A DNA stretch of 64,000 nucleotides from contig NZ_CP089466.1 of the NCBI RefSeq assembly GCF_021233415.1, forward strand, positions 1,612,001-1,676,000, written 5' to 3'. The DNA is from Halobacterium litoreum. Lineage in GTDB: Archaea > Halobacteriota > Halobacteria > Halobacteriales > Halobacteriaceae. The number at the start of each line of letters is the position of its first letter. Position 1 is the stretch's first letter. Below the pieces are notes generated by a model that searched no databases, was not told the DNA's origin, and was given only the letters and a program-made list of their open reading frames with translations. Positions 1 through 64,000 of this stretch are shown here, in pieces. The translations under genes and the position numbers were made by a program.

Positions 1-150
1 GACTTCGGGGTCGCCCGTCGCGTCGACCACGTCCTCGGGCGTCGCCGGGAACGAGAGGTCGGCGTCCGCGAGGTGTTCGTCGACGGCCGCGATGCCGAAC
101 ACGTCGGGGTCGCGTCGGTCGCCGCTGTCCGTCGGTGGACGCGCTGCCAT
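1..150 (-). CDS. Small haloarchaeal protein, N-terminal part (cut by window edge)
   Basis: An ATG at 148-150 on the minus strand opens a frame that runs off the window after 50 residues, so the C-terminus is missing. The visible part has an acidic Asp-rich N-terminus, then a stretch reading ADLSFPATPEDVVDATGDPEV. That pattern recalls the small haloarchaeal DUF5789-type proteins, but the match is from memory and weak. An AT-rich TATA-like run at 176-184 lies about 28 nt before the ATG, which suits a leaderless transcript and supports this start. No function can be assigned. Confidence 0.5.
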   Translation of the reverse strand, partial: MAARPPTDSGDRRDPDVFGIAAVDEHLADADLSFPATPEDVVDATGDPEV

Positions 151-202
151 GCGCGGCCGTAGTGGGGTGTCGGGCAAAAAATTTCGGCCCGCCGCGGGCG
201 CG

Positions 203-1633
<1,431 letters not shown>

Positions 1634-1646
1634 TTACTCAGTTGTA

Positions 1647-1664
1647 CCACTAAATAATAAGTGG
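1647..1664 (-). promoter_or_regulatory. thiC TATA element embedded in an 18-nt imperfect palindrome
   Basis: Read on the plus strand the site is CCACT-AAATAATA-AGTGG, with perfect 5-nt arms at 1647-1651 and 1660-1664 and several symmetric positions in the AT-rich core. The core is centred about 25 nt before the thiC ATG, exactly where TBP should bind for a leaderless transcript. A repressor on this palindrome would compete with TBP. Known haloarchaeal thiamine genes are thought to be controlled by a DNA-binding regulator (ThiR class); linking this site to it is inference. Confidence 0.5.
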
Positions 1665-1717
1665 CGGTGGTGCCGCGACTGGACGACCGAGAGTACGGAG
1701 AATCGCTTCGCGGGCGC

Positions 1718-2464
1718 TCAGACGTGCGGCTCGAACAGTTCCTCGTGGAGGCGACCCGTCACCGTGTCCAGTAGCGTCTGGAGGTTCTGCGTGTCGTAGC
1801 GGTTGTACTCCACGAGGCGGTCGAGGGCGGCCTCGTCGCCGTCCTCGTAGCGGTGCCAGAGCCGGACGGCCTCCCGGCCGTCCACGTCCATCCCGTCGCG
1901 GTCGATGCCGAGGTCCGTCTCTATCTGCTTGAGGCCGCCCGAGAGGTCGAGGCGCTTGCAGAGGTACATCAAATCGAGGTGCGGGGCGTCGACCGAGCAG
2001 TCGAAGTTGTGCTCCACGAACGGCTGGTCGAAGCGCTTCCCGTTGAACGACACCACCATCGAGGCATCGAGCAGGTCCGCGAGGTTCTCGCTCGTCAGGT
2101 CGTCGCCGCGCACGAGCGTCGTCGTCTCGCCGCCGCGGTGGACGCTCACCGTCGTCACGACGCTCGAACGCTTGTCGAGGCCCGTCGTCTCGATGTCGAA
2201 AAAGGCCACGTCGTCGGCGACGTTCTCGTAGAGCCGCCAGAGTTCGTTGTTCGGGAGCGCCTGCCCGAAGAACGCCGTGTCGCCGTCGTCCAGCGCGGTC
2301 CGCGCGTCCGCGATGAAGGAGTAGATGTTCTCGGCGGTGGCGTCCCCGACGCCGGGACCGCTCCCGTCGAAGTCGTCCCAGTGCGTGACGCCGTTCGCCC
2401 AGAGGCGGCGCTCGGTCGTCTCGCCGACGCCGGGCGCGGGGATGAAGGAGTTCTCGACGCGCAT
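1718..2464 (-). CDS. RNase H-like 3'-5' exonuclease (YprB type)
   Basis: A 248-residue protein with a ribonuclease H-fold exonuclease domain. The first acidic motif is FFDIETTGL, the second region includes VSFNGKRFDQPF and the C-terminal acidic residue lies in RLVEYNRYDTQNL, together giving the DEDD-type arrangement of YprB/PolB-like exonucleases. The first 60 residues resemble a helix-hairpin-helix element (IPAPGVGETTERRLWANGV, then GPGVGDATAENI), which would help DNA binding. I start at MRVENSFIPAPG (2464) because the upstream extension is low-complexity and overlaps the promoter zone of the divergent EthD gene. Likely a cytoplasmic nuclease in DNA repair or processing; the substrate is unknown. 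Confidence 0.8.
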   Translation of the reverse strand: MRVENSFIPAPGVGETTERRLWANGVTHWDDFDGSGPGVGDATAENIYSFIADARTALDDGDTAFFGQALPNNELWRLYENVADDVAFFDIETTGLDKRSSVVTTVSVHRGGETTTLVRGDDLTSENLADLLDASMVVSFNGKRFDQPFVEHNFDCSVDAPHLDLMYLCKRLDLSGGLKQIETDLGIDRDGMDVDGREAVRLWHRYEDGDEAALDRLVEYNRYDTQNLQTLLDTVTGRLHEELFEPHV

Positions 2465-2558
2465 ACCCGGCGAGTCGGCGGGCGCGCTACAAAGGCCTCG
2501 CGGTTGGCGCGGAGCGCGGTCCCAAAACGGGAAGGCCCCCGGGCGCGCACTCCCGGGC

Positions 2559-2876
2559 ATGGTCAAGATGGTCCAACTGCTCGTGAAGCGAGACGACTAC
2601 ACCCACGAGGAGTTCGTACAGCGCTGGCGCGGCGAGCACGCGGCGATGGCGAAAGACCTGCCGAACCTCCGGAAGTACGTGACCGCCGTCCCGAACGACC
2701 CCGAGCGGTCGAGCCACGACGGCGTCGTGGAACTGTACTTCGAGGACATGGGCGCGCTCGCCGAGGCGTTCGACTCGGAAATCGGCGAGGCGGTGCAGGC
2801 GGACGCCGCGGAGTTCGCGGACATGGACGCGGGCGAGACGCTGTACGTCGAGGAGCAGGTGGAGTTCGAGGCCTAG
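2559..2876 (+). CDS. EthD domain protein (dimeric alpha/beta barrel)
   Basis: A 105-residue protein starting MVKMVQLLVKRDDYTHEEF. The pattern of an initial beta strand, then F-x-x-xW-xxEHAxMAxDLPxLxKYV, then a central ELYFEDMGALAEAF segment is that of the EthD family of ferredoxin-like dimeric proteins. EthD members accompany ether or polyketide metabolism, but most are uncharacterised. It is divergent from the exonuclease gene, and its stop overlaps the end of the convergent regulator gene by 4 nt. No partner enzyme is adjacent, so the substrate cannot be stated. Confidence 0.75.
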   Translation: MVKMVQLLVKRDDYTHEEFVQRWRGEHAAMAKDLPNLRKYVTAVPNDPERSSHDGVVELYFEDMGALAEAFDSEIGEAVQADAAEFADMDAGETLYVEEQVEFEA

Positions 2877-3514
2877 TCGAAGTTCGTCCGCACGAACGTC
2901 GAGACGCCGCGGCGGAGGCGCTCGCTGGCGGCCTGCGTGGAGACGCCGAGTTCGTCGGCGACGTCCGAGAGCGTGGCGTCCCGCGGCACCTCGAAGAACC
3001 CGGCTTCGACGGCGGTCTCGAGGGCTTCGCGTTGCTTCGGCGAGAGGCCGTGTTCGCCGCCGAAGTCCGGGTCGTTCTCGCCGTAGACGCGCCGGAGCGT
3101 CGCGTCCACGCCCTTCGCTTCGAGTTGCGGGCGGAACGCCGAGAGGCTCTCGCGGTCGGGGAACCGCATCCGGACGTGCAGTCCTTCCTCGCCGGAGGTG
3201 ACGCCGAGCCGGGAGGCCTCGAGGCGGTCGTCAAGCGGGTACAGCGCGAGGTCCGTGGCGGCGCTCACTTGGACGCGGTAGAGCCGCCTGTCGCCGGTGT
3301 CCTCGACGACGCTGAGGTCCGCGACGGTGTCGTCGTCCTCGCAGTTGGCTTCGAACCGGTCGAAGTCACCGCCGGTCGCCCACAGGAACAACACGGGTCG
3401 GTCCGGGTCCGAGGCGGCCGCGTGCTCGACGTCGAACTCGACGCCGGTGCCCTCGAGGGCGTCCATCATCGGGAGACCCGGGTGGCTGAGTGTGAACTCG
3501 GCGATGACGCTCAT
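2873..3514 (-). CDS. Bat-type HTH transcriptional regulator
   Basis: A 213-residue regulator. The N-terminal 150 residues form the sensor-like region seen in bacterioopsin-activator (Bat) relatives (MSVIAEFTLSHPGLPMMDAL at the start). The C-terminal HTH_10 domain begins LSPKQREALETAVEAGFFEVPRDATLSDVADELGVSTQAASERLRRG, the classic Bat pattern. Regulators of this class usually control a neighbouring gene, but here the 3' neighbour is convergent and the upstream paa operon runs the same way, so the target is unclear. A GATATTTC element at 3539-3546 is about 28 nt before the ATG. It is one of three proteins of this class in the window. Confidence 0.85.
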   Translation of the reverse strand: MSVIAEFTLSHPGLPMMDALEGTGVEFDVEHAAASDPDRPVLFLWATGGDFDRFEANCEDDDTVADLSVVEDTGDRRLYRVQVSAATDLALYPLDDRLEASRLGVTSGEEGLHVRMRFPDRESLSAFRPQLEAKGVDATLRRVYGENDPDFGGEHGLSPKQREALETAVEAGFFEVPRDATLSDVADELGVSTQAASERLRRGVSTFVRTNFD

Positions 3515-3538
3515 GGCACGGTCGATGTGCCGGCGACT

Positions 3539-3546
3539 GAAATATC
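3539..3546 (-). promoter_or_regulatory. TATA-like element of the Bat-type regulator gene
   Basis: On the minus strand the sequence reads GATATTTC, centred about 29 nt before the ATG at 3514. This is the usual distance for a leaderless haloarchaeal transcript. The rest of the 252-nt gap to 3766 holds a second, orphan TTTATATA at 3693-3700 with no obvious gene at the right distance on either strand. Confidence 0.45.
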
Positions 3547-3748
3547 ACTTGGTCGTCAAAATCGGCGGGCCAGAGGCAGTGGCCGCCGAACCGGTGTCAG
3601 AGGCACGTCCACCGGGCGACGCGGAGGTCACCGGTGAACAATGAGTAGGACTACGTGGGTCGTACTGAAGGTATCCCTTTTGCAGTCAGGCATTTATATA
3701 CTACCGCTAACGCAAGTTCATTCATCCTGAACGCCCGACGACAAGAAG

Positions 3749-3779
3749 GCGGTTCGGTCGGCCGACTCAGCCGAACCGC
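3749..3779 (-). terminator. Hairpin at the 3' end of the paa operon
   Basis: GCGGTTCGG at 3749-3757 is matched perfectly by CCGAACCGC at 3771-3779, with a 13-nt loop containing the stop codon of the zinc-ribbon gene (3767-3769). As RNA from the minus strand it would form a strong 9-bp stem. The following bases are only moderately U-rich (CCUUCUUGUCG), so it may be a terminator, an mRNA-stabilising hairpin or a processing site. Confidence 0.4.
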
Positions 3780-3931
3780 TCGAAGGGCTGGTCGCAGTCG
3801 TTGCAGTAGTGCATCGACCGACAGAGCCCCGGCCCCTTCGGGTGGTCGCGTTCGGTCTCAGTCGAACCGCAGTACGGACACTCGACGCCCGACTCGCCCG
3901 ACGTGGTGGTGCTCGGGTCGACGCCGGTCAT
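3767..3931 (-). CDS. Stand-alone zinc-ribbon protein, equivalent to the C-terminal domain of PaaD
   Basis: A 54-residue protein with CPYCGSTETERDHPKG near residues 18-33 and then LCRSMHYCNDCDQPFERFG at the end, giving two CxxC knuckles. In bacterial PaaD the DUF59 domain is followed by just such a zinc ribbon; here it is a separate gene whose ATG overlaps the paaD stop (ATGA). It is the last gene of the paa operon. It probably completes PaaD function, which is thought to be assembly of the di-iron or Fe-S parts of the phenylacetyl-CoA epoxidase. This split form is inferred from the sequence and gene order. Confidence 0.85.
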   Translation of the reverse strand: MTGVDPSTTTSGESGVECPYCGSTETERDHPKGPGLCRSMHYCNDCDQPFERFG

Positions 3932-4341
3932 ACGCTCAACCCGAACTCGCGGAGTTGCTCCTTGCCCGATTCGGTCACCATCTCGACGGACCACGGCGGC
4001 GAGTACCGAATCGTCACGTCGGCGTCCAGAACCCCGGACGCCGTCATCGCCGCACAGCGCACGTCGTTGGTGAGCACGTCCTTCGCGGGACAGCCGGTGT
4101 ACGTCAGCGTCATCTCCACGTGGGCGTCCTCGCCGTCCACGGCCACGTCGTAAATCAGGCCGAGGTCGACGATTGAGACGGGCATCTCGGGGTCTTCGAT
4201 CTCGCGGAGCGCGTCCCAGATTTCGGCCTCCGTGCCGGTCGCGTCCGTGCCGGTCTTCGGGTACTCCTCGGGCACCTCGCCGTCCTCGTAGTCGGTGTAC
4301 GCGCAGGCCTCGGAGCCGGACCCGGTCATCCCCGAACTCAC
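3928..4341 (-). CDS. paaD: PaaD, DUF59 (MIP18-type) epoxidase assembly protein
   Basis: A 137-residue protein. Residues 40-137 form a DUF59/MIP18 domain with EIWDALREIEDPEMPVSIVDLGLIYDV, then the YTGCPAKD segment and the PPWSxEMVTESGKEQLREFG ending typical of PaaD. Family members help mature the iron centre of the PaaABCE monooxygenase. The frame opens at a GTG (4339-4341) coupled to the paaC stop; an ATG at 4327-4329 is an alternative. The usual C-terminal zinc ribbon of bacterial PaaD is missing here and encoded by the next gene. Cotranscribed with paaABC. Confidence 0.9.
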   Translation of the reverse strand: MSSGMTGSGSEACAYTDYEDGEVPEEYPKTGTDATGTEAEIWDALREIEDPEMPVSIVDLGLIYDVAVDGEDAHVEMTLTYTGCPAKDVLTNDVRCAAMTASGVLDADVTIRYSPPWSVEMVTESGKEQLREFGLSV

Positions 4342-5120
4342 GCGTTCTCACCCCGCAACTCGGCCGGCCGGTCGAAGTCGAGTTCGCGGTACGTCGCCGT
4401 GAACTCCTCGTGGAGGTCGAACCAGTCCTGGGTGTGCGTGCCGTCCCGGCCAGTGGCGTCCGGCCGGTCGGCGTCCTCGGGGTCCGGCACCACGAAGTCG
4501 AGGGACTCCAGATACGGCACGACCTCGTCCAGCCAATCCGAACGCAGGTCGCTCAGCGACCGCGTCCGAACGCCAGATTCGACGATACTGTCTTCGTGTT
4601 CAGTTTCATCGAACAACGTGAGCGCGTACGGGAACAGCCGGTCGATTGCGGCCTGCGTTCGTTCGTGGGACTCCCCCGACCCGGAGAGCCGGTCGAGCCA
4701 CGACTGCGCGTGCTCGCGGTGGTACCCCTCTTCGCCCTGCACCTTCGCCACGCGGTCGGCGATGGGGTCGTACGACGACTCGGCGAGCGCGTCCATCCGC
4801 AGGCGCTCGGCCACGTCGTAGAGGTAGCCGCGGACCACGGTGTCAGCCCAGTCGCCGTCCGGCGTCTCCAGTTCCACGAGCGTGCTGTGGACGAAATCGG
4901 CGGGGTCGCGCTCCCACACCAAGTCCGCCTCGGCGTAACCGAACTCCTCCTGCAGGAGGTCGTACCAGAGTCGGGCGTGCCCGAACTCGTCCTGGGCGAT
5001 GTTCGCGAGCGCGAGGTCGGCCTCCGGCGTCGGCGCGTAAATCTGCCACTCCGTGTACCGCTCGGCGAGCACGAACTCGTCGTCCGCCAGCCGCAGGAGT
5101 TGGGCTTCCGCGGGCTCCAT
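4338..5120 (-). CDS. paaC: PaaC, phenylacetyl-CoA epoxidase structural subunit
   Basis: A 260-residue ferritin-like subunit of the 1,2-phenylacetyl-CoA epoxidase. Motifs include RLADDEFVLAERYTEWQIYAP near the N-terminus, ALANIAQDEFGHARLWYDLL in the second helix and EEGYHREHAQSWLDRL in the third. In the bacterial complex PaaC pairs with catalytic PaaA and acts as a scaffold. Start ATG at 5118-5120 overlaps the paaB stop (TGATG), and its own stop overlaps the start of paaD, so translation is coupled. Confidence 0.93.
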   Translation of the reverse strand: MEPAEAQLLRLADDEFVLAERYTEWQIYAPTPEADLALANIAQDEFGHARLWYDLLQEEFGYAEADLVWERDPADFVHSTLVELETPDGDWADTVVRGYLYDVAERLRMDALAESSYDPIADRVAKVQGEEGYHREHAQSWLDRLSGSGESHERTQAAIDRLFPYALTLFDETEHEDSIVESGVRTRSLSDLRSDWLDEVVPYLESLDFVVPDPEDADRPDATGRDGTHTQDWFDLHEEFTATYRELDFDRPAELRGENA

Positions 5121-5440
5121 CAGACGTCACCCCGCTTCTGTGCGGCCTCCTCCTGTTCGGCCTCGCTCTCGGCGACCTCCTCGGCGAAACTCGCGTCGAT
5201 GTTGTTGTACGTAATCGCCCACCGGTAGGCCTTGTCCGTGGTGCCGCCGAACTCCGCCTCGTCGGCGTCCACCTCGCCGATTTCGTCCTTCGGCGCGACC
5301 CACAGCGAGTTCGTCTGCATCCGGCGGCCGTGCTGGACCTGCGCGAACATGAGCGCCATCTCGCGGTCCGGCGCGTGGACGTTCCCGCAGTGCGTGTGTC
5401 GGTCCCCCGCCTCCTCCTGTCGGAACACTTCCCAAATCAT
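5120..5440 (-). CDS. paaB: PaaB, small subunit of phenylacetyl-CoA epoxidase
   Basis: A 106-residue protein beginning MIWEVFRQEEAGDRHTHCGNVHAPDREMAL and continuing FAQVQHGRRMQTNSLWVAPKDEIGEV. This is the conserved PaaB core. The C-terminal 40 residues form a long acidic helix (FAEEVAESEAEQEEAAQ) absent from shorter bacterial PaaB, which looks like halophilic adaptation. PaaB bridges PaaAC heterodimers in the bacterial complex. The gene is 1 nt from paaA and overlaps paaC. Confidence 0.93.
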   Translation of the reverse strand: MIWEVFRQEEAGDRHTHCGNVHAPDREMALMFAQVQHGRRMQTNSLWVAPKDEIGEVDADEAEFGGTTDKAYRWAITYNNIDASFAEEVAESEAEQEEAAQKRGDV

Positions 5441-5441
5441 G

Positions 5442-6380
5442 TCAGTCGGCGGCCGCGGGCGTGTCCCCCGCGGTGCCCTCCCAGTCGTCCATCGACGCGC
5501 GCACCCACTCCACGGCCTCGTGTCGCTCGCGCCGAGTGCCGATCTGTTCCTCGCTGCCCTCGTAGTCGTTCTTCGAGATGGTCCAGAACTCGTCCCAGTC
5601 CAGGTCGTCCTCGCGGACCGCCATCGTCCCGTCGTCGCGCTCGAAGATGCGCGGGTACTCCGGGATTTCGAGGCCGTACTTCTCGGCCTTCGGCACGTAC
5701 ATGTTCAGGAACGAATTGCGGAGTTCGTCGTTCGAGACGGTCTTCAAGCCGACCTGCTGGGCGAAGTCGTCGTGGTGGGACTCGTCGTTCGTCGGCCCGA
5801 AGAACTGGAGGATGCGCGGCCACCACTCGTCGAAGGCCGCCTGCGTGCGCTCCTGGTTTGCCTTCGAGGACGTCATCAGTTCGCGGAGGATGTCCTCGCC
5901 GTGCTTGACGTGGAACCCCTCCTCGAAGCAGACCTTGTCCATCGCGTGGGCGTAGGGCTCCCAGGAGGTGTTCTTCAGCGTGGCCTGCCGGCGCATCGCG
6001 CCGCCGTCCACGAAGAAGTCTATCATCGGCGCCTCGTACCAGTTGTCCACCGGGTAGTGGAAGCAGTTGAGGAACTTCCCCTCGCCCGCTTCGAGTTCGT
6101 CGAGCATCTGCTCCCGGGTTTTCACGCCGAGCGTCTCCGCGGCGCGGTAGAGCAGTTGGGCGTGCCCGATTTCGTCCTGGCACTTCGCGGTGCAGGCGAG
6201 CTTTCGGTCGAGCGAGGGTGCCATCCGCGTGAACTGCTTGTCGAGGTAGCCGCCCATCACTTCGCTGTTCGCGTGGAACTGAATCATGCGCGTCGCTGCC
6301 TTCCGGTACTCCAGCGGGAGGTCGTCGGCGGGACTGAACTCCCGGGGGCCGGCGCGCTGTTTGACCGCCTCGATGTCCAT
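5442..6380 (-). CDS. paaA: PaaA, catalytic subunit of phenylacetyl-CoA epoxidase
   Basis: A 312-residue ferritin-like di-iron protein that, with PaaB and PaaC and an electron-donating reductase, converts phenylacetyl-CoA to its ring-1,2-epoxide. Iron ligands are visible as Glu40 (FHANSE), Glu70/His73 (KCQDEIGHAQ), the later CFEEGFHVKHGED segment and nearby acidic residues. It is first in the paaABCD operon. No PaaE-type ferredoxin/flavin reductase is found anywhere in the window, so another electron donor must serve. A Bat-type regulator gene lies divergently upstream (83-nt gap). Confidence 0.95.
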   Translation of the reverse strand: MDIEAVKQRAGPREFSPADDLPLEYRKAATRMIQFHANSEVMGGYLDKQFTRMAPSLDRKLACTAKCQDEIGHAQLLYRAAETLGVKTREQMLDELEAGEGKFLNCFHYPVDNWYEAPMIDFFVDGGAMRRQATLKNTSWEPYAHAMDKVCFEEGFHVKHGEDILRELMTSSKANQERTQAAFDEWWPRILQFFGPTNDESHHDDFAQQVGLKTVSNDELRNSFLNMYVPKAEKYGLEIPEYPRIFERDDGTMAVREDDLDWDEFWTISKNDYEGSEEQIGTRRERHEAVEWVRASMDDWEGTAGDTPAAAD

Positions 6381-6433
6381 GTAGAATAGTGAGGGACTCG
6401 ACGGGGTAGTCGTTCACCCGTCCATGCACGGGG

Positions 6434-6440
6434 TTCAAAT
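6434..6440 (+). promoter_or_regulatory. TATA-like element of the paa-linked regulator
   Basis: TTCAAAT lies about 27 nt before the GTG start at 6464, the spacing expected for a leaderless haloarchaeal transcript. It sits in the 83-nt divergent gap shared with paaA, so control of both directions from this gap is likely. No strong palindrome is visible in it. Confidence 0.4.
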
Positions 6441-6463
6441 GCGTCGGCGCCGAAGTTACTCGC

Positions 6464-7099
6464 GTGATAGACGAGTGCCTGTTCGTCGAGTTCGGCGTGC
6501 AGGGCGACGACTGCCCGCTCGCCGACGCCACCCGCGAGACGGGCGCGAGCGTCGACGCCCACCCGCCCCAACTCCGGGCCGACGGCTACGCACTCCTCCA
6601 GTTCTCCTCCGCGGACGGCGACGACCTCGCCGCCGCGCTCGACGCCGACGAACGCGTACGCTACCTCCACGTCGCGCGCGACGACGACCGCTACACGTAC
6701 CGCTGTCTCTCCAAGCACCTCTGTGTCGTCCACGAACTCGTCAGCGAGGGCCTGCTCGTCGACAGCCTCCACTACCGCGGCGGCGACGCCCGCTTTACCG
6801 GTGCCGTCGTCGGGCAGGACGTGCTTCGCGGCGTCCTCGACACCGCCGGCGACACCGTCGGCGTCACGCTCGAACGCGCGTACCCAATCGGGGAGCGCGG
6901 GGACGCCGCGATGCCCGACCGCTGGGGGCTCACGCCCGCCCAAGCCGACGCCCTCCAGACGGCCTACGACATGGGATACTTCTCGGTGCCGCGGGACGCC
7001 GACGCGAGCGACGTGGCGAGCGCGCTCGACGTGTCCAAATCGGCGTTCCTCGAACGCCTCAGAAGAGGGCTCGCGCGACTCCTCGGGGAGACGATTTAG
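6464..7099 (+). CDS. Bat-type HTH regulator divergent from paaABCD
   Basis: A 211-residue regulator with GTG start at 6464. The N-terminal ~150 residues are a ligand-sensing region of the Bat class (IDECLFVEFGVQGDDCPLADA; then a FTGAVVGQDVLRGVLDT segment). The C-terminal HTH_10 domain starts WGLTPAQADALQTAYDMGYFSVPRDADASDVASALDVSKSAFLERLRRG. Its divergent position suggests it controls phenylacetate catabolism in response to phenylacetyl-CoA or a related compound; that role is inference. Its stop overlaps the convergent beta-propeller gene by 3 nt. Confidence 0.87.
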   Translation: MIDECLFVEFGVQGDDCPLADATRETGASVDAHPPQLRADGYALLQFSSADGDDLAAALDADERVRYLHVARDDDRYTYRCLSKHLCVVHELVSEGLLVDSLHYRGGDARFTGAVVGQDVLRGVLDTAGDTVGVTLERAYPIGERGDAAMPDRWGLTPAQADALQTAYDMGYFSVPRDADASDVASALDVSKSAFLERLRRGLARLLGETI

Positions 7100-8250
7100 G
7101 CGGGGTCGATAGCCGCGAGCGTCGTCCCGAGCGGCGCGTACACTCGGTCGCCGACCACGAGCGGTTGTCCCGCCCCGGCCACGGTGGTGTCCGCCCCGAC
7201 GGACGCGCGCCATCGCTGTGTGCCGTCGGCGGCGTCGAACGCCGCGAGTGCGTCGGGAAGCGCGGCGTACACCGTGTCGCCGCCGACCGCGACACCGCCC
7301 GCGCCGTCGGTCGATTTCTCCCACACCGGGTCGCCCGTCGCCGCGTCGAGAACCGCGACCGTCGACCCCGCTGCGAACGCCACGCGACCGTCCGCGTACG
7401 CGACGCTCGGCGCGAACGAGTCGCCGCCGCCCTCGTACGTCCACTGTCGCTCGCCGGACGTCCGGTCGACCGCGTAGACGGTGCCGCCGGCCGCCACGTC
7501 CCGCGCGTAGACGTTGTCGTCGCCGACGACCGGCAGGTCGGAGCCGCCGGGGATGTCCAGTCGCCACTCGAACTCGCCGTCGACGAACGCGGCCAGTCCC
7601 GGCCCGGCGCGAGCGTAGACCACGCCGTCCGCGACGCCGATTGCGTTCACGCTCCCCGCGTCGGTGCGCCAGCGCTCCTCGCGGGTCGCCGGGTCCAACG
7701 CGAGGACGCGCCCGTCCCGCGTCACCGCGTACAGCGTGTCGTCCGCGACTGTCGTCGTCGGCGCGAACGCCCCCGACTGTCCGAACCGCCACGTCGTGTC
7801 GCCGGACACCGCGTCGGCGGCGACGAGGCCGTCGTCGGCGCTGGGCGCGTAGACGCTCCCGTCGTGGAACGTCGGCGTGTTCGCCTGCGTCGGTTCCCGG
7901 CTCCACCGCGTCGACCCGTCGGCCGCCGCGAACGCCTCGAGCGTGCCCACGTCCCCGTGGAACAGCGTGTTCCCGGCGAGCGTCGGGCCGTACATCGAGA
8001 GGCTGCTGAGCGTCGTCGTCCACGCCACGCGACCGCCATCCTCCGGACCGGTCCCGCCGGCGGCCTGCCCGCGGTTCCGGGGGCCGCCGCCCGGCGACGG
8101 CCACGCCGGGCCGTCGAACGACGGCGAGTCCGGTTCTGGAGCAGTCGTGTCGCTCCCGCCGTCGGTGCCGCCCGAGAGGGCGGAACAGCCAGCCACAGTC
8201 CCTGCGAGCGCCGACCCGACGAGGGCCAGCGCGTCTCGTCGTCCAACCAT
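7096..8250 (-). CDS. Tat-exported lipoprotein with PQQ-like beta-propeller
   Basis: A 384-residue protein. The N-terminus MVGRRDALALVGSALAGTVAGC has a twin-arginine motif, a short hydrophobic stretch and a lipobox with Cys22, so it should be exported folded and lipid-anchored. After an Asp/Gly/Pro-rich linker come about seven repeats of the form VYA-x-D-x-x-G-x-x-W-R/Q-x (for example GTVYAVDRTSGERQWTYEG and FDAADGTQRWRAS), typical of PQQ/BamB-like propellers. Real PQQ enzymes carry extra catalytic residues I cannot identify, so a binding or scaffolding role is more likely. Start chosen at 8250 because of the signal peptide. Confidence 0.85.
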   Translation of the reverse strand: MVGRRDALALVGSALAGTVAGCSALSGGTDGGSDTTAPEPDSPSFDGPAWPSPGGGPRNRGQAAGGTGPEDGGRVAWTTTLSSLSMYGPTLAGNTLFHGDVGTLEAFAAADGSTRWSREPTQANTPTFHDGSVYAPSADDGLVAADAVSGDTTWRFGQSGAFAPTTTVADDTLYAVTRDGRVLALDPATREERWRTDAGSVNAIGVADGVVYARAGPGLAAFVDGEFEWRLDIPGGSDLPVVGDDNVYARDVAAGGTVYAVDRTSGERQWTYEGGGDSFAPSVAYADGRVAFAAGSTVAVLDAATGDPVWEKSTDGAGGVAVGGDTVYAALPDALAAFDAADGTQRWRASVGADTTVAGAGQPLVVGDRVYAPLGTTLAAIDPA

Positions 8251-8329
8251 CGCTCGAATCGGCCGACCGCGAGCACTTCGGGATTTCGGTCCGCACACAG
8301 TTATCACGCTCCGCCGGGAACGCCCGGCC

Positions 8330-9091
8330 ATGCACACCGAGACCACCGAGGGCGTCCTGCGCGTCACCTTCGACCGCCCCGAAGTGATGAACGCCTTCAC
8401 CGCCGACCTCGCCGCCGACCTCGCCGAAACCATCGAGTCGGCCGGCCCCGACACCCACGACGCGATTCTCCTGACCGGGGAGGGCGCCGCGTTCTCCGCG
8501 GGCGGCGACGTGCAGTCGATGGCCGAGCGCGAGGAGAACGTCCGCGAGGCCTACGAGCGCGTCGAGCGCACGTTCGGCCGCCTCGCCGAGGCAGCGATGG
8601 AGTCCCGCGTCCCCATCGTCGCTCGCGTGAACGGCGACGCCGTCGGTGCCGGTCTCGCGGTCGTCGCGCTCTCCGATTTCGCGTACGCCGTCCCCGACGC
8701 GCGCTTCTCGTGTGCGTTCGTGCGCGTCGGCCTCGTCCCCGACACCGGCGGGAGTTTCCTCCTGCCGCGCCTCGTCGGCCTCCGGGAGGCCAAGCGCCTC
8801 GCGTTCACCGCCGACTTCGTGGACGCCGGCGAGGCCGCCGACCTCGGCCTCGTGAACGACTGCGTCCCCGAGGACGAACTCGACGAGACGGTCGAGGGAC
8901 TGCTCGACACGCTCCGCGCGCGCCCAACGCGGACCATCGGCGTCATCCGGCAGGCGCTCCACGACAACCTCGGGCGCGAGTGGGACGACGCCCTCGACCA
9001 CGAGAATCTGCTCCAGAGTCAAGCCTACGACACCGACGAACACGGCGAGGGCGTCGCGGCGTTTCTGGAAGGGCGGGAGCCCGAGTTCTGA
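8330..9091 (+). CDS. Enoyl-CoA hydratase/isomerase family protein
   Basis: A 253-residue crotonase-fold enzyme. The oxyanion-hole segments are GEGAAFSAGGDVQSM and RVNGDAVGAGLAVVALSDF. The second catalytic Glu of ECH-type hydratases appears replaced: the segment is VRVGLVPDTGGSFLLPRLVG, with Asp at the position common in isomerases and PaaG-like members. It may act in the phenylacetate route (ring-1,2-epoxide isomerase PaaG or hydratase PaaF) or in general beta-oxidation. Start ATG 8330 precedes MHTETTEGVLRVTFDRPEVMNAF, the normal N-terminus. It follows divergently from the lipoprotein gene. Confidence 0.87.
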   Translation: MHTETTEGVLRVTFDRPEVMNAFTADLAADLAETIESAGPDTHDAILLTGEGAAFSAGGDVQSMAEREENVREAYERVERTFGRLAEAAMESRVPIVARVNGDAVGAGLAVVALSDFAYAVPDARFSCAFVRVGLVPDTGGSFLLPRLVGLREAKRLAFTADFVDAGEAADLGLVNDCVPEDELDETVEGLLDTLRARPTRTIGVIRQALHDNLGREWDDALDHENLLQSQAYDTDEHGEGVAAFLEGREPEF

Positions 9092-10663
9092 CTACTCCAA
9101 CGCCTCGCCGATTTCTCGCTCCACGGCGTCGTCCACCAGTCCCTCGCGAATCAAATCGCCGACCGCTTCCATGTCGCCGGACAGCGACCGGTCCTCGGTG
9201 ACGGCCGGCGACACGTCCCGCACGAGGTCGTAGACCGCTCTCGTTCCGGGCGCGTGCCGGAGTTCGTCGTCCAAGAATTCGCTCGCTTGGGAGCCACAGA
9301 GCAGTTCGACGCCGACCACGGTCGCGGCCTTCTCGGCGGCCTCGCGGAAGCCGTACGCGCTCCCGGCGCTCATGCTCACGTGGTCCTCCTGATTGCCGGA
9401 GACGGGCGTGTTGTCCGTCGACGGCCGGCCGAGCGACCGGAGGTCGTTGACCAGCGACGCGGCGGTGTACTGGGGAATCATCAGCCCCGAGTGGAGGCCG
9501 CTGTTCGGGGAGAGGAACGGCGGCAGGTACTCCTCCTGAATCTCGGGGTTGAGGAGGCGGTCGGTGCGGCGCTCGCTGATGGCCGCGAGTTCGGCGAGCG
9601 CGCTCGCGGCGTAGTCGAGGCGGAGCGCGAGCACCTCGCCGTGGAAGTTCCCGCCCGAGAGCACGGCGGCGCGGTCGGTGCCGCTGGCGCGCGGGTCGGC
9701 GTCCGCGGCGTCGAAGACGAGGGGGTTGTCGGTCGCGCTGTTGAGTTCCGTCTCCACGGCGCCCCGGAGGTGCGCGAGCGCGTCCCGGACCGCGCCGTGG
9801 ACCTGCGGGAGGCAGCGAATCGAGTACGCGTCCTGCACGCGGTCGCAGTTCCGGTGGGACTCCACGACTTCAGAGTCCGCGGTGAGGCGTTTGACGTTGC
9901 GCGCGCTCGCGGCCTGTCCGTCGTGGGGGCGCACGCCCTGAATCGCGGGGTCGCAGTTCGCCGTCGTGGACATCGTCACCTCGGTGGTGAGCGCGCCCGC
10001 GGCGTCGGCGGCGCGGAGCGCGCGCTCGCCGTCCAAGAGCGCGAGCGCCGCCAGCCCGGTCGTGAGTTGCGTGCCGTTGATGAGCGCGAGGCCCTCCTTC
10101 GCTTCGAGCGTGACGGGGTCGAGGCCCGCCCGCGCGAGCGCCTCATCGCCCGCAAGTCGCTCGCCGCCCACCTCTGCGGTTCCTTCCCCAATCAGGACGA
10201 GCGCAAGATGGGCGAGCGGCGCGAGGTCGCCGCTCGCGCCGAGGCTCCCGCGAGAAGGCACGACCGGATGGACGCCCGCGTTCAGCATCTCCGCGAGCAG
10301 CGAGACGACGCGCTCCCGGATGCCAGAGTAGCCCTTCGCGAGCGCGTTCAGACGGGTGAGCAGGAGCGCGCGCACTTCCTCGCGTTCGAGTTCGCGGCCG
10401 GCGCCCGCGGCGTGACTGCGAATCAGGTTCGTCTGGAGCGCTTCGAGGTCGTCGGCATCGATTTGGGTGTCCACGAGCGACCCGAACCCGGTGTTCACGC
10501 CGTAGACCGGGTCGCCCGCTTCGAGGACGTCCCGGACGCGCTCGCGGGACTCGCGGACTCGCTCGCGCGCTTCGTCGGCGATGCGGACGGACGCGTCGTC
10601 GCGGGCGACGCGCTCCACGTCCTCGGGGGTCAGCGTCTCGCCGTCGGCGACCACCTCACGCAT
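9092..10663 (-). CDS. hutH: Histidine ammonia-lyase HutH
   Basis: A 523-residue enzyme removing ammonia from L-histidine to give urocanate, the first step of histidine breakdown. The Ala-Ser-Gly triad that cyclises to the MIO prosthetic group is present in SRGSLGASGDLAPLAHLAL. Other family motifs are YGVNTGFGSL at the N-terminus, QEDYLPPFL-like QEEYLPPFLSPNSG and QEDHVSMSAGSAYG near the C-terminus. It is the last gene of hutUGIH, with its start overlapping hutI by 8 nt. Confidence 0.96.
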   Translation of the reverse strand: MREVVADGETLTPEDVERVARDDASVRIADEARERVRESRERVRDVLEAGDPVYGVNTGFGSLVDTQIDADDLEALQTNLIRSHAAGAGRELEREEVRALLLTRLNALAKGYSGIRERVVSLLAEMLNAGVHPVVPSRGSLGASGDLAPLAHLALVLIGEGTAEVGGERLAGDEALARAGLDPVTLEAKEGLALINGTQLTTGLAALALLDGERALRAADAAGALTTEVTMSTTANCDPAIQGVRPHDGQAASARNVKRLTADSEVVESHRNCDRVQDAYSIRCLPQVHGAVRDALAHLRGAVETELNSATDNPLVFDAADADPRASGTDRAAVLSGGNFHGEVLALRLDYAASALAELAAISERRTDRLLNPEIQEEYLPPFLSPNSGLHSGLMIPQYTAASLVNDLRSLGRPSTDNTPVSGNQEDHVSMSAGSAYGFREAAEKAATVVGVELLCGSQASEFLDDELRHAPGTRAVYDLVRDVSPAVTEDRSLSGDMEAVGDLIREGLVDDAVEREIGEALE

Positions 10664-11897
10664 CGGCGGCCACCTCCCCGGCGACGACCGCTCCGTCCTT
10701 CAGCACGGCGTCGACGCTGTTCACGCCGAAGTTGTACGGGACGTGGACGTGACTCGGGCCGTCCACGATGGCGAGGTCGGCGGCGGTGCCCTCGCGGAGC
10801 GTGCCGGTGCCGTCCCCGCGGTCGATTGCGCGGGCGGCGTGGGCCGTCGCGCCGAGCAGGGCGTCCGCCGGCGCCATCCGCATCCCGTTGCACGCCAGCG
10901 CCAGCACGAACCCCATGCTCTGGCTGTAACAGTTCGGATTCAAGTCGGTGGCGAGTGCGACCGGCGCGCCCGCGTTCCGGAACTGCTCGGGGTCGGCGTA
11001 GTCCTCGCCGAGCGCGAACGCGGTACCCGGCAGGAGCACGGGCGTCACGCCCGATTCGGCGAGCGCGCGGGCGTCGTCGCTGTTCGCGTGCAGGAGGTGG
11101 TCGGCGCTCACGGCGTCGAGTTCGGCGGCCAACTGCGCGCTCCCGAGGCGCGTGAACTCCTCGGCGTGAATCTTCGGCGCGAGGCCGTGCTCCCGGCCCG
11201 CCTCCAGAATCCGGCGGGACTGCTCGACGGTGAACACGTCCTCCTCGCAGAACACGTCGCAGAATTCTGCAACACCTTGCTCGGCCGCCCGCGGAATCTG
11301 GTCCTCGATGACTTCGTCGACGTAGTCCGCGGGGTCGCGGCCGTCGGGGGTGGCGTGCGCGCCCATGAACGTCCCGACCACGTCTACCGGGTGGTCGGCA
11401 GCGGCGGCCTCGATGGCGTCCAGCATCCGGAGCTCCGTCTCCGTGTCGAGGCCGTAGCCCGTCTTCACTTCGGCCGTCGTCGTACCGTGTTCGAGCATCT
11501 CGTCCAACTGGGCTGTGAGGTTCGCCACCAGTTGTTCGTCGCTGGCCTCGCGGACCGCGCCGACGGTGCGGAGGATGCCGCCGCCCTCGGCGAGAATCTC
11601 CTGGTAGGGCTTCCCCCGGAGTTTCGCGGCGAACTCGTCGCTCCGGTCGCCCGCGAACAGGGCGTGCGTGTGCGGGTCGACGAACCCCGGGAGCACCGTC
11701 TGCCCGGACGCGTCGATGCCGCTGTCGGCGTTCTCGGCGGGATACTCGCGACGCACGTCGTCGCTCGGGCCGACCATCGCCACGTCGCCGTCGACGACCG
11801 CGACTGCGCCGTCGTCGTACGCGCGCAGGCCGCCGTCCGAAGCGGGCCCGACCACGAGTTCGCTCGCGCCGTGAACGACCGTCTGGAGGTCGCTCAT
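10656..11897 (-). CDS. hutI: Imidazolonepropionase HutI
   Basis: A 413-residue amidohydrolase hydrolysing 4-imidazolone-5-propionate to formiminoglutamate, third step of histidine breakdown. The metal-binding motif is [14 protein letters not shown]; others are [18 protein letters not shown] and [15 protein letters not shown] start at [11 protein letters not shown] (11897) because it overlaps the hutG stop and matches family N-termini; the longer frame is read-through of the hutG region. Translationally coupled to both neighbours. Confidence 0.95.
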
Positions 11898-12799
11898 CGC
11901 GCCCCCGCGAGGAAGTGCGCAATCGTTCGCGCGGCGGCGTCGACGGTCCGGTGCTCCGTGTCCAACGGCGGCGCGGTCTCCACGACCTCGAAGCCGGCGA
12001 CGCGCTCGTCGCGCGCGAGGCTCCTGACGAGACGGAACAGCTCTCGGGGCTGGAGGCCGCCCGGCGTCGGCGCGCTCGACCCCGGATACGCGGCGTCCAG
12101 CACGTCGATGTCGACGCTGACGTAGAGGTAGTCGACGCCGGTCATCGGCGCAAGCGCGTCGCCGAGCGCGGCCTCGGGGTCGGCGCCCGCCTCTTCGGCG
12201 GTGACGACGGCGCCGCCCTGCTCGCGCAGGAAGTCGGCGTACGCGGTGCTCGTCTCGAAGTGGCGCGCGCCCACCACCGAGAGCGCGTCGAGGCCGGCGT
12301 CGAACAGTTGGCGGTACGGCGTCCCGCTGGACGGGCCGTCCACCGGTTCGCGGCAGTCGAGGTGCGCGTCGAAACTCACGACGCCGAGCGTGCCGGCGTC
12401 GAGCAGGGGCGCGGCGTTCGCGTACGAGAGCGAGTTGTCGCCGCCGACGAAGACGGGAAGCGCGTCGGTCGCGTGGACCTCGGCGGCGGCCTCGCGGACC
12501 GAGGCCTGCGCCGCGGCCACGTCGTCGTCCACGACCACCACGTCCCCGAGGTCGGCCACCGAGTCGACGGGGCCGTGCTCGAAGTGGTGGGTTTTGACGC
12601 CCGCGAGCGCCTCCTTCACCGCCTTCGGCCCCTCCTCGGCGCCCTGCCGCCCGATGACCGCACCGTCGTACGGTTCGCCGACGAGCACGGCGTCGTAGGC
12701 GTCCGCGTCCTCGATTGTCGTCGGCGCCACTACGTCGCCGAACTGCTCGTCGTTCGGGTCCGACGACGTGGGCTGCCAGTCCTCGGCCTCCCGGAACAT
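11894..12799 (-). CDS. hutG: Formimidoylglutamase HutG
   Basis: A 301-residue member of the arginase/ureohydrolase family that converts formiminoglutamate to glutamate and formamide, the last step here. Manganese-binding motifs are [22 protein letters not shown] and [23 protein letters not shown]. The ATG at 12797-12799 overlaps the hutU stop (TGATG); a GTG one codon upstream is also possible. The presence of HutG, and no formiminotransferase in the operon, points to the one-step formamide-releasing route. Confidence 0.94.
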
Positions 12800-14541
12800 C
12801 ACTCCTCACCCCCCATCGGGACGGTCACGTCCGACTCGCGGGCTTCGTCGATGGCCTCCTCGTAGCCCGCGTCGGCGTGACGAATCACGCCCATTCCGGG
12901 GTCGGTGGTGAACACGCGCTCGGCCTTCTCTGCGGCCAAATCGGAGCCGTCGAGCACGACGTGGTTGTTCGCGTGGAGCGCGTTCCCGATGCCGACGCCG
13001 CCGCCGTCGTGGACGCTCACGATGTCCGCGCCCGCGGCGGTGTTCACGAGCGCGTTCAGAATCGGCCAGTCCGCAATCGCGTCCGAGCCGTCCCGCATCG
13101 CCTCCGTCTCGCGGTTCGGGCTCGCGACGGAGCCGGCGTCGAGGTGGTCCCGCGTGACGACCACCGGCGCCTCGATTTCGCCCGCGGCGACCAGTTCGTT
13201 GATGCGGAGCGCGAAGCGAGCGCGCTCGGTGAGGCCGTCTTCACTCTCGCCGGCGTGGTACCCCAGCCAGCACACCCGACTCGGCAGGCCCTGGAACTGC
13301 ACCTGTTCCTGCGCGAGGTCTATCCACCGGTGGAGGTCGTCTTTCTCCGGGAACAGTTCCTTGACGGCCTCGTCGGTGCGGTGGATGTCGGCCTCCTCGC
13401 CGGAGAGCGCCACCCACCGGAACGGCCCCTTCCCGCGACAGAACAGCGGCCGGATGTACGCCGGCACGAACCCCGGGAAGTCGAAGGCTTCGTCCATCCC
13501 GCGGTGGTCCTCGACCTGCCCCCGGATGTTGTTCCCGTACTCGAAGGCGACGGCGCCCGCGTCCTGCAGGTCGAGGATGGCCTGCACGTGGCGTTCCATC
13601 GTGTCGAGGCTCGCCTCGACGTACGCGTCGGGGTCGTCCTCGCGCAGTTCGTCGGCCTCGGCGACCGTGTAGCCCGAGGGATAGTACCCCTCCAGTTCGT
13701 CGTGCGCGCTCGTCTGGTCGGTGACTACGTCGGGCGTGAAGCCGCGTTCGAGCATCCCCTCCAGCACGTCCGCGGCGTTCCCGTAGACGCCGACGCTGTA
13801 CGGTTCGCCTGCCTCAGCGGCCTCGTTCGCCTTCCGGATGGCCTCGTCCAGGTCGTCGGTCTTCTCCATGCAGTACCCCGTCTCGATGCGCCGGTCGATG
13901 CGGCGCTCGTCGACCTCCGCGGCGATGCAGACGCCGTGGTTCATCGTCACGGCGAGCGGCTGCGCGCCGCCCATCCCTCCGAGGCCGCCCGTCGCCACGA
14001 TTTTGCCGCGCAGGCCGTCGTTGTCGGGGTAGTGCTCGCGGGCGAGTTCGGCGAGCGTCTCGAAGGTCCCCTGAATGATGCCCTGCGTGCCGATGTACGC
14101 CCACGAGCCGGCGGTCATCTGGCCGTACATTATCTTCCCCTCGGCTTCGAGTTCGTGGAAGTGCTCCCAGTTGTCCCACTTCCCCACGAGGTTCGAGTTC
14201 GCGATGAGGACGCGGGGAGCGCGCTCGTGCGTCTGGAACACGCCCACCGGCTTCCCGGACTGCACGAGCATCGTCTCGTCGTCGGCGAGAGTCCGCAGCT
14301 GGTCGAGAATCGCGTCGTAGGCGTCCCAACTGCGGGCCGCTCGTCCCGTCCCGCCGTACACCACGAGGTCCTCGGGTTTCTCCGCGACCTCGGGGTCGAG
14401 GTTGTTGTTCAGCATTCGGAGCGCGGCCTCCTGTCGCCACCCCTCGCACTCGCGGTCGGTGCCCGTCGGCGCACCGCGGTACGCCTCCCACTCGTCTGAC
14501 GGGTCGCCGACCTCGAAGTCGCCGCCTGGCGCGTCTGTCAT
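12799..14541 (-). CDS. hutU: Urocanate hydratase HutU
   Basis: A 580-residue NAD+-dependent enzyme adding water to urocanate to give imidazolonepropionate. Conserved stretches include [52 protein letters not shown] and [14 protein letters not shown] with the conserved catalytic-region cysteine. It is slightly longer than the ~555-residue bacterial enzyme. Start at [12 protein letters not shown] (14541); the upstream in-frame extension overlaps the promoter gap. First gene of the operon, with a regulator gene divergent upstream. Confidence 0.96.
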
Positions 14542-14549
14542 ACGTATCC

Positions 14550-14563
14550 ATTCGGGGACGAAT
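14550..14563 (-). promoter_or_regulatory. Inverted repeat just upstream of hutU
   Basis: ATTCG at 14550-14554 is mirrored by CGAAT at 14559-14563 with a 4-nt centre, 9-22 nt before the hutU ATG. It lies in the 83-nt gap shared with the divergent Bat-type regulator. It could be an operator or a leader hairpin; the arms are short and chance is possible. Confidence 0.3.
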
Positions 14564-14597
14564 CCCAAAGGTCTGCAGGCCGCCACACGACGGGTTC

Positions 14598-14604
14598 TTT
14601 ATAT
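14598..14604 (+). promoter_or_regulatory. TATA box of the hut-linked regulator
   Basis: TTTATAT is centred about 24 nt before the GTG at 14625. This placement decides the start codon, since the upstream TTG at 14604 would lie inside the TATA box itself. Confidence 0.55.
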
Positions 14605-14624
14605 TGGCGTCCGTATCTCAGAGC

Positions 14625-15254
14625 GTGCAACAGGCGACGTTCCGGCTCGCGGGCGGCGGCGCGTACGCCGCTGCGACCGCCGACACCGACGTGCGGATGG
14701 CGCTGTGGTGTAACGACCACTGCGACCTCCTCCAGTTGCGGGGCGCCGACGCCGACAGCGTGCTCGCCGAGGTCGACGAACGGGTCGGCGTCCGCGAGCG
14801 CGTCGCCGAGGGCGACACCACGCTCGCGGTGACGGCGGCGTGCCTGCGCGCCGAGAGCGCGGGCATCGAGGACGTGCTCGCCGCCCACGGCTGTCTGCTC
14901 GTGCCGCCGCTCGCGTACGCCGACGGCGAAAAGCAGGTGCGCGTGCTCGCGCTCTCCCCGAGCGCGCTCACCGGCGTCTACCACGACCTGCGCGAGCGCT
15001 ACGACGTGACCGTCGCCGACAAGCGCGAGGTGAGCGCGCCCGACCCCGGCGCGCCCGGCGTCGCGGGCGCCGACCTCACCGCGCGACAGGCCGCCGTCCT
15101 GCGCGCCGCCGTCGACGGCGGCTACTACGAGTTCCCGCGTGGCACCACCACGACCGAACTCGCACAGCAGTTCGGGCTCGCTCGCTCCACGCTCGAAGAA
15201 CACCTGCGTCGCGCCGAAGGCAAGGTCGCTGCCGCGTTCGCCGCCGACCGCTGA
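14625..15254 (+). CDS. Bat-type HTH regulator divergent from hutUGIH
   Basis: A 209-residue regulator with GTG start at 14625, chosen from the TATA box position. The sensor part runs to about residue 145 and includes two Cys (CNDHCDLLQL) near residue 30. The HTH_10 domain begins DLTARQAAVLRAAVDGGYYEFPRGTTTTELAQQFGLARSTLEEHLRRAEGKV. Divergence from hutU suggests control of histidine use, perhaps by sensing histidine or urocanate; this is inferred from position only. Its stop abuts the convergent kinase gene. Confidence 0.85.
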   Translation: MQQATFRLAGGGAYAAATADTDVRMALWCNDHCDLLQLRGADADSVLAEVDERVGVRERVAEGDTTLAVTAACLRAESAGIEDVLAAHGCLLVPPLAYADGEKQVRVLALSPSALTGVYHDLRERYDVTVADKREVSAPDPGAPGVAGADLTARQAAVLRAAVDGGYYEFPRGTTTTELAQQFGLARSTLEEHLRRAEGKVAAAFAADR

Positions 15255-16267
15255 CTACGACTCCGCGGTCGGCCGGTTCGGGCGCGCCACGCCGCGGAAC
15301 TCGAAGCGCGCGCCGCCGCCCTCGCTGTCGGTCACCGCGACGGTCCAGCCGTGCGCGTCGGCGACCTCCGACACCACGGACAGCCCGAACCCGGTGCCCG
15401 TCTCCTCGCCCGACTCGCCCCGTTCGAGGACGTCGTCGCGGTCCCCTGTGGAATCCCCGACCCGTCGTCGGCGACGTAGAACCCCTCGCAGTCGTCGAGG
15501 TCGCCGACCGTCACTGTCACGCCCTCGCCGCCGTGTTCGACGGCGTTCCGCAGCAGATTCCCGACGAGTTGCGTGAGGCGGTCCTCGTCCGCGAGCACGG
15601 CGCCGTCCACGTCCACGTAGATTGTCGCGTCCGACGAATCCACCGCCTGCCAGCACGTTCGCACCACCGCCCGCAGGTCGACGGGCGCCCCGTCGACGGA
15701 CACGTCGCCGGTGCGAGCGAGCGCCAGCACGTCGTCCACGAGCCGGTCGATGCGTTCGAGTTCCCGGCCCATCGCGTCGAAGTGCGCCTCATCGCCGGTC
15801 TCCCGAGCGAGTTCGAGCCGTCCGGTCACGACGTTCAGGGGGTTCCGAATCTCGTGAGCGACCGTGCTCGCGAACGTCTCCAGGCGCTCGTTTCGCGCCG
15901 CAAGTTCCCGCGTCTGGCGCTGGCGCACGAGCAGATTCGACAGCCGCCGGAAGAACACGGACGCGTCTACGGGCGCGGTGACCGTCTCGTCTACGACCCG
16001 CGGCGTTCCGTCGTCGCTCCCGGTCACCGACGCCAAGTCGAGGCGCGTGTCGGGCCGGCGAACGAGCACGACCGGACAGAACTCCGGCGACCGTCGCTCG
16101 GTCTCCTCGCGCAGCGTCGCCCGGTGCTCGGGGAGCGAGCGGTCGTCGACGACGAACAGGTCCGCAGCAGTCCCGTCGTCGACGACCTCGTGGCCGCCCC
16201 TCTCCACGAGCGCGGCGAGCGCGTTCCGATTCCCGCGGTCGTTTACGAGGACGCGTACGTCGGCCAT
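15255..16267 (-). pseudogene. Sensor histidine kinase interrupted by a frameshift
   Basis: The first frame starts MADVRVLVND at 16267: a receiver-like N-terminal domain (about residues 1-75), a HisKA domain with phosphoacceptor His138 in VAHEIRNPLN, then the ATPase N box (RLTQLVGNLLRNAVEHG) and G1 box ADDGSGIP. There the frame is lost; the G2 box and end (GTGFGLSVVSEVADAHGW to the TAG at 15255) lie in another frame. Both parts together make one normal kinase, so a single missing base in the C-run at 15443-15446 (G-run on the coding strand) explains it. Either a recent inactivation or a sequencing error. No response regulator is adjacent, though KaiC-like ATPases often accompany such kinases. 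Confidence 0.85.
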
Positions 16268-16302
16268 TCTCTCACCGACCCTCCGGGCGTCCCGCCGTCG
16301 CC

Positions 16303-17757
16303 TCAGTCCGCATTCTCGACCACCTCCGGTACGCCCTCGAGGATGCCCCGGAGGTCGCTGAGCGGTTCGCCGACTTCGATGCCGTCCCCCGAAATCTCGA
16401 ACTCGCGGAGCGTGTTCTCGAAGTCGCCGACGCGCTTCTTGAGGACGCCGACGACGCGCTCTATCTGGCCGTTGCGCTCGATGTAGTTCATGAACACGAC
16501 GTTGTCCGCGAGGTACGTGATGTTCTCGCTGGTCGGCTTCGCGAACCCAGTCACGCTGCTGATTTCGTCCAGCAACATTACGGAGACGTTCACGTTTTTC
16601 AGGTAGCGCGTGAGCGCGTGGAGTTTCTGCGTGGTGTCGGCGGTGTTCCCGTGGAGGGCCTGTTTGTAGCCGCTGATGCCGTCGATGACGACGAATTCGG
16701 CGTCGTACTCGTCGAGGTCCGCGCGAACCATCTGGGCGAACTCCTCGGGGGACTTCTCCAGCGGTTCGACCACGGAGACCGCGAGGTCGCCGCGCTCCCG
16801 GCACTCCGCGACGGGGATGTCGAGGCTCGCCGCCCGGTGCGTGAACGTCGTCTCGTTCTCCTCGAACAGATAGACGACGCCGTTCGTACCGTCGTCGGCT
16901 GCCGTCGTCAGGAACTCCGCGGCGGTCGTCGACTTCCCGATGCCGGTCGGCCCGCTGAGGATGGTGACGGTGCCGCGTTCGAGGCCGCCGCCGAGCAGCG
17001 TGTCGAAGTTCTCGACGCCCGAGGACAGCGGCCGCGGGTCGAACTCGCGGGCGTCCGACGGCGGCACCAGCGCCGGGAACACCTCGATGCCCTCGCCCCG
17101 GATTTCGAGGCCGTGCGTACCGTTGGGCGTCTCGACGCCGCGGTGTTTCGGCACCGCGACGCGACGCCCCGTGTCGCCGCGTTCGAGTTCCACGACGCCG
17201 TCGCTGAGCGACTCGATTTCGCTGTGCTGGCCGGGTTCCATCGTCTCCGTCGCGACGACTGTCGTGCCGCGCTCGCGGAGGAACCGCATGAACGAGATGA
17301 TGCGCTTTCGGTACTGGTGTTTCGAGGGTTCGAGGGCCTCCAGTTGGGAGATGGGGTCGAGGAGCACGCGGTTCGGGTCGAGTGCCTCGATGCGTTCCCG
17401 GATGTCCTCGACGAACCGGTCGTCCGCGATGTCGCGGGGGTCGACGAGTTCGTACGTGCGGTCCTCGCTGAAGAACTCGGAGTCCGGCCCGAGGTCGAGG
17501 AAGTCGGCGTCCGCGAGGTCGATGCCGACGCGCGCGGCGTTCACGAGAATCTCCTCGCGGGACTCCTCGCCGTGGATGTAGAGCACGTTCTCGCCGTTCC
17601 GCAGACCGGTTTCGAGAAACGACATGCCGAGAATCGTCTTCCCGGTGCCAGGCCTACCGAGCACGAGATACATCCGTTCGGAGATGTATCCGCCGCCGAG
17701 GAGGGCGTCGAGCCCGGATATACCGCTCGAATAGCGCGACAGAGAACCGTCGTCCAT
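16303..17757 (-). CDS. KaiC-like RecA-superfamily ATPase with two P-loop domains
   Basis: A 484-residue protein made of two KaiC/RadA-type ATPase domains. Walker A motifs are GRPGTGKT (34-41) and GPTGIGKS (269-276); Walker B-like strands are RVLLDPI and EFVVIDGI. Each domain starts with the KaiC signature SGxxxLDxLLGGG (SSGISGLDALLGGG and SSGVENFDTLLGGG). No circadian KaiA/KaiB is near. In archaea such KaiC relatives take part in signalling, often with histidine kinases, and the neighbouring kinase is downstream on the same strand after 35 nt. A TATA-like GTATTTTAAC (17782-17791) lies 28 nt before the ATG. Confidence 0.88.
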   Translation of the reverse strand: MDDGSLSRYSSGISGLDALLGGGYISERMYLVLGRPGTGKTILGMSFLETGLRNGENVLYIHGEESREEILVNAARVGIDLADADFLDLGPDSEFFSEDRTYELVDPRDIADDRFVEDIRERIEALDPNRVLLDPISQLEALEPSKHQYRKRIISFMRFLRERGTTVVATETMEPGQHSEIESLSDGVVELERGDTGRRVAVPKHRGVETPNGTHGLEIRGEGIEVFPALVPPSDAREFDPRPLSSGVENFDTLLGGGLERGTVTILSGPTGIGKSTTAAEFLTTAADDGTNGVVYLFEENETTFTHRAASLDIPVAECRERGDLAVSVVEPLEKSPEEFAQMVRADLDEYDAEFVVIDGISGYKQALHGNTADTTQKLHALTRYLKNVNVSVMLLDEISSVTGFAKPTSENITYLADNVVFMNYIERNGQIERVVGVLKKRVGDFENTLREFEISGDGIEVGEPLSDLRGILEGVPEVVENAD

Positions 17758-17869
17758 GGCCCGAGAAGGGGCGACCGAGTTGTTAAAATACCGGTTGCGG
17801 GTGGTACTGCGCGAGTTTCCGCGAGGGGCGAGCGCAACGCTTCAATTGCTCGCGTCCCTACGCCGACGC

Positions 17870-18292
17870 GTGCGTCGATTCGTCCTCGCCGTCGTCGCCG
17901 GCGTGCTCGCCGAGGCCGCGCTCCTCGCAGCGGTCGGCGAACTCCCGCCCCACCACCCCGCCATCGGCACGACCGCGTTCCGCGTCGTCACCGTCGGCGC
18001 CGTCGGCGGGTTCGTCGCGGCGACGGCGACCGACCGTGCGCCCCGGTACGCGGCGTTCGCGGCGTCCGCGAGCGTCGGCGTCGGAGTCGGCGCGGCGCTC
18101 TGGTGGACGGTGCTGTACGGCGACACCGTCGGCGTCCTCCACCACCTGCACTACGCGCTGGCGACCGTCGGCGTGCCGTTCGTGCTCGTCGAGGAAGTGC
18201 CGCGTCTCGTCGCCGCCGGCGCGGGCCTCGTCGTCGCCGTCGCGTTCGCGCTCGGGGGCGTGGTCGGCGGCGTCGCGGCGACCCGACCCTAG
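17870..18292 (+). CDS. Small integral membrane protein
   Basis: Starting at the GTG at 17870 the protein has 140 residues and about four hydrophobic segments (FVLAVVAGVLAEAALLAAV; VVTVGAVGGFVAATA; a Ala/Val/Gly-rich third; LVAAGAGLVVAVAFALGGVVGG). I reject the upstream ATG at 17756 because it overlaps the divergent KaiC-like gene's ATG and would contain that gene's promoter. A TTCAATTG element 25 nt before 17870 supports the shorter form. It has no recognised family; the stop overlaps the convergent amidohydrolase gene. Confidence 0.6.
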   Translation: MRRFVLAVVAGVLAEAALLAAVGELPPHHPAIGTTAFRVVTVGAVGGFVAATATDRAPRYAAFAASASVGVGVGAALWWTVLYGDTVGVLHHLHYALATVGVPFVLVEEVPRLVAAGAGLVVAVAFALGGVVGGVAATRP

Positions 18293-19161
18293 AGGTCGAG
18301 GAACGCCTCGGCGTTCTCCCAGAGGAGTTTCCGGTAGACCTCGTCGCTGTAGTCGGTGTGCTCGCTCAGGGAGTCCAGCCAGTCGTCGGGCCGAATCATC
18401 GGGTAGTCGGTGCCGAACATCACCTTGTCCTGTAGGATGGTGCCGGCGTAGTGCAGGACCTGCTCGTCGATGTACTTCGGCACCCACCCGGAGAGGTCCA
18501 TGTAGACGTTGCCCTTCTGCTGGCAGATTGCCAGTTGCTCTTTCTCCCACGGGAACGCCGGGTGCGCGATGAGAATCTGCAACTCGGGGTGTTCGGCCGC
18601 CACGTCGTCCAGCAGCATCGGGTTCCCGTGCTTGACTTTCAGCCCGCGGCCGCCGGGCGCGCCGGCGCCGAGCGTGGAGTTCCCGCCGTGGAACACGCAG
18701 GGGACGCCGAGGTCCTCGATGGTGTTCCAGAGTTCCTCGTGTTCCGGGTCGCTCGGGTCGAAGCCCTGCGCTATCTGCTGGAACTTGAACCCGGAGAGGT
18801 CGAGGTCCTCGACCGCTCGGACGGCTTCCTCGACGCAGTCGTCCTTGAGGGGGTCGACGGACGCGAACCCGACGAAGAAGTCCTCGTGTTCGTCCCGCAC
18901 CTCCGCGACGTAGTCGTTCGGCACGGGCGGATTGCCGGTGTTCGTCTCGGCGTCCCACCCGAGCAGGACGGCCTTCGCGACGCCCGCAGCGTGGTACTCC
19001 TCGACCATCTCGTCGTAGTCCCACGTCTCCATCTCGGAGCCGAACTTCGACGCCGCGTCCTCCATCATCTGCCCGCCCGCGTCCTCTAAGAACTCGCGGG
19101 TGGGCTGGTGGGCGTGCGTGTCGATGGCGCGCGTCTCCGCGAGCAGGTCGTCGAGGCTCAT
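18289..19161 (-). CDS. Amidohydrolase 2 family protein
   Basis: A 290-residue TIM-barrel metal-dependent hydrolase. The first metal motif is DTHAHQP near residue 15, a second His lies in ILIAHPAFPWEKEQ and the final Asp in KVMFGTDYPMIRPDDW; this is the pattern of the ACMSD/amidohydrolase-2 family, which includes decarboxylases and lactonases of aromatic catabolism. Its ATG overlaps the stop of the MaoC gene (ATGA), so the two are coupled. With phenylacetate genes nearby it may process an aromatic intermediate, but the substrate is not visible. Confidence 0.82.
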   Translation of the reverse strand: MSLDDLLAETRAIDTHAHQPTREFLEDAGGQMMEDAASKFGSEMETWDYDEMVEEYHAAGVAKAVLLGWDAETNTGNPPVPNDYVAEVRDEHEDFFVGFASVDPLKDDCVEEAVRAVEDLDLSGFKFQQIAQGFDPSDPEHEELWNTIEDLGVPCVFHGGNSTLGAGAPGGRGLKVKHGNPMLLDDVAAEHPELQILIAHPAFPWEKEQLAICQQKGNVYMDLSGWVPKYIDEQVLHYAGTILQDKVMFGTDYPMIRPDDWLDSLSEHTDYSDEVYRKLLWENAEAFLDL

Positions 19162-19616
19162 GCCCGCTTCACGAGGAACTTCATGTCCCCCGAGAACACC
19201 GTCTCGCCGTCGCTGTTCGTCATCTCGGTGTCGATGACGACGAGGCCCGCGTCCTCCCGCGAGGACAGTTCCTTCGTCTGCGTGACCTCCATGTCCAGCG
19301 AAATCGTGTCACCCATCTTCACGGGCGCCGGAATGTCCATGTAGTTCATCCCGAGGAACGCGATGACGCGTCGCTCGAGGAAGCCACACCGGTAGACGAA
19401 CCCCGTCGCGAGCGAGAACGTCATCGGGCCGTGGGCGACGCGCTCGCCGAACTCCTGGTCTTCGGCGTACTCCGCGTTCGAGTGGAGTTCCGTCCAGTCG
19501 CCGGTGAACATCGAGTGCATCGTGAAGTCGGCTTCCGTCACCGTGCGCCCGACGCTCTCGAACGTCTCGCCTTCCTCGAAGTCCTCGAAGTAGTGGGGTT
19601 CGTAGCTGTAAGCCAT
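19158..19616 (-). CDS. MaoC family (R)-enoyl-CoA hydratase-like protein
   Basis: A 152-residue hot-dog fold protein. The family hallmarks are YFEDFEEGETFESVGRTVTEADFTMHSMFTGDWTELHSN and ERVAHGPMTFSLATGF; Asp and His of the hydratase dyad would fall in TGDWTELHSN, which differs somewhat from the standard D-x-N-xxH and so leaves activity uncertain. Start at MAYSYEPHYF (19616) fits the family. In PaaZ the hydratase part that opens the seven-membered oxepin ring is a MaoC-type domain, and this gene lies close to paaK, so a PaaZ-like role is possible but unproven. Confidence 0.8.
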   Translation of the reverse strand: MAYSYEPHYFEDFEEGETFESVGRTVTEADFTMHSMFTGDWTELHSNAEYAEDQEFGERVAHGPMTFSLATGFVYRCGFLERRVIAFLGMNYMDIPAPVKMGDTISLDMEVTQTKELSSREDAGLVVIDTEMTNSDGETVFSGDMKFLVKRA

Positions 19617-19647
19617 ACCGGCACCCGGCACCCGGAGGCTCAAATAG

Positions 19648-20034
19648 TTATGCCGTCCGCCCGGTCGCGACGCGCGCGACGAACAGGCCGAGCACCCACG
19701 TCACGACGAACGCGAGGACGCTCGGCACCGAGCCGCCGGCGACGCCGTCGAAGACGGCGACGAGGACGAGGTACGCGCCGACGGCGAGCGCGCACGCGAC
19801 GGCGCTCCAGAGCACCGCGAGCGCGCGACTGTCGAACGCCCCGTCCCACTGTTCGCGGTAGATGCTCGGCACCGCGATGCCCGCGAGGAACACCGCGAAG
19901 TAGCCGTCGTTGGCGTCCGGCGCGCGCTCGAAGAGCGCGAACCCGGCGACGAGCGCGGCGACGACGGCCGTCGCGGTCACCGCGAACTCCGTGCTCCCGA
20001 GCCACGCCCGGAACCGAGCGACCAGTGAGCTCAT
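19648..20034 (-). CDS. Four-helix membrane protein of unknown function
   Basis: A 128-residue protein with four predicted membrane segments: FAVTATAVVAALVAGFALF, YFAVFLAGIAVPSIY, LAVLWSAVACALAVGAYLVLVAVF and SVPSVLAFVVTWVLGLFVARVA. A small amphipathic N-terminus (MSSLVARFRAWLGS) precedes the first. No family is recognised. It sits between the MaoC gene and paaK on the same strand. Confidence 0.7.
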   Translation of the reverse strand: MSSLVARFRAWLGSTEFAVTATAVVAALVAGFALFERAPDANDGYFAVFLAGIAVPSIYREQWDGAFDSRALAVLWSAVACALAVGAYLVLVAVFDGVAGGSVPSVLAFVVTWVLGLFVARVATGRTA

Positions 20035-20076
20035 GCCACTACGTGGCGGCGGTGCGCGCTTGAACCCACCGACACG

Positions 20077-21360
20077 TCAGCGGTGGTCGAAGACGCGCTT
20101 GACCTTCCCGGTCGCCTGCCGGTCGATGCCGCCGGGCGGCGCGACGGTGAGGTCGTCGGGCGTGAACGAGAGGACACTGGACAGCCGCGACAGCAGCGTG
20201 TCGTGGAGCGCCTCGGGGTCGCCGTCGAAGTCGTCGGCGCGCTCGACGGTTATCTCGATGCGGTCGAGTTCGCCGTCGCGGCGCAGGTCGATGCGGTAGT
20301 GCGGCGCGACGCCCTCGGTGTCGAGGGCCACGGCCTCGATTTCGCTCGGGTAGCAGTTCACGCCGCGCACGATGAGCAGGTCGTCGGTGCGGCCGGTGAC
20401 GTTGTCCATGCGAACGGTGGTGCGTCCGCAGTCGCACTCGCCGGACGTGAGCGTCGTCATGTCGCCGGTGCGGTACCGCAACACGGGGAGGGCTTCCTTC
20501 GAGAGCGTCGTGAGGACGAGTTCGCCCTCCTCGCCCTCGGGGAGCACCTCGCCGGTGTCGGGGTCGACGACTTCCGGGTAGAAGCGGTCGTCCCAGACGT
20601 GCAGGCCGTCCTTGGCTTCGACGCACTCGACGGCGACGCCCGGCCCGATTATCTCGGAGAGCCCGTAGATGTCGACGCCGTCGACGTCGAGGCGCTCCTC
20701 GATGGCGTCACGCATCGGGTCGGTACACGGCTCCGCTCCGAAGACGACGGTCGAAAGCGGGAGGTCCGAGAGAGCCACGCCGCGGTCGGCGGCACGCTCG
20801 GCGAGGTAGAGCGCGTACGACGGCGTGCAGGTGAGCACGTCGCTCCCGAGGTCTTCGAGGAAGTCGAGTTGCCGGTCGGTGTTCCCGCCGCCGATGGGAA
20901 TCAGTTCCGCGCCGAGGCGTTCGGCGCCCATGTGGATGCCGAGGCCGCCCGTGAACAGGCCGTAGCCGTAGGCGTTCTGGACGGTGTCGGTGTCGGTGAC
21001 GCCGGCGGCGCGCAGCGAGCGGTCGGCGACCTCGGCCCAGACGTCGAGGTCGGACTCGGTGTAGCCGACGATTTTGGGTTTGCCGGTGGTGCCCGAAGAG
21101 GCGTGGACGCGCGCGACGTCCTCGCGGGGCACCGCGAATAGGCCGTCGGGGTAGGTGTCGCGAAAGTCCTCTTTCGTGGTGGTCGGGAGTTTGTCGATGT
21201 CGGCGACGCCGTCGACGTCGTCGGGGTGGACGCCGGCGTCGTCCATCGCCTCCCGGTAGAACGGGACGTTCTCGTAGGCGTGTTCGACGGTGTCTCGGAG
21301 GCGTTCGTCTTGGAGGCCGCGGCGTTCTGCTGGTGACACGTACTCGATGTCCGTGGGCAT
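20077..21360 (-). CDS. paaK: Phenylacetate-CoA ligase PaaK
   Basis: A 427-residue AMP-forming ligase that activates phenylacetate to phenylacetyl-CoA, the substrate of PaaABCD. The ATP-binding motif is VHASSGTTGKPKIVGYT; the adenylate motif is IYGLSEIIGPGVAVEC; the hinge is LRYRTGDMT; and the C-terminal segment ends RQATGKVKRV with the catalytic Lys. LIVRGVNCYPSEIEA is typical of PaaK. Start at MPTDIEYVSP (21360). It is divergent from a thiolase gene, about 14 kb from paaABCD. An 8-nt palindrome TGATATCA immediately precedes the start codon. Confidence 0.94.
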   Translation of the reverse strand: MPTDIEYVSPAERRGLQDERLRDTVEHAYENVPFYREAMDDAGVHPDDVDGVADIDKLPTTTKEDFRDTYPDGLFAVPREDVARVHASSGTTGKPKIVGYTESDLDVWAEVADRSLRAAGVTDTDTVQNAYGYGLFTGGLGIHMGAERLGAELIPIGGGNTDRQLDFLEDLGSDVLTCTPSYALYLAERAADRGVALSDLPLSTVVFGAEPCTDPMRDAIEERLDVDGVDIYGLSEIIGPGVAVECVEAKDGLHVWDDRFYPEVVDPDTGEVLPEGEEGELVLTTLSKEALPVLRYRTGDMTTLTSGECDCGRTTVRMDNVTGRTDDLLIVRGVNCYPSEIEAVALDTEGVAPHYRIDLRRDGELDRIEITVERADDFDGDPEALHDTLLSRLSSVLSFTPDDLTVAPPGGIDRQATGKVKRVFDHR

Positions 21361-21433
21361 TGATATCACAGGTGGCGCGGTCCCCGATAGTTCTTCGGGG
21401 GAGACTATGAGGGAGGCCCGAGAACGCCGAGTC

Positions 21434-22588
21434 ATGCGAGACGCGTACGTCGTCGGGGCGGGACAGACCGCGTTCGGGTCGTTTCCCGAGGAGTCCTACC
21501 GGTCGCTGTTCGCCACCGCGTTCGACCGCGCGATGGCGGCGGCAGACGGTCTCGGCCCGGCGGACATCGACGAAGCCGTAGTGGGGACACTCGGCGTGGG
21601 CGGCCGCCAACTCGGCCTCTCGGCGCCCGCGGTCACGGAACACGTCGGGCTCTCGGTGCCGACGACCAGAGTCGAGAACGCCTGCGCCGCGAGCGGGTAC
21701 GCCGTCAGAAACGCCGTCCAGGCCGTCAAATCGGGGATGGCTGACGTGGTGCTGGCGGGCGGCTACGAGGTGATGACCGACGCGAGCGGCGACGCGACGA
21801 AGTACTGGCTCGGCGTGAGCGGCGAGACGGAGTGGGAGCGCCTGACCGGGACGACGTTCGCGGGGACGTACGCCCAGATGGCGAGCGCGTACTTCGACGA
21901 GTACGACGCGGACGTGGACGACCTCTCGCGGGCGGCGGTGAAGAACCACGCGAACGGCGCGCAGAACCCCCACGCCCAGTTGGGCTTCGAGTGTTCCCTC
22001 GAGGACGCGAGCGACGCGGCGACGGTCGCCGACCCGCTGACGCTCTATCACTGTTGTCCGACGAGCGACGGCGCGGCGGCCGTCCTCGTCGCCAGCGAGG
22101 AAGTAGCGGAGTCGATGGACGCCGCGCGGGTCGCGGGCGTCGGCGCGGGGAGCGACCGCGTCGGCCTGTTCGAGCGCGACACGTACACGTCGATTCCGGC
22201 GAGCGAGCGCGCCGCCGACGCCGCCTACGAGATGGCGGACTGCGGGCCCGACGAAATCGACCTCGCGGAGGTCCACGACTGCTTCGCCATCGCCGAACTG
22301 CTCGCGTACGAAGACCTCGGGTTCTGTGAACCGGGCGAGGCCCCGGAACTGCTCCGCGAGGGCGTCACCGACGCCGACGGCGACCTGCCGGTGAACGTCT
22401 CGGGCGGCCTCAAGTCGAAGGGCCACCCCATCGGCGCGACGGGCGCCGGCCAAATCGCCGAACTCTGGAAGCAACTCACCGGGAACGCGGGCGACCGGCA
22501 GGTCGAGGGCGTCGAGCGTGGGCTCGCGCACAACGTCGGCGGGAGCGGCGGCGCGGCCGTCGTCACCATTCTGGAGGGTGAAGCATGA
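21434..22588 (+). CDS. Thiolase (SCP-x type acetyl-CoA acyltransferase)
   Basis: A 384-residue thiolase. The nucleophile is Cys84 in RVENACAASGYAV; active-site His residues lie in AEVHDCFAIAELL and GGLKSKGHPIGATGAGQ. The HDCF form marks the SCP-x branch found in archaea. Its stop overlaps the start of the OB-fold partner gene by 4 nt. It is divergent from paaK, so it may be the 3-oxoadipyl-CoA thiolase of phenylacetate breakdown (PaaJ role); alternatively a beta-oxidation or acetoacetyl-CoA thiolase. Two-subunit thiolases with an OB-fold partner have been described in Haloferax mediterranei. Confidence 0.9.
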   Translation: MRDAYVVGAGQTAFGSFPEESYRSLFATAFDRAMAAADGLGPADIDEAVVGTLGVGGRQLGLSAPAVTEHVGLSVPTTRVENACAASGYAVRNAVQAVKSGMADVVLAGGYEVMTDASGDATKYWLGVSGETEWERLTGTTFAGTYAQMASAYFDEYDADVDDLSRAAVKNHANGAQNPHAQLGFECSLEDASDAATVADPLTLYHCCPTSDGAAAVLVASEEVAESMDAARVAGVGAGSDRVGLFERDTYTSIPASERAADAAYEMADCGPDEIDLAEVHDCFAIAELLAYEDLGFCEPGEAPELLREGVTDADGDLPVNVSGGLKSKGHPIGATGAGQIAELWKQLTGNAGDRQVEGVERGLAHNVGGSGGAAVVTILEGEA

Positions 22589-24003
22589 GACTCGCGGGAG
22601 TCGGCGCGTACGCGCCGCGATTCCGGCTCTCCGGGGACGCTGTCGCTGACGCGCTCGGGCGCTTCCGGGCCCGGGGCGTCGACTCGGTCGCCGTCCCGGA
22701 CGCCGACGAGGACGCGCTCACGATGGCGGCGGAAGCGGGCGAGCGCGCGCTCGACGCGGCGGGCGTCGAGGTCGACGAAATCGACGCGCTCTACCTCGCC
22801 TCGACCACGCTCCCGTACGACGAGGAGGCGGGCGCGGGCCGCCTCGGGAGCCTCCTTGACCTCGGCGAAGCGACGCGGAGCGCGCAATTCGGCGGGAGTA
22901 CGGACGCCGGCGGCGAGGCGCTCGCCGCCGCGCTGGACGGCGACGACCACGCGCTCGTCGTCGCGTCGGACGCGCCCCGCGGCGCGTTCGACGAAGCCAT
23001 CGGGCACGCGGCGGGCGCCGGCGCAGCAGCCATCGTCGTGGCGCCGGACGGCCCCGGACGAATCGCCGGCAGGAGCGCCGCGACGACCACCTACCCCGGC
23101 ACGCGCTTCCGGGAGCGCGGCGACAGCGAGACGACGGGGCTCGGCGTCACCAGTTACGACCGGCAGGCGTACCGCGAGACGGTCGCGAGCGCGGTCGACG
23201 GCCTGGACGCCCCAGAGAACGCTGATGCGGCGGCGCTCCACGCGCCCGACGGCGACCTGCCGTACCGCGCCGCGGGCGCGCTCGGCGTCGAAACTGACGC
23301 CGTGACCGAAGGTATCGTTGCCCGACGGCTCGGCGACACCGGTGCCGCGAGCGCGCTCCTCGGCCTCGCGGGCGCGCTTGACGACGGCGCCGAGGACGTG
23401 CTCGTGGCGACGTACGGGAGCGGCGGCGCGGCCCACGCATTCCGCGTGCGGGCCGAGCGAGACGTGCCCGTGGACGCGGCGCTCTCGGGCGACCGGACCC
23501 TCGATTTCGCGGCGGCGCGGCGGCGAGCGGGCGCGTTCGACTCCGGCACGCCAGAGGGCGGCGGCGCGTACGTCAGCGTTCCCTCCTTCCGCCGAACCCT
23601 CGCCCAGCGCCACCGCCTCGTCGCGGGCGAGTGCGTCGCCTGCGGGAGCCTCTGCTTCCCGGCGGAGGGCGCCTGTACCGACTGCGGCGCGCGCGAGGGG
23701 TACGACGACGCGCCCCTGTCGCGTCGCGGCATCGTGGAGGCGTCGACGACCATCTCGCAGGGCGGTGCGCCGCCGGAGTTCGTGCCACAGCAGGCGCGAG
23801 CCGGCGAGTACGCGAGCGCCATCGTCGCCTTCGAGGGACCGGACGGCGGGCGTGCGAGCGTCCCCCTGCAGGTCGTGCTGGCGGGGGAGAGCACGCCCGA
23901 AATCGGGGACGAGGTGGTCGCCGTCCCGCGACTCCTCTACGAGCAGGAGGGCGTGCGGCGGTACGGCCTCAAGGGCGTGCCCGCAACCGAGAACCGACGG
24001 TAG
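22585..24003 (+). CDS. HMG-CoA-synthase-like domain fused to a DUF35 zinc-ribbon/OB-fold domain
   Basis: A 472-residue fusion. Residues 1-330 have the thiolase-superfamily layout of HMG-CoA synthase (MRLAGVGAYAPRFRL at the start; AQFGGSTDAGGEALAAAL around 100). The nucleophile normally in ACYGG is Gln101 here, so that half cannot form an acyl-enzyme. Residues 345-472 are a DUF35 domain: zinc ribbon with Cys350, Cys353, Cys364 and Cys367, then an OB fold ending QVVLAGESTPEIGDEVVAV. In archaeal acetoacetyl-CoA thiolase/HMG-CoA synthase complexes DUF35 bridges the two enzymes and channels CoA. Probably the non-catalytic partner of the upstream thiolase. It overlaps the convergent MFS gene by 35 nt. 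Confidence 0.85.
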   Translation: MRLAGVGAYAPRFRLSGDAVADALGRFRARGVDSVAVPDADEDALTMAAEAGERALDAAGVEVDEIDALYLASTTLPYDEEAGAGRLGSLLDLGEATRSAQFGGSTDAGGEALAAALDGDDHALVVASDAPRGAFDEAIGHAAGAGAAAIVVAPDGPGRIAGRSAATTTYPGTRFRERGDSETTGLGVTSYDRQAYRETVASAVDGLDAPENADAAALHAPDGDLPYRAAGALGVETDAVTEGIVARRLGDTGAASALLGLAGALDDGAEDVLVATYGSGGAAHAFRVRAERDVPVDAALSGDRTLDFAAARRRAGAFDSGTPEGGGAYVSVPSFRRTLAQRHRLVAGECVACGSLCFPAEGACTDCGAREGYDDAPLSRRGIVEASTTISQGGAPPEFVPQQARAGEYASAIVAFEGPDGGRASVPLQVVLAGESTPEIGDEVVAVPRLLYEQEGVRRYGLKGVPATENRR

Positions 24004-25144
24004 CGAGCGCGACGGCCGCGAGCGCGGCGACCCCGGCGGCGGTGAGCAGGGGTTCGTAGCCGGTGTCGGCGGCGAGGTACGCGAACAGCAGCGGGCCGGC
24101 CGCGCGCCCGAGGAACGTCACGCTGTTTCTGAGGCTGAGCGCGCCGGCGCGCAGGTCGCCGGGGACGCGGGCGCTGAGCCCGGCATCCACGGACGGGAGG
24201 ACGAAGCCGACGCCCGCGCCGACGACTGCTGCGCCCGCCGCAACGCCGACGACAGAGGTGGCGAACGGCACGGCGAGCAGCCCGACGGCGTACGTCGCGA
24301 TACCGGCGCGGACGATGGCGGCGTCGCCGGCGCGGCGCGCGAGCCACCCGTTCGACGCGGCGGCGCCCGCGGCGACGACCTCGGCGGCGGTGATGACGAG
24401 GCCGATGCCGAGCGGCGAGGCGCCATACTCGCGGACGAGCAGGAACGGGAGCGCGGTGAGAATCGCGCCGAACAACAGGAGTTCGGTGAGCAGGGTGGCG
24501 GCGTAGTAGCCGAGTGCACCCGCCGAGGTGGCGACGCGCGCCATCGCGGAGAGGTAGCCGGGACGGGCGGTGCGTCGCGTCTCGGCCGGGAGGACGCGCG
24601 AGGCGACGACGGCGGCCGGGAGCGCGAGCAGGTAGGCGACGAACGGCGCGCGCCACGAGACGCCCGCGAGCGCGCCGCCCAGAATCGGGTAGGCGGCGGC
24701 CCCAGCGCCGAGTACGGCGGCGTTCACGCCGAGCACGGCGTTTCGCTGGACGCCGTCGAAGGCGTCGCCGACGAGCGTGACGGTGGCGACGAACAGCCCC
24801 GCGGCCGCGGTGCCCTGCACGACGCGGACGCCGACGACGACCCCGTACGGCGGCGCGAGCGCGATACTCGCGCCGGTGAGCGAGAACACGACGAGCGCGA
24901 CGACGAGCAGTCGGCGGCGGCCGTATCGGTCGGCGAACGCGCCGAGGAACGGCGAGAGAACGATACCGGCGACGAAGTACGCGGAGACGAGCAGGCTGGC
25001 TTCGGCGTCGGTGAGCGACAGCGCCTCGCGGAAGGCGGGGAGCGCGGGCGCGACCAGCGGCACGCCGAGTGGCGCGAGCGCGGTGCTGAGTAGGACGACG
25101 CGGACGACCGGCGAGTCCCACGGCACGCGCTCTGCGGTAGACAT
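23969..25144 (-). CDS. MFS transporter
   Basis: A 391-residue major facilitator protein with about 12 membrane segments. The loop 2-3 signature is FLGAFADRYGRRRLLVVALVVF, and a RVVQGTAAAGLFVA segment in helix 4 carries the proton-drug antiporter-like motif region. Start at MSTAERVPWDSP (25144). It most resembles drug or metabolite exporters, but the substrate is unknown. The last 35 nt overlap the convergent fusion gene. A TATA-like signal is not obvious upstream. Confidence 0.88.
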   Translation of the reverse strand: MSTAERVPWDSPVVRVVLLSTALAPLGVPLVAPALPAFREALSLTDAEASLLVSAYFVAGIVLSPFLGAFADRYGRRRLLVVALVVFSLTGASIALAPPYGVVVGVRVVQGTAAAGLFVATVTLVGDAFDGVQRNAVLGVNAAVLGAGAAAYPILGGALAGVSWRAPFVAYLLALPAAVVASRVLPAETRRTARPGYLSAMARVATSAGALGYYAATLLTELLLFGAILTALPFLLVREYGASPLGIGLVITAAEVVAAGAAASNGWLARRAGDAAIVRAGIATYAVGLLAVPFATSVVGVAAGAAVVGAGVGFVLPSVDAGLSARVPGDLRAGALSLRNSVTFLGRAAGPLLFAYLAADTGYEPLLTAAGVAALAAVALATVGSRLRARP

Positions 25145-25263
25145 TGCCCTCGTTGGGCTGTTCGACACACCGGGCGGAAAGCGTGGTTGCGGGCTACCGG
25201 CCAGTTCCCGACCGCGGGAGACCGGAACGCGTTAGGGGGCCGGGTGGCGTAGACGGTGAGGGA

Positions 25264-26559
25264 ATGACGCTACTGTGCGCCGACACCGTGGTCTGTGACG
25301 CCGACCGCGCAATCGAGGACGGCGCGGTCGTCGTCGACGGCGACCGCGTCGCGGCGGTCGGCGACCGCGAGACGCTGGCCGACGAGTACCCGGACCGCGA
25401 GCGCGTCGAGGTGGACGTGCTCGCGCCGGGGCTCGTGGGCGGCCACGTCCACTCCGTGCAGAGCCTCGGGCGCGGCATCGCGGACGACGAGGAGTTGCTG
25501 GACTGGCTGTTCGACCACGTGCTCCCGATGGAGGCCTCGATGGACGCCGACGAGATGCGAGCGGCCGCCGACCTCGCGTACCTCGAATTCGTGGAGTCGG
25601 GGACGACCACCGTCGTCGACCACCTCTCCGTGGCGCACGCCGGCGAGGCGTTCGCGGCGGCCGCGGACAGCGGCGTACGCGCCCGGATGGGGAAGGTCCT
25701 GATGGACAAGGACTCGCCGGAGGGCTTACTGGAGGAGACGGACGCCGCGCTCGACGAGACCGAGGCCCTGATTCGGGAGTGGGACGGCGCCCGCGACGGT
25801 CGCATCCGGTACGCCGTCACGCCCCGGTTCGCCGTCTCCTGCACCGAGGAGTGTCTCCGGGGCTGTCGCGAACTGGCCGACGAGTACGGCGTCCGCATCC
25901 ACACGCACGCCAGCGAGAACAAGGGCGAAATCGAGACCGTCGAGGAGGAGACGGGAAAGCGCAACGTCCACTGGCTGGACGAGGTCGGCCTGACCGGCGA
26001 GGACGTGGTGCTCGCGCACTGCGTGTGGACCGACGAGACGGAACGCGAACTGCTCGCGGAGACCGGGACGCACGTCACGCACTGCCCGTCTTCGAACATG
26101 AAACTCGCGTCGGGCGTCGCGCCCATCGAGGACTACCTCGACCGCGGCATCAACGTCGCGCTGGGGAACGACGGCCCGCCCTGCAACAACACGCTCGACG
26201 CGTTCACCGAGATGCGGCAGGCCAGCCTCCTCGGGAAGGTGTCGGACCTCGACCCGACCGCCCTCCCCGCCCGCACCGTCTTCGAGATGGCGACCCGGAA
26301 CGGCGCCGAGGCCGCGGGCTTCGAGAACGTCGGGAAGATTCGCGAAGGCTGGAAGGCCGACCTCGTCGGCCTCACCACCGAGAACGCTCGCTCCACGCCG
26401 ATGCACGACCCGTACTCCCACCTCGTGTTCGCGGCGCACGGCGACGATGTGACGCTCACGATGGTCGACGGCGACGTGCTCTACCGCGACGGCGACCACG
26501 AGCGCATGGACGCCGCCGCGATTCGGGAGCGCGCCAGCGAGTTCGCGGCGCGGTTCTGA
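25264..26559 (+). CDS. Amidohydrolase of the Atz/Trz/adenosine deaminase-like group
   Basis: A 431-residue metal-dependent deaminase or chlorohydrolase. Motifs: GGHVHSVQSLGRGIADD (HxH), RIHTHASENKGEIE, VLAHCVW and LGNDGPPCNN, in the order of S-adenosylhomocysteine/5'-deoxyadenosine/guanine deaminases. The C-terminal segment GKIREGWKADLVGL is common to the group. Start ATG at 25264 follows a 119-nt gap. Likely a purine or S-adenosylhomocysteine-type deaminase; exact substrate cannot be decided from sequence alone. Confidence 0.87.
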   Translation: MTLLCADTVVCDADRAIEDGAVVVDGDRVAAVGDRETLADEYPDRERVEVDVLAPGLVGGHVHSVQSLGRGIADDEELLDWLFDHVLPMEASMDADEMRAAADLAYLEFVESGTTTVVDHLSVAHAGEAFAAAADSGVRARMGKVLMDKDSPEGLLEETDAALDETEALIREWDGARDGRIRYAVTPRFAVSCTEECLRGCRELADEYGVRIHTHASENKGEIETVEEETGKRNVHWLDEVGLTGEDVVLAHCVWTDETERELLAETGTHVTHCPSSNMKLASGVAPIEDYLDRGINVALGNDGPPCNNTLDAFTEMRQASLLGKVSDLDPTALPARTVFEMATRNGAEAAGFENVGKIREGWKADLVGLTTENARSTPMHDPYSHLVFAAHGDDVTLTMVDGDVLYRDGDHERMDAAAIRERASEFAARF

Positions 26560-26579
26560 CTACCCGCACTGGGCGAACG

Positions 26580-27050
26580 CTACTCGTCCAGCAATCGAAT
26601 CCCGCGTTCTACTACGGCCTCAGTCACGAACAAGCTCGTCTCCCGCTGGAGCGCACGCATCCGGGCCGCCGCCTCGTCTCGGCCGAGCAGTCCACGACCG
26701 TACCCGAGGGCGATGACACCAATAGAGCCGTGGACATCTACGCCCGCGTCGGACGCCGCTTCGCGGGCGGCGAGATCGTCTGTCAAGAGGACAGTCTCGT
26801 GTTCGATAGCGGCCGCGAGTGCGGCGCGCTCTCCGGCGTCGAGTTCGTCGACGACCTCGGTGGCATCGTTATCGACAGTCACGAGTTCGTCGGCGACGGC
26901 CGACAGTCCGTCCGGTAGCCCACCGGCCTCGACTTCCTCGTACACGGTTTCGGGGACGAGAAGCGTGTCGAACGCGTCGAAGAGTTCGAGCGATTCGATT
27001 TCCGCGAGGTGAATGAGCGGCCCCGCGTCCGAAACGGCCGCCGTCGTCAC
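26580..27050 (-). CDS. PIN-domain toxin (DUF3368 type)
   Basis: A 156-residue PIN-fold protein. The first catalytic Asp is in AVSDAGPLIHLAEI, the central Glu in LVPETVYEEVEAGG, and the third acidic cluster in VLLTDDLAAREAASDAGV. The DUF3368 signature GSIGVIALGYGRGLLGRDEA follows. PIN toxins cleave RNA. The start overlaps the stop of the upstream antitoxin gene by 4 nt (27047-27050), so they form a type II toxin-antitoxin operon. Confidence 0.88.
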   Translation of the reverse strand: MTTAAVSDAGPLIHLAEIESLELFDAFDTLLVPETVYEEVEAGGLPDGLSAVADELVTVDNDATEVVDELDAGERAALAAAIEHETVLLTDDLAAREAASDAGVDVHGSIGVIALGYGRGLLGRDEAAARMRALQRETSLFVTEAVVERGIRLLDE

Positions 27051-27298
27051 GCGTCCAAGCCCCAGTCGACGTCCGCCTCGACGGCTTCGCGCTCGCGTTC
27101 GGCTCGCTCGACTTTCGTCCGGCCGACGCGTTCTACCGCGGCCTCGCGGTCGAGTTCGCCGTCGAAGTAACGCGCGAGAACGAGGTCCTCCCAGAGGCGG
27201 TCTAGGCCCTGTTCGAGAGCGCGCTCGAAGACCTCGGACTCGGGGAGGTCTCTCGCCTCCGCAATCTCCCGCACGCGGTCGGAGATGTCCGCAGCCAT
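27047..27298 (-). CDS. Antitoxin partner of the PIN toxin
   Basis: An 83-residue, highly charged protein. Residues 4-40 (ISDRVREIAEARDLPESEVFERALEQGLDRLWEDLVLARYFDGEL) fit a ribbon-helix-helix-like DNA-binding start, and the C-terminal part with many Glu/Arg should wrap the toxin. The 4-nt overlap and upstream position match type II systems. A TATA-like ATTTAAG (27324-27330, minus strand) lies 28 nt before its ATG. Confidence 0.83.
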   Translation of the reverse strand: MAADISDRVREIAEARDLPESEVFERALEQGLDRLWEDLVLARYFDGELDREAAVERVGRTKVERAEREREAVEADVDWGLDA

Positions 27299-27323
27299 AC
27301 CTCCGGGTTGGTCCTCACCACTC

Positions 27324-27330
27324 TTAAATT
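27324..27330 (-). promoter_or_regulatory. TATA box of the toxin-antitoxin operon
   Basis: On the minus strand ATTTAAG is centred about 28 nt before the antitoxin ATG at 27298, as expected for a leaderless transcript. The antitoxin may repress here; no clear palindrome was found. Confidence 0.45.
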
Positions 27331-27352
27331 CGTGTCCGTCCCCACGGTCCGA

Positions 27353-27562
27353 CTACCGCTTTCGCTTCTTCGTCCAGTCGTCGAGCCGGTCGTTCGCGCG
27401 GTCCGGGTCGCGGTCGGCGCGCAGGAGTTCTTCGAGAAGCGCGGCGAACTCGTCGCTCGCGCGGTCGCTTTCCTCCAGGCGCGGAATCAGGCGGACGCGC
27501 ACGCCGTCGAGGACGCGCTGGGGGGAGAACCGTGAGTCCGCGGTCGCGGGGTCGTCGGTCAT
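27353..27562 (-). CDS. Small conserved-looking haloarchaeal protein, unknown function
   Basis: A 69-residue acidic/basic protein starting MTDDPATADSRFSPQRVLDGVRVRLIPRLEESDRASDEF and ending in a basic DDWTKKRKR tail. No domain recognised; the middle is likely helical. I chose the ATG at 27562 because the upstream extension is low-complexity. It lies between the toxin-antitoxin operon and a zinc-ribbon gene. Confidence 0.5.
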   Translation of the reverse strand: MTDDPATADSRFSPQRVLDGVRVRLIPRLEESDRASDEFAALLEELLRADRDPDRANDRLDDWTKKRKR

Positions 27563-27691
27563 TGCCCGACGAGAGGGCGACTGTGCCCTTGAATCCCGCG
27601 CTGGCGTGGTGGGTTCGGGGCCGGAGTCGGCGGTCGCGGGTGAGCGAACCGGCACCACGCTTTCGGGGCTGGCGACACGACCCTCAATCGG

Positions 27692-27817
27692 ATGTCAGAC
27701 TCCGAGCCAGTGATGTGTCCCGTCTGCGGTTGGACGGGCGATACCGAGGAGGTGGCGGGCGCAGAGACAGCGACGGCGTGTCCGACCTGCGGCGAACCGC
27801 TCGGCGACGTGGCGTGA
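27692..27817 (+). CDS. 41-residue double-CxxC zinc-finger protein
   Basis: The frame reads MSDSEPVMCPVCGWTGDT, then an acidic linker, then ATACPTCGEPLGDVA. Two CPxCG knuckles 19 residues apart form a compact zinc ribbon. Haloarchaea carry many such micro-proteins, several linked to stress, biofilm or swarming behaviour. The start ATG at 27692 is followed by a clean frame to TGA at 27815-27817, with Asp/Glu-rich composition like its neighbours. It is short, so the call rests on the paired CPxCG motifs. Confidence 0.7.
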   Translation: MSDSEPVMCPVCGWTGDTEEVAGAETATACPTCGEPLGDVA

Positions 27818-27863
27818 GCGCGGCGCCTCTACCTTTTTCACGGCCGGCGGGCAACGCCGTGGT

Positions 27864-28733
27864 ATGCGAGTCGCAGTACTCGGCGCTGGCACGATGGGCC
27901 ACGGCATCGCGCAGGTCTCCGCGATGGCGGGCCACGACGTGGCGCTCCGAGACGTGGACGACGACATCGTACAGGACGGCCTCGACGCCATCGAGTCGAA
28001 CCTCGCGGGCGGCGTGGAGCGCGACAAAGTCACCGACGACGAGATGGCGGCGACGCTCGCGCGCATCGAGGGGACGACCGACCTCGCCACGGCCGCGGGG
28101 GACGCCGACCTCGTCGTAGAGGCTGTCCCGGAGGACGTGGAACTCAAGCAGAACGTGCTCGGAGAGGCCGAAGGCGTCGCGCCAGCGGACGCCGTGCTGG
28201 CGTCGAACACGTCGAGTCTGCCGGTGACGGAAATCGCGGCGGCCTTGGAGCGACCCGGCCAGTTCGTCGGCCTGCACTTCTTCAACCCCGTCCACATCAT
28301 GGCGCTCGTCGAGGTGGTGGTCGCCGAGCAGACGAGCGACGCGACCCGCGAGTTCGCGAGCGAGTACGTCGAAGGCATCGAGAAGACCGCGGTGGAGGTC
28401 CAGGATTCGCCTGGGTTCGCGTCCTCCCGACTCGGCGTCGCGCTCGGCGTCGAGGCGATGCGGATGGTCGAGGAGGGCGTCGCCAGCCCCCGGGACGTGG
28501 ACGCGTCGATGGAACTCGGCTACAACCACCCGATGGGGCCAATCGAACTCGGGGACGTGGTCGGACTCGACGTGCGACTGGACATCCTCGAACACCTCCG
28601 CGAGGAGCTCGGTGAGCGCTTCCGCCCGCCCCAGATTCTCAAGCGCAAGGTGCGCGCGGGCAAGCTCGGGAAGAAGACCGGCGAGGGGTTCTACGTCTGG
28701 GAGGACGGCGAAATCGTCGGGGTGTCCGAATGA
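27864..28733 (+). CDS. 3-hydroxyacyl-CoA dehydrogenase (PaaH/Hbd type)
   Basis: A 289-residue NAD-dependent dehydrogenase oxidising (S)-3-hydroxyacyl-CoA. The Rossmann motif is VAVLGAGTMGHGIAQ at the N-terminus; catalytic His lies in GLHFFNPVHIMALVEVV, with the PxGPIELGDVVGLDV segment and GKKTGEGFYVW near the end. The length is that of the single-domain enzyme. Its stop overlaps the next enoyl-CoA hydratase (ATGA), so the two act in sequence. Likely serves phenylacetate (3-hydroxyadipyl-CoA) or fatty-acid beta-oxidation. Confidence 0.93.
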   Translation: MRVAVLGAGTMGHGIAQVSAMAGHDVALRDVDDDIVQDGLDAIESNLAGGVERDKVTDDEMAATLARIEGTTDLATAAGDADLVVEAVPEDVELKQNVLGEAEGVAPADAVLASNTSSLPVTEIAAALERPGQFVGLHFFNPVHIMALVEVVVAEQTSDATREFASEYVEGIEKTAVEVQDSPGFASSRLGVALGVEAMRMVEEGVASPRDVDASMELGYNHPMGPIELGDVVGLDVRLDILEHLREELGERFRPPQILKRKVRAGKLGKKTGEGFYVWEDGEIVGVSE

Positions 28734-29533
28734 CCGTCGCCGACACCGCCGCGGACTGCGAATTCGTCGAAGTCACGGAGGACGACCCCGAGCACGTCAC
28801 TACCGTCACCATCGACCGGCCGGACGCGCGCAACGCGCTGAACGCACAGTTGCGCGAGGAACTGAAGTCTGTCTGCGCCGCAATCGACGACAGCGACGCG
28901 CGCGTCGTCGTGCTGACGGGAAGCGAGGACGCCGGCGCGTTCGTCGCGGGCGCGGACGTGGGCGAACTCCGCGAGCGCAACGCCGTCGAGCAGCGCCGCG
29001 CGAGCGAACGCCCCCGCGTCTACGAGGTCGTCGAAGACCTGCGCCAGCCCGTGATTGCGCGCTTGAACGGGCACGCGCTCGGCGGCGGCCTCGAACTCGC
29101 GCTCGCCTGCGACGTGCGCGTCTGCCACGAGCGCGCGAAACTCGGGAGCCCCGAAATCAACCTCGGCATCATCCCGGGCGGCGGCGCGACCCAGCGCCTC
29201 CCCCGGGTCGTCGGCGAGGGCCAGGCGATGAAACTGGTGCTCTCCGGCGACCTCGTCGGCGCCGAGGAGGCGCGAGACATCGGGCTCGTGGAGGACGTGT
29301 ACGGCGACGACTTCGACGACGAGGTGTACGACCTCGCGGCGTCGATGGCCGACAACAGCCCGCTCGCGCTCGAATACGGGAAGGACGCCGTGAAGGCGGC
29401 CTCGCGGATGGACCTCGAATCGGGCATCGACTACGAGGCAGAGTTGTTCGCGCAACTGTTCGCCACCGCGGACAAAGACGAGGGCATCGACGCGTTCTTC
29501 GAGGACCGCGACCCGGAGTGGCAGGGCCGATAA
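28730..29533 (+). CDS. Enoyl-CoA hydratase
   Basis: A 267-residue crotonase-fold enzyme. Oxyanion-hole motifs are GAFVAGADVGELRERN and LNGHALGGGLELALACDVRV; catalytic Glu is in KLGSPEINLGIIPGGGATQRLPRVVG, where the first E (SPE) and the second region match hydratases. It overlaps the upstream dehydrogenase gene by 4 nt, so the pair would convert enoyl-CoA to 3-oxoacyl-CoA. This resembles bacterial PaaF more than the 8330-9091 protein does. The next gene starts 34 nt later. Confidence 0.93.
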   Translation: MTVADTAADCEFVEVTEDDPEHVTTVTIDRPDARNALNAQLREELKSVCAAIDDSDARVVVLTGSEDAGAFVAGADVGELRERNAVEQRRASERPRVYEVVEDLRQPVIARLNGHALGGGLELALACDVRVCHERAKLGSPEINLGIIPGGGATQRLPRVVGEGQAMKLVLSGDLVGAEEARDIGLVEDVYGDDFDDEVYDLAASMADNSPLALEYGKDAVKAASRMDLESGIDYEAELFAQLFATADKDEGIDAFFEDRDPEWQGR

Positions 29534-29567
29534 CAACCCTTTCAAACGTCGCCCTCGCAGGGAAACT

Positions 29568-30716
29568 ATGCACCGCAGGGTGGCGTGCTGTATCGTCGGC
29601 TTGCTCGTCGTGGCGTCCGTCGTCGCGCCCGCCGCGGCGGCGACCACGCCGGACGAGGCCATCGGGATGCCCGAGGAGTTCGACCCGGACTCCGTGTCGC
29701 TGTCGGCGGCGTTACAGGCCGACGGCGACGCTGACTGGCAGTTCACGTACCGGATGCGGCTGACGAACGAGAACGAGACGGCGGCCTTCGAGGAGTTACA
29801 GGACGACGTGCAGGCGAACACGTCGACGTACGTCGACCGGTTCCGCAGTCGAATCACGGAGACGGTGGCGTCCGCCGAGAGCGCCACGGGTCGGAACATG
29901 TCCGTGGGGAACGTCTCCGTGTCGACGCGCGTCAACAGCCTGAACGAGGACTCGCTGGGCGTCGTGACGTACAGTTTCGAGTGGGGGAGTTTCGCCGCCG
30001 TGGAGGGCGACACCGTCGCGGCGGGCGACGCCCTCGAGGGTTTCTACCTCGACAACGAGACGTCGCTGACCGTGTCGTGGCCTGACGGCTACGAGGCGGC
30101 CGAAATCGACCCCGAGGGCGAGCGACCGCGGGAAGACGCCGTGGTCTGGTCGGGGCCACTGGAGTTCGGCGCCGGGCAGCCGAGTGTCGTGGTCGCGCCG
30201 AGCGACGAGGAGACGACGACTGAGGACAACACGGTCGACCTGACGGACACCGAGGGCGGGCCGAGCGACGCGAACTCCGGCGGCGCCCCGTCGCTGGCGA
30301 CGCTCGCCGGCGGCTTGCTCGTCGTGCTCGCTGTCGCGGGCGGCGGGTGGCTCTACTGGTCGCGGAACGGCCGCGACGAGGGCGACGGCCCGGTTCCCAC
30401 GCCCGGCGACACCGGAGGCGGCGGCGCGGCGGCCGCGGCGGCCGACGACGGCGACGAGGACGCCGGCGAGCCCTCGGAGAGCGAGCAGAACGAACCGCCG
30501 GCGGAGTTGTTGAGCAACGAGGAGCGCGTCGAGCGCTTCCTCGAATCCCAGGGCGGGCGCGCGAAACAGCAGGCCGTCGTCGAGGAACTCGGGTGGACGG
30601 AGGCGAAGACGAGCCAGGTGGTCAAGCAGATGCGCGAGGACGACCAACTCGAATCGTTCCGCATCGGCCGCGAGAACGTCCTGAAACTGCCGGACGCCGA
30701 CGACCTCGACGAGTAG
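29568..30716 (+). CDS. Membrane-anchored winged-helix protein with secreted N-terminal domain
   Basis: A 382-residue protein with a signal peptide (residues 1-24, ending APAAA), an extracellular domain of about 200 residues rich in beta strands, a Thr/Ser/Gly/Asp linker, one membrane helix (242-264) and, facing the cytoplasm, an acidic Ala/Gly linker and a winged-helix domain (about 312-376: LLSNEERVERFLESQGGRAKQQAVVEELGWTEAKTSQVVKQMREDDQLESF). Haloarchaeal DUF7345/DUF7343-type proteins have this build. It would couple an external signal to transcription. Target genes are unknown. TATA-like CTTTCAA lies about 25 nt before the ATG. Confidence 0.82.
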   Translation: MHRRVACCIVGLLVVASVVAPAAAATTPDEAIGMPEEFDPDSVSLSAALQADGDADWQFTYRMRLTNENETAAFEELQDDVQANTSTYVDRFRSRITETVASAESATGRNMSVGNVSVSTRVNSLNEDSLGVVTYSFEWGSFAAVEGDTVAAGDALEGFYLDNETSLTVSWPDGYEAAEIDPEGERPREDAVVWSGPLEFGAGQPSVVVAPSDEETTTEDNTVDLTDTEGGPSDANSGGAPSLATLAGGLLVVLAVAGGGWLYWSRNGRDEGDGPVPTPGDTGGGGAAAAAADDGDEDAGEPSESEQNEPPAELLSNEERVERFLESQGGRAKQQAVVEELGWTEAKTSQVVKQMREDDQLESFRIGRENVLKLPDADDLDE

Positions 30717-30763
30717 CGTCGTCGTGTGGGTCGGTGGCACGGCGGCCGCGATGCGGCATATCC

Positions 30764-30769
30764 TTATAG
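30764..30769 (+). promoter_or_regulatory. TATA box of the glutamate dehydrogenase gene
   Basis: TTATAG at 30764-30769 is about 26 nt before the ATG at 30792. The spacing supports a leaderless transcript and fixes the start codon inside the longer in-frame ORF. Confidence 0.5.
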
Positions 30770-30791
30770 GCGCGGCAAGTTCTGCCCGAAC

Positions 30792-32042
30792 ATGACCGAG
30801 AGTGGGCCACTCGACAACATGCTCGCGCAGATGGAGCAGGCGCGGGAGTACGTCGACATCGACGACGGCATCTTCACACGACTGCAGTCCCCGGAGCGCA
30901 CGCTCACCGTGAGCCTCCCGGTCCGGATGGACGACGGGAGCGTCGAAGTGTTCGAAGCGTACCGGTGTCAGTTCGACAGCGCGCGCGGTCCGTTCAAGGG
31001 CGGCATCCGCTACCACCCGAACGTCTCCCAGGAGGAGGTCTCCGCGCTCGCGGGCTGGATGACGTGGAAGACCGCGCTCGTCGACCTGCCGTTCGGCGGC
31101 GCGAAGGGCGGCATCATCTGTAACCCGAAGGAGCTCTCCGACGCCGAAATCGAACAACTCACCCGCCGGTACACCGAGGGCATCCGTCGGATGATCGGCC
31201 CGGAGATCGACATCCCCGCGCCGGACATGAACACGAACCCGCGCACGATGGCGTGGATCATGGACACGTACTCGATGTACCAGGGGTACGCCGTTCCCGA
31301 GGTCGTCACCGGGAAACCGCCGGAAATCGGCGGGACCGACGGCCGCGTCGAGGCGACCGGTCGCGGCGTCGCCATCATCACCGAGGAGACCTTCGAGTAC
31401 TTCGACACGGACGTCGAGAACGCCGACGTGGCGATTCAGGGCTTCGGGAACGTCGGGAGCGTCACTGCCCAACTGCTCGACGAGCGCGGCGCGAACGTCG
31501 TCGCCGTCTCCGACGTGACGGGCGCCATCTACGACCCGGACGGCCTCGACATCGACGCGGTGCTCGACTACGTCGCGGGCAACGACGGCCGCCTCGAAGG
31601 CTACGACGCGGAGGCCATCACGAACGACGACCTGCTCACGCTCGACGTGGACGCCCTGATTCCGGCGGCCATCGAGGACGTCATCACCGTCGACGTCGCC
31701 GAGCGCCTCGAAGCCGACGTGGTCGTGGAGGCCGCCAACGGCCCGACGACGTTCGACGCGGCGAACGTCCTCGAAGAGCGCGGCGTGCCGGTCGTACCGG
31801 ACATCCTCGCGAACGCGGGCGGCGTCATCGTCTCGTACCTCGAGTGGGTGCAGAACAGCCAGCAGTACTCCTGGGAGGTCGAGGAGGTCAACCGCGACCT
31901 CGAAGAGCGCCTGACGACGTCCTTCGACGAGATGCTCACCGCCTACGAGGAGAAGTCGATTCCGACGCTGCGCACCGCGGCGTACACCATCGCGCTCGAA
32001 CGCACGGCGTCTGCACACGAGTACCGCGGGCTGTTCCCGTAA
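30792..32042 (+). CDS. gdh: Glutamate dehydrogenase
   Basis: A 416-residue Glu/Leu/Phe/Val dehydrogenase interconverting glutamate and 2-oxoglutarate plus ammonia. Motifs: ARGPFKGGIRYHP, the catalytic lysine region DLPFGGAKGGIICNP, IPAPDMNTNPRTMAWIMD, the nucleotide-binding IQGFGNVGSVTAQLL, and VEAANGPTT. Start at MTESGPLDNML (30792). It can send glutamate from the hut operon into central metabolism. NAD versus NADP preference cannot be read safely. Confidence 0.96.
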   Translation: MTESGPLDNMLAQMEQAREYVDIDDGIFTRLQSPERTLTVSLPVRMDDGSVEVFEAYRCQFDSARGPFKGGIRYHPNVSQEEVSALAGWMTWKTALVDLPFGGAKGGIICNPKELSDAEIEQLTRRYTEGIRRMIGPEIDIPAPDMNTNPRTMAWIMDTYSMYQGYAVPEVVTGKPPEIGGTDGRVEATGRGVAIITEETFEYFDTDVENADVAIQGFGNVGSVTAQLLDERGANVVAVSDVTGAIYDPDGLDIDAVLDYVAGNDGRLEGYDAEAITNDDLLTLDVDALIPAAIEDVITVDVAERLEADVVVEAANGPTTFDAANVLEERGVPVVPDILANAGGVIVSYLEWVQNSQQYSWEVEEVNRDLEERLTTSFDEMLTAYEEKSIPTLRTAAYTIALERTASAHEYRGLFP

Positions 32043-32116
32043 CGAGGCCTGCGGCGGCGAACTGGGCGGCGTAGCGGTCACATTGTTTTTACGTCGCGGC
32101 GTGGTCGAATCATCAC

Positions 32117-33316
32117 GTGAACTCCCCGACACGACGCGCGGCGGTCGCCGTCGGCGTCGCCCTCCTCCTCGTCACTGCCGGCTGTAGCGGCGGGGCGAAC
32201 CCCGCCAGCACCGCCACGACGACCGGACCGACGACTGACGCCGCCGCGCCGACAGATACGACCGAGGCTACTGCCACGACCAGTTCCGCGACGACGACCC
32301 AGCCCGGAACGTGGTCGCCGAACGCTTCGGTGGGCCAGTATCCGCCGGGCGTCGCGGACAACGGCACGCTCGTGAACGCGTCCACCCTCCTCGGCGCGCA
32401 CTTCGCCGCGACGACGAACACGTCGATGGCGCTCAGACTCGAATCCTCGGGAGACGACGGCGTCAGCGCCCACACGCTGACACACGGCCCGGAACGGGTC
32501 CCCTTCTACAGCACCGCCGAGGAAACGCACGACGGCGAGCGAGTCTGGACCGAGTTCTACGGGACGCAATCGCACGGTTTCGCCCGGGTGCCCGTGGACA
32601 ACGAGACGCACCACCTCGTCTACCAGAACACCACTGCCAACGTCGATGCGTGGACCGGTTACGAGACGTTCGGCGGGGTAGAGGACCACGTCCACCCCTT
32701 GCTTCACGGTGGGAGCTACAGCGTCAACGGCACCGTCGAGCGCGGCGACAGAACGCTCGTCGAACTCACCACCGACGCGGACTCACTGGAGACGGGCCAC
32801 ATCACGAACGGGACAGTGCTCGTCACGCCCGCCGGCGTCATCTACGACGTCGACGCCACCGTCGTCCAGCAGACTGGCGAGGACACGGAACGACGCCTCG
32901 ATGCGTCGATGACCCTCGATACCGACGTGGAGTGGAGCGGGCCGCCGTCGTGGATGGCCGACGTGCCGCGACTCTCGCTGTCGATAGTCGAGGACGGGCA
33001 GGCAATCGAGATTCGGAACACGGGCGGCGCGGCCGTCCCCGCGAACACGTCGTTCGCCATCACCGGCGGGGAAAGCCGAGCCCTCAGCGCTACACCGGGC
33101 CGGGGAGACGTGAAGGGAACCGTCACGACCGACGCGCCCCTCGAACCCGGCGAGGCCGTCTACGTGACTGCCGGCGCCGACGGGGCCGCGTCGTCGTTCG
33201 CGCTCCACGACGACCCGACCCGCGGCGAATACACCTTCGGGAACGCGGGACTCACTGGCGGCCTCGGGAGCATTTACTACCGACTGGCGACGGGTATCAG
33301 TCCGAAGGGCGTGTGA
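32117..33316 (+). CDS. Secreted lipoprotein (DUF7537-like)
   Basis: A 399-residue protein starting at GTG 32117. The N-terminus has paired Arg (SPTRRAAVAVG), a hydrophobic stretch and lipobox VTAGC with Cys23, so it is likely Tat-exported and lipid-anchored. A Thr-rich linker (TATTTGPTTDAAAPTDTTEATATT begins it) follows, then a beta-rich domain resembling haloarchaeal DUF7537 lipoproteins. Function unknown. A TTTTTACG element lies 28 nt upstream of the start. Confidence 0.78.
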   Translation: MNSPTRRAAVAVGVALLLVTAGCSGGANPASTATTTGPTTDAAAPTDTTEATATTSSATTTQPGTWSPNASVGQYPPGVADNGTLVNASTLLGAHFAATTNTSMALRLESSGDDGVSAHTLTHGPERVPFYSTAEETHDGERVWTEFYGTQSHGFARVPVDNETHHLVYQNTTANVDAWTGYETFGGVEDHVHPLLHGGSYSVNGTVERGDRTLVELTTDADSLETGHITNGTVLVTPAGVIYDVDATVVQQTGEDTERRLDASMTLDTDVEWSGPPSWMADVPRLSLSIVEDGQAIEIRNTGGAAVPANTSFAITGGESRALSATPGRGDVKGTVTTDAPLEPGEAVYVTAGADGAASSFALHDDPTRGEYTFGNAGLTGGLGSIYYRLATGISPKGV

Positions 33317-33400
33317 GCGAGACCGCGCGCCACGCGCACCGATTCGAGACTCCAGTTCGAGGACCGAGAAATTAACAGCGCAGGCGACGGAATTCGGGCC

Positions 33401-34099
33401 ATGACCTACGAAGCGGTGTTCTTCGACCTCGACGACACGCTCTACTCGTATCCGGAGTGCAACGAGGCGGGCAAGCAGGCGGCCTGGGAGGAGGCCGTCG
33501 AACTCGGTTACGACTCCAGTCGCGAGGACTTCGAGGACCTCTACATGGAGGCCCGTCGCGAGGTCAAACGCGAACTCGCGGGGACGGCGTCGGCCCACGA
33601 GCGGTTCCTCTACTTCAAGCGCGCCATCCAGATTCAGACCGGGACGCACAGCGCGCGGCACGCCCTCGCGCTCGGGGAAGCGTACTGGGACGCGTACGTC
33701 GACGAGATGGAACTGTTCGACGGCGTCATCGAGACCCTCGAAACCCTGCAGGACGCGGGGCTGGACGTGGCGATAGTGACGAATCTCACGACGCGCATCC
33801 AGATGAAGAAGATAGAACACCTCGGCATCGAGGAACACCTAGACCTCGTGTTGACCAGCGAGGAGACGGGCCGCGAGAAGCCGAGTAGCGTGATGTTCAC
33901 GCTCCCGATGGCGCAACTGAACGTGCGACCGAGCGAGGTCGCGATGGTCGGGGACTCCGTGTCGGCGGACGTCGAAGGCGGGAACGCGCTCGGCCTGACG
34001 ACGGTGCTGTTCAACAACGACGCCGACGGGCTGGAGGGGCGGGAGCGCCCGGACCACCAGATTCAGGAGTTCGCGAACGTAAGAGAGGTGGTACTGTAA
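33401..34099 (+). CDS. HAD-superfamily hydrolase
   Basis: A 232-residue haloacid dehalogenase-like phosphatase. Motif I is [16 protein letters not shown], motif II lies in [10 protein letters not shown], motif III includes the Lys of [11 protein letters not shown], and motif IV is [15 protein letters not shown]. The cap is the helical type. The stop (TAA) overlaps the following aldolase ATG (TAATG), so the pair is cotranscribed and may act on the same sugar phosphate. Substrate not identifiable. Confidence 0.9.
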
Positions 34100-34734
34100 T
34101 GCTCGCACGCGAACGCGTCGCCGTCGTCGACCACGCACCGTCGTTGAGTGACCTGACTCCGGGCCGCACCGGGAACCTGAGCGTGCGCCGCGGCGAGCGG
34201 TTCGCGGCGACGCCGACCGGCGTGCCCTACGACGGGTTCGACGCGAGCGACGTGCCCGTCGTCGACATGGACGGCGACGTGGTCGCCGGGGAGATGGACC
34301 CGACGAGCGAGGTGCCGATGCACACCGGCATCTACCGCCGGCTCGACGCGGGCGCCATCGTCCACACGCACTCACCGTGGGCGTCCACGCTCGCGGTGCT
34401 CGGCGAGGAACTCCCGCCGATTCACTACATGATTACCGCCGTCGGGCGGAAGGTGCCGGTCGCGGGCTACGAGCCCTACGGCACCGACGACCTCGCCGAA
34501 CTCGTCGTCGAGGAGATGGACGCCGCGGACTCGAAGGCCTGTATCCTCGCGAACCACGGCCTCGTCGTCGTCGGCGAGGACCTGCCGACGGCCGTCGAGA
34601 ACACGGTTCACGTCGAGGAACTCTGCAAGGTCTACTTGCGGGCGCGCCAGCACGGCGAACCGAACCGCCTGAGCGACGAGCAGTTGGCGACCGTCGAGGC
34701 GAAGTTCGAGTCCTACGGGCAGAGCGAGGACTGA
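34099..34734 (+). CDS. Class II aldolase/adducin family (fuculose-phosphate aldolase type)
   Basis: A 211-residue zinc-dependent aldolase. Motifs: [47 protein letters not shown] (zinc His pair), and [18 protein letters not shown]-like [16 protein letters not shown]. These residues match L-fuculose-1-phosphate or related aldolases. Coupled to the upstream HAD phosphatase. In archaea such aldolases may act in 5-deoxy-sugar or purine-salvage routes (DHAP shunt); that is inference. Confidence 0.88.
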
Positions 34735-34876
34735 CCCCGTTTTCGCTGCGTTTCGCGTCGGTGCAGTTCGCGACGGCCGCCAGCGCCGCGCTCGCCGCTC
34801 GCCCCTAAACCACCAGTTGCTATACAAAAACGCGGTTCCGGGAGCGCTTTAGTGGCCTGCCGTCCACGCCGACGGT

Positions 34877-35848
34877 ATGCTACTAATCGGGAGCGACGAC
34901 GGCGTACATCGGACCGAGGGCGTCGCAGACGCCACGGCGGCGCGCGCCCAGCGAGCGCTGGACTCCGGGCAGGCGATGCGCGTGCGGACGTTCGACAGCG
35001 TTCCGGGCGCGTTCGCGGCGACGACGACCGGCCTCTACCACACCCGAGACGGCGAGTCGTGGACGGACCTCGGCGTGCCCGAAGCGGAAGTGTACGCCGT
35101 CGGCGCGAGCCCCGACGGCAGCCGGCTCTACGCCGGCACGCGGCCCGCACGAATCTACGTCGCAGACGCGGCCGACGGCCCCGCCGACCCCGCGTGGCGC
35201 GAACTCGACGCGTTCCGCGCGCTCGGCGAGCGCGACGACTGGGGCATCGACCGCCACGAGAACGTCGCGCAGGTCCGAGACGTGCTCGTTCACCCAGAGG
35301 ACGCCGAGCGCGTCGTCGCGGCCGTCGAGGTCGGCGGCGTCTACGTCAGCGAGGACGGCGGCGAGACGTGGGCCGACCGCCGAATCGAGGGGTTCGACGC
35401 GCCACACACCGACGACGTACACCACGTCGCGCTCGGCGAGAGGGACGCGATGGTGGCGGCGACCGGAAGCGGCCTCTACCGGGCGACCGACGCGGGCCGG
35501 AACTGGACGCGCCTCGACGACGGCGCGCAGACGTACTTCCGGGAGTCGCTCCTCCGGGACGGCGTCGCGTTCGCGGGCGGGTCGCCGACGCCGCCGTCGT
35601 CGTGGCTGGACGACCGGAATCACGCGCTGTTCGTCTCGCGGGACGGCGAGGCGGTCGATGCGGTGGACTCGCCGACACCCGACGAGGTGGCGGTCGGCTG
35701 GTGCGAGTACGACGGTGACCCCGTCGCGGCGACGAACCGCGGGACGCTCCTCCGACGCGAGGACGACGGTTGGCGTGCGGTCGGGTCGGTTCCGGCGTCC
35801 GAGTCGGTCCACGGCCGATGCATCCCGCTCGCGCAGTTCGAGGCCTGA
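34877..35848 (+). CDS. BNR/glycosyl-hydrolase-like beta-propeller protein
   Basis: A 323-residue protein with repeated TxxGLY-x-T/S-x-DxGxxW units, for example TTTGLYHTRDGESWTDLGV, GGVYVSEDGGETWADRRI and GSGLYRATDAGRNWTRL. These Asp-box (BNR) repeats form a propeller as in sialidases or photosystem assembly factors. No signal peptide is visible, so it should be cytoplasmic. No catalytic residues are evident; function unknown. Next to it on the same strand is the acylase gene. Confidence 0.75.
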   Translation: MLLIGSDDGVHRTEGVADATAARAQRALDSGQAMRVRTFDSVPGAFAATTTGLYHTRDGESWTDLGVPEAEVYAVGASPDGSRLYAGTRPARIYVADAADGPADPAWRELDAFRALGERDDWGIDRHENVAQVRDVLVHPEDAERVVAAVEVGGVYVSEDGGETWADRRIEGFDAPHTDDVHHVALGERDAMVAATGSGLYRATDAGRNWTRLDDGAQTYFRESLLRDGVAFAGGSPTPPSSWLDDRNHALFVSRDGEAVDAVDSPTPDEVAVGWCEYDGDPVAATNRGTLLRREDDGWRAVGSVPASESVHGRCIPLAQFEA

Positions 35849-35915
35849 CCGACCGAGGGCCGGGACTGCGAACCGACCTGCACAGTTATGGTCCGTCCGC
35901 CGACACTCGGGACGC

Positions 35916-38285
35916 ATGGACGACATCGACACCGCACGCCGCGGGCTCGTCGCCGCCGTCGTCGGCGGCGCGGCGGCGGGCGGGTTCTTCTCTCCGGCGG
36001 CGTCGTATCTCGACCGGTTCGCGCCGCTGTCCGGTGACGTGTGGGAGGCGACCACCGACAGCGCGCCGGGGAGCGTGGACAGCGACTACGGCGCGGCGAC
36101 GGTGCAGTACGACGGCCACCGCGTGCCCGAGGTGACGGCCGACGACGAGCAGGCGCTCTACTACGCCGTCGGCTACGCGCACGGTACCGACCGGCTGTTC
36201 CAGATGGACCTCCAGCGTCGCCTGATGCGCGGGCAACTGTCCGCCGTCGTGGGGGAGCGCGCGCTGGAGTCCGACCGGTTCCGCGTGCAGATGGACTTCG
36301 CGCGCGCCGCCGACGCGAACTGGGACGCGCTCCAGTCGCGGAACCCCGAGGTGGCGGGGATTCTGGAGGCGTACACCGAGGGCGTGAACGCGGCCCGTGA
36401 GGACCAGGCCCTGCCACCGGAGTTCGAACTGCTGGACTACGAGCCAGCGCCGTGGACGCCCGCCGACACGCTGGTGCTCCAGCTCCAGATTTCGTGGACG
36501 CTCACCGGGAGTTTCGAGACGCTCCGGCGCGCCCGGCTCCGCGACCAGTTGGGCGAGAACTACGAGGAGTTGTTCCCGCGGCGCTACGACCACGACAGCC
36601 CGATTCTGCGCGACGAGGACGGCGGGCGCGTGGCGGGTCGGGGCACGCCGAGCACAGGCGCCGACGCGGCGGTGCCGGACGGCGACCTGACCGACTGGCT
36701 GTCAGCCTTCGAGGCGCCCGACGGCGTCGGGTCGAACAGTTGGGTGGTGGGCGGCGAGCACACGGAGAGCGGCGAGCCGATAGTGGCGAACGACCCGCAC
36801 CTCTCCCTGCTCGCGCCGCCGGTCTGGTACCAGCAACACCTCGACTGGGGGGACGGCTGGGTTCGGGGGGTGACGTTCCCCGGCGTCCCGTTCGTCATCA
36901 TCGGGGAGAACGACGCCGGGGCGTGGGGGTTCACGAACGCCGGCGCGGACGTGCTGGACTGCTACGCGTACGAGGTGGACGGCGACCAGTACCGGTACGA
37001 GGGCGAGTGGCGGGACTTCCGGACCGAGGACCACACCATCGAGGTGGCGGACGGCGAGGACGTGACGGTCACGAAGCGCAAGACCGTCCACGGTCCGATG
37101 GTCGAACGAGAGGACCGGCGCGTCGGCGTGGCGTGGACCGGCCTCTCGGCGACGGCGACGACCGACGCCATCCACGCGTACGCCCACAGCGACGGGCTCG
37201 AGGACTTCCGGGAGGCGACCCGGGACTTCGACCTGCCGACGCAGTGTGTCGTCTACGCGGACCGCGAGGGCAACACGTACTACAAGGTGACGGGACGGAT
37301 TCCGGTGCGGTACACGGACGGCGAGCGCGTCGAGGGGTGGCGGGTGTTCGACGGCTCCGCGGGCGAGGGCGAGTGGCCGGGGTACACGCCCTACGGCGAG
37401 TCGTCGTGGGACGGCTTCGTCCCCTTCGAAGACAAGCCGGGCGCGGTGAATCCCGGGTACGTCGCCACCGCGAACCAGCGCATCGTCGACGACCCGGAGT
37501 ACTACCTCGCGGAGTCGTACAGCACGCCGTTCCGCGGCGAGCGCATCTACGAACTGCTCGACGCGCAGACGGCCGACGGCGCCGTGACCCCGGAGTCGAT
37601 GCGGGACCTCCAGTTGGACGCGCTCGACACGCGCGCCAGACGGCTCGTCCCCCGAATACTCGAAGCGGCCGATGTAGATTCGGCGGGCGCGCCGTTCGAC
37701 GCGCTCGCGGACTGGGACTACCGAATGGTCGCGGACAGCGAACCGGCGCTCGCGTTCGCGGCGTTCGTCGACGCGTACCGCGAGGCGCTCTACGCGGACG
37801 CCTTCGACGCGCTCGGGTTCGACGACGGCTACTGGCCGACCGACTGGGTGACCGTCCACCTCGCCGACGACAGCGCGTGGTTCGACCGCGACGACACCCC
37901 GGAGAGCGCGACGGCGGCGATGCAGTCGGCTCTCGACGCCGCGAGCGAGCGAATCGGCGAGGAGGGCTGGGAGACGTACGGCGACTACAACGTCGTCTCG
38001 CTCGACCACCCCTTCGACCAGTCCTTCCTGAACTATCCCCGAATGCCGACCGACGGCTCCCCGGCGACGGTGAACAACTACCGCCGCGACGCCGCCGTTG
38101 GGAGCAGTTGGCGGATGGTCGTGCCGATGGCCGGCGACGCCGCCGTCGTGTTGCCGGGCGGGAACGACGGCGACCCGTTCAGCGGCCAGTACCACGACCA
38201 ACTCCGGGCGTGGGCGGACGGCGATTACTTCGCGTTCGACAGGGAGTTCGACGGTCCGAGCGTCGACTTCGGGGGTGGTGCGTGA
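35916..38285 (+). CDS. Penicillin acylase family Ntn-hydrolase
   Basis: A 789-residue Ntn-hydrolase. After a Tat-like N-terminus (TARRGLVAAVVGGAAAGGFF) comes the alpha-subunit region (PEVTADDEQALYYAVGYAHGTDRLFQMDLQRRL, typical), an acidic spacer, and then SNSWVVGGEHTESGEPIVANDPHL beginning at Ser273, which should be the nucleophile of the beta subunit after autocleavage. EDHVFE-like and NPGYVATANQR segments follow. Acylases of this family cleave amides such as penicillins, acyl-homoserine lactones or N-acyl compounds. The start at 35916 leaves out a non-conserved extension. Coupled to the next membrane protein gene (TGATG). Confidence 0.9.
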   Translation: MDDIDTARRGLVAAVVGGAAAGGFFSPAASYLDRFAPLSGDVWEATTDSAPGSVDSDYGAATVQYDGHRVPEVTADDEQALYYAVGYAHGTDRLFQMDLQRRLMRGQLSAVVGERALESDRFRVQMDFARAADANWDALQSRNPEVAGILEAYTEGVNAAREDQALPPEFELLDYEPAPWTPADTLVLQLQISWTLTGSFETLRRARLRDQLGENYEELFPRRYDHDSPILRDEDGGRVAGRGTPSTGADAAVPDGDLTDWLSAFEAPDGVGSNSWVVGGEHTESGEPIVANDPHLSLLAPPVWYQQHLDWGDGWVRGVTFPGVPFVIIGENDAGAWGFTNAGADVLDCYAYEVDGDQYRYEGEWRDFRTEDHTIEVADGEDVTVTKRKTVHGPMVEREDRRVGVAWTGLSATATTDAIHAYAHSDGLEDFREATRDFDLPTQCVVYADREGNTYYKVTGRIPVRYTDGERVEGWRVFDGSAGEGEWPGYTPYGESSWDGFVPFEDKPGAVNPGYVATANQRIVDDPEYYLAESYSTPFRGERIYELLDAQTADGAVTPESMRDLQLDALDTRARRLVPRILEAADVDSAGAPFDALADWDYRMVADSEPALAFAAFVDAYREALYADAFDALGFDDGYWPTDWVTVHLADDSAWFDRDDTPESATAAMQSALDAASERIGEEGWETYGDYNVVSLDHPFDQSFLNYPRMPTDGSPATVNNYRRDAAVGSSWRMVVPMAGDAAVVLPGGNDGDPFSGQYHDQLRAWADGDYFAFDREFDGPSVDFGGGA

Positions 38286-38596
38286 TGCGGCGCGTGCTCC
38301 TCGCGGCCGGTGCCGTCGTCGCGTCGCTCGCGCTCGCGTGGGTCCACTGGCTCGGCCTGCTCGTCGGCGGTATCGCGGTCGGCCTGCTGTCCCGGTCGTG
38401 GCCGAAGGCGCTGGCGTCGGGCGTCGGGTTCGGCGTGCTCGCGTGGCTGGCGTTTATCGCCGTGCTCTGGGACGCGGGCCGACTCGCGGCGTACTGGGAC
38501 GGCGGCCTGCTGTTGTACGCGAGCGTCGGCATCCCGATTGCGCTCGGCCTACTCGGGTCGCTAGCGTACGGCGCGACGGACGCCGCGAGCAGTTAG
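38285..38596 (+). CDS. Small membrane protein downstream of the acylase
   Basis: A 103-residue protein with three hydrophobic segments (VLLAAGAVVASLALAWVHWLGLLVGGIAVGLL; ALASGVGFGVLAWLAFIAVLW; LLLYASVGIPIALGLLGSLAYG). Its ATG overlaps the acylase stop, indicating coupled expression. No family recognised. It may help membrane association of the acylase, which is only a guess from linkage. Confidence 0.7.
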   Translation: MRRVLLAAGAVVASLALAWVHWLGLLVGGIAVGLLSRSWPKALASGVGFGVLAWLAFIAVLWDAGRLAAYWDGGLLLYASVGIPIALGLLGSLAYGATDAASS

Positions 38597-38793
38597 TTCC
38601 GACCGTACTGCGTGAGCGCGAAGACGAGGACGACGAGCGCGCCGAAGCCGGCGACGGCGAACCAGACGCTCGCGACGTCGGGCGCGGCGGCGACGCGGGG
38701 CGCGACGAACCAGAGCGCCGTGAGCACGGCGGCGAGAACGAGCGCGTAGACGTACGCCCTGACGAGGTCGTACCCGAGACGCACGCGGTCCAT
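38593..38793 (-). CDS. Two-helix small membrane protein
   Basis: A 66-residue protein with two hydrophobic helices (AYVYALVLAAVLTALWFVAP and VASVWFAVAGFGALVVLVFALTQYG). The stop overlaps the end of the convergent membrane protein gene. No family recognised. The start ATG at 38793 gives a compact product; the longer in-frame extension is low-complexity and implausible. Confidence 0.6.
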   Translation of the reverse strand: MDRVRLGYDLVRAYVYALVLAAVLTALWFVAPRVAAAPDVASVWFAVAGFGALVVLVFALTQYGRN

Positions 38794-38873
38794 GCCCGAA
38801 CGTGGCGTGTCACTGGACTTATGACTTCGGGTCTCCCCGACCGCTTTTGCCGACTCGGCGCGAACGCCCGGCC

Positions 38874-39536
38874 GTGAGTGTCGCGGACACCCAGCAGTTC
38901 TACGGCCGGTGGGCGCGCGCCTATGACTGGCTCTGTCGGTTCCTCCCGGGACTCGGCGACCTGCGTCGGCGCGCCGTGGACGCGCTCGAATTGGAGCGCG
39001 GCGACACCGTCGTCGACCTCGGCTGTGGCACGGGCGCGAACCTCCCCCACCTCCGGGACGCCGTCGGCCCGGAGGGGACCGTCGTCGGCGTCGACCTGAC
39101 GCCGGGGATGCTCGCCGAGGCCGGGACGCGCGTCGAACGCGCCGGCTGGGAGAACGTCCACCTCGCGCTCGGAGACGCCGCGCGACCGCCCGTCGACGAC
39201 GCGGACGCGATTCTCGGCACGTTCGTCGTCGGGATGCTCGACGACCCCGCGGCGGGCGTTCGGGCGTGGCGCGAGAGCGTGCTACCGGGCGGCCGCATCG
39301 CTGTCCTCGAAGCCGGCAGGACGGACCGCGAGGCGGCGGGCGTGCTGAACCGGATTTTCGACAGACTGGTCGCGGCGGGCGCGCCCGGTGGCGGTGGCGG
39401 AGGTGAGCCGTCACGCACGCTCGACGAGCGCATCGACGCCGCCCGCGACGCGCTGGCCGAGAACGGCGGCCTGACTGTCGACGAGCGGCGCGTCGCCGGG
39501 TTCGTGCGCGTGTTCGCCGGTCACTCCCGCTCGTAG
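38874..39536 (+). CDS. SAM-dependent methyltransferase (UbiE/class I type)
   Basis: A 220-residue class I methyltransferase. Motif I is VVDLGCGTGANLPHL, followed by VVGVDLTPGMLAEAG (motif post I) and ILGTFVVGMLDDPAAGV. The N-terminus ADTQQFYGRWARAYDWL is typical of UbiE/Methyltransf_11 proteins. Start is GTG 38874. It lies between the small membrane protein and the convergent flavin oxidoreductase gene. Substrate unknown (lipid, quinone or small molecule). Confidence 0.85.
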   Translation: MSVADTQQFYGRWARAYDWLCRFLPGLGDLRRRAVDALELERGDTVVDLGCGTGANLPHLRDAVGPEGTVVGVDLTPGMLAEAGTRVERAGWENVHLALGDAARPPVDDADAILGTFVVGMLDDPAAGVRAWRESVLPGGRIAVLEAGRTDREAAGVLNRIFDRLVAAGAPGGGGGGEPSRTLDERIDAARDALAENGGLTVDERRVAGFVRVFAGHSRS

Positions 39537-40810
39537 GCGTCCTCGCGTTCGAGGCGACCGCGCTCCGCGAGCACCGACGGCGTGCGACAGACGCCGGGCG
39601 CGCCGGTCGCCTGGGGCACGGTGCAGTTGTTGCAGTTCTCGCAGACGGCAACGCTTCCGTGGTCGTCGAGCAGTCGCGCCGGGAGGCGGGGTTCGGCGTA
39701 GAACGGCCGCCCCATCCCGACGAGGTCGCAGGCGTCACCGAGCAGGCGGTCGATGCGCTCGCGCTCGCGGACGCCGCCCTCCAACAGTACGGGCACGTCG
39801 ACGCGCTCGCGGACTCGCCGGCAGAGGTCGGCGTTCCACGCCGGTTCGAAGGTCGCGCGGCGGGCCTGCACGCGGTTCGCGAGCGAGACGAGTTTCGCGC
39901 GCCACCGGCTCCCGAACGCGGCGGCGTACCCGGACTGGAACTGGCCGTCGCGCCACGCGCGCTCCGGGTACTCGCCGCGGACGATGTGCATGTCCCAGAA
40001 CACGCTCCCAGAGACGGGCACGACCGCGTCGAACCCCGCGTCGGCGGCGCGCTCGCAGAGGTCGACGCAGTCGTCGGCCGAGAGGTGGCGACGGATGCCG
40101 GGCGGCGCGCGCGTCTCGGCCGGAATCTTCGTAATCAACGGGAGGTCGGTGCGAGAGCGAATCTCGTCGTGGAGGAGTTCGAGGAACCGGAAGCCGTCCG
40201 CGAACTCGTCGTCGCGGCGGTTGTAGAACGGCGAGAGGAACTGCTGGACGACGCCCATGTTCGCGCCGGCGACGTGGAGGCCGTGGTAGCCGGCGTCGGC
40301 GAGGCGCTCGGCGGCGCGTCCGAAGTCCGCGGCGAGGTCGTACACCTCGTCGGTGGAGAGCACGCGGGGGGAGAGGTCGAGGAAGCCCGCACGGTCGGCG
40401 AGCCGCATCGGGAGCGGCGGCCGGGAGACGGCTAACTGTTCGACCCCCGGATGCTCCTCGCGGTACTCGGCGTGCCACACCTCCATCGAGCGCAGGCCGC
40501 CGTGTTCCAGTTGGGCGAACACGCGCCCGCCCCGCTCCTCGATTGCCGCCGGGACGGGCGCCAGCGCCTGCACGAAGGCGTCGTCGTGGACCCGGGTCAT
40601 GTTCGGCGCAGCACACCCGCCCTCGCCGCGCACGATGGTCGCGCCCTGACAGACGAGGCCGGCGCCCGACGCCGCCGCGGGTTCGAGGTCGCGGCGGAGC
40701 GCGTCCGCGGTGTCGGCGTCCGTCCCCGCACACTCCAAGAGGGGCGCGCGGTAGAGGCGGTTCCGGAGTTCGAGGCCGCCCACGTCCACGGGGTCGTCGA
40801 GGCGCGTCAC
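39521..40810 (-). CDS. NADH:flavin oxidoreductase, Old Yellow Enzyme family
   Basis: A 429-residue TIM-barrel flavoprotein. It starts VTRLDDPVDVGGLELRNRLYRAPLLECAG, a typical OYE/2,4-dienoyl-CoA-reductase start. VFAQLEHGGLRS and HGLHVAGANMGVVQQFLSPFYNRRDDEF match substrate and flavin motifs, and VLLEGGVRERERIDRLL the phosphate-binding loop. The C-terminal CENCNNCTVPQATGAPGVC has the cysteines that bind a 4Fe-4S cluster in dienoyl-CoA reductases, without the extra FAD/NAD domains. GTG 40810 is chosen; GTG 40822 is close. Likely an enoate or dienoyl reductase. Confidence 0.85.
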   Translation of the reverse strand: MTRLDDPVDVGGLELRNRLYRAPLLECAGTDADTADALRRDLEPAAASGAGLVCQGATIVRGEGGCAAPNMTRVHDDAFVQALAPVPAAIEERGGRVFAQLEHGGLRSMEVWHAEYREEHPGVEQLAVSRPPLPMRLADRAGFLDLSPRVLSTDEVYDLAADFGRAAERLADAGYHGLHVAGANMGVVQQFLSPFYNRRDDEFADGFRFLELLHDEIRSRTDLPLITKIPAETRAPPGIRRHLSADDCVDLCERAADAGFDAVVPVSGSVFWDMHIVRGEYPERAWRDGQFQSGYAAAFGSRWRAKLVSLANRVQARRATFEPAWNADLCRRVRERVDVPVLLEGGVRERERIDRLLGDACDLVGMGRPFYAEPRLPARLLDDHGSVAVCENCNNCTVPQATGAPGVCRTPSVLAERGRLEREDAYERE

Positions 40811-40927
40811 GACCCGAACCACGTCGCCGGGGTGCTTGAGCGTGGTGTCGGACCGAACACCGATGGACCCGCCGGACAGCAACCGCGCTCGCCGACCAAC
40901 CGGTACTTGACGGGAATTCGAAAGGGG

Positions 40928-41022
40928 CGGTGCGGTCGTGAGCCGAAATGGCACAAGCACCACGGCGAGTGAGGGAGTGAACGAGCGTGGAGCGCAGCGA
41001 GTCGCAGGCCACGACCGCACCG
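40928..41022. repeat. 95-nt element bounded by a 13-nt perfect inverted repeat
   Basis: CGGTGCGGTCGTG at 40928-40940 is the exact reverse complement of CACGACCGCACCG at 41010-41022. Between them are 69 nt, including a second short inverted pair CCACG (40960-40964) / CGTGG (40986-40990) and the purine-rich GAGTGAGGGAGTGAACGAGC. It has no coding frame of its own. It could be a small structured RNA, a miniature transposable element or an operator region. No target duplication is evident. Confidence 0.5.
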
Positions 41023-41107
41023 GGAATTTCGGGGAGAAATCGCATATCGAGTCTGCCGAGGAGTCCCCGACTGACGAACACCGACACGACACAAAAACTC
41101 GAAGCAC

Positions 41108-41113
41108 TTTAAG
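41108..41113 (+). promoter_or_regulatory. TATA-like element of the geranylgeranyl-reductase-like gene
   Basis: TTTAAG is centred about 27 nt before the ATG at 41137, consistent with a leaderless transcript and with the chosen start. Confidence 0.45.
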
Positions 41114-41136
41114 GAACGCGCGGTGACGGACGTACT

Positions 41137-42510
41137 ATGACTGACGTAGACGTGGCCATCGTGGGCGGCGGGCCGGCCGGGTCGGCCGCCGCTCGCGCGG
41201 CCGCCGAGCGAGGTGCGGACGCGGTCGTCTACGAGAAGGGCGTGCCGCGAGCGGACCGCGAACGACTCGGCCCGGACTCGACGGACGCCGCCGGGTTCCT
41301 CGACTACTGGCTGGACGTCGCGGACCTCGACTTCGCGGACATCCCCGAGGACGTGGTCGAACACGAACTCGACGACGCGGAGTTCATCGGCCCGAGCGAG
41401 TCGGTGGCGGTCGGTCGGACGGGCATCGACGCCGACTACGACCACTTCGGGTTCACGTTCCACCGCGCGAAGTTCGACGACTGGCTCCGCGACCGCGCCG
41501 AGGAGGCAGGGGCTCGCTACGAGGCCGGCACCTCGGTGAAGTCGGTCGATACCGACCTCTCTGACGGGCACGAGCACACCCTGACGCTCGGGGACGGCGA
41601 CGAGGTGACGGCCGAGTACCTGATTCTCGCGGACGGCCCGCAGCGACAGGTGACGATGCGCGTCCTCGACCCGCTCCTTCCGGACGGGAAGAAGGCCAGC
41701 GAACTGCTCTCGCCCCCGACCGCGAACCACATCGCGTACCAGGAGTACCGGCGGTTCCCCGAGGAACTGTTCGACGAGCGCTCGCTGAAGTTCTGGTGGG
41801 GGTGGATGCCGGGCGAGACGGCGTACCCGTGGGTGTTCCCGAACCGGAACAACGTCGCGCGCGTCGGTCTCACGATGCCCATCGGGATGGACGTCGACGA
41901 CTTCGACGCGTCGGAGTGGCGCCTGCTCCGCGAGGACGACGAGCAGATTCCCTCCGGGAAGGAGTACGTGCGACGCCTGCTGGAGGACCTCTACGGCGAC
42001 GAGTACGACGTCGAGGCGGACTTCCCGCTGGCGGAAGACCACGGGAAGTCGAAAGGCACGGAGACGTACCCGATTTCGTCGACGCGCCCCATCGAGTCAC
42101 CGACGGGCGCGGGCATCGCCGTCGCGGGCGGCGCGATGGGCACCACATCAGCGTTCCACGAGGGCGGCGACCACGTCGCCCACCGGACCGGCAAACTCGC
42201 CGGGAAACTCGCCGCCGAAGGCCGCCTCGGCGAGTACAACGACGCGTGGCACGACGCCATCGGCACGGAGATTCGCCGGAACGTCGCGATGGCCGACGTG
42301 GTCGGCGACTTCGACCCCGACCAGTGGGACAAGACCATTCGCGTCACGCGACAGATGCTCGAATCCAGCGACAGCGGGAAGATACTCTCGAAGTCGAACG
42401 CGCGGTCGGCGGCCGGCGGCCTGAAACTCTACTCCCAGTACAAGCGCGCGAAGTTCCGCTACCGGAAGGGGAAGTACGCCCAGATTCGGGAGTCGGAGTA
42501 CTCGTTCTGA
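41137..42510 (+). CDS. Geranylgeranyl-reductase family flavoprotein
   Basis: A 457-residue FAD-dependent oxidoreductase. The dinucleotide motif is VDVAIVGGGPAGSAAARAAAERGADAVVYEKG, followed by a FAD-binding DGPQRQVTMRVL segment and a GAGIAVAGGAMGTTSAFHEGGDHVAHRTG region. This pattern is that of archaeal geranylgeranyl reductases, which saturate isoprenoid chains of membrane lipids or menaquinone. The length and C-terminal basic helix (YKRAKFRYRKGKYAQ) suggest membrane contact. Whether it reduces lipids, quinone or carotenoid chains is not visible from sequence. Confidence 0.85.
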   Translation: MTDVDVAIVGGGPAGSAAARAAAERGADAVVYEKGVPRADRERLGPDSTDAAGFLDYWLDVADLDFADIPEDVVEHELDDAEFIGPSESVAVGRTGIDADYDHFGFTFHRAKFDDWLRDRAEEAGARYEAGTSVKSVDTDLSDGHEHTLTLGDGDEVTAEYLILADGPQRQVTMRVLDPLLPDGKKASELLSPPTANHIAYQEYRRFPEELFDERSLKFWWGWMPGETAYPWVFPNRNNVARVGLTMPIGMDVDDFDASEWRLLREDDEQIPSGKEYVRRLLEDLYGDEYDVEADFPLAEDHGKSKGTETYPISSTRPIESPTGAGIAVAGGAMGTTSAFHEGGDHVAHRTGKLAGKLAAEGRLGEYNDAWHDAIGTEIRRNVAMADVVGDFDPDQWDKTIRVTRQMLESSDSGKILSKSNARSAAGGLKLYSQYKRAKFRYRKGKYAQIRESEYSF

Positions 42511-42583
42511 GTCGAGTCGTCGCGCTCGCGTGACTGCCGGAACGCGAACCTTCTTCCCCGTCTCGGCGTCTACACCGTAGTCT

Positions 42584-43270
42584 ATGAGCGACCGCGCGGA
42601 CTTCGTCTCGGGGGTGTGGGCGGCCGTACCGACGCTGCCCGCGAACATCCCGTTCGGGTTCGTCGCGGGTGCAGCCGCCGTGCAGGCGGGCTTTACGGAC
42701 ATACAGGCCGTCGCGATGTCGGGACTCATCTTCGGCGGAGCGTCGCAGTTGGCGGCCATCGAGTTGTTCAACGAGGGCGCGCCGCTGGCCGTCGTCGCGC
42801 TCACCGCCGTCGTGGTGAATCTGCGGTACGTGATGTACTCGGCGGCCATCGCGCCGTACTTCCGGGAGTTCACGGAGAAGTGGCGGCTGTTCTGCAGTCA
42901 GTTCATCGTCGATACGACGTTCGCCATCGCCGTGACCGAGTACGAGCGCGACGAATCCACCGACCGGATGGCGTTCTACCTCGGGGAGGTCGCCGCCATC
43001 TACGTCGCGTACGTCGGCGGGACGGCGGCGGGCGTGGTGTTCGGCGACCGGATGCCCGACGGGCTGCAGTTGGACTTCGCCGTCCCGCTGCTCTTCCTCG
43101 CCCTGCTCGTCCCGTCCATCACGGACGAGGCGACGAGCGTCGCGGCGGCCGTCGGCGGGTTCGCCGCCGTCGTCGGCGCCGGACTTCCGATGAACCTCGG
43201 CATCGTCGTCGCGGCGCTGTGTGGCATCGTCGCCGCGGCGCTCGTCGACTTCACGGAGGTGGCGGCGTGA
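42584..43270 (+). CDS. azlC: AzlC family branched-chain amino acid exporter, large subunit
   Basis: A 228-residue membrane protein of the AzlC family. The start is MSDRADFVSGVWAAVPTLPANIPFGFVAGAAAVQAGFTDIQAVAMSGLIFGGASQLAAIELF, a strong match. It has about five to six membrane segments. With AzlD it exports branched-chain amino acids such as leucine or valine. The stop overlaps the GTG start of azlD. Confidence 0.92.
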   Translation: MSDRADFVSGVWAAVPTLPANIPFGFVAGAAAVQAGFTDIQAVAMSGLIFGGASQLAAIELFNEGAPLAVVALTAVVVNLRYVMYSAAIAPYFREFTEKWRLFCSQFIVDTTFAIAVTEYERDESTDRMAFYLGEVAAIYVAYVGGTAAGVVFGDRMPDGLQLDFAVPLLFLALLVPSITDEATSVAAAVGGFAAVVGAGLPMNLGIVVAALCGIVAAALVDFTEVAA

Positions 43271-43584
43271 GACTCTGGCTGGTCGTCCTCGGCGCGGCCG
43301 TCGGGACGTACGCGCTCCGCGTGTCCTTCGTCACGCTGTTCGGTCGGCTGGACGAGGTGCCGCCGCGCGTGAAGCGCACGCTCGCGTTCGTGCCGCCCGC
43401 GGTGCTCGCGGCGCTCGTCGTCCCCGAACTCGTCCTCGACGGCGAGGCGCTCGCCATCTCGCTGTCGAACCACCGCCTGCTCGCGGGCCTCGTCGCGGCC
43501 GTCGCGGCGTGGTACACGGAGGACATGCTCGTCACCGTCGTCGTCGGGATGAGCGCGCTGTACGCGCTCTCGCTGGTACCGTAA
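43267..43584 (+). CDS. azlD: AzlD family small exporter subunit
   Basis: A 105-residue membrane protein starting at GTG 43267: VRLWLVVLGAAVGTYALRVSFVTLFGR. Typical segments are RTLAFVPPAVLAALVVPELV and LAGLVAAVAAWYTEDMLVTVVVGM. Obligate partner of AzlC, with overlapping genes. No dedicated regulator is adjacent. Confidence 0.9.
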   Translation: MRLWLVVLGAAVGTYALRVSFVTLFGRLDEVPPRVKRTLAFVPPAVLAALVVPELVLDGEALAISLSNHRLLAGLVAAVAAWYTEDMLVTVVVGMSALYALSLVP

Positions 43585-43615
43585 CGGCTTCGGGGGGCGA
43601 CGAGAAAGGGCGGGT

Positions 43616-44071
43616 ATGCTCAGCGAAGGCGACGACGCGCCCGACTTCGAACTCCCGAATCAGGACGGCGAACCGGTGGCGCTCTCGGACTACGACGACG
43701 AGTACGTCGTCGTCTACTTCTACCCGCGGGCGGACACCCCGGGCTGTACGACCGAGGCGTGCAGTTTCCGCGACCGCTGGTCGGACTACGAGGAGCACGG
43801 AGTCACCGTCCTCGGCGTGAGCGACGACTCGGTCGAGGACCTCGCGGCGTTCAAGTCGAAGTACGACCTGCCCTTCGACCTGTTGAGCGACGCCGGCGGC
43901 GAGGTGGCGACGGCCTACGACTCCTACGGCGAGCGCGAAATCGCGGGCGACCTGCTGGAGGTGACGTTCCGGAACACGTTCGTCGTCGGCCCCGACGGCG
44001 ACGTGGTCGCGGTCTTCGAGGGCGTCGACCCCGAGGAGCACGCCGACGAAGTGCTCGCCGCCGTCGCGTAG
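43616..44071 (+). CDS. bcp: Bcp-type peroxiredoxin
   Basis: A 151-residue thiol peroxidase reducing hydrogen and organic peroxides with thioredoxin. The peroxidatic Cys lies in FYPRADTPGCTTEACSFRDR, and a second Cys five residues later allows the atypical two-Cys mechanism of this group. TFRNTFVVGPDGDVVAVFEGV is the usual C-terminal region. It begins MLSEGDDAPDFELPNQDGE. Likely part of the oxidative-stress defence. Confidence 0.93.
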   Translation: MLSEGDDAPDFELPNQDGEPVALSDYDDEYVVVYFYPRADTPGCTTEACSFRDRWSDYEEHGVTVLGVSDDSVEDLAAFKSKYDLPFDLLSDAGGEVATAYDSYGEREIAGDLLEVTFRNTFVVGPDGDVVAVFEGVDPEEHADEVLAAVA

Positions 44072-44109
44072 GCGACACGCTCTTCTACCCCGCCGGTGAC
44101 GCTCGGGTC

Positions 44110-44424
44110 GTGACCCGAGAGTACGACAAACTCGTGCGCGACGACATCCCCGCGAAGATTCGGGCGGACGACGAGACGCCCGTGACACACCGCGCGACGG
44201 GCGACGAGTACCGCGACCGCCTCGCCGAGAAACTCGTCGAGGAAGCCGAGGAGTACGCGGAGAACCGCCGGGTCGCCGAACTGGGCGACGTCCTCGACGT
44301 GCTCGACGCCATCTGCGTCGCGCGGGACGTGGACCGGGACCGCCTCGACGACGCGCGCGAGACGAAAAAAGAGGAGCGCGGCGGGTTCGCGGAGGGCGTC
44401 GTGCTGGAGCGCGTCGAGGAGTAG
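44110..44424 (+). CDS. MazG-like nucleotide pyrophosphohydrolase
   Basis: A 104-residue protein starting at GTG 44110: VTREYDKLVRDDIPAKIRADDETPVTHRATGDEYRDRLAEKLVEEAEEYAENRRVAELGDVLDVLDAI. The EExxE...ExxD acidic pattern matches the all-alpha NTP-pyrophosphatase (MazG/HisE-like) superfamily, in which Mg2+ is bound by these acidic residues. Haloarchaea carry such short forms, possibly for house-cleaning of non-canonical nucleotides. It does not obviously belong to an operon. Confidence 0.85.
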   Translation: MTREYDKLVRDDIPAKIRADDETPVTHRATGDEYRDRLAEKLVEEAEEYAENRRVAELGDVLDVLDAICVARDVDRDRLDDARETKKEERGGFAEGVVLERVEE

Positions 44425-44478
44425 GTACGTCGCGCCGGATGCGCCGAGGTTAACAACTGCTCGGTCGAACCGGGGTGC

Positions 44479-44706
44479 ATGAACTGGGCGGAAGTGGAGC
44501 GCCGGGACGGCCGCGAGTGGGAGCGAGAGGACGGCTACGCCGTGGTTCGGATGCGACAGACCGCGCGCGGCGACTGGGCGGTGACCTACGACCGACTCGA
44601 ACAGGCCGACGAGGGGTCGGCCTACGAGCGCGTCACCGTCGGCAGCGAGGACGCCGCGCTCTCGCGCGTCGAGCGGTTCCGGGAGCGCGCCACGGCGGAG
44701 TCCTGA
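44479..44706 (+). CDS. Small acidic protein of unknown function
   Basis: A 75-residue protein, MNWAEVERRDGREWEREDGYAVVRMRQTARGDWAVTYDRLEQADEG and so on. Alternating strands and two helices are likely. Similar small DUF proteins are common in haloarchaea, but I do not recognise a family with confidence. Expressed in the same direction as the MazG-like gene, 54 nt downstream. Confidence 0.65.
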   Translation: MNWAEVERRDGREWEREDGYAVVRMRQTARGDWAVTYDRLEQADEGSAYERVTVGSEDAALSRVERFRERATAES

Positions 44707-44840
44707 CAGCGATTCGACGCGCCCGGAGAGCGCGCGAGCGGCCCGATTCCTCGAAGTAGCGAACGCCACTTGTAGGGCTTCTGGCCGGTGTTCTCGGCCC
44801 GAAAGCACTTCCCCGAGACGCCGCTGGGAACCGGAACGCG

Positions 44841-45572
44841 ATGAACGACACACTGCGACGGACGCTGGCGGCACTGGTCGCACTGACGGTTGTCGGCGCC
44901 GGCGCGTTCGGCGCCGCGACGGCCGCCTCCAACGGCTCGCTCCTGGCGAGCCCCGACGCGGCCGGCGAGACGTCCACGCACACCGTCACGGTGACGGTCG
45001 GGAACGCCTCCGCCGGGTCGTGGAACGGGCTGACGGTCGACTACTCGGCGAGCGACGCCGACGCGAGCGAGGTCGGTAGCGCCGACGTCGAGACGGTCGG
45101 CATCGACCGGGACGCCGACGCGAACGACGACGCAATCGACGTGAACGTCTCGGACGACCTGAGTTCGGTGCAGACGTCGAACAACGGCGAGACGCTCACG
45201 GTGAAGTTCGGCGGGAGTTACGAACTGAACGCCGGCGACGAGGTCGTCGTGACGTACTCGGGCGTCCAGAACCCCGAGGAGGCCGGCGAGTACACGGTCC
45301 CCCTCGACCTGAATCCGCAGTCCAGCGGCGGTGACGCGCAGGCGGTGTACAGCGTCACGTCGGCTGACGGCGACGGCGGGACACAAACCACGAGCGACGG
45401 CGGCGACAGCGACACCACGACGGACAGCGACGAGAGCGACAGCACGACCGAGAGCGCCGGTGGCGACGGCGACGACGGGAGCGGCGAGTCCGGCGGTAGC
45501 GTGCCCGGGTTCGGCGTGGCCGTCGCGCTGATTGCGCTGGTCGGCGCGGCGCTGCTGGCGGTCCGCGAATAG
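44841..45572 (+). CDS. Secreted PGF-CTERM protein
   Basis: A 243-residue surface protein. A signal peptide (MNDTLRRTLAALVALTVVGAGAFGAATA) leads into a beta-sandwich-like domain with an N-glycosylation-rich, Thr/Asp/Ser-rich stretch, a low-complexity Gly/Asp/Ser/Thr region (residues ~175-215) and the terminal motif SVPGFGVAVALIALVGAALLAVRE. That ending is a PGF-CTERM signal, which archaeosortase A processes to attach the protein to lipid. Function unknown; it resembles S-layer-associated proteins. Confidence 0.85.
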   Translation: MNDTLRRTLAALVALTVVGAGAFGAATAASNGSLLASPDAAGETSTHTVTVTVGNASAGSWNGLTVDYSASDADASEVGSADVETVGIDRDADANDDAIDVNVSDDLSSVQTSNNGETLTVKFGGSYELNAGDEVVVTYSGVQNPEEAGEYTVPLDLNPQSSGGDAQAVYSVTSADGDGGTQTTSDGGDSDTTTDSDESDSTTESAGGDGDDGSGESGGSVPGFGVAVALIALVGAALLAVRE

Positions 45573-45586
45573 CGAGTTCGACGCGT

Positions 45587-46258
45587 CTACTCTCCTGCCG
45601 TTCGTTTTCGCGTGCTGACCGCGAGCCCTTCTCCAAGCGGGACGAACGACGTCTCGAAGTCGGGGTGGTCGCGGACGCGCTCTACGTACTCGGCGACGCC
45701 CGCCGTGGCGTCGTTCGCGGGGTCGTCGCCGGCGAGCGCCGCGGTCACGTCCTCGGTCTCGACCGGTCCGGCCATCATGTTGTCCGCGACGACGACGCCG
45801 CCCGGCGCGAGGTCGGCGACGACGCGGTCGAACGCCTCGGCGTAGCGCTCCTTGTCGTGGTCGAGGAAGACGACGTCGAACGGGCCGTCGTGGGACTCGA
45901 ACGCGTCGAAGGCGTCGCCGGCCTCGTAGTGAATCTCGGTGTCGCCGTCGACCCGAGCGAGGAACTCGCGGGCCTCGGCGAGATTCTCGCTGTCGTAGTC
46001 GGTGAGGACGATTTCGCCGTCGTCGGGGAGCGCGCCGAGGAACCACGCCGCGGAGTAGCCGAACCCGGAGCCGAACTCGAAGATTCGGTCGGCGCGGGCG
46101 ACGGTCGCGACGAACCGCAGGAACTGGCCGGCGTCCGGGCCGACCGTCGGGAAGTCGCGGGCGTCGCCGTGGGCGGCCATCTCGTCGAGGAGCGGCGACG
46201 GGTCGGGGTTCGCCGCGGCGAGGAACGACTCGACGGCGTCGTCGAGCACCAGACTCAT
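45587..46258 (-). CDS. O-methyltransferase family protein
   Basis: A 223-residue class I methyltransferase, close to catechol/caffeoyl-CoA O-methyltransferases. Motif I is RIFEFGSGFGYSAAWFLG, then IVLTDYDSENLAEA, and VFLDHDKERYAEAF holds the metal-binding Asp residues; VVADNMMAGPVETED follows. Likely methylates a small aromatic or other metabolite. The stop is close to the end of the convergent PGF-CTERM gene. Confidence 0.88.
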   Translation of the reverse strand: MSLVLDDAVESFLAAANPDPSPLLDEMAAHGDARDFPTVGPDAGQFLRFVATVARADRIFEFGSGFGYSAAWFLGALPDDGEIVLTDYDSENLAEAREFLARVDGDTEIHYEAGDAFDAFESHDGPFDVVFLDHDKERYAEAFDRVVADLAPGGVVVADNMMAGPVETEDVTAALAGDDPANDATAGVAEYVERVRDHPDFETSFVPLGEGLAVSTRKRTAGE

Positions 46259-46298
46259 GGCCGACGTGTCGGCGCGGCGGGGCTTATCGATTGCGGCG

Positions 46299-47246
46299 TC
46301 AGCGCATCCGGCCGACCGGGAACTTGACGCGCTCCGGGTGGTCGCCGAAGTCGTCGAGGACGCGCTCGTAGAGGTCGTTCTGGGCGTCCTGCATCCCGGT
46401 CGGGTCGACGAGGTATCGGACCCGCAGTTCCACCCACGACTCGCGCTGGTGGACGTTCACGGTCGGCGCGTCCTCGACAGAGGTGTCGAGTGGCGTCTCC
46501 GCGCGTTCGTCGCGGTACGCCTCGACGCCGCGGCGCATCTCGTCGCCGAGGTAGTCCTCGGTTATCTCACGGAGGCGCTGGCGCGCGAACTCGAGGTCCG
46601 TCTCGTAGGCGACCTGTACGGGGAGTTCGTTCCAGACGAACGGGAACTCGCGGCGGCTGTAGTTCACGACCGTGCTCGTCAGCACGACGCTGTTTGGCAC
46701 CGTGACGTGTCTGCCGGAGGGCTGGTGGGACGTGACGAGGTCGCCGTCGACCTCCCAGAGCGTCGTGACGAGGTAGTCGATTTCCGCGACGTCGCCCTTC
46801 GCGTCCTCGATTTGCACCCGGTCGCCGGCGGCGTAGGGCTGTTCTGTGACGATGTACACCCAGCCGACGAGGCTCAGGAGGGGTTGCTGGAGCGCGAACG
46901 AGACGGCGACGCCCGCCACGCCCAGGGAGACGAGCGCGGGAATCCAGCGGTCGGTGGCGACGCCGAGGACGCCGACGCCCGCGACGATTAGGGCCGCGAG
47001 CCGGAGCACGGACTCCACGCGGTACCGGCGTCCGGCGTCCATCTCGTCGGTCAACACGAGCGACGTGACGACGTGGTAGGCGGCGGCCACCGCGAACGCG
47101 ACGGCGAGCGCGGTGAAGCCGCGACTGGCGACGACGGCCACCGGGTAGGTCGTCCCGAAGAGGGCAGAGAGGTCGGTCGGGACGAGCGCGGCGAGCGCGC
47201 CGCACGCGAGCGCACCGAGAACGTAGCCGGTCGCGCGACGAATCAC
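46299..47246 (-). CDS. MscS-type mechanosensitive channel
   Basis: A 315-residue small-conductance mechanosensitive channel. Four to five membrane segments are visible, with the pore helix at VSLGVAGVAVSFALQQPLLSLVGWVYIV and the beta domain beginning PYAAGDRVQIEDAKGDVAEIDYLVTTL and HVTVPNSVVLTSTVVNYS. Opens on hypo-osmotic shock to release solutes, useful for a halophile facing dilution. Starts MIRRATGYVLGALACG. Confidence 0.9.
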   Translation of the reverse strand: MIRRATGYVLGALACGALAALVPTDLSALFGTTYPVAVVASRGFTALAVAFAVAAAYHVVTSLVLTDEMDAGRRYRVESVLRLAALIVAGVGVLGVATDRWIPALVSLGVAGVAVSFALQQPLLSLVGWVYIVTEQPYAAGDRVQIEDAKGDVAEIDYLVTTLWEVDGDLVTSHQPSGRHVTVPNSVVLTSTVVNYSRREFPFVWNELPVQVAYETDLEFARQRLREITEDYLGDEMRRGVEAYRDERAETPLDTSVEDAPTVNVHQRESWVELRVRYLVDPTGMQDAQNDLYERVLDDFGDHPERVKFPVGRMR

Positions 47247-47285
47247 GCCGGACCGAGACGACGGACGGTCAAAGGCCTACCGGCG

Positions 47286-47855
47286 TCAGGCGTCGGTCCA
47301 CTTGATGGAGCAGCCGCGGGACGGCAGAAAGCCCTTCGCGACGTCCTCGCCGGCGAGCACGCTGTCGATGGCGTCGCGCATGTCGCCGCCCTCGCGGGTC
47401 GGTTCGTCGTCGGGGTTGAGCGCGTCGTCGAGGCGACCGTGCCACGCCACTTCGAAGCCGTCGCCGGCGTTCCGCAGGAGGAACGGGTCCGGGGTGCAGG
47501 TCGCACCGTACGCGCGGGCGGCGTCCTGTGACTCGTCGCGGAGGTAGGCGTCGTACTGGATGGTGCCGTCGTCGACGAGTTCCCGCATGCGCTCGAAGGA
47601 GTCGTCGGGGTACTCGTCGGCGTCGTTCGGGTTCACGCCGACGACCGCGACGTCGTCGTAGTCCGCCGCGATGTCGTTCAGCGTGTCGAATTTCGCCTTC
47701 GCGTACGGGCAGTGGTTGCACGTGAACACGAGCAGAACCGCGTCGTGCTCGGCGAAGTCGGCGAGGCTGTACGTGTCGCCGTCGGTGCCGCGGAGGTCGA
47801 AGTCGGGCGCGAGGTCACCGGCTTCGAGTTCCGCGTCGGATTCCATCTCGACCAT
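47286..47855 (-). CDS. Thioredoxin-fold redoxin (AhpC/TSA-like)
   Basis: A 189-residue protein with motif LVFTCNHCPYAKAKFDTLNDIAADY, in which CNHC is a thioredoxin-like active site, and DAYLRDESQDAARAYGATCTPDPFLL near the second half. This CxxCPYA form is common in redoxin proteins of uncertain role. A start at MESDAEL three codons later is possible. Cytoplasmic, no signal peptide. Confidence 0.85.
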   Translation of the reverse strand: MVEMESDAELEAGDLAPDFDLRGTDGDTYSLADFAEHDAVLLVFTCNHCPYAKAKFDTLNDIAADYDDVAVVGVNPNDADEYPDDSFERMRELVDDGTIQYDAYLRDESQDAARAYGATCTPDPFLLRNAGDGFEVAWHGRLDDALNPDDEPTREGGDMRDAIDSVLAGEDVAKGFLPSRGCSIKWTDA

Positions 47856-47903
47856 ACCCGCAGGTAGGGGTCGGCGCGAGGAAAACGGTTGGGTTCCGGC
47901 GGG

Positions 47904-48851
47904 TCAGGCGACGACGTAGCCGTTGTCGGTGCGTTCGAGGTCGCCCTCGCGGACGAGGTGGTCGAGGTGGGCGTACGCCTCACCGGGGCCGTGGAGGATG
48001 TGGATGGTGGAGAGCGACCCGAACAGTTCGGCGCTGACTTCCCACGCGGACACCGGGCCCTGTTCGGCGACGACGCGGCGCACGCGCTCGGTGCGCTCGT
48101 CGTGGTGGGCGGCGATGTCGCGGGCGCGCTCGCTGGAGGCGAAGATTGGGCCGCGGTGGCCGGGCCACGCGCGGTCCAAGTCCAGCGATTCGACGCGTTC
48201 GAGGCTGTCGAGGTACTGCTGGAGCGGGCGCTCGACGCGCACGTCCGCGCCGCCGACGTTCGGCGTGTACTTCGGGAGGACGGCGTCGCCGACGAACGCC
48301 TCGCGGCGGCCGTCGCGTTCCACGACGTACGCGACGAGGCCGGCGGCGTGCCCGGGGAGATGGACGACTTCGGCCTCGTAGGGGCCGAGCGGGACGGTTT
48401 CGCCGTCGGCGACTTCGGTCACGTCGGCGTCCTGTCCGCGCAGGCCGTCGTGGCCGTCCATGAAATCGAGGAGTTCCCGTTGCTTGTCGGCGGGCATCCC
48501 CCAGTCATCGAGGTACTCCCGTTGGGTGTCTGCCATCTCCGCCATCGCGCCGTCGGCCTGCCGAATCATCGGCGCGTCGGCCTCGTGGACGTAGACGGTG
48601 GCGTCGCTCTCGGCCTGAATCGCCCCCGCGAGACCGGCGTGGTCGTGGTGCCAGTGCGTCAGGAGGACGGCGTCGACGTCGGCGAACGCCACACCGTGGT
48701 CGGCGAGGGCGTCCCGCAGTTCCGCGTCCACGTCGGGCGTCGCGATGCCCGTGTCGACGAGCGTCGTCGGCGCGCCGGCGTCGTCCGCCCCGAGGAGGTA
48801 GACGCTGTTCCGCCCCTCGAAGGCGGCGTTCGTCAACTGGATGTGGTACAC
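47904..48851 (-). CDS. Metallo-beta-lactamase-fold hydrolase
   Basis: A 315-residue MBL protein with the metal motif LLTHWHHDHAGLAGAI, GHAAGLVAYVV and PGHRGPIFASSERARD. The C-terminal ~80 residues form a winged-helix-like extension (SAWEVSAELFGSLSTIHILHGPGEAYAHLDHLVREGDLER), as seen in LACTB2-like enzymes. Could act as an RNase or thioester hydrolase; unknown. Confidence 0.87.
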   Translation of the reverse strand: MYHIQLTNAAFEGRNSVYLLGADDAGAPTTLVDTGIATPDVDAELRDALADHGVAFADVDAVLLTHWHHDHAGLAGAIQAESDATVYVHEADAPMIRQADGAMAEMADTQREYLDDWGMPADKQRELLDFMDGHDGLRGQDADVTEVADGETVPLGPYEAEVVHLPGHAAGLVAYVVERDGRREAFVGDAVLPKYTPNVGGADVRVERPLQQYLDSLERVESLDLDRAWPGHRGPIFASSERARDIAAHHDERTERVRRVVAEQGPVSAWEVSAELFGSLSTIHILHGPGEAYAHLDHLVREGDLERTDNGYVVA

Positions 48852-48882
48852 GCCACCCGGTAGTCGGCGGGCGAATAAATGA

Positions 48883-49500
48883 CTATCTGACCGTGTACGG
48901 CTCCGGCCCGACGAGGAACCGACCGAGGTCCGCCTCGCGGTGGTAGTCGGTCTCTCGGAGGTCTCGGAGCGCGGCGACGTACCGCGATTCCTCGCTGTCG
49001 GTCCACTCCGCGGGGTCGAGGGCGGGCACGACGAGCCACCCGCTCCCGCGGAGTTCCGTCGCGTGCGCCTCGGTCAGGTCAACCTCGTCGGGGTGGATGG
49101 CGGTGTAGTTCGCGAGGACGTGGCGGGTCGCGCGCTCCCCGACCGGCAGGAGGACGTGGGCGGTGATGGCGCGCAGTTCCGCGTCGAAGAACGGTTCGAG
49201 TTCGGTGTAGTCGGCCTGCGTCGGCGCGCCGTCGGGCACGCACATGTGGAGGTAGGAGAGGAAGGTGTCGACCGGCTCGCCGTCGGCGTCGAGCAGGCCG
49301 GCGGCGGCGAGCGCGTCGCGAAGGCGGTCGCCAGCGAGCGTGCCCGTGAACGGGACGCCGGTGTCCGCGCCGCCGTGGATTCCGGGGTGGTCGCCGACGA
49401 CGTGGAAGTCCGCGTTCGCGTCGCCGTACCCCGGGACGAACGACTCACACGGTGGCTGCATGTCGAAGGGGTTGCTCGTTCGGTCCGTGACGTTCTGCAC
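48883..49500 (-). CDS. Uracil-DNA glycosylase superfamily protein
   Basis: A 205-residue member of the uracil-DNA glycosylase fold group. The catalytic region FHVVGDHPGIHGGADTGVPFTG aligns with the GExPGxxEDxxG-type loop of family 4/5 enzymes, and LLPVGERATRHVLANY with the later part. Starts at GTG 49500 (VQNVTDRTSNPFDMQPPCESFVPGYG). The usual iron-sulfur cysteine quartet of family 4 is not present (only Cys in PPCESF and HMCVPDG), so it is an unusual member. Likely removes uracil from DNA. Confidence 0.8.
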   Translation of the reverse strand: MQNVTDRTSNPFDMQPPCESFVPGYGDANADFHVVGDHPGIHGGADTGVPFTGTLAGDRLRDALAAAGLLDADGEPVDTFLSYLHMCVPDGAPTQADYTELEPFFDAELRAITAHVLLPVGERATRHVLANYTAIHPDEVDLTEAHATELRGSGWLVVPALDPAEWTDSEESRYVAALRDLRETDYHREADLGRFLVGPEPYTVR

Positions 49501-49525
49501 GCTGTCGGGTAGCCGCCGGCAGGCC

Positions 49526-50290
49526 TTAAGCGCCGCGAGATTCCACCGCAGCCGCCACCTCGTCCACGACGACGGTTGCGGCCGCGCTCCCGACAAGCGA
49601 CGGGTACGCGACGAGCGCCGCGCCGACGAGCACGCCGGTCAGCCCCGACGACGTGACGAGCGGCGACACGACGAGCGACCCGCCCGCGGCGACGACGGCG
49701 TAGCCGACGGAGAACGCGAGGTAGCGCCCGCCCTTCGCCCCGAGGTTCGCGCTCGCCGAGAGCGCGGTCAGGGCGTCGGCGTCCCGGAGTACCACGAGGT
49801 AGGGCGCCGCCCACAGGAGGTACCCCAGCAAGAAAATCAAGGGAATCAGGAATAGCACGCCCACAACGCCGCCGCCGACGGCCGCGAGAGCGAGGCCGAC
49901 GAACAGCAAGAACTGCGCGACCCGGACGCCGAGAATCGACAGCCAGTAGTCGCCCGCCGCGCCGACGAAGTCCGGCCGTCGGTCGCGGTAGGCGTCCCGA
50001 ATCGACCCGAGATAGCCCGCGACGACCGCGGCCTCGACGGCGAGGAAGACGGGCACGAAGAGCAGCGGGACGGGCGAGTGAACCGCGACGCCCTGCGTCG
50101 GCGGGTCGACGAGCGTCCAGAGCGTCGCGACGTCTGCCGGAAGCGCGAACTTCACGCTGATAGACGTGCCGTGCGTGCTCGCCACGGCGGTCACCTTCTC
50201 GAACGCGAGCAGCGACAGCGCGAACGGAACGACGGCGAGCGGGGCGACGCGCCCGGCGATGCGGCCGGCGCGGGAGAGCGTGGAGGGCAT
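49526..50290 (-). CDS. Multi-pass membrane protein of unknown function
   Basis: A 254-residue integral membrane protein with about six hydrophobic segments (for example VAPLAVVPFALSLLAF, PLLFVPVFLAVEAAVVAGYLG and VGVLFLIPLIFLLGYLLWAAPYLVVL). The central part FVGAAGDYWLSILGVRVAQFLLFV resembles the DUF-type haloarchaeal membrane proteins with four-helix repeats. No function is visible. It is divergent from the photolyase gene. Confidence 0.7.
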   Translation of the reverse strand: MPSTLSRAGRIAGRVAPLAVVPFALSLLAFEKVTAVASTHGTSISVKFALPADVATLWTLVDPPTQGVAVHSPVPLLFVPVFLAVEAAVVAGYLGSIRDAYRDRRPDFVGAAGDYWLSILGVRVAQFLLFVGLALAAVGGGVVGVLFLIPLIFLLGYLLWAAPYLVVLRDADALTALSASANLGAKGGRYLAFSVGYAVVAAGGSLVVSPLVTSSGLTGVLVGAALVAYPSLVGSAAATVVVDEVAAAVESRGA

Positions 50291-50364
50291 CGTGTCGGCA
50301 CGACGACCGGCGGCGACTTATGCGTGCCCACACGCCTATCGGCCCGGCGGCCGTGGGAAGGGAC

Positions 50365-51870
50365 ATGACCACCGTCTGGGTGCTCGGCGACCAGTTGTCG
50401 CGGCGGCGCGGCCCGCTCGCGGACGACCCCGACCGCGTCCTGCTGGTGGAGGCGCGGGCGTTCGCCGAGCGTCGGCGCTACCACCCGCAGAAGCTCGCGC
50501 TCGTGTTCACCGCGATGCGCCGTCTGCGGGACGAACTCCGCGCGGACGGCGTGGACGTCGTCTACGAGCGCTGCGAGACGTTCGGCGAGGGGTTAGACGC
50601 GTACTTCGACACACACCCGGGCGACGAATTAGTCGTCCAGCGCCCGCCCGCGCACGGCGCCGCCGACCGCCTCCGCGACCTCGTAGAATCTCGGGGCGGG
50701 AGCCTGCGCGTCGTCCGAAATCGGAACTTCCTGACGACGCGCGAGCAGTTCGACGGCTGGCTGGGCGACCCGCCGTTTGAACACGAGACGTTCTACCGGG
50801 CGGTGCGCCGGGAGACCGGCTACCTGATGGACGGCGACGACCCGGAGGGCGGCGAGTGGAACTACGACGACCGGAACCGCGAGACGCCGCCCGACGACTA
50901 CGAGTCGCCGCCGCTTCCCGCGTTCGAGTACGGCGACCACCTCGCCGACGTGCAGGAGTGGGTTCGCGAGGACGTGGAAACGTGGGGCGACCTCCAGGGG
51001 TTCAATTGGCCCGTGACGCGGGCGCAGGCGGAGCGCGCGCTCGACGACTTCGTCGAGAATCGGCTCCCGGACTTCGGCCCGTATCAGGACGCACTCCTCG
51101 CCGACGACTGGCACCTCGACCACAGTCTGCTCTCCTCGGCGCTGAACATCGGCTTGCTCGACCCGGACGAAGTGGTCGAGCGCGCGATTGCCGCGTACCG
51201 CGAGCGCGACGGCGTGCCCCTGCACTCCGTCGAGGGGTTCGTCCGGCAAGTCCTCGGCTGGCGGGAGTTCATGCGCCACGTCTACGACCGCGAGATGCCC
51301 GGACTGGCGAGCGCGAACCAACTCGGCGCCGAGCGCGACCTTCCCCCGCTCTACTGGGACCCCGACGCCACCGAGATGGCGTGCCTATCGTCGTCGGTCG
51401 GCCACGTCTACGACCGCGGGTACGCCCACCACATCGAGCGCCTGATGCTCCTCTCGAACTTCGCGCTGACGTACGGCGCCACGCCGCAGGCGCTCAACGA
51501 GTGGTTCTACGGCGGGTTCGTGGACGCCTACCACTGGGTCGTCACGCCGAACGTCGTCGGTATGGGCGCGTTCGGCACGGACGCGTTCACCTCGAAGCCG
51601 TACGCGTCCTCGGCGAACTACGTGAACCGGATGAGCGACCACTGCGGGGGCTGTCGGTACGACCCCGACGCGACGACGGGAGAGCGCGCCTGCCCGTTCA
51701 ACAGCCTCTACTGGGACTTCCTCGCGGAACACGAGGACCGCCTGCGCTCGAACCACCGGATGGGCCTCGTCTACTCGCATCTGGACGACAAGCGCGACGC
51801 CGGCGACCTCGCCGCGATTCGGAAGCGCGCGAGGGCCGTGCGGGACGCTGCCGCCTCGGGCGACCTGTGA
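50365..51870 (+). CDS. Fe-S-containing cryptochrome/photolyase-related protein (PhrB/FeS-BCP type)
   Basis: A 501-residue flavoprotein of the bacterial cryptochrome/photolyase group. It begins MTTVWVLGDQLSRRRGPL. Four cysteines, Cys340, Cys427, Cys430 and Cys443 (MSDHCGGCRYD and ERACPFN), are spaced 87/3/13, nearly identical to the 4Fe-4S ligands in Agrobacterium PhrB. HHIERLMLLSNFALTYG and WVVTPNVVGMGAFG are family motifs. Such enzymes repair (6-4) photoproducts with light, useful for a sun-exposed halophile. Confidence 0.9.
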   Translation: MTTVWVLGDQLSRRRGPLADDPDRVLLVEARAFAERRRYHPQKLALVFTAMRRLRDELRADGVDVVYERCETFGEGLDAYFDTHPGDELVVQRPPAHGAADRLRDLVESRGGSLRVVRNRNFLTTREQFDGWLGDPPFEHETFYRAVRRETGYLMDGDDPEGGEWNYDDRNRETPPDDYESPPLPAFEYGDHLADVQEWVREDVETWGDLQGFNWPVTRAQAERALDDFVENRLPDFGPYQDALLADDWHLDHSLLSSALNIGLLDPDEVVERAIAAYRERDGVPLHSVEGFVRQVLGWREFMRHVYDREMPGLASANQLGAERDLPPLYWDPDATEMACLSSSVGHVYDRGYAHHIERLMLLSNFALTYGATPQALNEWFYGGFVDAYHWVVTPNVVGMGAFGTDAFTSKPYASSANYVNRMSDHCGGCRYDPDATTGERACPFNSLYWDFLAEHEDRLRSNHRMGLVYSHLDDKRDAGDLAAIRKRARAVRDAAASGDL

Positions 51871-51900
51871 CGCCGCCTCGGGCGACCGGCGAGCACCCGA

Positions 51901-51914
51901 TTACGTGCACGTAA
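51901..51914 (+). promoter_or_regulatory. Perfect 14-nt palindrome upstream of the HxlR-type regulator
   Basis: TTACGTGCACGTAA reads the same on both strands. It lies 50-63 nt before the hxlR-like ATG at 51964, and about 20 nt before a likely TATA (CTTAACT at 51934-51940, 27 nt before the ATG). It is a good candidate operator, probably for autoregulation, but that is inference. Confidence 0.55.
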
Positions 51915-51963
51915 GTAACTGTCGTGAGGTAGCCTTAACTTCGGCGCGTCCCAATCCGGGGGC

Positions 51964-52335
51964 ATGGAAGACACCGAGCGGCTGCCCGCCTGGTGCCCCG
52001 GGGAGGGCTGGTGTTCGATTACCGCGACCGCCTCGCTCGTCGGGAAGAAGTGGCACCCGGTCATCATCCACCGCCTCCTCAGCGAGGGCGCACTCGGCTT
52101 CAACGCCCTCCAGGAGGAAGTCGACGGCATCTCCAGCAAGGTGCTCTCGGAGAGCCTCGACGACCTCGAGGAGAAGCGCATCGTCTCCCGCACCATCGTC
52201 AGCGAGAAGCCCGTGCGCGTCGAGTACGCGCTCACCGACCTCGGCGAATCACTCGAACCGGTCGTGATGTCGCTCGCCGAGTGGGGCGAACAGCACTTAG
52301 ACCCCGTCGAAGAGAAAGCGTCGTCGGTCGTCTAG
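51964..52335 (+). CDS. HxlR family transcriptional regulator
   Basis: A 123-residue winged-helix regulator. The HxlR domain covers residues 16-110: WCSITATASLVGKKWHPVIIHRLLSEGALGFNALQEEVDGISSKVLSESLDDLEEKRIVSRTIV. Cys11 and Cys17 in AWCPGEGWCSI lie just before the domain, at the place where many HxlR proteins sense redox or thiol-reactive compounds. The 14-nt palindrome upstream may be its operator. It ends against the convergent wHTH gene. Confidence 0.9.
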   Translation: MEDTERLPAWCPGEGWCSITATASLVGKKWHPVIIHRLLSEGALGFNALQEEVDGISSKVLSESLDDLEEKRIVSRTIVSEKPVRVEYALTDLGESLEPVVMSLAEWGEQHLDPVEEKASSVV

Positions 52336-52625
52336 TCGAGGACGACTTCCGCTTCCGCCGCCTGCTCTTGTTCGTCGGTCTCTGCCTCCGATTCGTCCTC
52401 GATGGAGAGCCGGTAGAGGTTCTGTCGGGCGTCCGGGATGTAGATATCCTTCTCGACCACGTCGGCCTCCTGCAAGCGGTCGAGCGCGTCCCGCACGGTG
52501 CGCTGGGACAGCCGCGAGTTCTCGACGATCTGTTTCTGGGTCAGTCCACCGTTGTATTCCAGCACCTTCAACACGAGTTTCGCACTCGGCGGCAGGTCCT
52601 GAACGAGTTCGTCGGTCGCGGTCAT
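52332..52625 (-). CDS. Small winged-helix DNA-binding protein
   Basis: A 97-residue regulator. A MarR/TrmB-like winged helix (PPSAKLVLKVLEYNGGLTQKQIVENSRLSQRTVRDALDRLQEADVVEKDIYIPDARQNLYRL) covers most of it, followed by an acidic tail. A TATA-like element (CTAAAGG on the minus strand near 52652) lies about 28 nt before the ATG, with GGTAAC motifs just beyond. Target unknown. The stop overlaps the convergent HxlR gene by 4 nt. Confidence 0.83.
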   Translation of the reverse strand: MTATDELVQDLPPSAKLVLKVLEYNGGLTQKQIVENSRLSQRTVRDALDRLQEADVVEKDIYIPDARQNLYRLSIEDESEAETDEQEQAAEAEVVLD

Positions 52626-52661
52626 CTACTCGGTACTGGGTGCTCCATCCCCTTTAGCGCT

Positions 52662-52698
52662 CGGTAACGGTGGTGTGAGCCGGTTACCGTCGGGTAAC
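52662..52698 (-). promoter_or_regulatory. Cluster of three GGTAAC/GTTACC motifs upstream of the small winged-helix gene
   Basis: GGTAAC at 52663-52668, GTTACC at 52683-52688 and GGTAAC at 52693-52698 form a symmetric set (CGGTAAC...GTTACCG), 37-74 nt before the ATG at 52625 and just upstream of its TATA-like element. Could be binding sites of the encoded regulator or a neighbour. Not a known motif to me. Confidence 0.35.
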
Positions 52699-52729
52699 CA
52701 CCTCCGGGCGTCGGGGCGTCGAGTCGGAG

Positions 52730-52936
52730 TTACGCGCCGTCTACCGCGGCCTCGTAGCCCGCGAGTTCGACGCTCCGCAGGAGGTCCTCCCGGTCGGCGT
52801 CGCCCTCCACGGTCGCCGCCCCCGCCTCGTGGTCGGCCTCGGCGTCCGTCACCCCGTCCACGCCGTTCAAGGCGTTCTCCACGATGTCCTCGCAGCCGTC
52901 ACAGCCCATGCCGTCTACGGAGAGTGTCCGCGACAT
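52730..52936 (-). CDS. copZ: Copper chaperone CopZ-like HMA protein
   Basis: A 68-residue heavy-metal-associated domain with the metal-binding motif GMGCDGCEDIVENAL (CxxC) and the usual beta-alpha-beta pattern. It binds Cu(I) and passes it to CopA, encoded just upstream on the same strand after a 90-nt gap. No copper-sensing regulator is adjacent apart from the small wHTH gene. Confidence 0.9.
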   Translation of the reverse strand: MSRTLSVDGMGCDGCEDIVENALNGVDGVTDAEADHEAGAATVEGDADREDLLRSVELAGYEAAVDGA

Positions 52937-53026
52937 GACGACCGGGGATAGACGAAGGAGTGGTTAGGGTCTTGTGGCTCCGCGAACCGAGCCGAGAAAA
53001 TCGAGCCGGTCGGCGTGGCTACCGGA

Positions 53027-55609
53027 CTATCGGCCCAGGAGGCGGTAGTCCTCGTCGGGCGTGTATCTCCTGAACAGGAGGCTGTTCGTCAGCACGCTCA
53101 CGCTCGAAATCGCCATCGCGACGGCGGCGAGCACCGGCTGAAGCAGGCCCAGCGACGCCAGCGGAATCATCGCGGTGTTGTAGCCGAGCGCCCAGAAGAG
53201 GTTCTGCTTTATCTTCGCGAGTGTCCCCTCACTGACGCGGATGGCCTTCAGGACGTCCTCGGGGTCGTCGCGCATCAGCGTCACGTCCGCCGCCTCGATG
53301 GCGACGTCGGTGCCGGAGCCGATGGCGACGCCGACGAACGCGGCGGCGAGCGCGGGCGCGTCGTTCACGCCGTCCCCCACCATCATCGCCTTCGAGCCGT
53401 CGGCCTGAATCGCGTCGACGGCGTCGGCCTTCTCGTCGGGGAGAACGCCCGCGCGGACGTTAGCCGGGTCGACGCCGACCTCCTCGGCGACGGCGCGCGC
53501 GGTGCGCTCGTTGTCGCCCGTAATCATGTGGACGTCGAGGCCGCGCTCGCGGAGCGCGGTGACGGCGCTCGCGGCGCTCTCTTTGACGGTGTCGGCGTCC
53601 GCGACGACGCCGACGACGCGACCGCCGTACGCGACGAGCATCGCGGTCTTCCCCTCGCGTTCGAGGCGTTCGAGGTCGTCCTCGGCTGGCGACGGGTCGA
53701 CGCCTTCGTCTTCGAGGAGTTTCCGATTGCCGACGAGCACGGTTTCGCCGTCGACGGTCGCTCGCACGCCGTGCCCGGGGACGTTCTCGAAGTCCTCGGT
53801 GTCAGCGAGGTCGACGCCGCGCTCCTCGGCGCCCGCGACGATGGCGTCCGCGAGCGGGTGTTCGCTGTTGCGCTCGGCGCTCGCGGCGACCCGGAGGACG
53901 AACGACTCGTCGATTTCCCGCTCGACGACGCCGCCGTCCGCGGTTTCGCCGCCGTCGGCGCGCGCGCCGTTCACGACCACGACGTCGGTGAGTTCCATCT
54001 CGCCCTCGGTGAGCGTCCCCGTCTTGTCGAAGACGACGCTGTCCACGTCCCTGACGCGTTCGAGCACGTCGCCGCCCTCGAAGAGGACGCCGTTTTTCGC
54101 GCCGATGCTCGTCCCGACCATCGTCGCGGCGGGCGTCGCGAGGCCGAGCGCGCAGGGACACGCGATGAGGACGGCGGACGCGAACACCACGATTGCGAAC
54201 TCGAAGGCGCCGACGGCGGCGGGTCCGCCGCCGACCAGCCCCCACACCGGGAGCGCGTTCACCACGTCAGCGAGCGCGCCGGGGAAGGCGTACCAGACGA
54301 CCGCCCAGAACGCCGCGTTCGCGATGACCGCGGGCACGAAGTACGCTGAGATGCGGTCGGCGAGGTTCTGGATGTCGGGCTGGCGGGACTGTGCTTCCTC
54401 GACGGTCTGGACGATCTGCTGGATGGCGGTGTCCTCGCCGACCTTCGTCGCCTCGACGACGAGCACGCCGTTCTCGTTGATAGTGGAGCCGACCACCTCG
54501 TCGCCGGACTCCTTCGAGACGGGGACGGACTCGCCGGTGACCATCGACTCGTCGACCGCGGACTCGCCCTCGACGACCACGCCGTCCGTGGGAATCTGCT
54601 CGCCGGGCTTGACCTTCAGGCGGTCGCCCACGGCCACGTCGGCGAGGGGAATCTCCTCCTCGGTGCCGTCCTCGCGGACGACGCGGGCGGTGTCCGCCTC
54701 CATTTCGAGGAGTTCGCGGAGCGCGTCGCCGGCCTGGCTCTTCGAGCGCGCTTCGAGGTAGTTCCCGAGCGTGATGAACACGAGGATGAGCGCGGCGGTG
54801 TCGAAGTAGAGCCCCGCCTTCGGGAGGAGTTCGAGGAGCGCGACGACAGAGTAGACGTACGCCGTCGTGGAGCCGAGCGCGATGAGCACGTCCATGTTCG
54901 CCGTCCGGTTCCTCACGAGCGCCTTGTAGGAGTTCACGAGGAACTCCTTCCCGAGCACGAGGTAGACGGGCGTCGCGAGCGCGAACTGCACCCACCCGAA
55001 CGCCACCTCAGTGCCGAACAGCGACAGCGTCTCGGGGAGCACGCTCCCGCCGAGCAGGAACTTCTCCGCGATGAAGAACACGAGCGGCGCGGAGAGCGCG
55101 GCGCCGAACAGCGTGAGGCGGCGCTGGCGATGGAGTTCCTCGTTCCTGGCGGCGTCTGCCGCGTCGCGGTCGGCGCCCGCGTCGCCGGACTCCCGGACCG
55201 GGTCGTAGCCCGCGTCCTCGATGGCGGCGTAGGCGTCCTCGCGGTCGAAGTCGCCGGGATTGTACGTGACGCGGACGTCGTCGGTGGCGTAGTTCGCGGT
55301 GGCGTCGACGACGCCCGGCACGTCCGCGAGCGCGTCCTCGATGGTGGACGCGCAGTTCGCACACGTCATCCCCTGCACCGAGATGGACAGTTCGCCGGTG
55401 ACGGGGTCGTAGCCCGCGTCCTCGATGGCGTCGAATATCTCGCCGAGCGTCGCCTCGTCGGCGTCGTACGTGACTGTGCCGCCGTCCGTCGCGAAGTTCA
55501 CGTCCGCGTCGGTGACGCCGTCGACCGCGCGCACGGCGTCGCTCACCGTTGACGCGCAGTTCGCACACGTCATCCCGCCGACGTCGACGTGGACAGTACG
55601 CTGGGTCAT
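53027..55609 (-). CDS. copA: Copper-translocating P-type ATPase CopA
   Basis: An 860-residue P1B-type ATPase exporting Cu(I) from the cytoplasm. Two N-terminal HMA domains carry GMTCANC (Cys15/Cys18) and GMTCANC (Cys83/Cys86). The membrane site is IACPCALGLATP, the phosphorylated Asp is in VVFDKTGTLTEGE, the nucleotide-domain HP motif is SEHPLADAIV and the hinge is MVGDGVNDAPALAAA. Membrane segments flank them. It is paired with CopZ. An inverted repeat between TATA and ATG suggests metal-dependent control. Confidence 0.95.
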   Translation of the reverse strand: MTQRTVHVDVGGMTCANCASTVSDAVRAVDGVTDADVNFATDGGTVTYDADEATLGEIFDAIEDAGYDPVTGELSISVQGMTCANCASTIEDALADVPGVVDATANYATDDVRVTYNPGDFDREDAYAAIEDAGYDPVRESGDAGADRDAADAARNEELHRQRRLTLFGAALSAPLVFFIAEKFLLGGSVLPETLSLFGTEVAFGWVQFALATPVYLVLGKEFLVNSYKALVRNRTANMDVLIALGSTTAYVYSVVALLELLPKAGLYFDTAALILVFITLGNYLEARSKSQAGDALRELLEMEADTARVVREDGTEEEIPLADVAVGDRLKVKPGEQIPTDGVVVEGESAVDESMVTGESVPVSKESGDEVVGSTINENGVLVVEATKVGEDTAIQQIVQTVEEAQSRQPDIQNLADRISAYFVPAVIANAAFWAVVWYAFPGALADVVNALPVWGLVGGGPAAVGAFEFAIVVFASAVLIACPCALGLATPAATMVGTSIGAKNGVLFEGGDVLERVRDVDSVVFDKTGTLTEGEMELTDVVVVNGARADGGETADGGVVEREIDESFVLRVAASAERNSEHPLADAIVAGAEERGVDLADTEDFENVPGHGVRATVDGETVLVGNRKLLEDEGVDPSPAEDDLERLEREGKTAMLVAYGGRVVGVVADADTVKESAASAVTALRERGLDVHMITGDNERTARAVAEEVGVDPANVRAGVLPDEKADAVDAIQADGSKAMMVGDGVNDAPALAAAFVGVAIGSGTDVAIEAADVTLMRDDPEDVLKAIRVSEGTLAKIKQNLFWALGYNTAMIPLASLGLLQPVLAAVAMAISSVSVLTNSLLFRRYTPDEDYRLLGR

Positions 55610-55610
55610 G

Positions 55611-55630
55611 GAGTAGTGTACGGGCTACTC
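55611..55630 (-). promoter_or_regulatory. Inverted repeat next to the copA promoter
   Basis: GAGTAG at 55611-55616 mirrors CTACTC at 55625-55630 with an 8-nt spacer, between the likely TATA (TTGAAAG, 55630-55636 on the minus strand, about 24 nt before the ATG) and the copA start codon at 55609. This is a plausible operator for a copper-responsive regulator; inference from position. Confidence 0.4.
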
Positions 55631-55717
55631 TTTCAAGCGGTTTCTCCCTTCGTCTGTTCGGCTACATCGGGGCCGAACTTTCGAAACCGAAGCCGAGTCG
55701 GGGAATCGGGCGGTCGG

Positions 55718-56134
55718 TCAGAGGTTGGTGGCGCCGAGTGCGACGCCGACGCCGACGAGCGCGACGAGATTCAGAACGATAGACTGCTTGTGGTATCGGG
55801 CGAACGCGTCGGACCCGGCGGCCTCCATCTTCGGAATCAGGACGAAGCGGGCGTACGCGTTCGCGCCGACCGCGGCGACCACCGCACCGACGGCGACCAG
55901 CGGCGGTTCCGGCGCGTCGAGCGCGAGGGTGCCGACGGCCCACGACGCGAGCGCGAGGAGGCCGGCGCCGAGGCCGAACGCGTAGTACCTCGGGAACACG
56001 ACGTTCACGGCGTCACCGGCGCGGTCTTTCCCGAGTTCGTCGAACAGCGCGGGCGCGGCGACGAACGAGAAGAACACGACACTCCCCAGCCACGCGCCGA
56101 GTGCGAGGTCCACGGCGAAGTCGACGACTGTCAC
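55718..56134 (-). CDS. DUF4149 (TMEM205-like) membrane protein
   Basis: A 138-residue protein with four membrane segments. The pattern VDFAVDLALGAWLGSVVFFSFVAAPALFDELGKDRAGDAVNVVFPRYYAFGLGAG is that of DUF4149/TMEM205. GTG 56134 chosen; GTG 56155 is possible. Related animal proteins associate with platinum resistance, but prokaryotic function is unknown. Divergent from the K+ channel gene. Confidence 0.83.
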   Translation of the reverse strand: MTVVDFAVDLALGAWLGSVVFFSFVAAPALFDELGKDRAGDAVNVVFPRYYAFGLGAGLLALASWAVGTLALDAPEPPLVAVGAVVAAVGANAYARFVLIPKMEAAGSDAFARYHKQSIVLNLVALVGVGVALGATNL

Positions 56135-56203
56135 GTCCGAGCGTTGGCACGCCACGCCCTCAACGTTCGGGGTTTATGTTCGACGCACAGATACCCAGAG
56201 ACG

Positions 56204-57847
56204 ATGAATCGACAGCAGCGGCGTGGAATCGCCTACGTCGTTCTCCTCGTCGCCGTCGCGCTGACGTTCACGGTCCTCTACAAGTTCGGGATGGCGGCCT
56301 TCGAGGGGTACCACGTGAGTTACGTGCAGTCGTTTCACTTCGTCATCGAGACGCTGACCACCACGGGGTACGGCGAGTTCGCGGAGTGGGAGACCACCGT
56401 CATGTTGCTGTTCGTCGACCTGATGCAGGTCACGGGCGTGTTCCTGTTGTTCCTCACACTCCCGATGTTCGTGGTTCCGTGGGTCGAGGAACGCCTCGAA
56501 ATCGAACCGCCGACGGCCGTCGACCTCGAGGACCACGTCGTCATCTGTGGGTTCGGCGAGCGCGGCAAGACGCTCGCGTCCGAGTTCGACGCGCAGGGCG
56601 TCGACTACGTCATCGTCGACGCCGACCGGGACGACGCGCTCGCGCTCCACGAGGACGGCCACCCCGTGGTACACGGCGACCCGGAGTCGACGCAGACGCT
56701 CGAACGCGCCGACGTCGCCGACGCGCGCGCCGTGGTGCTGGACGAGAACGACGAACTGAACGCCACCATCGCGCTCACCGTCGACGAACTCGCGCCCGGC
56801 GTGCAGACGGTCTGTTTCGTGGAAGACCCGTCGCTGGCGGACTACCTCCGGTACGCGGGCGCCGACCGCGTGCTCAGCCCCCGACAGATTCTCGGGCGGA
56901 GTCTCGCCCAGAAGGTCACCGCCGCGGTCACGCCCCAGCTCGGAGACGCCGTGGAGGTCGGCGAGGACTTCGAAATCGTGGAGATGCCGATTCAACACGA
57001 CAGCGAAATCGAGGGCGTGAGCCTCGAATCCTCGGGCATCCGGGAGCGCACGGGCGTGAACGTCATCGGCGCGTGGTTCGCCGGGGAGTTCGTCGGGTCG
57101 CCGGACCCGGACCGCGCGCTCGACCGGAACACCATCCTCCTGGTGGCGGGCCGGGAAGCCCAACTGGAGTCGCTGAAACGGATTACGCTCGCCGAGGGCC
57201 GGAGTCGGCGGACGGAACGCGTCATCGTCGCGGGGTACGGCGAAGTCGGGACGGCGGTGCGGGAAGTGCTCGACAGCGAGGACATCGACACGACCGTCGT
57301 GGACGAACGGGACCTCCCGGGCGTCGACGTGGTCGGAGACGTGACCGAGGAGGGGACGCTCTCGCAGGCGGGCATCGGGGACGCGAGCGCGCTCATCCTC
57401 GCGCTCGGCGACGACACGGCGACCGTGTTCTCGACGCTCGTCGCGCGCGAAGCGAGCGAGGACGTCGAGATAATCTGTCGCGCGAACGACACGGAGAGCG
57501 TGCCGAAGCTGTACGCGGCGGGCGCCGACTACGTGCTCTCGCTGTCGACTGTCGCGGGCCGGATGCTCGCGCAGTCGATTCTCGGCGAGGACGTGATGGC
57601 CCTCGACAAGCAGATAGACATCGTGCGGACGCAGGCCCCGAACTTCGAGGGACAGACGCTCGCGGAAGCGGACATCCGACACCGCACCGGCGTCACCGTC
57701 ATCGCGGTGGAGCGCGACGGCACGGTCGTCTCGGAACTCGACGCCGACTTCCGCATCCAACCGACGGACGCGCTCGTCGTCGCGGGCGCGGACGAGGACA
57801 TCGCGGCGTTCAACGAGGCCGCCGGCGCGTTCGGCGAGTCGTCGTGA
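56204..57847 (+). CDS. Potassium channel with two TrkA/RCK domains
   Basis: A 547-residue protein. Residues 1-95 contain two membrane helices and the selectivity loop FVIETLTTTGYGEF. Two RCK (TrkA-N) domains follow, with dinucleotide motifs HVVICGFGERGKTLASEF and RVIVAGYGEVGTAVREVL, each followed by a TrkA-C region (for example QHDSEIEGVSLESSGIRERTGVNVIGA and PNFEGQTLAEADIRHRTGVTVIAVERDG). Probably a ligand-gated K+ channel or transporter important for the high-K+ cytoplasm. Overlaps the convergent DUF998 gene by 38 nt. Confidence 0.92.
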   Translation: MNRQQRRGIAYVVLLVAVALTFTVLYKFGMAAFEGYHVSYVQSFHFVIETLTTTGYGEFAEWETTVMLLFVDLMQVTGVFLLFLTLPMFVVPWVEERLEIEPPTAVDLEDHVVICGFGERGKTLASEFDAQGVDYVIVDADRDDALALHEDGHPVVHGDPESTQTLERADVADARAVVLDENDELNATIALTVDELAPGVQTVCFVEDPSLADYLRYAGADRVLSPRQILGRSLAQKVTAAVTPQLGDAVEVGEDFEIVEMPIQHDSEIEGVSLESSGIRERTGVNVIGAWFAGEFVGSPDPDRALDRNTILLVAGREAQLESLKRITLAEGRSRRTERVIVAGYGEVGTAVREVLDSEDIDTTVVDERDLPGVDVVGDVTEEGTLSQAGIGDASALILALGDDTATVFSTLVAREASEDVEIICRANDTESVPKLYAAGADYVLSLSTVAGRMLAQSILGEDVMALDKQIDIVRTQAPNFEGQTLAEADIRHRTGVTVIAVERDGTVVSELDADFRIQPTDALVVAGADEDIAAFNEAAGAFGESS

Positions 57848-58451
57848 CGACCCACGCGCCGACCGCGAGCGCGCCCGCCGTCTCCGGAATCGCGATACCG
57901 TCGATTCCCGTGCCCGCCATCAGTCCGAGCCACGCGAACCAGAACAGGAGGTGGGCGAGCGCGACCCACAGCCAGACGAGCGCGCGACGCGCGTCGCCGA
58001 CGAGCACCGCGTCGCTGGCGTCCAGCGCGAGCGCCACGGTTCCCAGTACGTAGAAACCGATGGCGACGGGCGCGTGGAGGTCGGTATCGCTCGGGAACGC
58101 GCCGACGCCCGCCATGCAGACCGACGCGACCGCGAACGTTCCGGCGGCGAGGCGGCCGGCGCGCGTCTCGGCGGCGGTCCAGTACCACGCCGCGAACGGC
58201 ACGCCGAGCGCGCCGCCGGCGAGCAGACCGTAGTTGAACAGGAGGGCGGTCTCGTCGCCGGCGACCCCGAGGTCGGAGAGCGCGCTCCCGGTCCACGAGA
58301 ACGCGGGGTCGGTGGCGACGGCGGCGAGGATACCCGCGAACGACACGGCGACGGCCGCGACGCCGGCGTTCCGGGCCAGTCGGGGAACTGACGAGTCGGT
58401 CACGTCGAGGGCGTCGAAGCCACTCAGTATAACGGTTCGGGCTGTGGACAT
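57810..58451 (-). CDS. DUF998 integral membrane protein
   Basis: A 213-residue protein with about six membrane segments. The conserved DUF998 start is VAAVAVSFAGILAAVATDPAFSWTGSALSDLGVAG, and FYVLGTVALALDAS and a FWFAWLGLMAG segment follow. Start at MSTARTVILSG (58451). Unknown function. Overlaps the K+ channel gene end, divergent from the RecA-like gene. Confidence 0.83.
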   Translation of the reverse strand: MSTARTVILSGFDALDVTDSSVPRLARNAGVAAVAVSFAGILAAVATDPAFSWTGSALSDLGVAGDETALLFNYGLLAGGALGVPFAAWYWTAAETRAGRLAAGTFAVASVCMAGVGAFPSDTDLHAPVAIGFYVLGTVALALDASDAVLVGDARRALVWLWVALAHLLFWFAWLGLMAGTGIDGIAIPETAGALAVGAWVVTTTRRTRRRPR

Positions 58452-58526
58452 CCCGCCCACACTTATGTGTCTCCGGTTCGGAATCACGAGGAAGGACGGG
58501 TTCGCGCAGTTCAGACAGTTTCAAAG

Positions 58527-59183
58527 ATGACCTACAACGTCGACGGAGTGTTGCCGGATTCGCTCGTGACGGAGCTCGACCCGGGGACGAACCTCCTGTT
58601 GAGCGGGCCGCCGATGTCCGGAAAGCGACGCGTTCTGCTCGAGTTGCTCGCTCGCGGCGAGGCCGACAGCGAGGGCTCGGTCGTCGTCACGTCCCGCGAC
58701 CCGGCGACCGAAGTCGCCGAGGAGTACGAGGACGTCCTCGGGGGCGAGAGTCGGTTCCTCCGCCTCGTCGACTGCGTGAGTTCCCAGAGCGGGAGCGCGA
58801 CGGGCGGCGACCGCGTGCGGTACGTGTCCTCGCCCAGCGACCTCACCGGCATGGGCATCGAGTTCTCGGAGGTCGCGCAGAACGCCGGTGACGCCGGCGT
58901 CTCGGGGCTGCGCGTCGGGTTCGACTCGCTGTCCCCGCTCCTGATGTACGTCGACCTCCAGCGGCTGTTCCGGTTCCTGCACGTGTTCACGAGCCAGATT
59001 CAGTCACAGAACTGGCTCGGCGTGTTCTCCGTCGACCCGGAGAGCCACGACGACCAGACCATCAACACCATCAGTCAACTGTTCGACGGCGTCCTGGAAC
59101 TCCGCTTGACCGACGACGGCGACCGTGAGGCGCGCGTCCGCGGCGTCACGGCTTCGCCGACCGGCTGGGTGGCGCTGTCGTGA
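58527..59183 (+). CDS. RecA-superfamily-like protein with degenerate P-loop (DUF7504-like)
   Basis: A 218-residue protein. The P-loop-like motif is LLLSGPPMSGKRRVLLELL, where Arg replaces the usual Ser/Thr after GK, so nucleotide binding may be altered. SVVVTSRDPATEVAEEYEDVLGGESRFLRLVDCVSSQSG follows. The build recalls KaiC/RecA-like DUF7504 proteins of haloarchaea. It is coupled to the next VOC gene (TGA/GTG overlap of 4 nt). Function unknown. Confidence 0.75.
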   Translation: MTYNVDGVLPDSLVTELDPGTNLLLSGPPMSGKRRVLLELLARGEADSEGSVVVTSRDPATEVAEEYEDVLGGESRFLRLVDCVSSQSGSATGGDRVRYVSSPSDLTGMGIEFSEVAQNAGDAGVSGLRVGFDSLSPLLMYVDLQRLFRFLHVFTSQIQSQNWLGVFSVDPESHDDQTINTISQLFDGVLELRLTDDGDREARVRGVTASPTGWVALS

Positions 59184-59527
59184 GCGGCATCGTCTTCTTT
59201 CGCACCGCCGAGCGCGAGGCGGTCGTCGACTTCTACCGCGAGCGACTCGGCTTCGAGACGTGGGTCGACCAGGACGGCTGTACGATTCTCCGCCACGACG
59301 ACCTGAAACTCGGGTTCTGCGACGGCGACGAGTCCGAGACCGAGGGCATCGTCACGCTGTACTACGACACTCGCGAGGAGGTCGACGCGGCCCGCGAGCG
59401 CCTCGACGACGTGGCGACCGACGACCCCCGCGAAAACGAGCAGTACGACATCTACCAGTTCTTCGGCGAGGACCCCGAGGGGCGAACGCTGGAGTTCCAG
59501 ACGTTCCTCCACGACCTCCCCGAGTAG
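59180..59527 (+). CDS. VOC superfamily (glyoxalase-like) protein
   Basis: A 115-residue single-module vicinal-oxygen-chelate protein starting at GTG 59180: VSGIVFFRTAEREAVVDFYRERLGFETWVDQDGCTILRHDDLKLGFCDG. It ends EDPEGRTLEFQTFLHDLPE, with the Glu typical of metal binding. One module usually dimerises to make an active site. Substrate unknown. Overlaps the upstream gene by 4 nt. Confidence 0.85.
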   Translation: MSGIVFFRTAEREAVVDFYRERLGFETWVDQDGCTILRHDDLKLGFCDGDESETEGIVTLYYDTREEVDAARERLDDVATDDPRENEQYDIYQFFGEDPEGRTLEFQTFLHDLPE

Positions 59528-59947
59528 TCAGTCCAGCGCGCGGTCGTGACGGGCCACGAGGGAAGATTCGAGGAGCGTTCGCTCCGACGCGAACGCGAGG
59601 TGACTCGGGCAGTCGCAGTCGGACGCGCCGAGCCCCGAGACCGCACTCGCGGCGTCGCTCAGAGCCCGCGCCGTCTCGCACTCCGCGTCCTCGCGTTCGG
59701 TGACGTAGACGGCTTCGAGTGCGCTCCCGTCGTGTCCGAGCAGGTAGTCGGCGTGCCAGTGCCGGGCGTCGCGCTCGCCCGCCGCGAGTTCGCGGTGGCG
59801 CGTCACGCGTTTCAGGCCGCCCGCGCCGAACGCGGAGCCGGTGTACGCGTACCAGCCGGGTTCGAGGTCGCGGGGGCCTGCCGCGCCGAACTCGATTGTG
59901 GCGGCCTCGGGGAGAGAAACGAGGAGCGTGTACGTGCCCGGTTCCAT
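59528..59947 (-). CDS. DUF123 (GIY-YIG-like) family protein
   Basis: A 139-residue protein matching DUF123, a family related to GIY-YIG nucleases: MEPGTYTLLVSLPEAATIEFGAAGPRDLEPGWYAYTGSAFGAGGLKRVTRHREL. The GWYAYTGSA block replaces GIY-YIG. CDCPSHLAF near the end holds cysteines. In some archaea it is fused to endonuclease III-like enzymes; here it is alone. Possible nuclease, unproven. Confidence 0.85.
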   Translation of the reverse strand: MEPGTYTLLVSLPEAATIEFGAAGPRDLEPGWYAYTGSAFGAGGLKRVTRHRELAAGERDARHWHADYLLGHDGSALEAVYVTEREDAECETARALSDAASAVSGLGASDCDCPSHLAFASERTLLESSLVARHDRALD

Positions 59948-60005
59948 GCGTGACTGTGACGGCGGAGGCGGATTCGGTCTTGCGGTCCCGGCCTCGCCAG
60001 TTCTA

Positions 60006-60122
60006 TCAGGACCGCAGGTAGTCGCCGAGGAAGTTCGAGAGGTTGTAGAACGTGTACAGCGCGTACAGCGTGATTCCGACGGAGACGACGAGTATCAGCG
60101 CCCACTCCAACCCCATTTTCAT
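60006..60122 (-). CDS. 38-residue single-span membrane micro-protein
   Basis: The frame is MKMGLEWALILVVSVGITLY, then ALYTFYNLSNFLGDYLRS, ending at TGA 60006-60008. One hydrophobic helix (about residues 6-25) is followed by an amphipathic Tyr/Phe-rich tail. Small one-helix proteins like this are often unannotated. The start may also be the ATG at 60114-60116. It lies between two larger genes that have their own boundaries, and codon use fits. Confidence 0.5.
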   Translation of the reverse strand: MKMGLEWALILVVSVGITLYALYTFYNLSNFLGDYLRS

Positions 60123-60164
60123 GCTCGGCCAGTCGTGTCGAACCGTAGTATGCTTTCGGGCGGC

Positions 60165-61142
60165 CTACTCGTGGCCGGAGACGCGAACCGGCTCGTAGGG
60201 CTCTTCGAGGTACGCGATGTCCGACGCCGAGAGGTCGATGTCGAGCGCTTCGACGGCGTCTTCGAGGTGTTCGACGCTCGTCGTGCCGACGATGGGGGCG
60301 TCCACCCAGTCCTTGTGGAACAGCCACGCGAGCGATATTTGGGCCATCTTCACGCCCTTCTCGGCGGCGAGTTCCTGCACGCGCTCGTTGATTTCGGGGC
60401 CGCCGCCCTCCCGGTAGGGGTGCTCGTAGAGGTGTTCCTCGGTGCTCCCGCGCTCGGTGGCGTCGACGTCCTCGTGGGGCCGGGTGAGGTAGCCGCGCGC
60501 GAGCGGCGACCACGGCAGCACGCCCACGCCCTCCTTCTGGCAGAGCGGGAGCATCTCGCGTTCCTCCTCGCGGTAGACGAGATTGTAGTGGTTCTGCATC
60601 GTCACGAAGCGCTCGTAGCCGAGCGCGTCGCTGGCGCCGAGCGCGTCCGCGAACTGGTGGGCCCACTGGGAGGACGCGCCGACGTACCGCACCTGTCCGC
60701 GCCGCACCGCGTCGTCGAGCGCGGCGAGCGTCTGCTCGATGGGCGTGTCGTAGTCCCACCGGTGGGTCTGGTAGAGGTCGATTGTCTCCATCCCGAGGCG
60801 GTCCAGCGAGTTCGACAGTTCCTGCTCGATTGCCTTCCGTGAGAGGCCGCCCGAGTTCGGGTCGTCCTCGTCCATCTGGAAGTAGCCCTTCGTCGCGACG
60901 ACGAACTCGTCGCGGTCGTAGTCCGCGAGGACGTTCCCGAGCACGCGCTCTGACTCGCCGTCCGAGTACATGTTCGCGGTGTCGAAGAAGTTCACACCGA
61001 GTTCGATGGCGCGCTCGATGACGGGGCGGGACTCCTCTTCGTCTAAGACCCACGGGCGCCAGTCCGGCGACCCGAAGCTCATGCAGCCCAGACAGATTTT
61101 CGAGACCTCCATCCCCGTGTCGCCGAGCGTCGTGTACTCCAT
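60165..61142 (-). CDS. Aldo/keto reductase
   Basis: A 325-residue TIM-barrel NADPH-dependent reductase. Catalytic residues are recognisable: Asp and Tyr in FFDTANMYSDGESE, Lys in EFVVATKGY and His in LYQTHRWDYDTP. The N-terminus MEYTTLGDTGMEVSKICLGCMSFG and the C-terminal IVGTTSVEHLEDAVEAL are typical of the AKR11/12-like group. Start at 61142 (ATG); the extension upstream is not conserved. Possible substrate: aldehydes or ketones; cannot be resolved. Confidence 0.92.
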   Translation of the reverse strand: MEYTTLGDTGMEVSKICLGCMSFGSPDWRPWVLDEEESRPVIERAIELGVNFFDTANMYSDGESERVLGNVLADYDRDEFVVATKGYFQMDEDDPNSGGLSRKAIEQELSNSLDRLGMETIDLYQTHRWDYDTPIEQTLAALDDAVRRGQVRYVGASSQWAHQFADALGASDALGYERFVTMQNHYNLVYREEEREMLPLCQKEGVGVLPWSPLARGYLTRPHEDVDATERGSTEEHLYEHPYREGGGPEINERVQELAAEKGVKMAQISLAWLFHKDWVDAPIVGTTSVEHLEDAVEALDIDLSASDIAYLEEPYEPVRVSGHE

Positions 61143-61193
61143 GTCCGGGCTGTCGGAACCGCAGACCAAAGTCGTTCGCCCGCCGGCAGTCTG

Positions 61194-62222
61194 TCAGGCG
61201 GTCGTCCGGCGCAAGACCGCGTACCCCGCCGCCGCGGCGACGAGCACGGCGCCGACCGTGAGCCACGTCAGTCGGGTGGGACTGCCGACGGCGAGGCGTG
61301 CGACGACGTTCTGGAGGCTCTGGGGGAGCAGGCTCGCCGCGCCGAACGCGCCGAGCGCGACGAACGAGTACAGCAGTTGGGCTTCCCGGCGCGCGCCGAT
61401 GCCGAGCGCGAGTGCCGCGCCGCCGGCGACGAGGACGGCGGCGACGCCGGTGACGAGCGCGAGCAACGGGACGGGATTCGAGACGGGAGTGCCGTTGTAC
61501 GCGAGGAGCGCGAGCCAGAGCGCGACCTGCGCGGGGGCGATGGCGACCAACGCGAGGGCCTTCCCGTCGACGATTTCGGGAAGCGAGAGCGGCGCGACGC
61601 GGAGCAGTTCGAGCGTCCCTCGCTCCAGTTCCTCGGCGAGCGTGTCCGCCATCACGCTCCCGGAGATGAACGCCGGGAGGAACGCCAGCAGCGGGAGCAA
61701 GACGGTGTAGGTAAAGGAGAAGTACGGGTTGGCCGAGCGCTCGGGGGGCAGGTCGAGGGGGTGGCGCGTGAGCGACGACGACAGTTCGCTCCGGCGCTGG
61801 CGCTCCAACTCCGAGAGCGCGTCCTTGAGTTCGGACACCACGAGGGTCGTGCGGAACGACCCCTCGGGCGCAGTCGCGGCGACTAGCACCCGCCCTCCCG
61901 GCTGTTCCGTGCTGTGCATCACGGCGTCTATCGACCCGTTCTGGAAGTCGGCGAGCGCGGCGGCCTGCGAGTCGTAGGTGGCGACGCGCCGCGAGTCGCC
62001 GGCCGCGACGACGGGCGCCACGTCGTCCGTGGCGTTGCCGGAGACGCCGACGTCGACGACGTACGCGCCGCCCGCGGAGCCGGGGTCGTACAGCGAGACG
62101 AGGCCGACGACGAGGAACGAGGAGAACGCCGCGATGAACAACTGGATGGCGAGCGCGAGCACGATGGTCTTCTCGGAGCGCAGCGACCCGAGCGTGCGCT
62201 TCGCGAGGGCGAGTCTACGCAA
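61194..62222 (-). CDS. ABC-2 type transporter permease (NatB-like)
   Basis: A 342-residue membrane protein. An N-terminal helix (KTIVLALAIQLFIAAFSSFLVVGL) is followed by a ~150-residue extracellular domain and about five further helices, including YFSFTYTVLLPLLAFLPAFISGSVMADTLAEELERGTLELLRVAPLSLPEIVDGK, the conserved ABC-2 region. Its only plausible start is TTG at 62220-62222, overlapping the upstream stop by 8 nt, so it is coupled. With the upstream permease-protease it would form a heterodimeric exporter; an ATPase gene is probably just outside the window. Confidence 0.85.
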   Translation of the reverse strand: MRRLALAKRTLGSLRSEKTIVLALAIQLFIAAFSSFLVVGLVSLYDPGSAGGAYVVDVGVSGNATDDVAPVVAAGDSRRVATYDSQAAALADFQNGSIDAVMHSTEQPGGRVLVAATAPEGSFRTTLVVSELKDALSELERQRRSELSSSLTRHPLDLPPERSANPYFSFTYTVLLPLLAFLPAFISGSVMADTLAEELERGTLELLRVAPLSLPEIVDGKALALVAIAPAQVALWLALLAYNGTPVSNPVPLLALVTGVAAVLVAGGAALALGIGARREAQLLYSFVALGAFGAASLLPQSLQNVVARLAVGSPTRLTWLTVGAVLVAAAAGYAVLRRTTA

Positions 62223-63984
62223 GGGAGACCACCACCGCGAGGTTGTAGGCGACGTGGACGAGCACGGCGACGGCGAGCGCGCCGACGTAGGCGAGCCGGG
62301 AGCGCATCGCGCCGAGCGCCGAGATGGCGGCCGTGACGACGTGCAGGGCCAACGGAGCGACCAACAGCACGCCGGGCGGGAGCCCGACGGCCGCCGGGGA
62401 GAACGCGGCTTGGGCGACCTCGATGCCGGGCAGGCCGACCAGTTGGGTGACGAGCAGCAGTTTCTCGGCGAGGAAGAAACCGACGCCCGACGCCGCGCCC
62501 GCGACCAGCGCCGTCCTCGCCGTCCGCGAGAACTTCCCGCGCTCGAACCCGGCGAAGACGTGGATACTCTTGGCTATCTCCTCGACGACGGCGACGACGC
62601 CGAGCAACAGCGGCACCGAGAGTTCGACGGGCGCGACGAACAGCACGGCGACGGCGAACAGTTCGGCTACGAGGACGAACGGGATGAACAGCGCCGTCCA
62701 GACGCCCGCCCGGCGCGCCGAGTCGAGGGGCGCGGCGAGCGCGTCGAGGAACTTCGACGGAATCGGGAGCTGGGTGAACATGTCCTCCTCGCGGTAGACG
62801 CCCGTGCCGAGGCCGAACAGCACCGTCGCGGCGAGCGCGGGCGGGAGCGTCGACAGCGCGAACGCGCCCGCCGTCGTCCCGCCGCCAGTGATGGAGTCGA
62901 CGACGACGGTGAGCGGCGAGATGGCGGCGATAGGGTGGACTTCCGCGAACACCGCGGGGACGAACGCGTACGCGGTGAGCGTGACGCTGACAGTGACGGT
63001 GACGAACGTGAGTTCCTTGTAGGAGCGCGCGAGCATCGCGCCGAGGAACGTCGACGCGAGGAACAGCGCGGCGAGCGGCGCGATGGCGGCGACGGCGAGC
63101 GGGCCGGCGCCGACGGCGACGGCGATGACGGAGATGAGCGCGAGCGCGCCGGCGAAGTACGGGAGCGTCTTCCCGGCGACGATGTCGCCCCGCGAGACGG
63201 GCGCGACGAGCATCGGTTCGCCCCGGCGGTTGATGCGCTCGGCGAGCACGCTGGAGCCGTACGCCTGAATCACGACGTTCAGCGGGAGCAGGAACGCGAA
63301 CGCGAACACGAGCGACCGCAGCGGGAACGGCGGCGACAGCGACGACGGCGTGCCGGACTGGCTCTGCCCGAGCAGGCCGCCGATGCCGCCGCCCGACCCG
63401 GCCGGCAGGCCGTCGCTCCCGGTGCCGGCCTGCCCGGAGCCGTCACTTCCACCGGCTCCGCCGTCGCCCGCGCCACCACCGCCCGCGCCGTCCGGGTCCT
63501 CGGTCTGTTGGGCCGAGTCCGCCGTTCCGGCGACGGAGATGGACTGCTCGACGTACTCCAGCGAGACGACGACGGGGAACGCGGCGGACTGGTTCGGTTC
63601 GGACCGCATCACGTGGTCGTTGTAGGAGACGGTCGCGGAGCGGAGCGCCGCGAGCGCCGCGCGGCTCTTCTCGGAGTCACGGAAGACGACGCCGCGGTCC
63701 GTGATTTGGACGTCGACGCGGCCGTCGGCGACGGCGCCCTGGCTCGGTTCGACGGCGGCGAGCGCGGGGTCGCGCTCCACGACGGGTCGGTAGTCGCTGT
63801 CGTCGCTCACGCCGACGCGGTAGATGCCCTCGCCGGGCGTCGGGCCGACCGCGAGCAGGGCGGGGACGAGCGCCGCGAGCGCGACGAGCACGGCGACGAA
63901 CGCCACCGCGGTCTTCCGGTCCACGTCGCCCGCGCTCCGGGTGGTCTCCCAGCGCGCGATGCGGAGGACGTTGCGCGCGTTCAT
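62215..63984 (-). CDS. ABC-2 permease fused to a PrsW-type intramembrane protease domain
   Basis: A 589-residue protein. Residues 1-400 look like an ABC-2 permease: helix at 24-47, an external domain with a Gly-rich loop (about 165-210), then helices from 221 on with SVLAERINRRGEPMLVAPVSRGDIVAGK. Residues 425-589 carry all four PrsW (M82, glutamic-type membrane protease) motifs: EEIAK with Glu468, Glu469 and Lys472; FFLAEKL with Glu507; ALHVVTAAISALG with His548; and VHVAYN with His577 and Asn581. The protein could move a substrate and cut it or a partner. Operon with the next permease. Confidence 0.85.
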   Translation of the reverse strand: MNARNVLRIARWETTRSAGDVDRKTAVAFVAVLVALAALVPALLAVGPTPGEGIYRVGVSDDSDYRPVVERDPALAAVEPSQGAVADGRVDVQITDRGVVFRDSEKSRAALAALRSATVSYNDHVMRSEPNQSAAFPVVVSLEYVEQSISVAGTADSAQQTEDPDGAGGGGAGDGGAGGSDGSGQAGTGSDGLPAGSGGGIGGLLGQSQSGTPSSLSPPFPLRSLVFAFAFLLPLNVVIQAYGSSVLAERINRRGEPMLVAPVSRGDIVAGKTLPYFAGALALISVIAVAVGAGPLAVAAIAPLAALFLASTFLGAMLARSYKELTFVTVTVSVTLTAYAFVPAVFAEVHPIAAISPLTVVVDSITGGGTTAGAFALSTLPPALAATVLFGLGTGVYREEDMFTQLPIPSKFLDALAAPLDSARRAGVWTALFIPFVLVAELFAVAVLFVAPVELSVPLLLGVVAVVEEIAKSIHVFAGFERGKFSRTARTALVAGAASGVGFFLAEKLLLVTQLVGLPGIEVAQAAFSPAAVGLPPGVLLVAPLALHVVTAAISALGAMRSRLAYVGALAVAVLVHVAYNLAVVVSLA

Positions 63985-64000
63985 GCGCCGGCCACGTCGA
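63981..64000 (-). CDS. C-terminus of an upstream gene, probably the ABC ATPase
   Basis: The minus-strand frame ends ...DVAGA followed by TGA at 63981-63983, overlapping the ATG of the permease-protease gene (ATGA). Only five residues are visible. That the protein is the ABC transporter ATPase is a guess from the operon order of NatA/NatB-type systems. Confidence 0.35.

Follow-up and report, generated by a model that had tools for sequence, protein, structure and literature searches.

A dispersed haloarchaeal hairpin repeat, probably the arm of a non-autonomous mobile element with a conserved fold

The hairpin and its neighbours

The window (the whole 64-kb stretch of Halobacterium litoreum DNA analysed here) contains an irregular hairpin between two divergent ORFs, which are given for context only: an NADH:flavin oxidoreductase (PF00724) on the minus strand (39521-40813; the start is uncertain, probably near 40813) and a FAD-dependent oxidoreductase-like ORF on the plus strand (41137-42510). 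A TATA-like sequence outside the element, CTTTAAGG (41107-41114, plus strand), we take to be the likely core promoter of the downstream gene, so the hairpin lies upstream of that promoter.

The hairpin is approximately 113 nt long, and we refer to it as the arm. Its outer stem consists of perfect 13-nt inverted repeats, CGGTGCGGTCGTG (40928-40940) and CACGACCGCACCG (41010-41022), which form a single helix and span 95 nt end to end; all 13 pairs covary across the family described below. An earlier note on this DNA had reported this inverted repeat and had given the element an extent of 95 nt. The repeat is where it was claimed and does span that length, but the structure reaches approximately 10 nt farther on each side. 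A basal helix (CGAAA, 40919-40923, paired with TTTCG, 41027-41031) lengthens the two paired sides to 40919-40940 and 41010-41031, with a complementarity of 82%. Between the two helices the alignment places a mismatched internal loop, in which GGGG (40924-40927; also GGGG in the family) faces GGAA (41023-41026; mostly GGGC in the family). The inner part of the arm (40941-41009) is an irregular hairpin with two conserved motifs, ACAAGCAC (40953-40960) and GAGCGCAGCGAG (40990-41001). What had been described as a purine-rich intervening stretch is this conserved inner hairpin of the family; in the window copy one of its helices is partly degraded. All of these features are given on the plus strand. 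The left end of the arm may resemble the ends of haloarchaeal CRISPR repeats, and a G-quadruplex may be possible.

RNA folding of 40910-41040 gives -55.1 kcal/mol for the plus strand (z -4.6) and -48.7 kcal/mol for the minus strand (z -4.2), and none of 200 dinucleotide shuffles matches the fold energy of either strand. Our covariance model (R1) matches the whole arm (40908-41037, plus strand) at 100.7 bits, while the runner-up within the window scores 15.7 bits. No tRNA was found within the window, and an Rfam covariance-model search of 40700-41300 gave no match up to E 1, on which ground we rejected a known RNA. The sequence GCCGACCAACCGGTA (40891-40905, plus strand) is, by eye, a remnant of the central palindrome that otherwise separates head-to-head arms, and the second arm is absent beside it. 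We infer that the window copy is what remains of the element after reduction to one arm, whose outer stem is still intact.

A dispersed family with a conserved fold

How widespread is the arm? With the window copy as query, blastn gives 7 matches in its own genome (the window copy counted) and matches in 18 of 40 relatives. The covariance model finds 42 copies in the window genome (E ≤ 0.01). Applied order-wide at E ≤ 1e-5, with no more than 12 candidates scored in each genome, it has matches in 222 of 293 sampled genomes, representing 70 of 87 genera. In a sample of the phylum, 44 of 294 genomes match, and every one of the 44 carries a label within the order (own genome, genus, family or order). 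A pattern scan was made of named genomes; among the matches listed, 79 of 80 titles are haloarchaeal and the other is “uncultured archaeon A07HN63.” These searches show that copies of the family are scattered across the order. Viral contigs gave no match to GACGCAAGCACN{12,42}GCGCAGCGAG, an exact pattern that divergent copies would escape, and plasmids gave none by blastn with the window copy. The covariance model matches one locus (L126; 57.8 bits) on a Natribaculum plasmid. At L126, a 970-nt stretch carrying a diverged arm is 99.9% identical to a contig of Natrinema hispanicum (L149); judged by sequence, this identity points to a recent transfer between genera.

The copies are not spread over the whole contig of the window genome. 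One arc (736,456-1,652,908), which makes up 34% of the 2.70-Mb contig, is free of copies, and the 31 loci lie elsewhere; a copy-free arc that large arises in 0.011% of random placements. The window copy (1,652,908) is the first beyond the arc. By eye, the copy distribution also looks uneven in one relative (G001).

Among the copies of relatives, the letters of the outer stem vary while complementarity is kept, and the inner motifs (GCAAGCAC, GCGCAGCGAG) and the mismatched purines are nearly constant. On a 24-copy alignment built from sequence only, RNAalifold predicts 34 pairs, 26 of which are changed on both sides. The percentage of cells that are paired is 96.0% in the real data, 78.6% in shuffled data and 30-52% when the partners are slid; the corresponding covariation values are 0.462, 0.138 and 0.044-0.099. 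Compensatory base changes, one criterion for a new structured RNA, are thus present. The earlier note had proposed that many copies would indicate a mobile element and that covariation would indicate RNA. Dispersed copies are found and the covariation is strong, so both tests come out positive.

Which strand is folded? On pairs predicted for both strands, G.U outnumbers A.C by 19 to 2. The ratio is 35:10 in the window genome and 85:21 in the named loci, counted on model-fitted alignments with the first pair omitted; these cells depend on one another, and a fitted alignment is biased toward its model. Among Halobacterium arms, the arm strand has the stabler fold in 97 of 127. The excess of G.U over A.C suggests that the fold of one strand (the arm strand, plus in the window) is the thing kept. 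Such an asymmetry is not expected of a double-stranded palindrome or cruciform but is expected of a single-strand fold, either RNA or DNA. Strand-biased mutation might also produce such an excess. Stem differences among close copies are balanced (C-T, 184; A-G, 172). At the unpaired positions in this comparison, which are 75% purine and 6% T, C-T differences occur at 0.099 per site and A-G differences at 0.036, which leaves some room for a strand mutation bias behind the G.U excess; we consider this source unlikely. At the level of sequence, these comparisons show compensatory change that preserves the arm-strand fold.

Composites, IS6 ends and turnover

In its complete form the element would consist of two head-to-head arms with a short palindrome between them, each arm comprising the irregular hairpin and a tail of approximately 35-45 nt. 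The window genome has 11 loci with two head-to-head arms, 18-110 nt apart and mostly around a CCGGYTGRYCARCCGG-type palindrome. No autonomous arm-bearing element was found. One wide pair (L128; 834-nt gap) was examined for a transposase between the arms, and this candidate was rejected; the gap holds only short ORFs that by eye are not transposase-like.

Some arms contain double-hairpin inserts. An insert of approximately 60 nt (GTTCGA-hairpin-TCGTGATGACGA-hairpin-TCGAAC type) lies inside the arms at L094, L017, L020, L031 and L173; its stems are variable yet complementary, and it is perhaps itself a small mobile element. A different double hairpin (GGGACTGA-hairpin-GGGTCGGAAGACGAGC...GTCTTCC-GGGACTGA) is found in the left flanks of L010, L025, L029, L033, L077 and L082, exactly at the left arm boundary and apparently with a short duplication. 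In the left flanks of L080, L093, L095 and L066, degenerate direct repeats of approximately 25 nt, ACAGCCGACAGC-like by eye, precede single arms.

Halonotius roseus carries numerous composites of approximately 335 nt, long stretches of which reach 94% identity; their ends are GGTACTGTTCAG... and TCGTGTTCAGATAAG.... The same genome has one PF13610 (IS6/IS240) ORF (213 amino acids, locus L276) flanked by perfect 13-bp GTGTTCAGATAAG repeats, and this 13-bp sequence is common to the bounds of the ORF and the ends of the composites. In the 16 Halonotius composites with both ends found, the flanking 8-mers match at 7 or more of 8 positions in 8 cases and perfectly in 4, compared with 1.3% of random pairings reaching at least 7 of 8 (small offsets are allowed in both sets). 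In this species the composite has IS6 terminal repeats and duplications of approximately 8 bp, so that in part of the order it is an IS6-type MITE. With these ends and duplications, and with its dispersed copies, the family bears out the earlier suggestion of a miniature transposable element. The IS6 family is characterized by 8-bp repeats, a GG tip and cTGTt motifs and includes haloarchaeal clades, according to the accessible part of its description (PMC7986276).

How far does this link extend? Among 31 IS6 loci, 22 gave inverted ends (4 of the GTGTTCAGATAAG type, 16 of the CTGTCTAGT type and 2 other), and exact 8-bp duplications were seen at 3. PF13610 occurs across the order, with matches in 72 of 117 genomes. 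Among the 98 named copies, 28 have an IS6-like end (at least 12 of 17) behind the arm, whereas the controls give 1, 1, 0 and 0. Two MAGs account for 14 of these 28, and the lineages represented are Halonotius, Halapricum, Natronococcus and uncultured ones. We propose that IS6-family transposases would have spread the composite. Approximately 70 of the 98 named tails are without an IS6 end, and other transposases may serve elsewhere. Relative to shuffled tails, the second IS6 end type (AACTAGACAGTGCC) shows no clear excess and CTAG shows none. The window genome itself has no PF13610 match, and an IS6-like end is found in 1 of its 42 copies (not the window copy), the same as in the reversed control (1 of 42). 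The IS6 link is thus made by the family, not by the window copy. Of the paired cells in the window genome copies, 1301 of 1368 are intact; the persistence of the fold in a genome without a detected IS6 transposase or an excess of IS6 ends over background suggests that it is kept for a purpose beyond IS6 mobility.

We compared element loci among Halobacterium genomes. Four relatives contain 96 arms, 85 of which were taken with their flanks, in 60 loci; 33 two-sided orthologous locus pairs were found. In the relative G010, 8 of 11 loci compared match an element-bearing locus of G001, with flanks 80-95% identical, and at 13 of the 31 window-genome loci one or more relatives carry an orthologous element. 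Arms at orthologous positions mostly differ in sequence: their median identity is 0.685 (44 comparisons), and the mean over all arm pairs is 0.655. In the close pair G001-G010, identities run from 0.66 to 0.89 with a median of 0.75 (11 comparisons). In 38 of the 44 comparisons each arm is nearer to a paralog within its genome than to its ortholog, the closest paralog being a maximum over many arms, and the ortholog is closest for both in 2. Stems at one orthologous position have different letters, each complementary. Near-identical arms (92-93% over approximately 120 nt) occur at separate loci of the window genome with different flanks. These observations suggest that arm sequences are exchanged between loci. 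The route is probably gene conversion, a process reported to work efficiently between the chromosome copies of Haloferax (PMC11276520). Less likely, the same sites were hit by insertion more than once. In Halobacterium, copies would now be largely fixed in place, with letters traded between loci.

Functional readings and known repeats

We think that the hairpin is the arm of a non-autonomous haloarchaeal mobile element family whose fold is kept as a folded single strand (probability approximately 0.68). The arm would be retained as a working single strand, read by a host factor that binds through the conserved unpaired purines, and this strand seems slightly more likely to be RNA than single-stranded DNA. 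It is tempting, if still tentative, to go further and see a “shape-only” haloarchaeal repeat: a mobile-element hairpin at fixed positions, whose single-strand fold (RNA or single-stranded DNA) is read by a conserved haloarchaeal protein while its stem letters are continually swapped among some forty loci.

The main rival is that the arms are plain MITE debris kept by turnover alone. They would then be the long inverted ends of IS6-type MITEs, without host function, and the apparent conservation of the fold would come from variant-rich active sources and gene conversion running ahead of decay. The IS6 ends and duplications in Halonotius fit this reading, as do the exchange of arms at fixed positions and a placement that looks neutral, with all gene arrangements represented. 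Over loci with genes called on both sides, we counted 53 tandem, 27 divergent and 6 convergent arrangements in Halobacterium and 31, 23 and 6 in the named loci. We nevertheless hold the debris reading to be unlikely: hairpins keep 95% of their pairing in the window genome, where neither an IS6 transposase nor IS6 ends above background were detected, and the conserved mismatched loops and the G.U excess call for selection on the fold. To our knowledge, IS6 transposition does not depend on a fold.

Could the arm be a multi-copy structured non-coding RNA gene, which would act in trans as RNA? Its covariation, the G.U excess with purine-rich unpaired positions, and the stabler arm strand in Halobacterium would all suit such a gene. 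We doubt this reading, given that no Rfam match was found, that upstream of the arms TATA-like sites are practically absent (per copy, 0.00 in Halobacterium and 0.01 in the named loci) and that the sense orientation is weak; the sites and the orientation leave an RNA function tentative. In Halobacterium, 35 of 51 single arms point toward a gene that runs in the same direction, as do 32 of 46 in the named loci. At tandem loci the sense orientation is seen for 21 of 34 arms in Halobacterium and for 18 of 26 in the named loci (combined 39 of 60, p-value 0.014 if independent, which orthologs are not). A dedicated arm promoter and sense orientation as proof of RNA were both rejected on these counts.

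A single-stranded DNA hairpin handled by an HUH enzyme, in the REP/RAYT or IS200/IS605 manner, is improbable. The irregular strand-specific hairpins in inverted pairs do resemble REP/BIME architecture, but the composites of Halonotius have 8-bp duplications and IS6 ends; moreover, the window genome has no Y1 transposase (PF01797), which led us to reject an HUH/REP origin, and its sole TnpB lies 42 kb from the nearest copy, which led us to reject a TnpB/omega-RNA origin. The earlier proposal of a regulatory element for the two flavoprotein genes can be given very little credence: although the arm has a divergently oriented gene on either side and a TATA-like site downstream of it, the 42 copies lie beside differing genes in all arrangements, and none of the 60 element loci from the four relatives is orthologous to the window site.

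If the preferred reading of a mobile-element arm with a kept fold is true, most sampled haloarchaea bear an apparently undescribed family of structured repeats, with tens of copies in some genomes, which sequence annotation misses because the letters drift while the shape stays. The family would offer a case for how a transposon-borne fold turns into a kept chromosomal feature, and for which factor recognises it. The question of a single-strand reader can be put to the test, given the strand asymmetry and the conserved purine loops.

We found no description of the arm family in Rfam or in searches of the full-text literature, the nearest candidates being compared by description only, from the accessible portions of the sources cited. 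IS6-family MITEs, of which two are described (227 and 336 bp; PMC7986276), have IS6-type terminal repeats and no transposase gene, as do the Halonotius composites with their 8-bp duplications and length of approximately 335 nt; by its description, the 336-bp MITE could belong to the arm family. Unlike these MITEs, the arm family has long, covarying, strand-specific hairpin arms with conserved loops and is still present where IS6 ends and transposase have disappeared. MITEHsal2, from the same genus as the window copy (Halobacterium salinarum), is 411-413 bp long with 6- or 8-bp duplications (PMC10264941), and 19 archaeal “MITE-like” repeats are described without a partner (PMC3852290). REPs (20-40 bp) are tied to Y1 transposases (PMC2817692, PMC3116915). 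REP, BIME and REPIN sequences share with the arm family an intergenic location, inverted pairs and mosaic arms, whereas the arm unit is much longer and the window genome is without PF01797; in the accessible text of a REP survey covering archaea as well, the string “halo” does not appear (PMC12306157).

PATEs and IS605-type elements are transposase-free, palindromic and haloarchaeal, like the arm family, and are described as having neither terminal inverted repeats nor duplications (PMC3119063). The Halonotius composites, in contrast, have both, and the window genome has no TnpA (Y1) and no nearby TnpB. The SMR-A repeats of Haloquadratum (HqIRS42/43/55) are approximately 110 bp long, with inverted ends and many copies near palindromes; the same source describes them as more than 95% alike within a type and without duplications (PMC3119063). 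As described, they resemble the arm family in size, inverted ends, copy number and association with palindromes. Insertion into PATE/IS605 palindromes without duplication would mark an SMR-A repeat; arms do flank a palindrome, but duplications occur at the Halonotius composites. Any of these (SMR-A, PATEs, the two IS6 MITEs, the “MITE-like” repeats, MITEHsal2) could contain members of the family. The arm family may also bear on the movement of the Haloquadratum SMRs, whose mobilisation their authors call “enigmatic” (PMC3119063).
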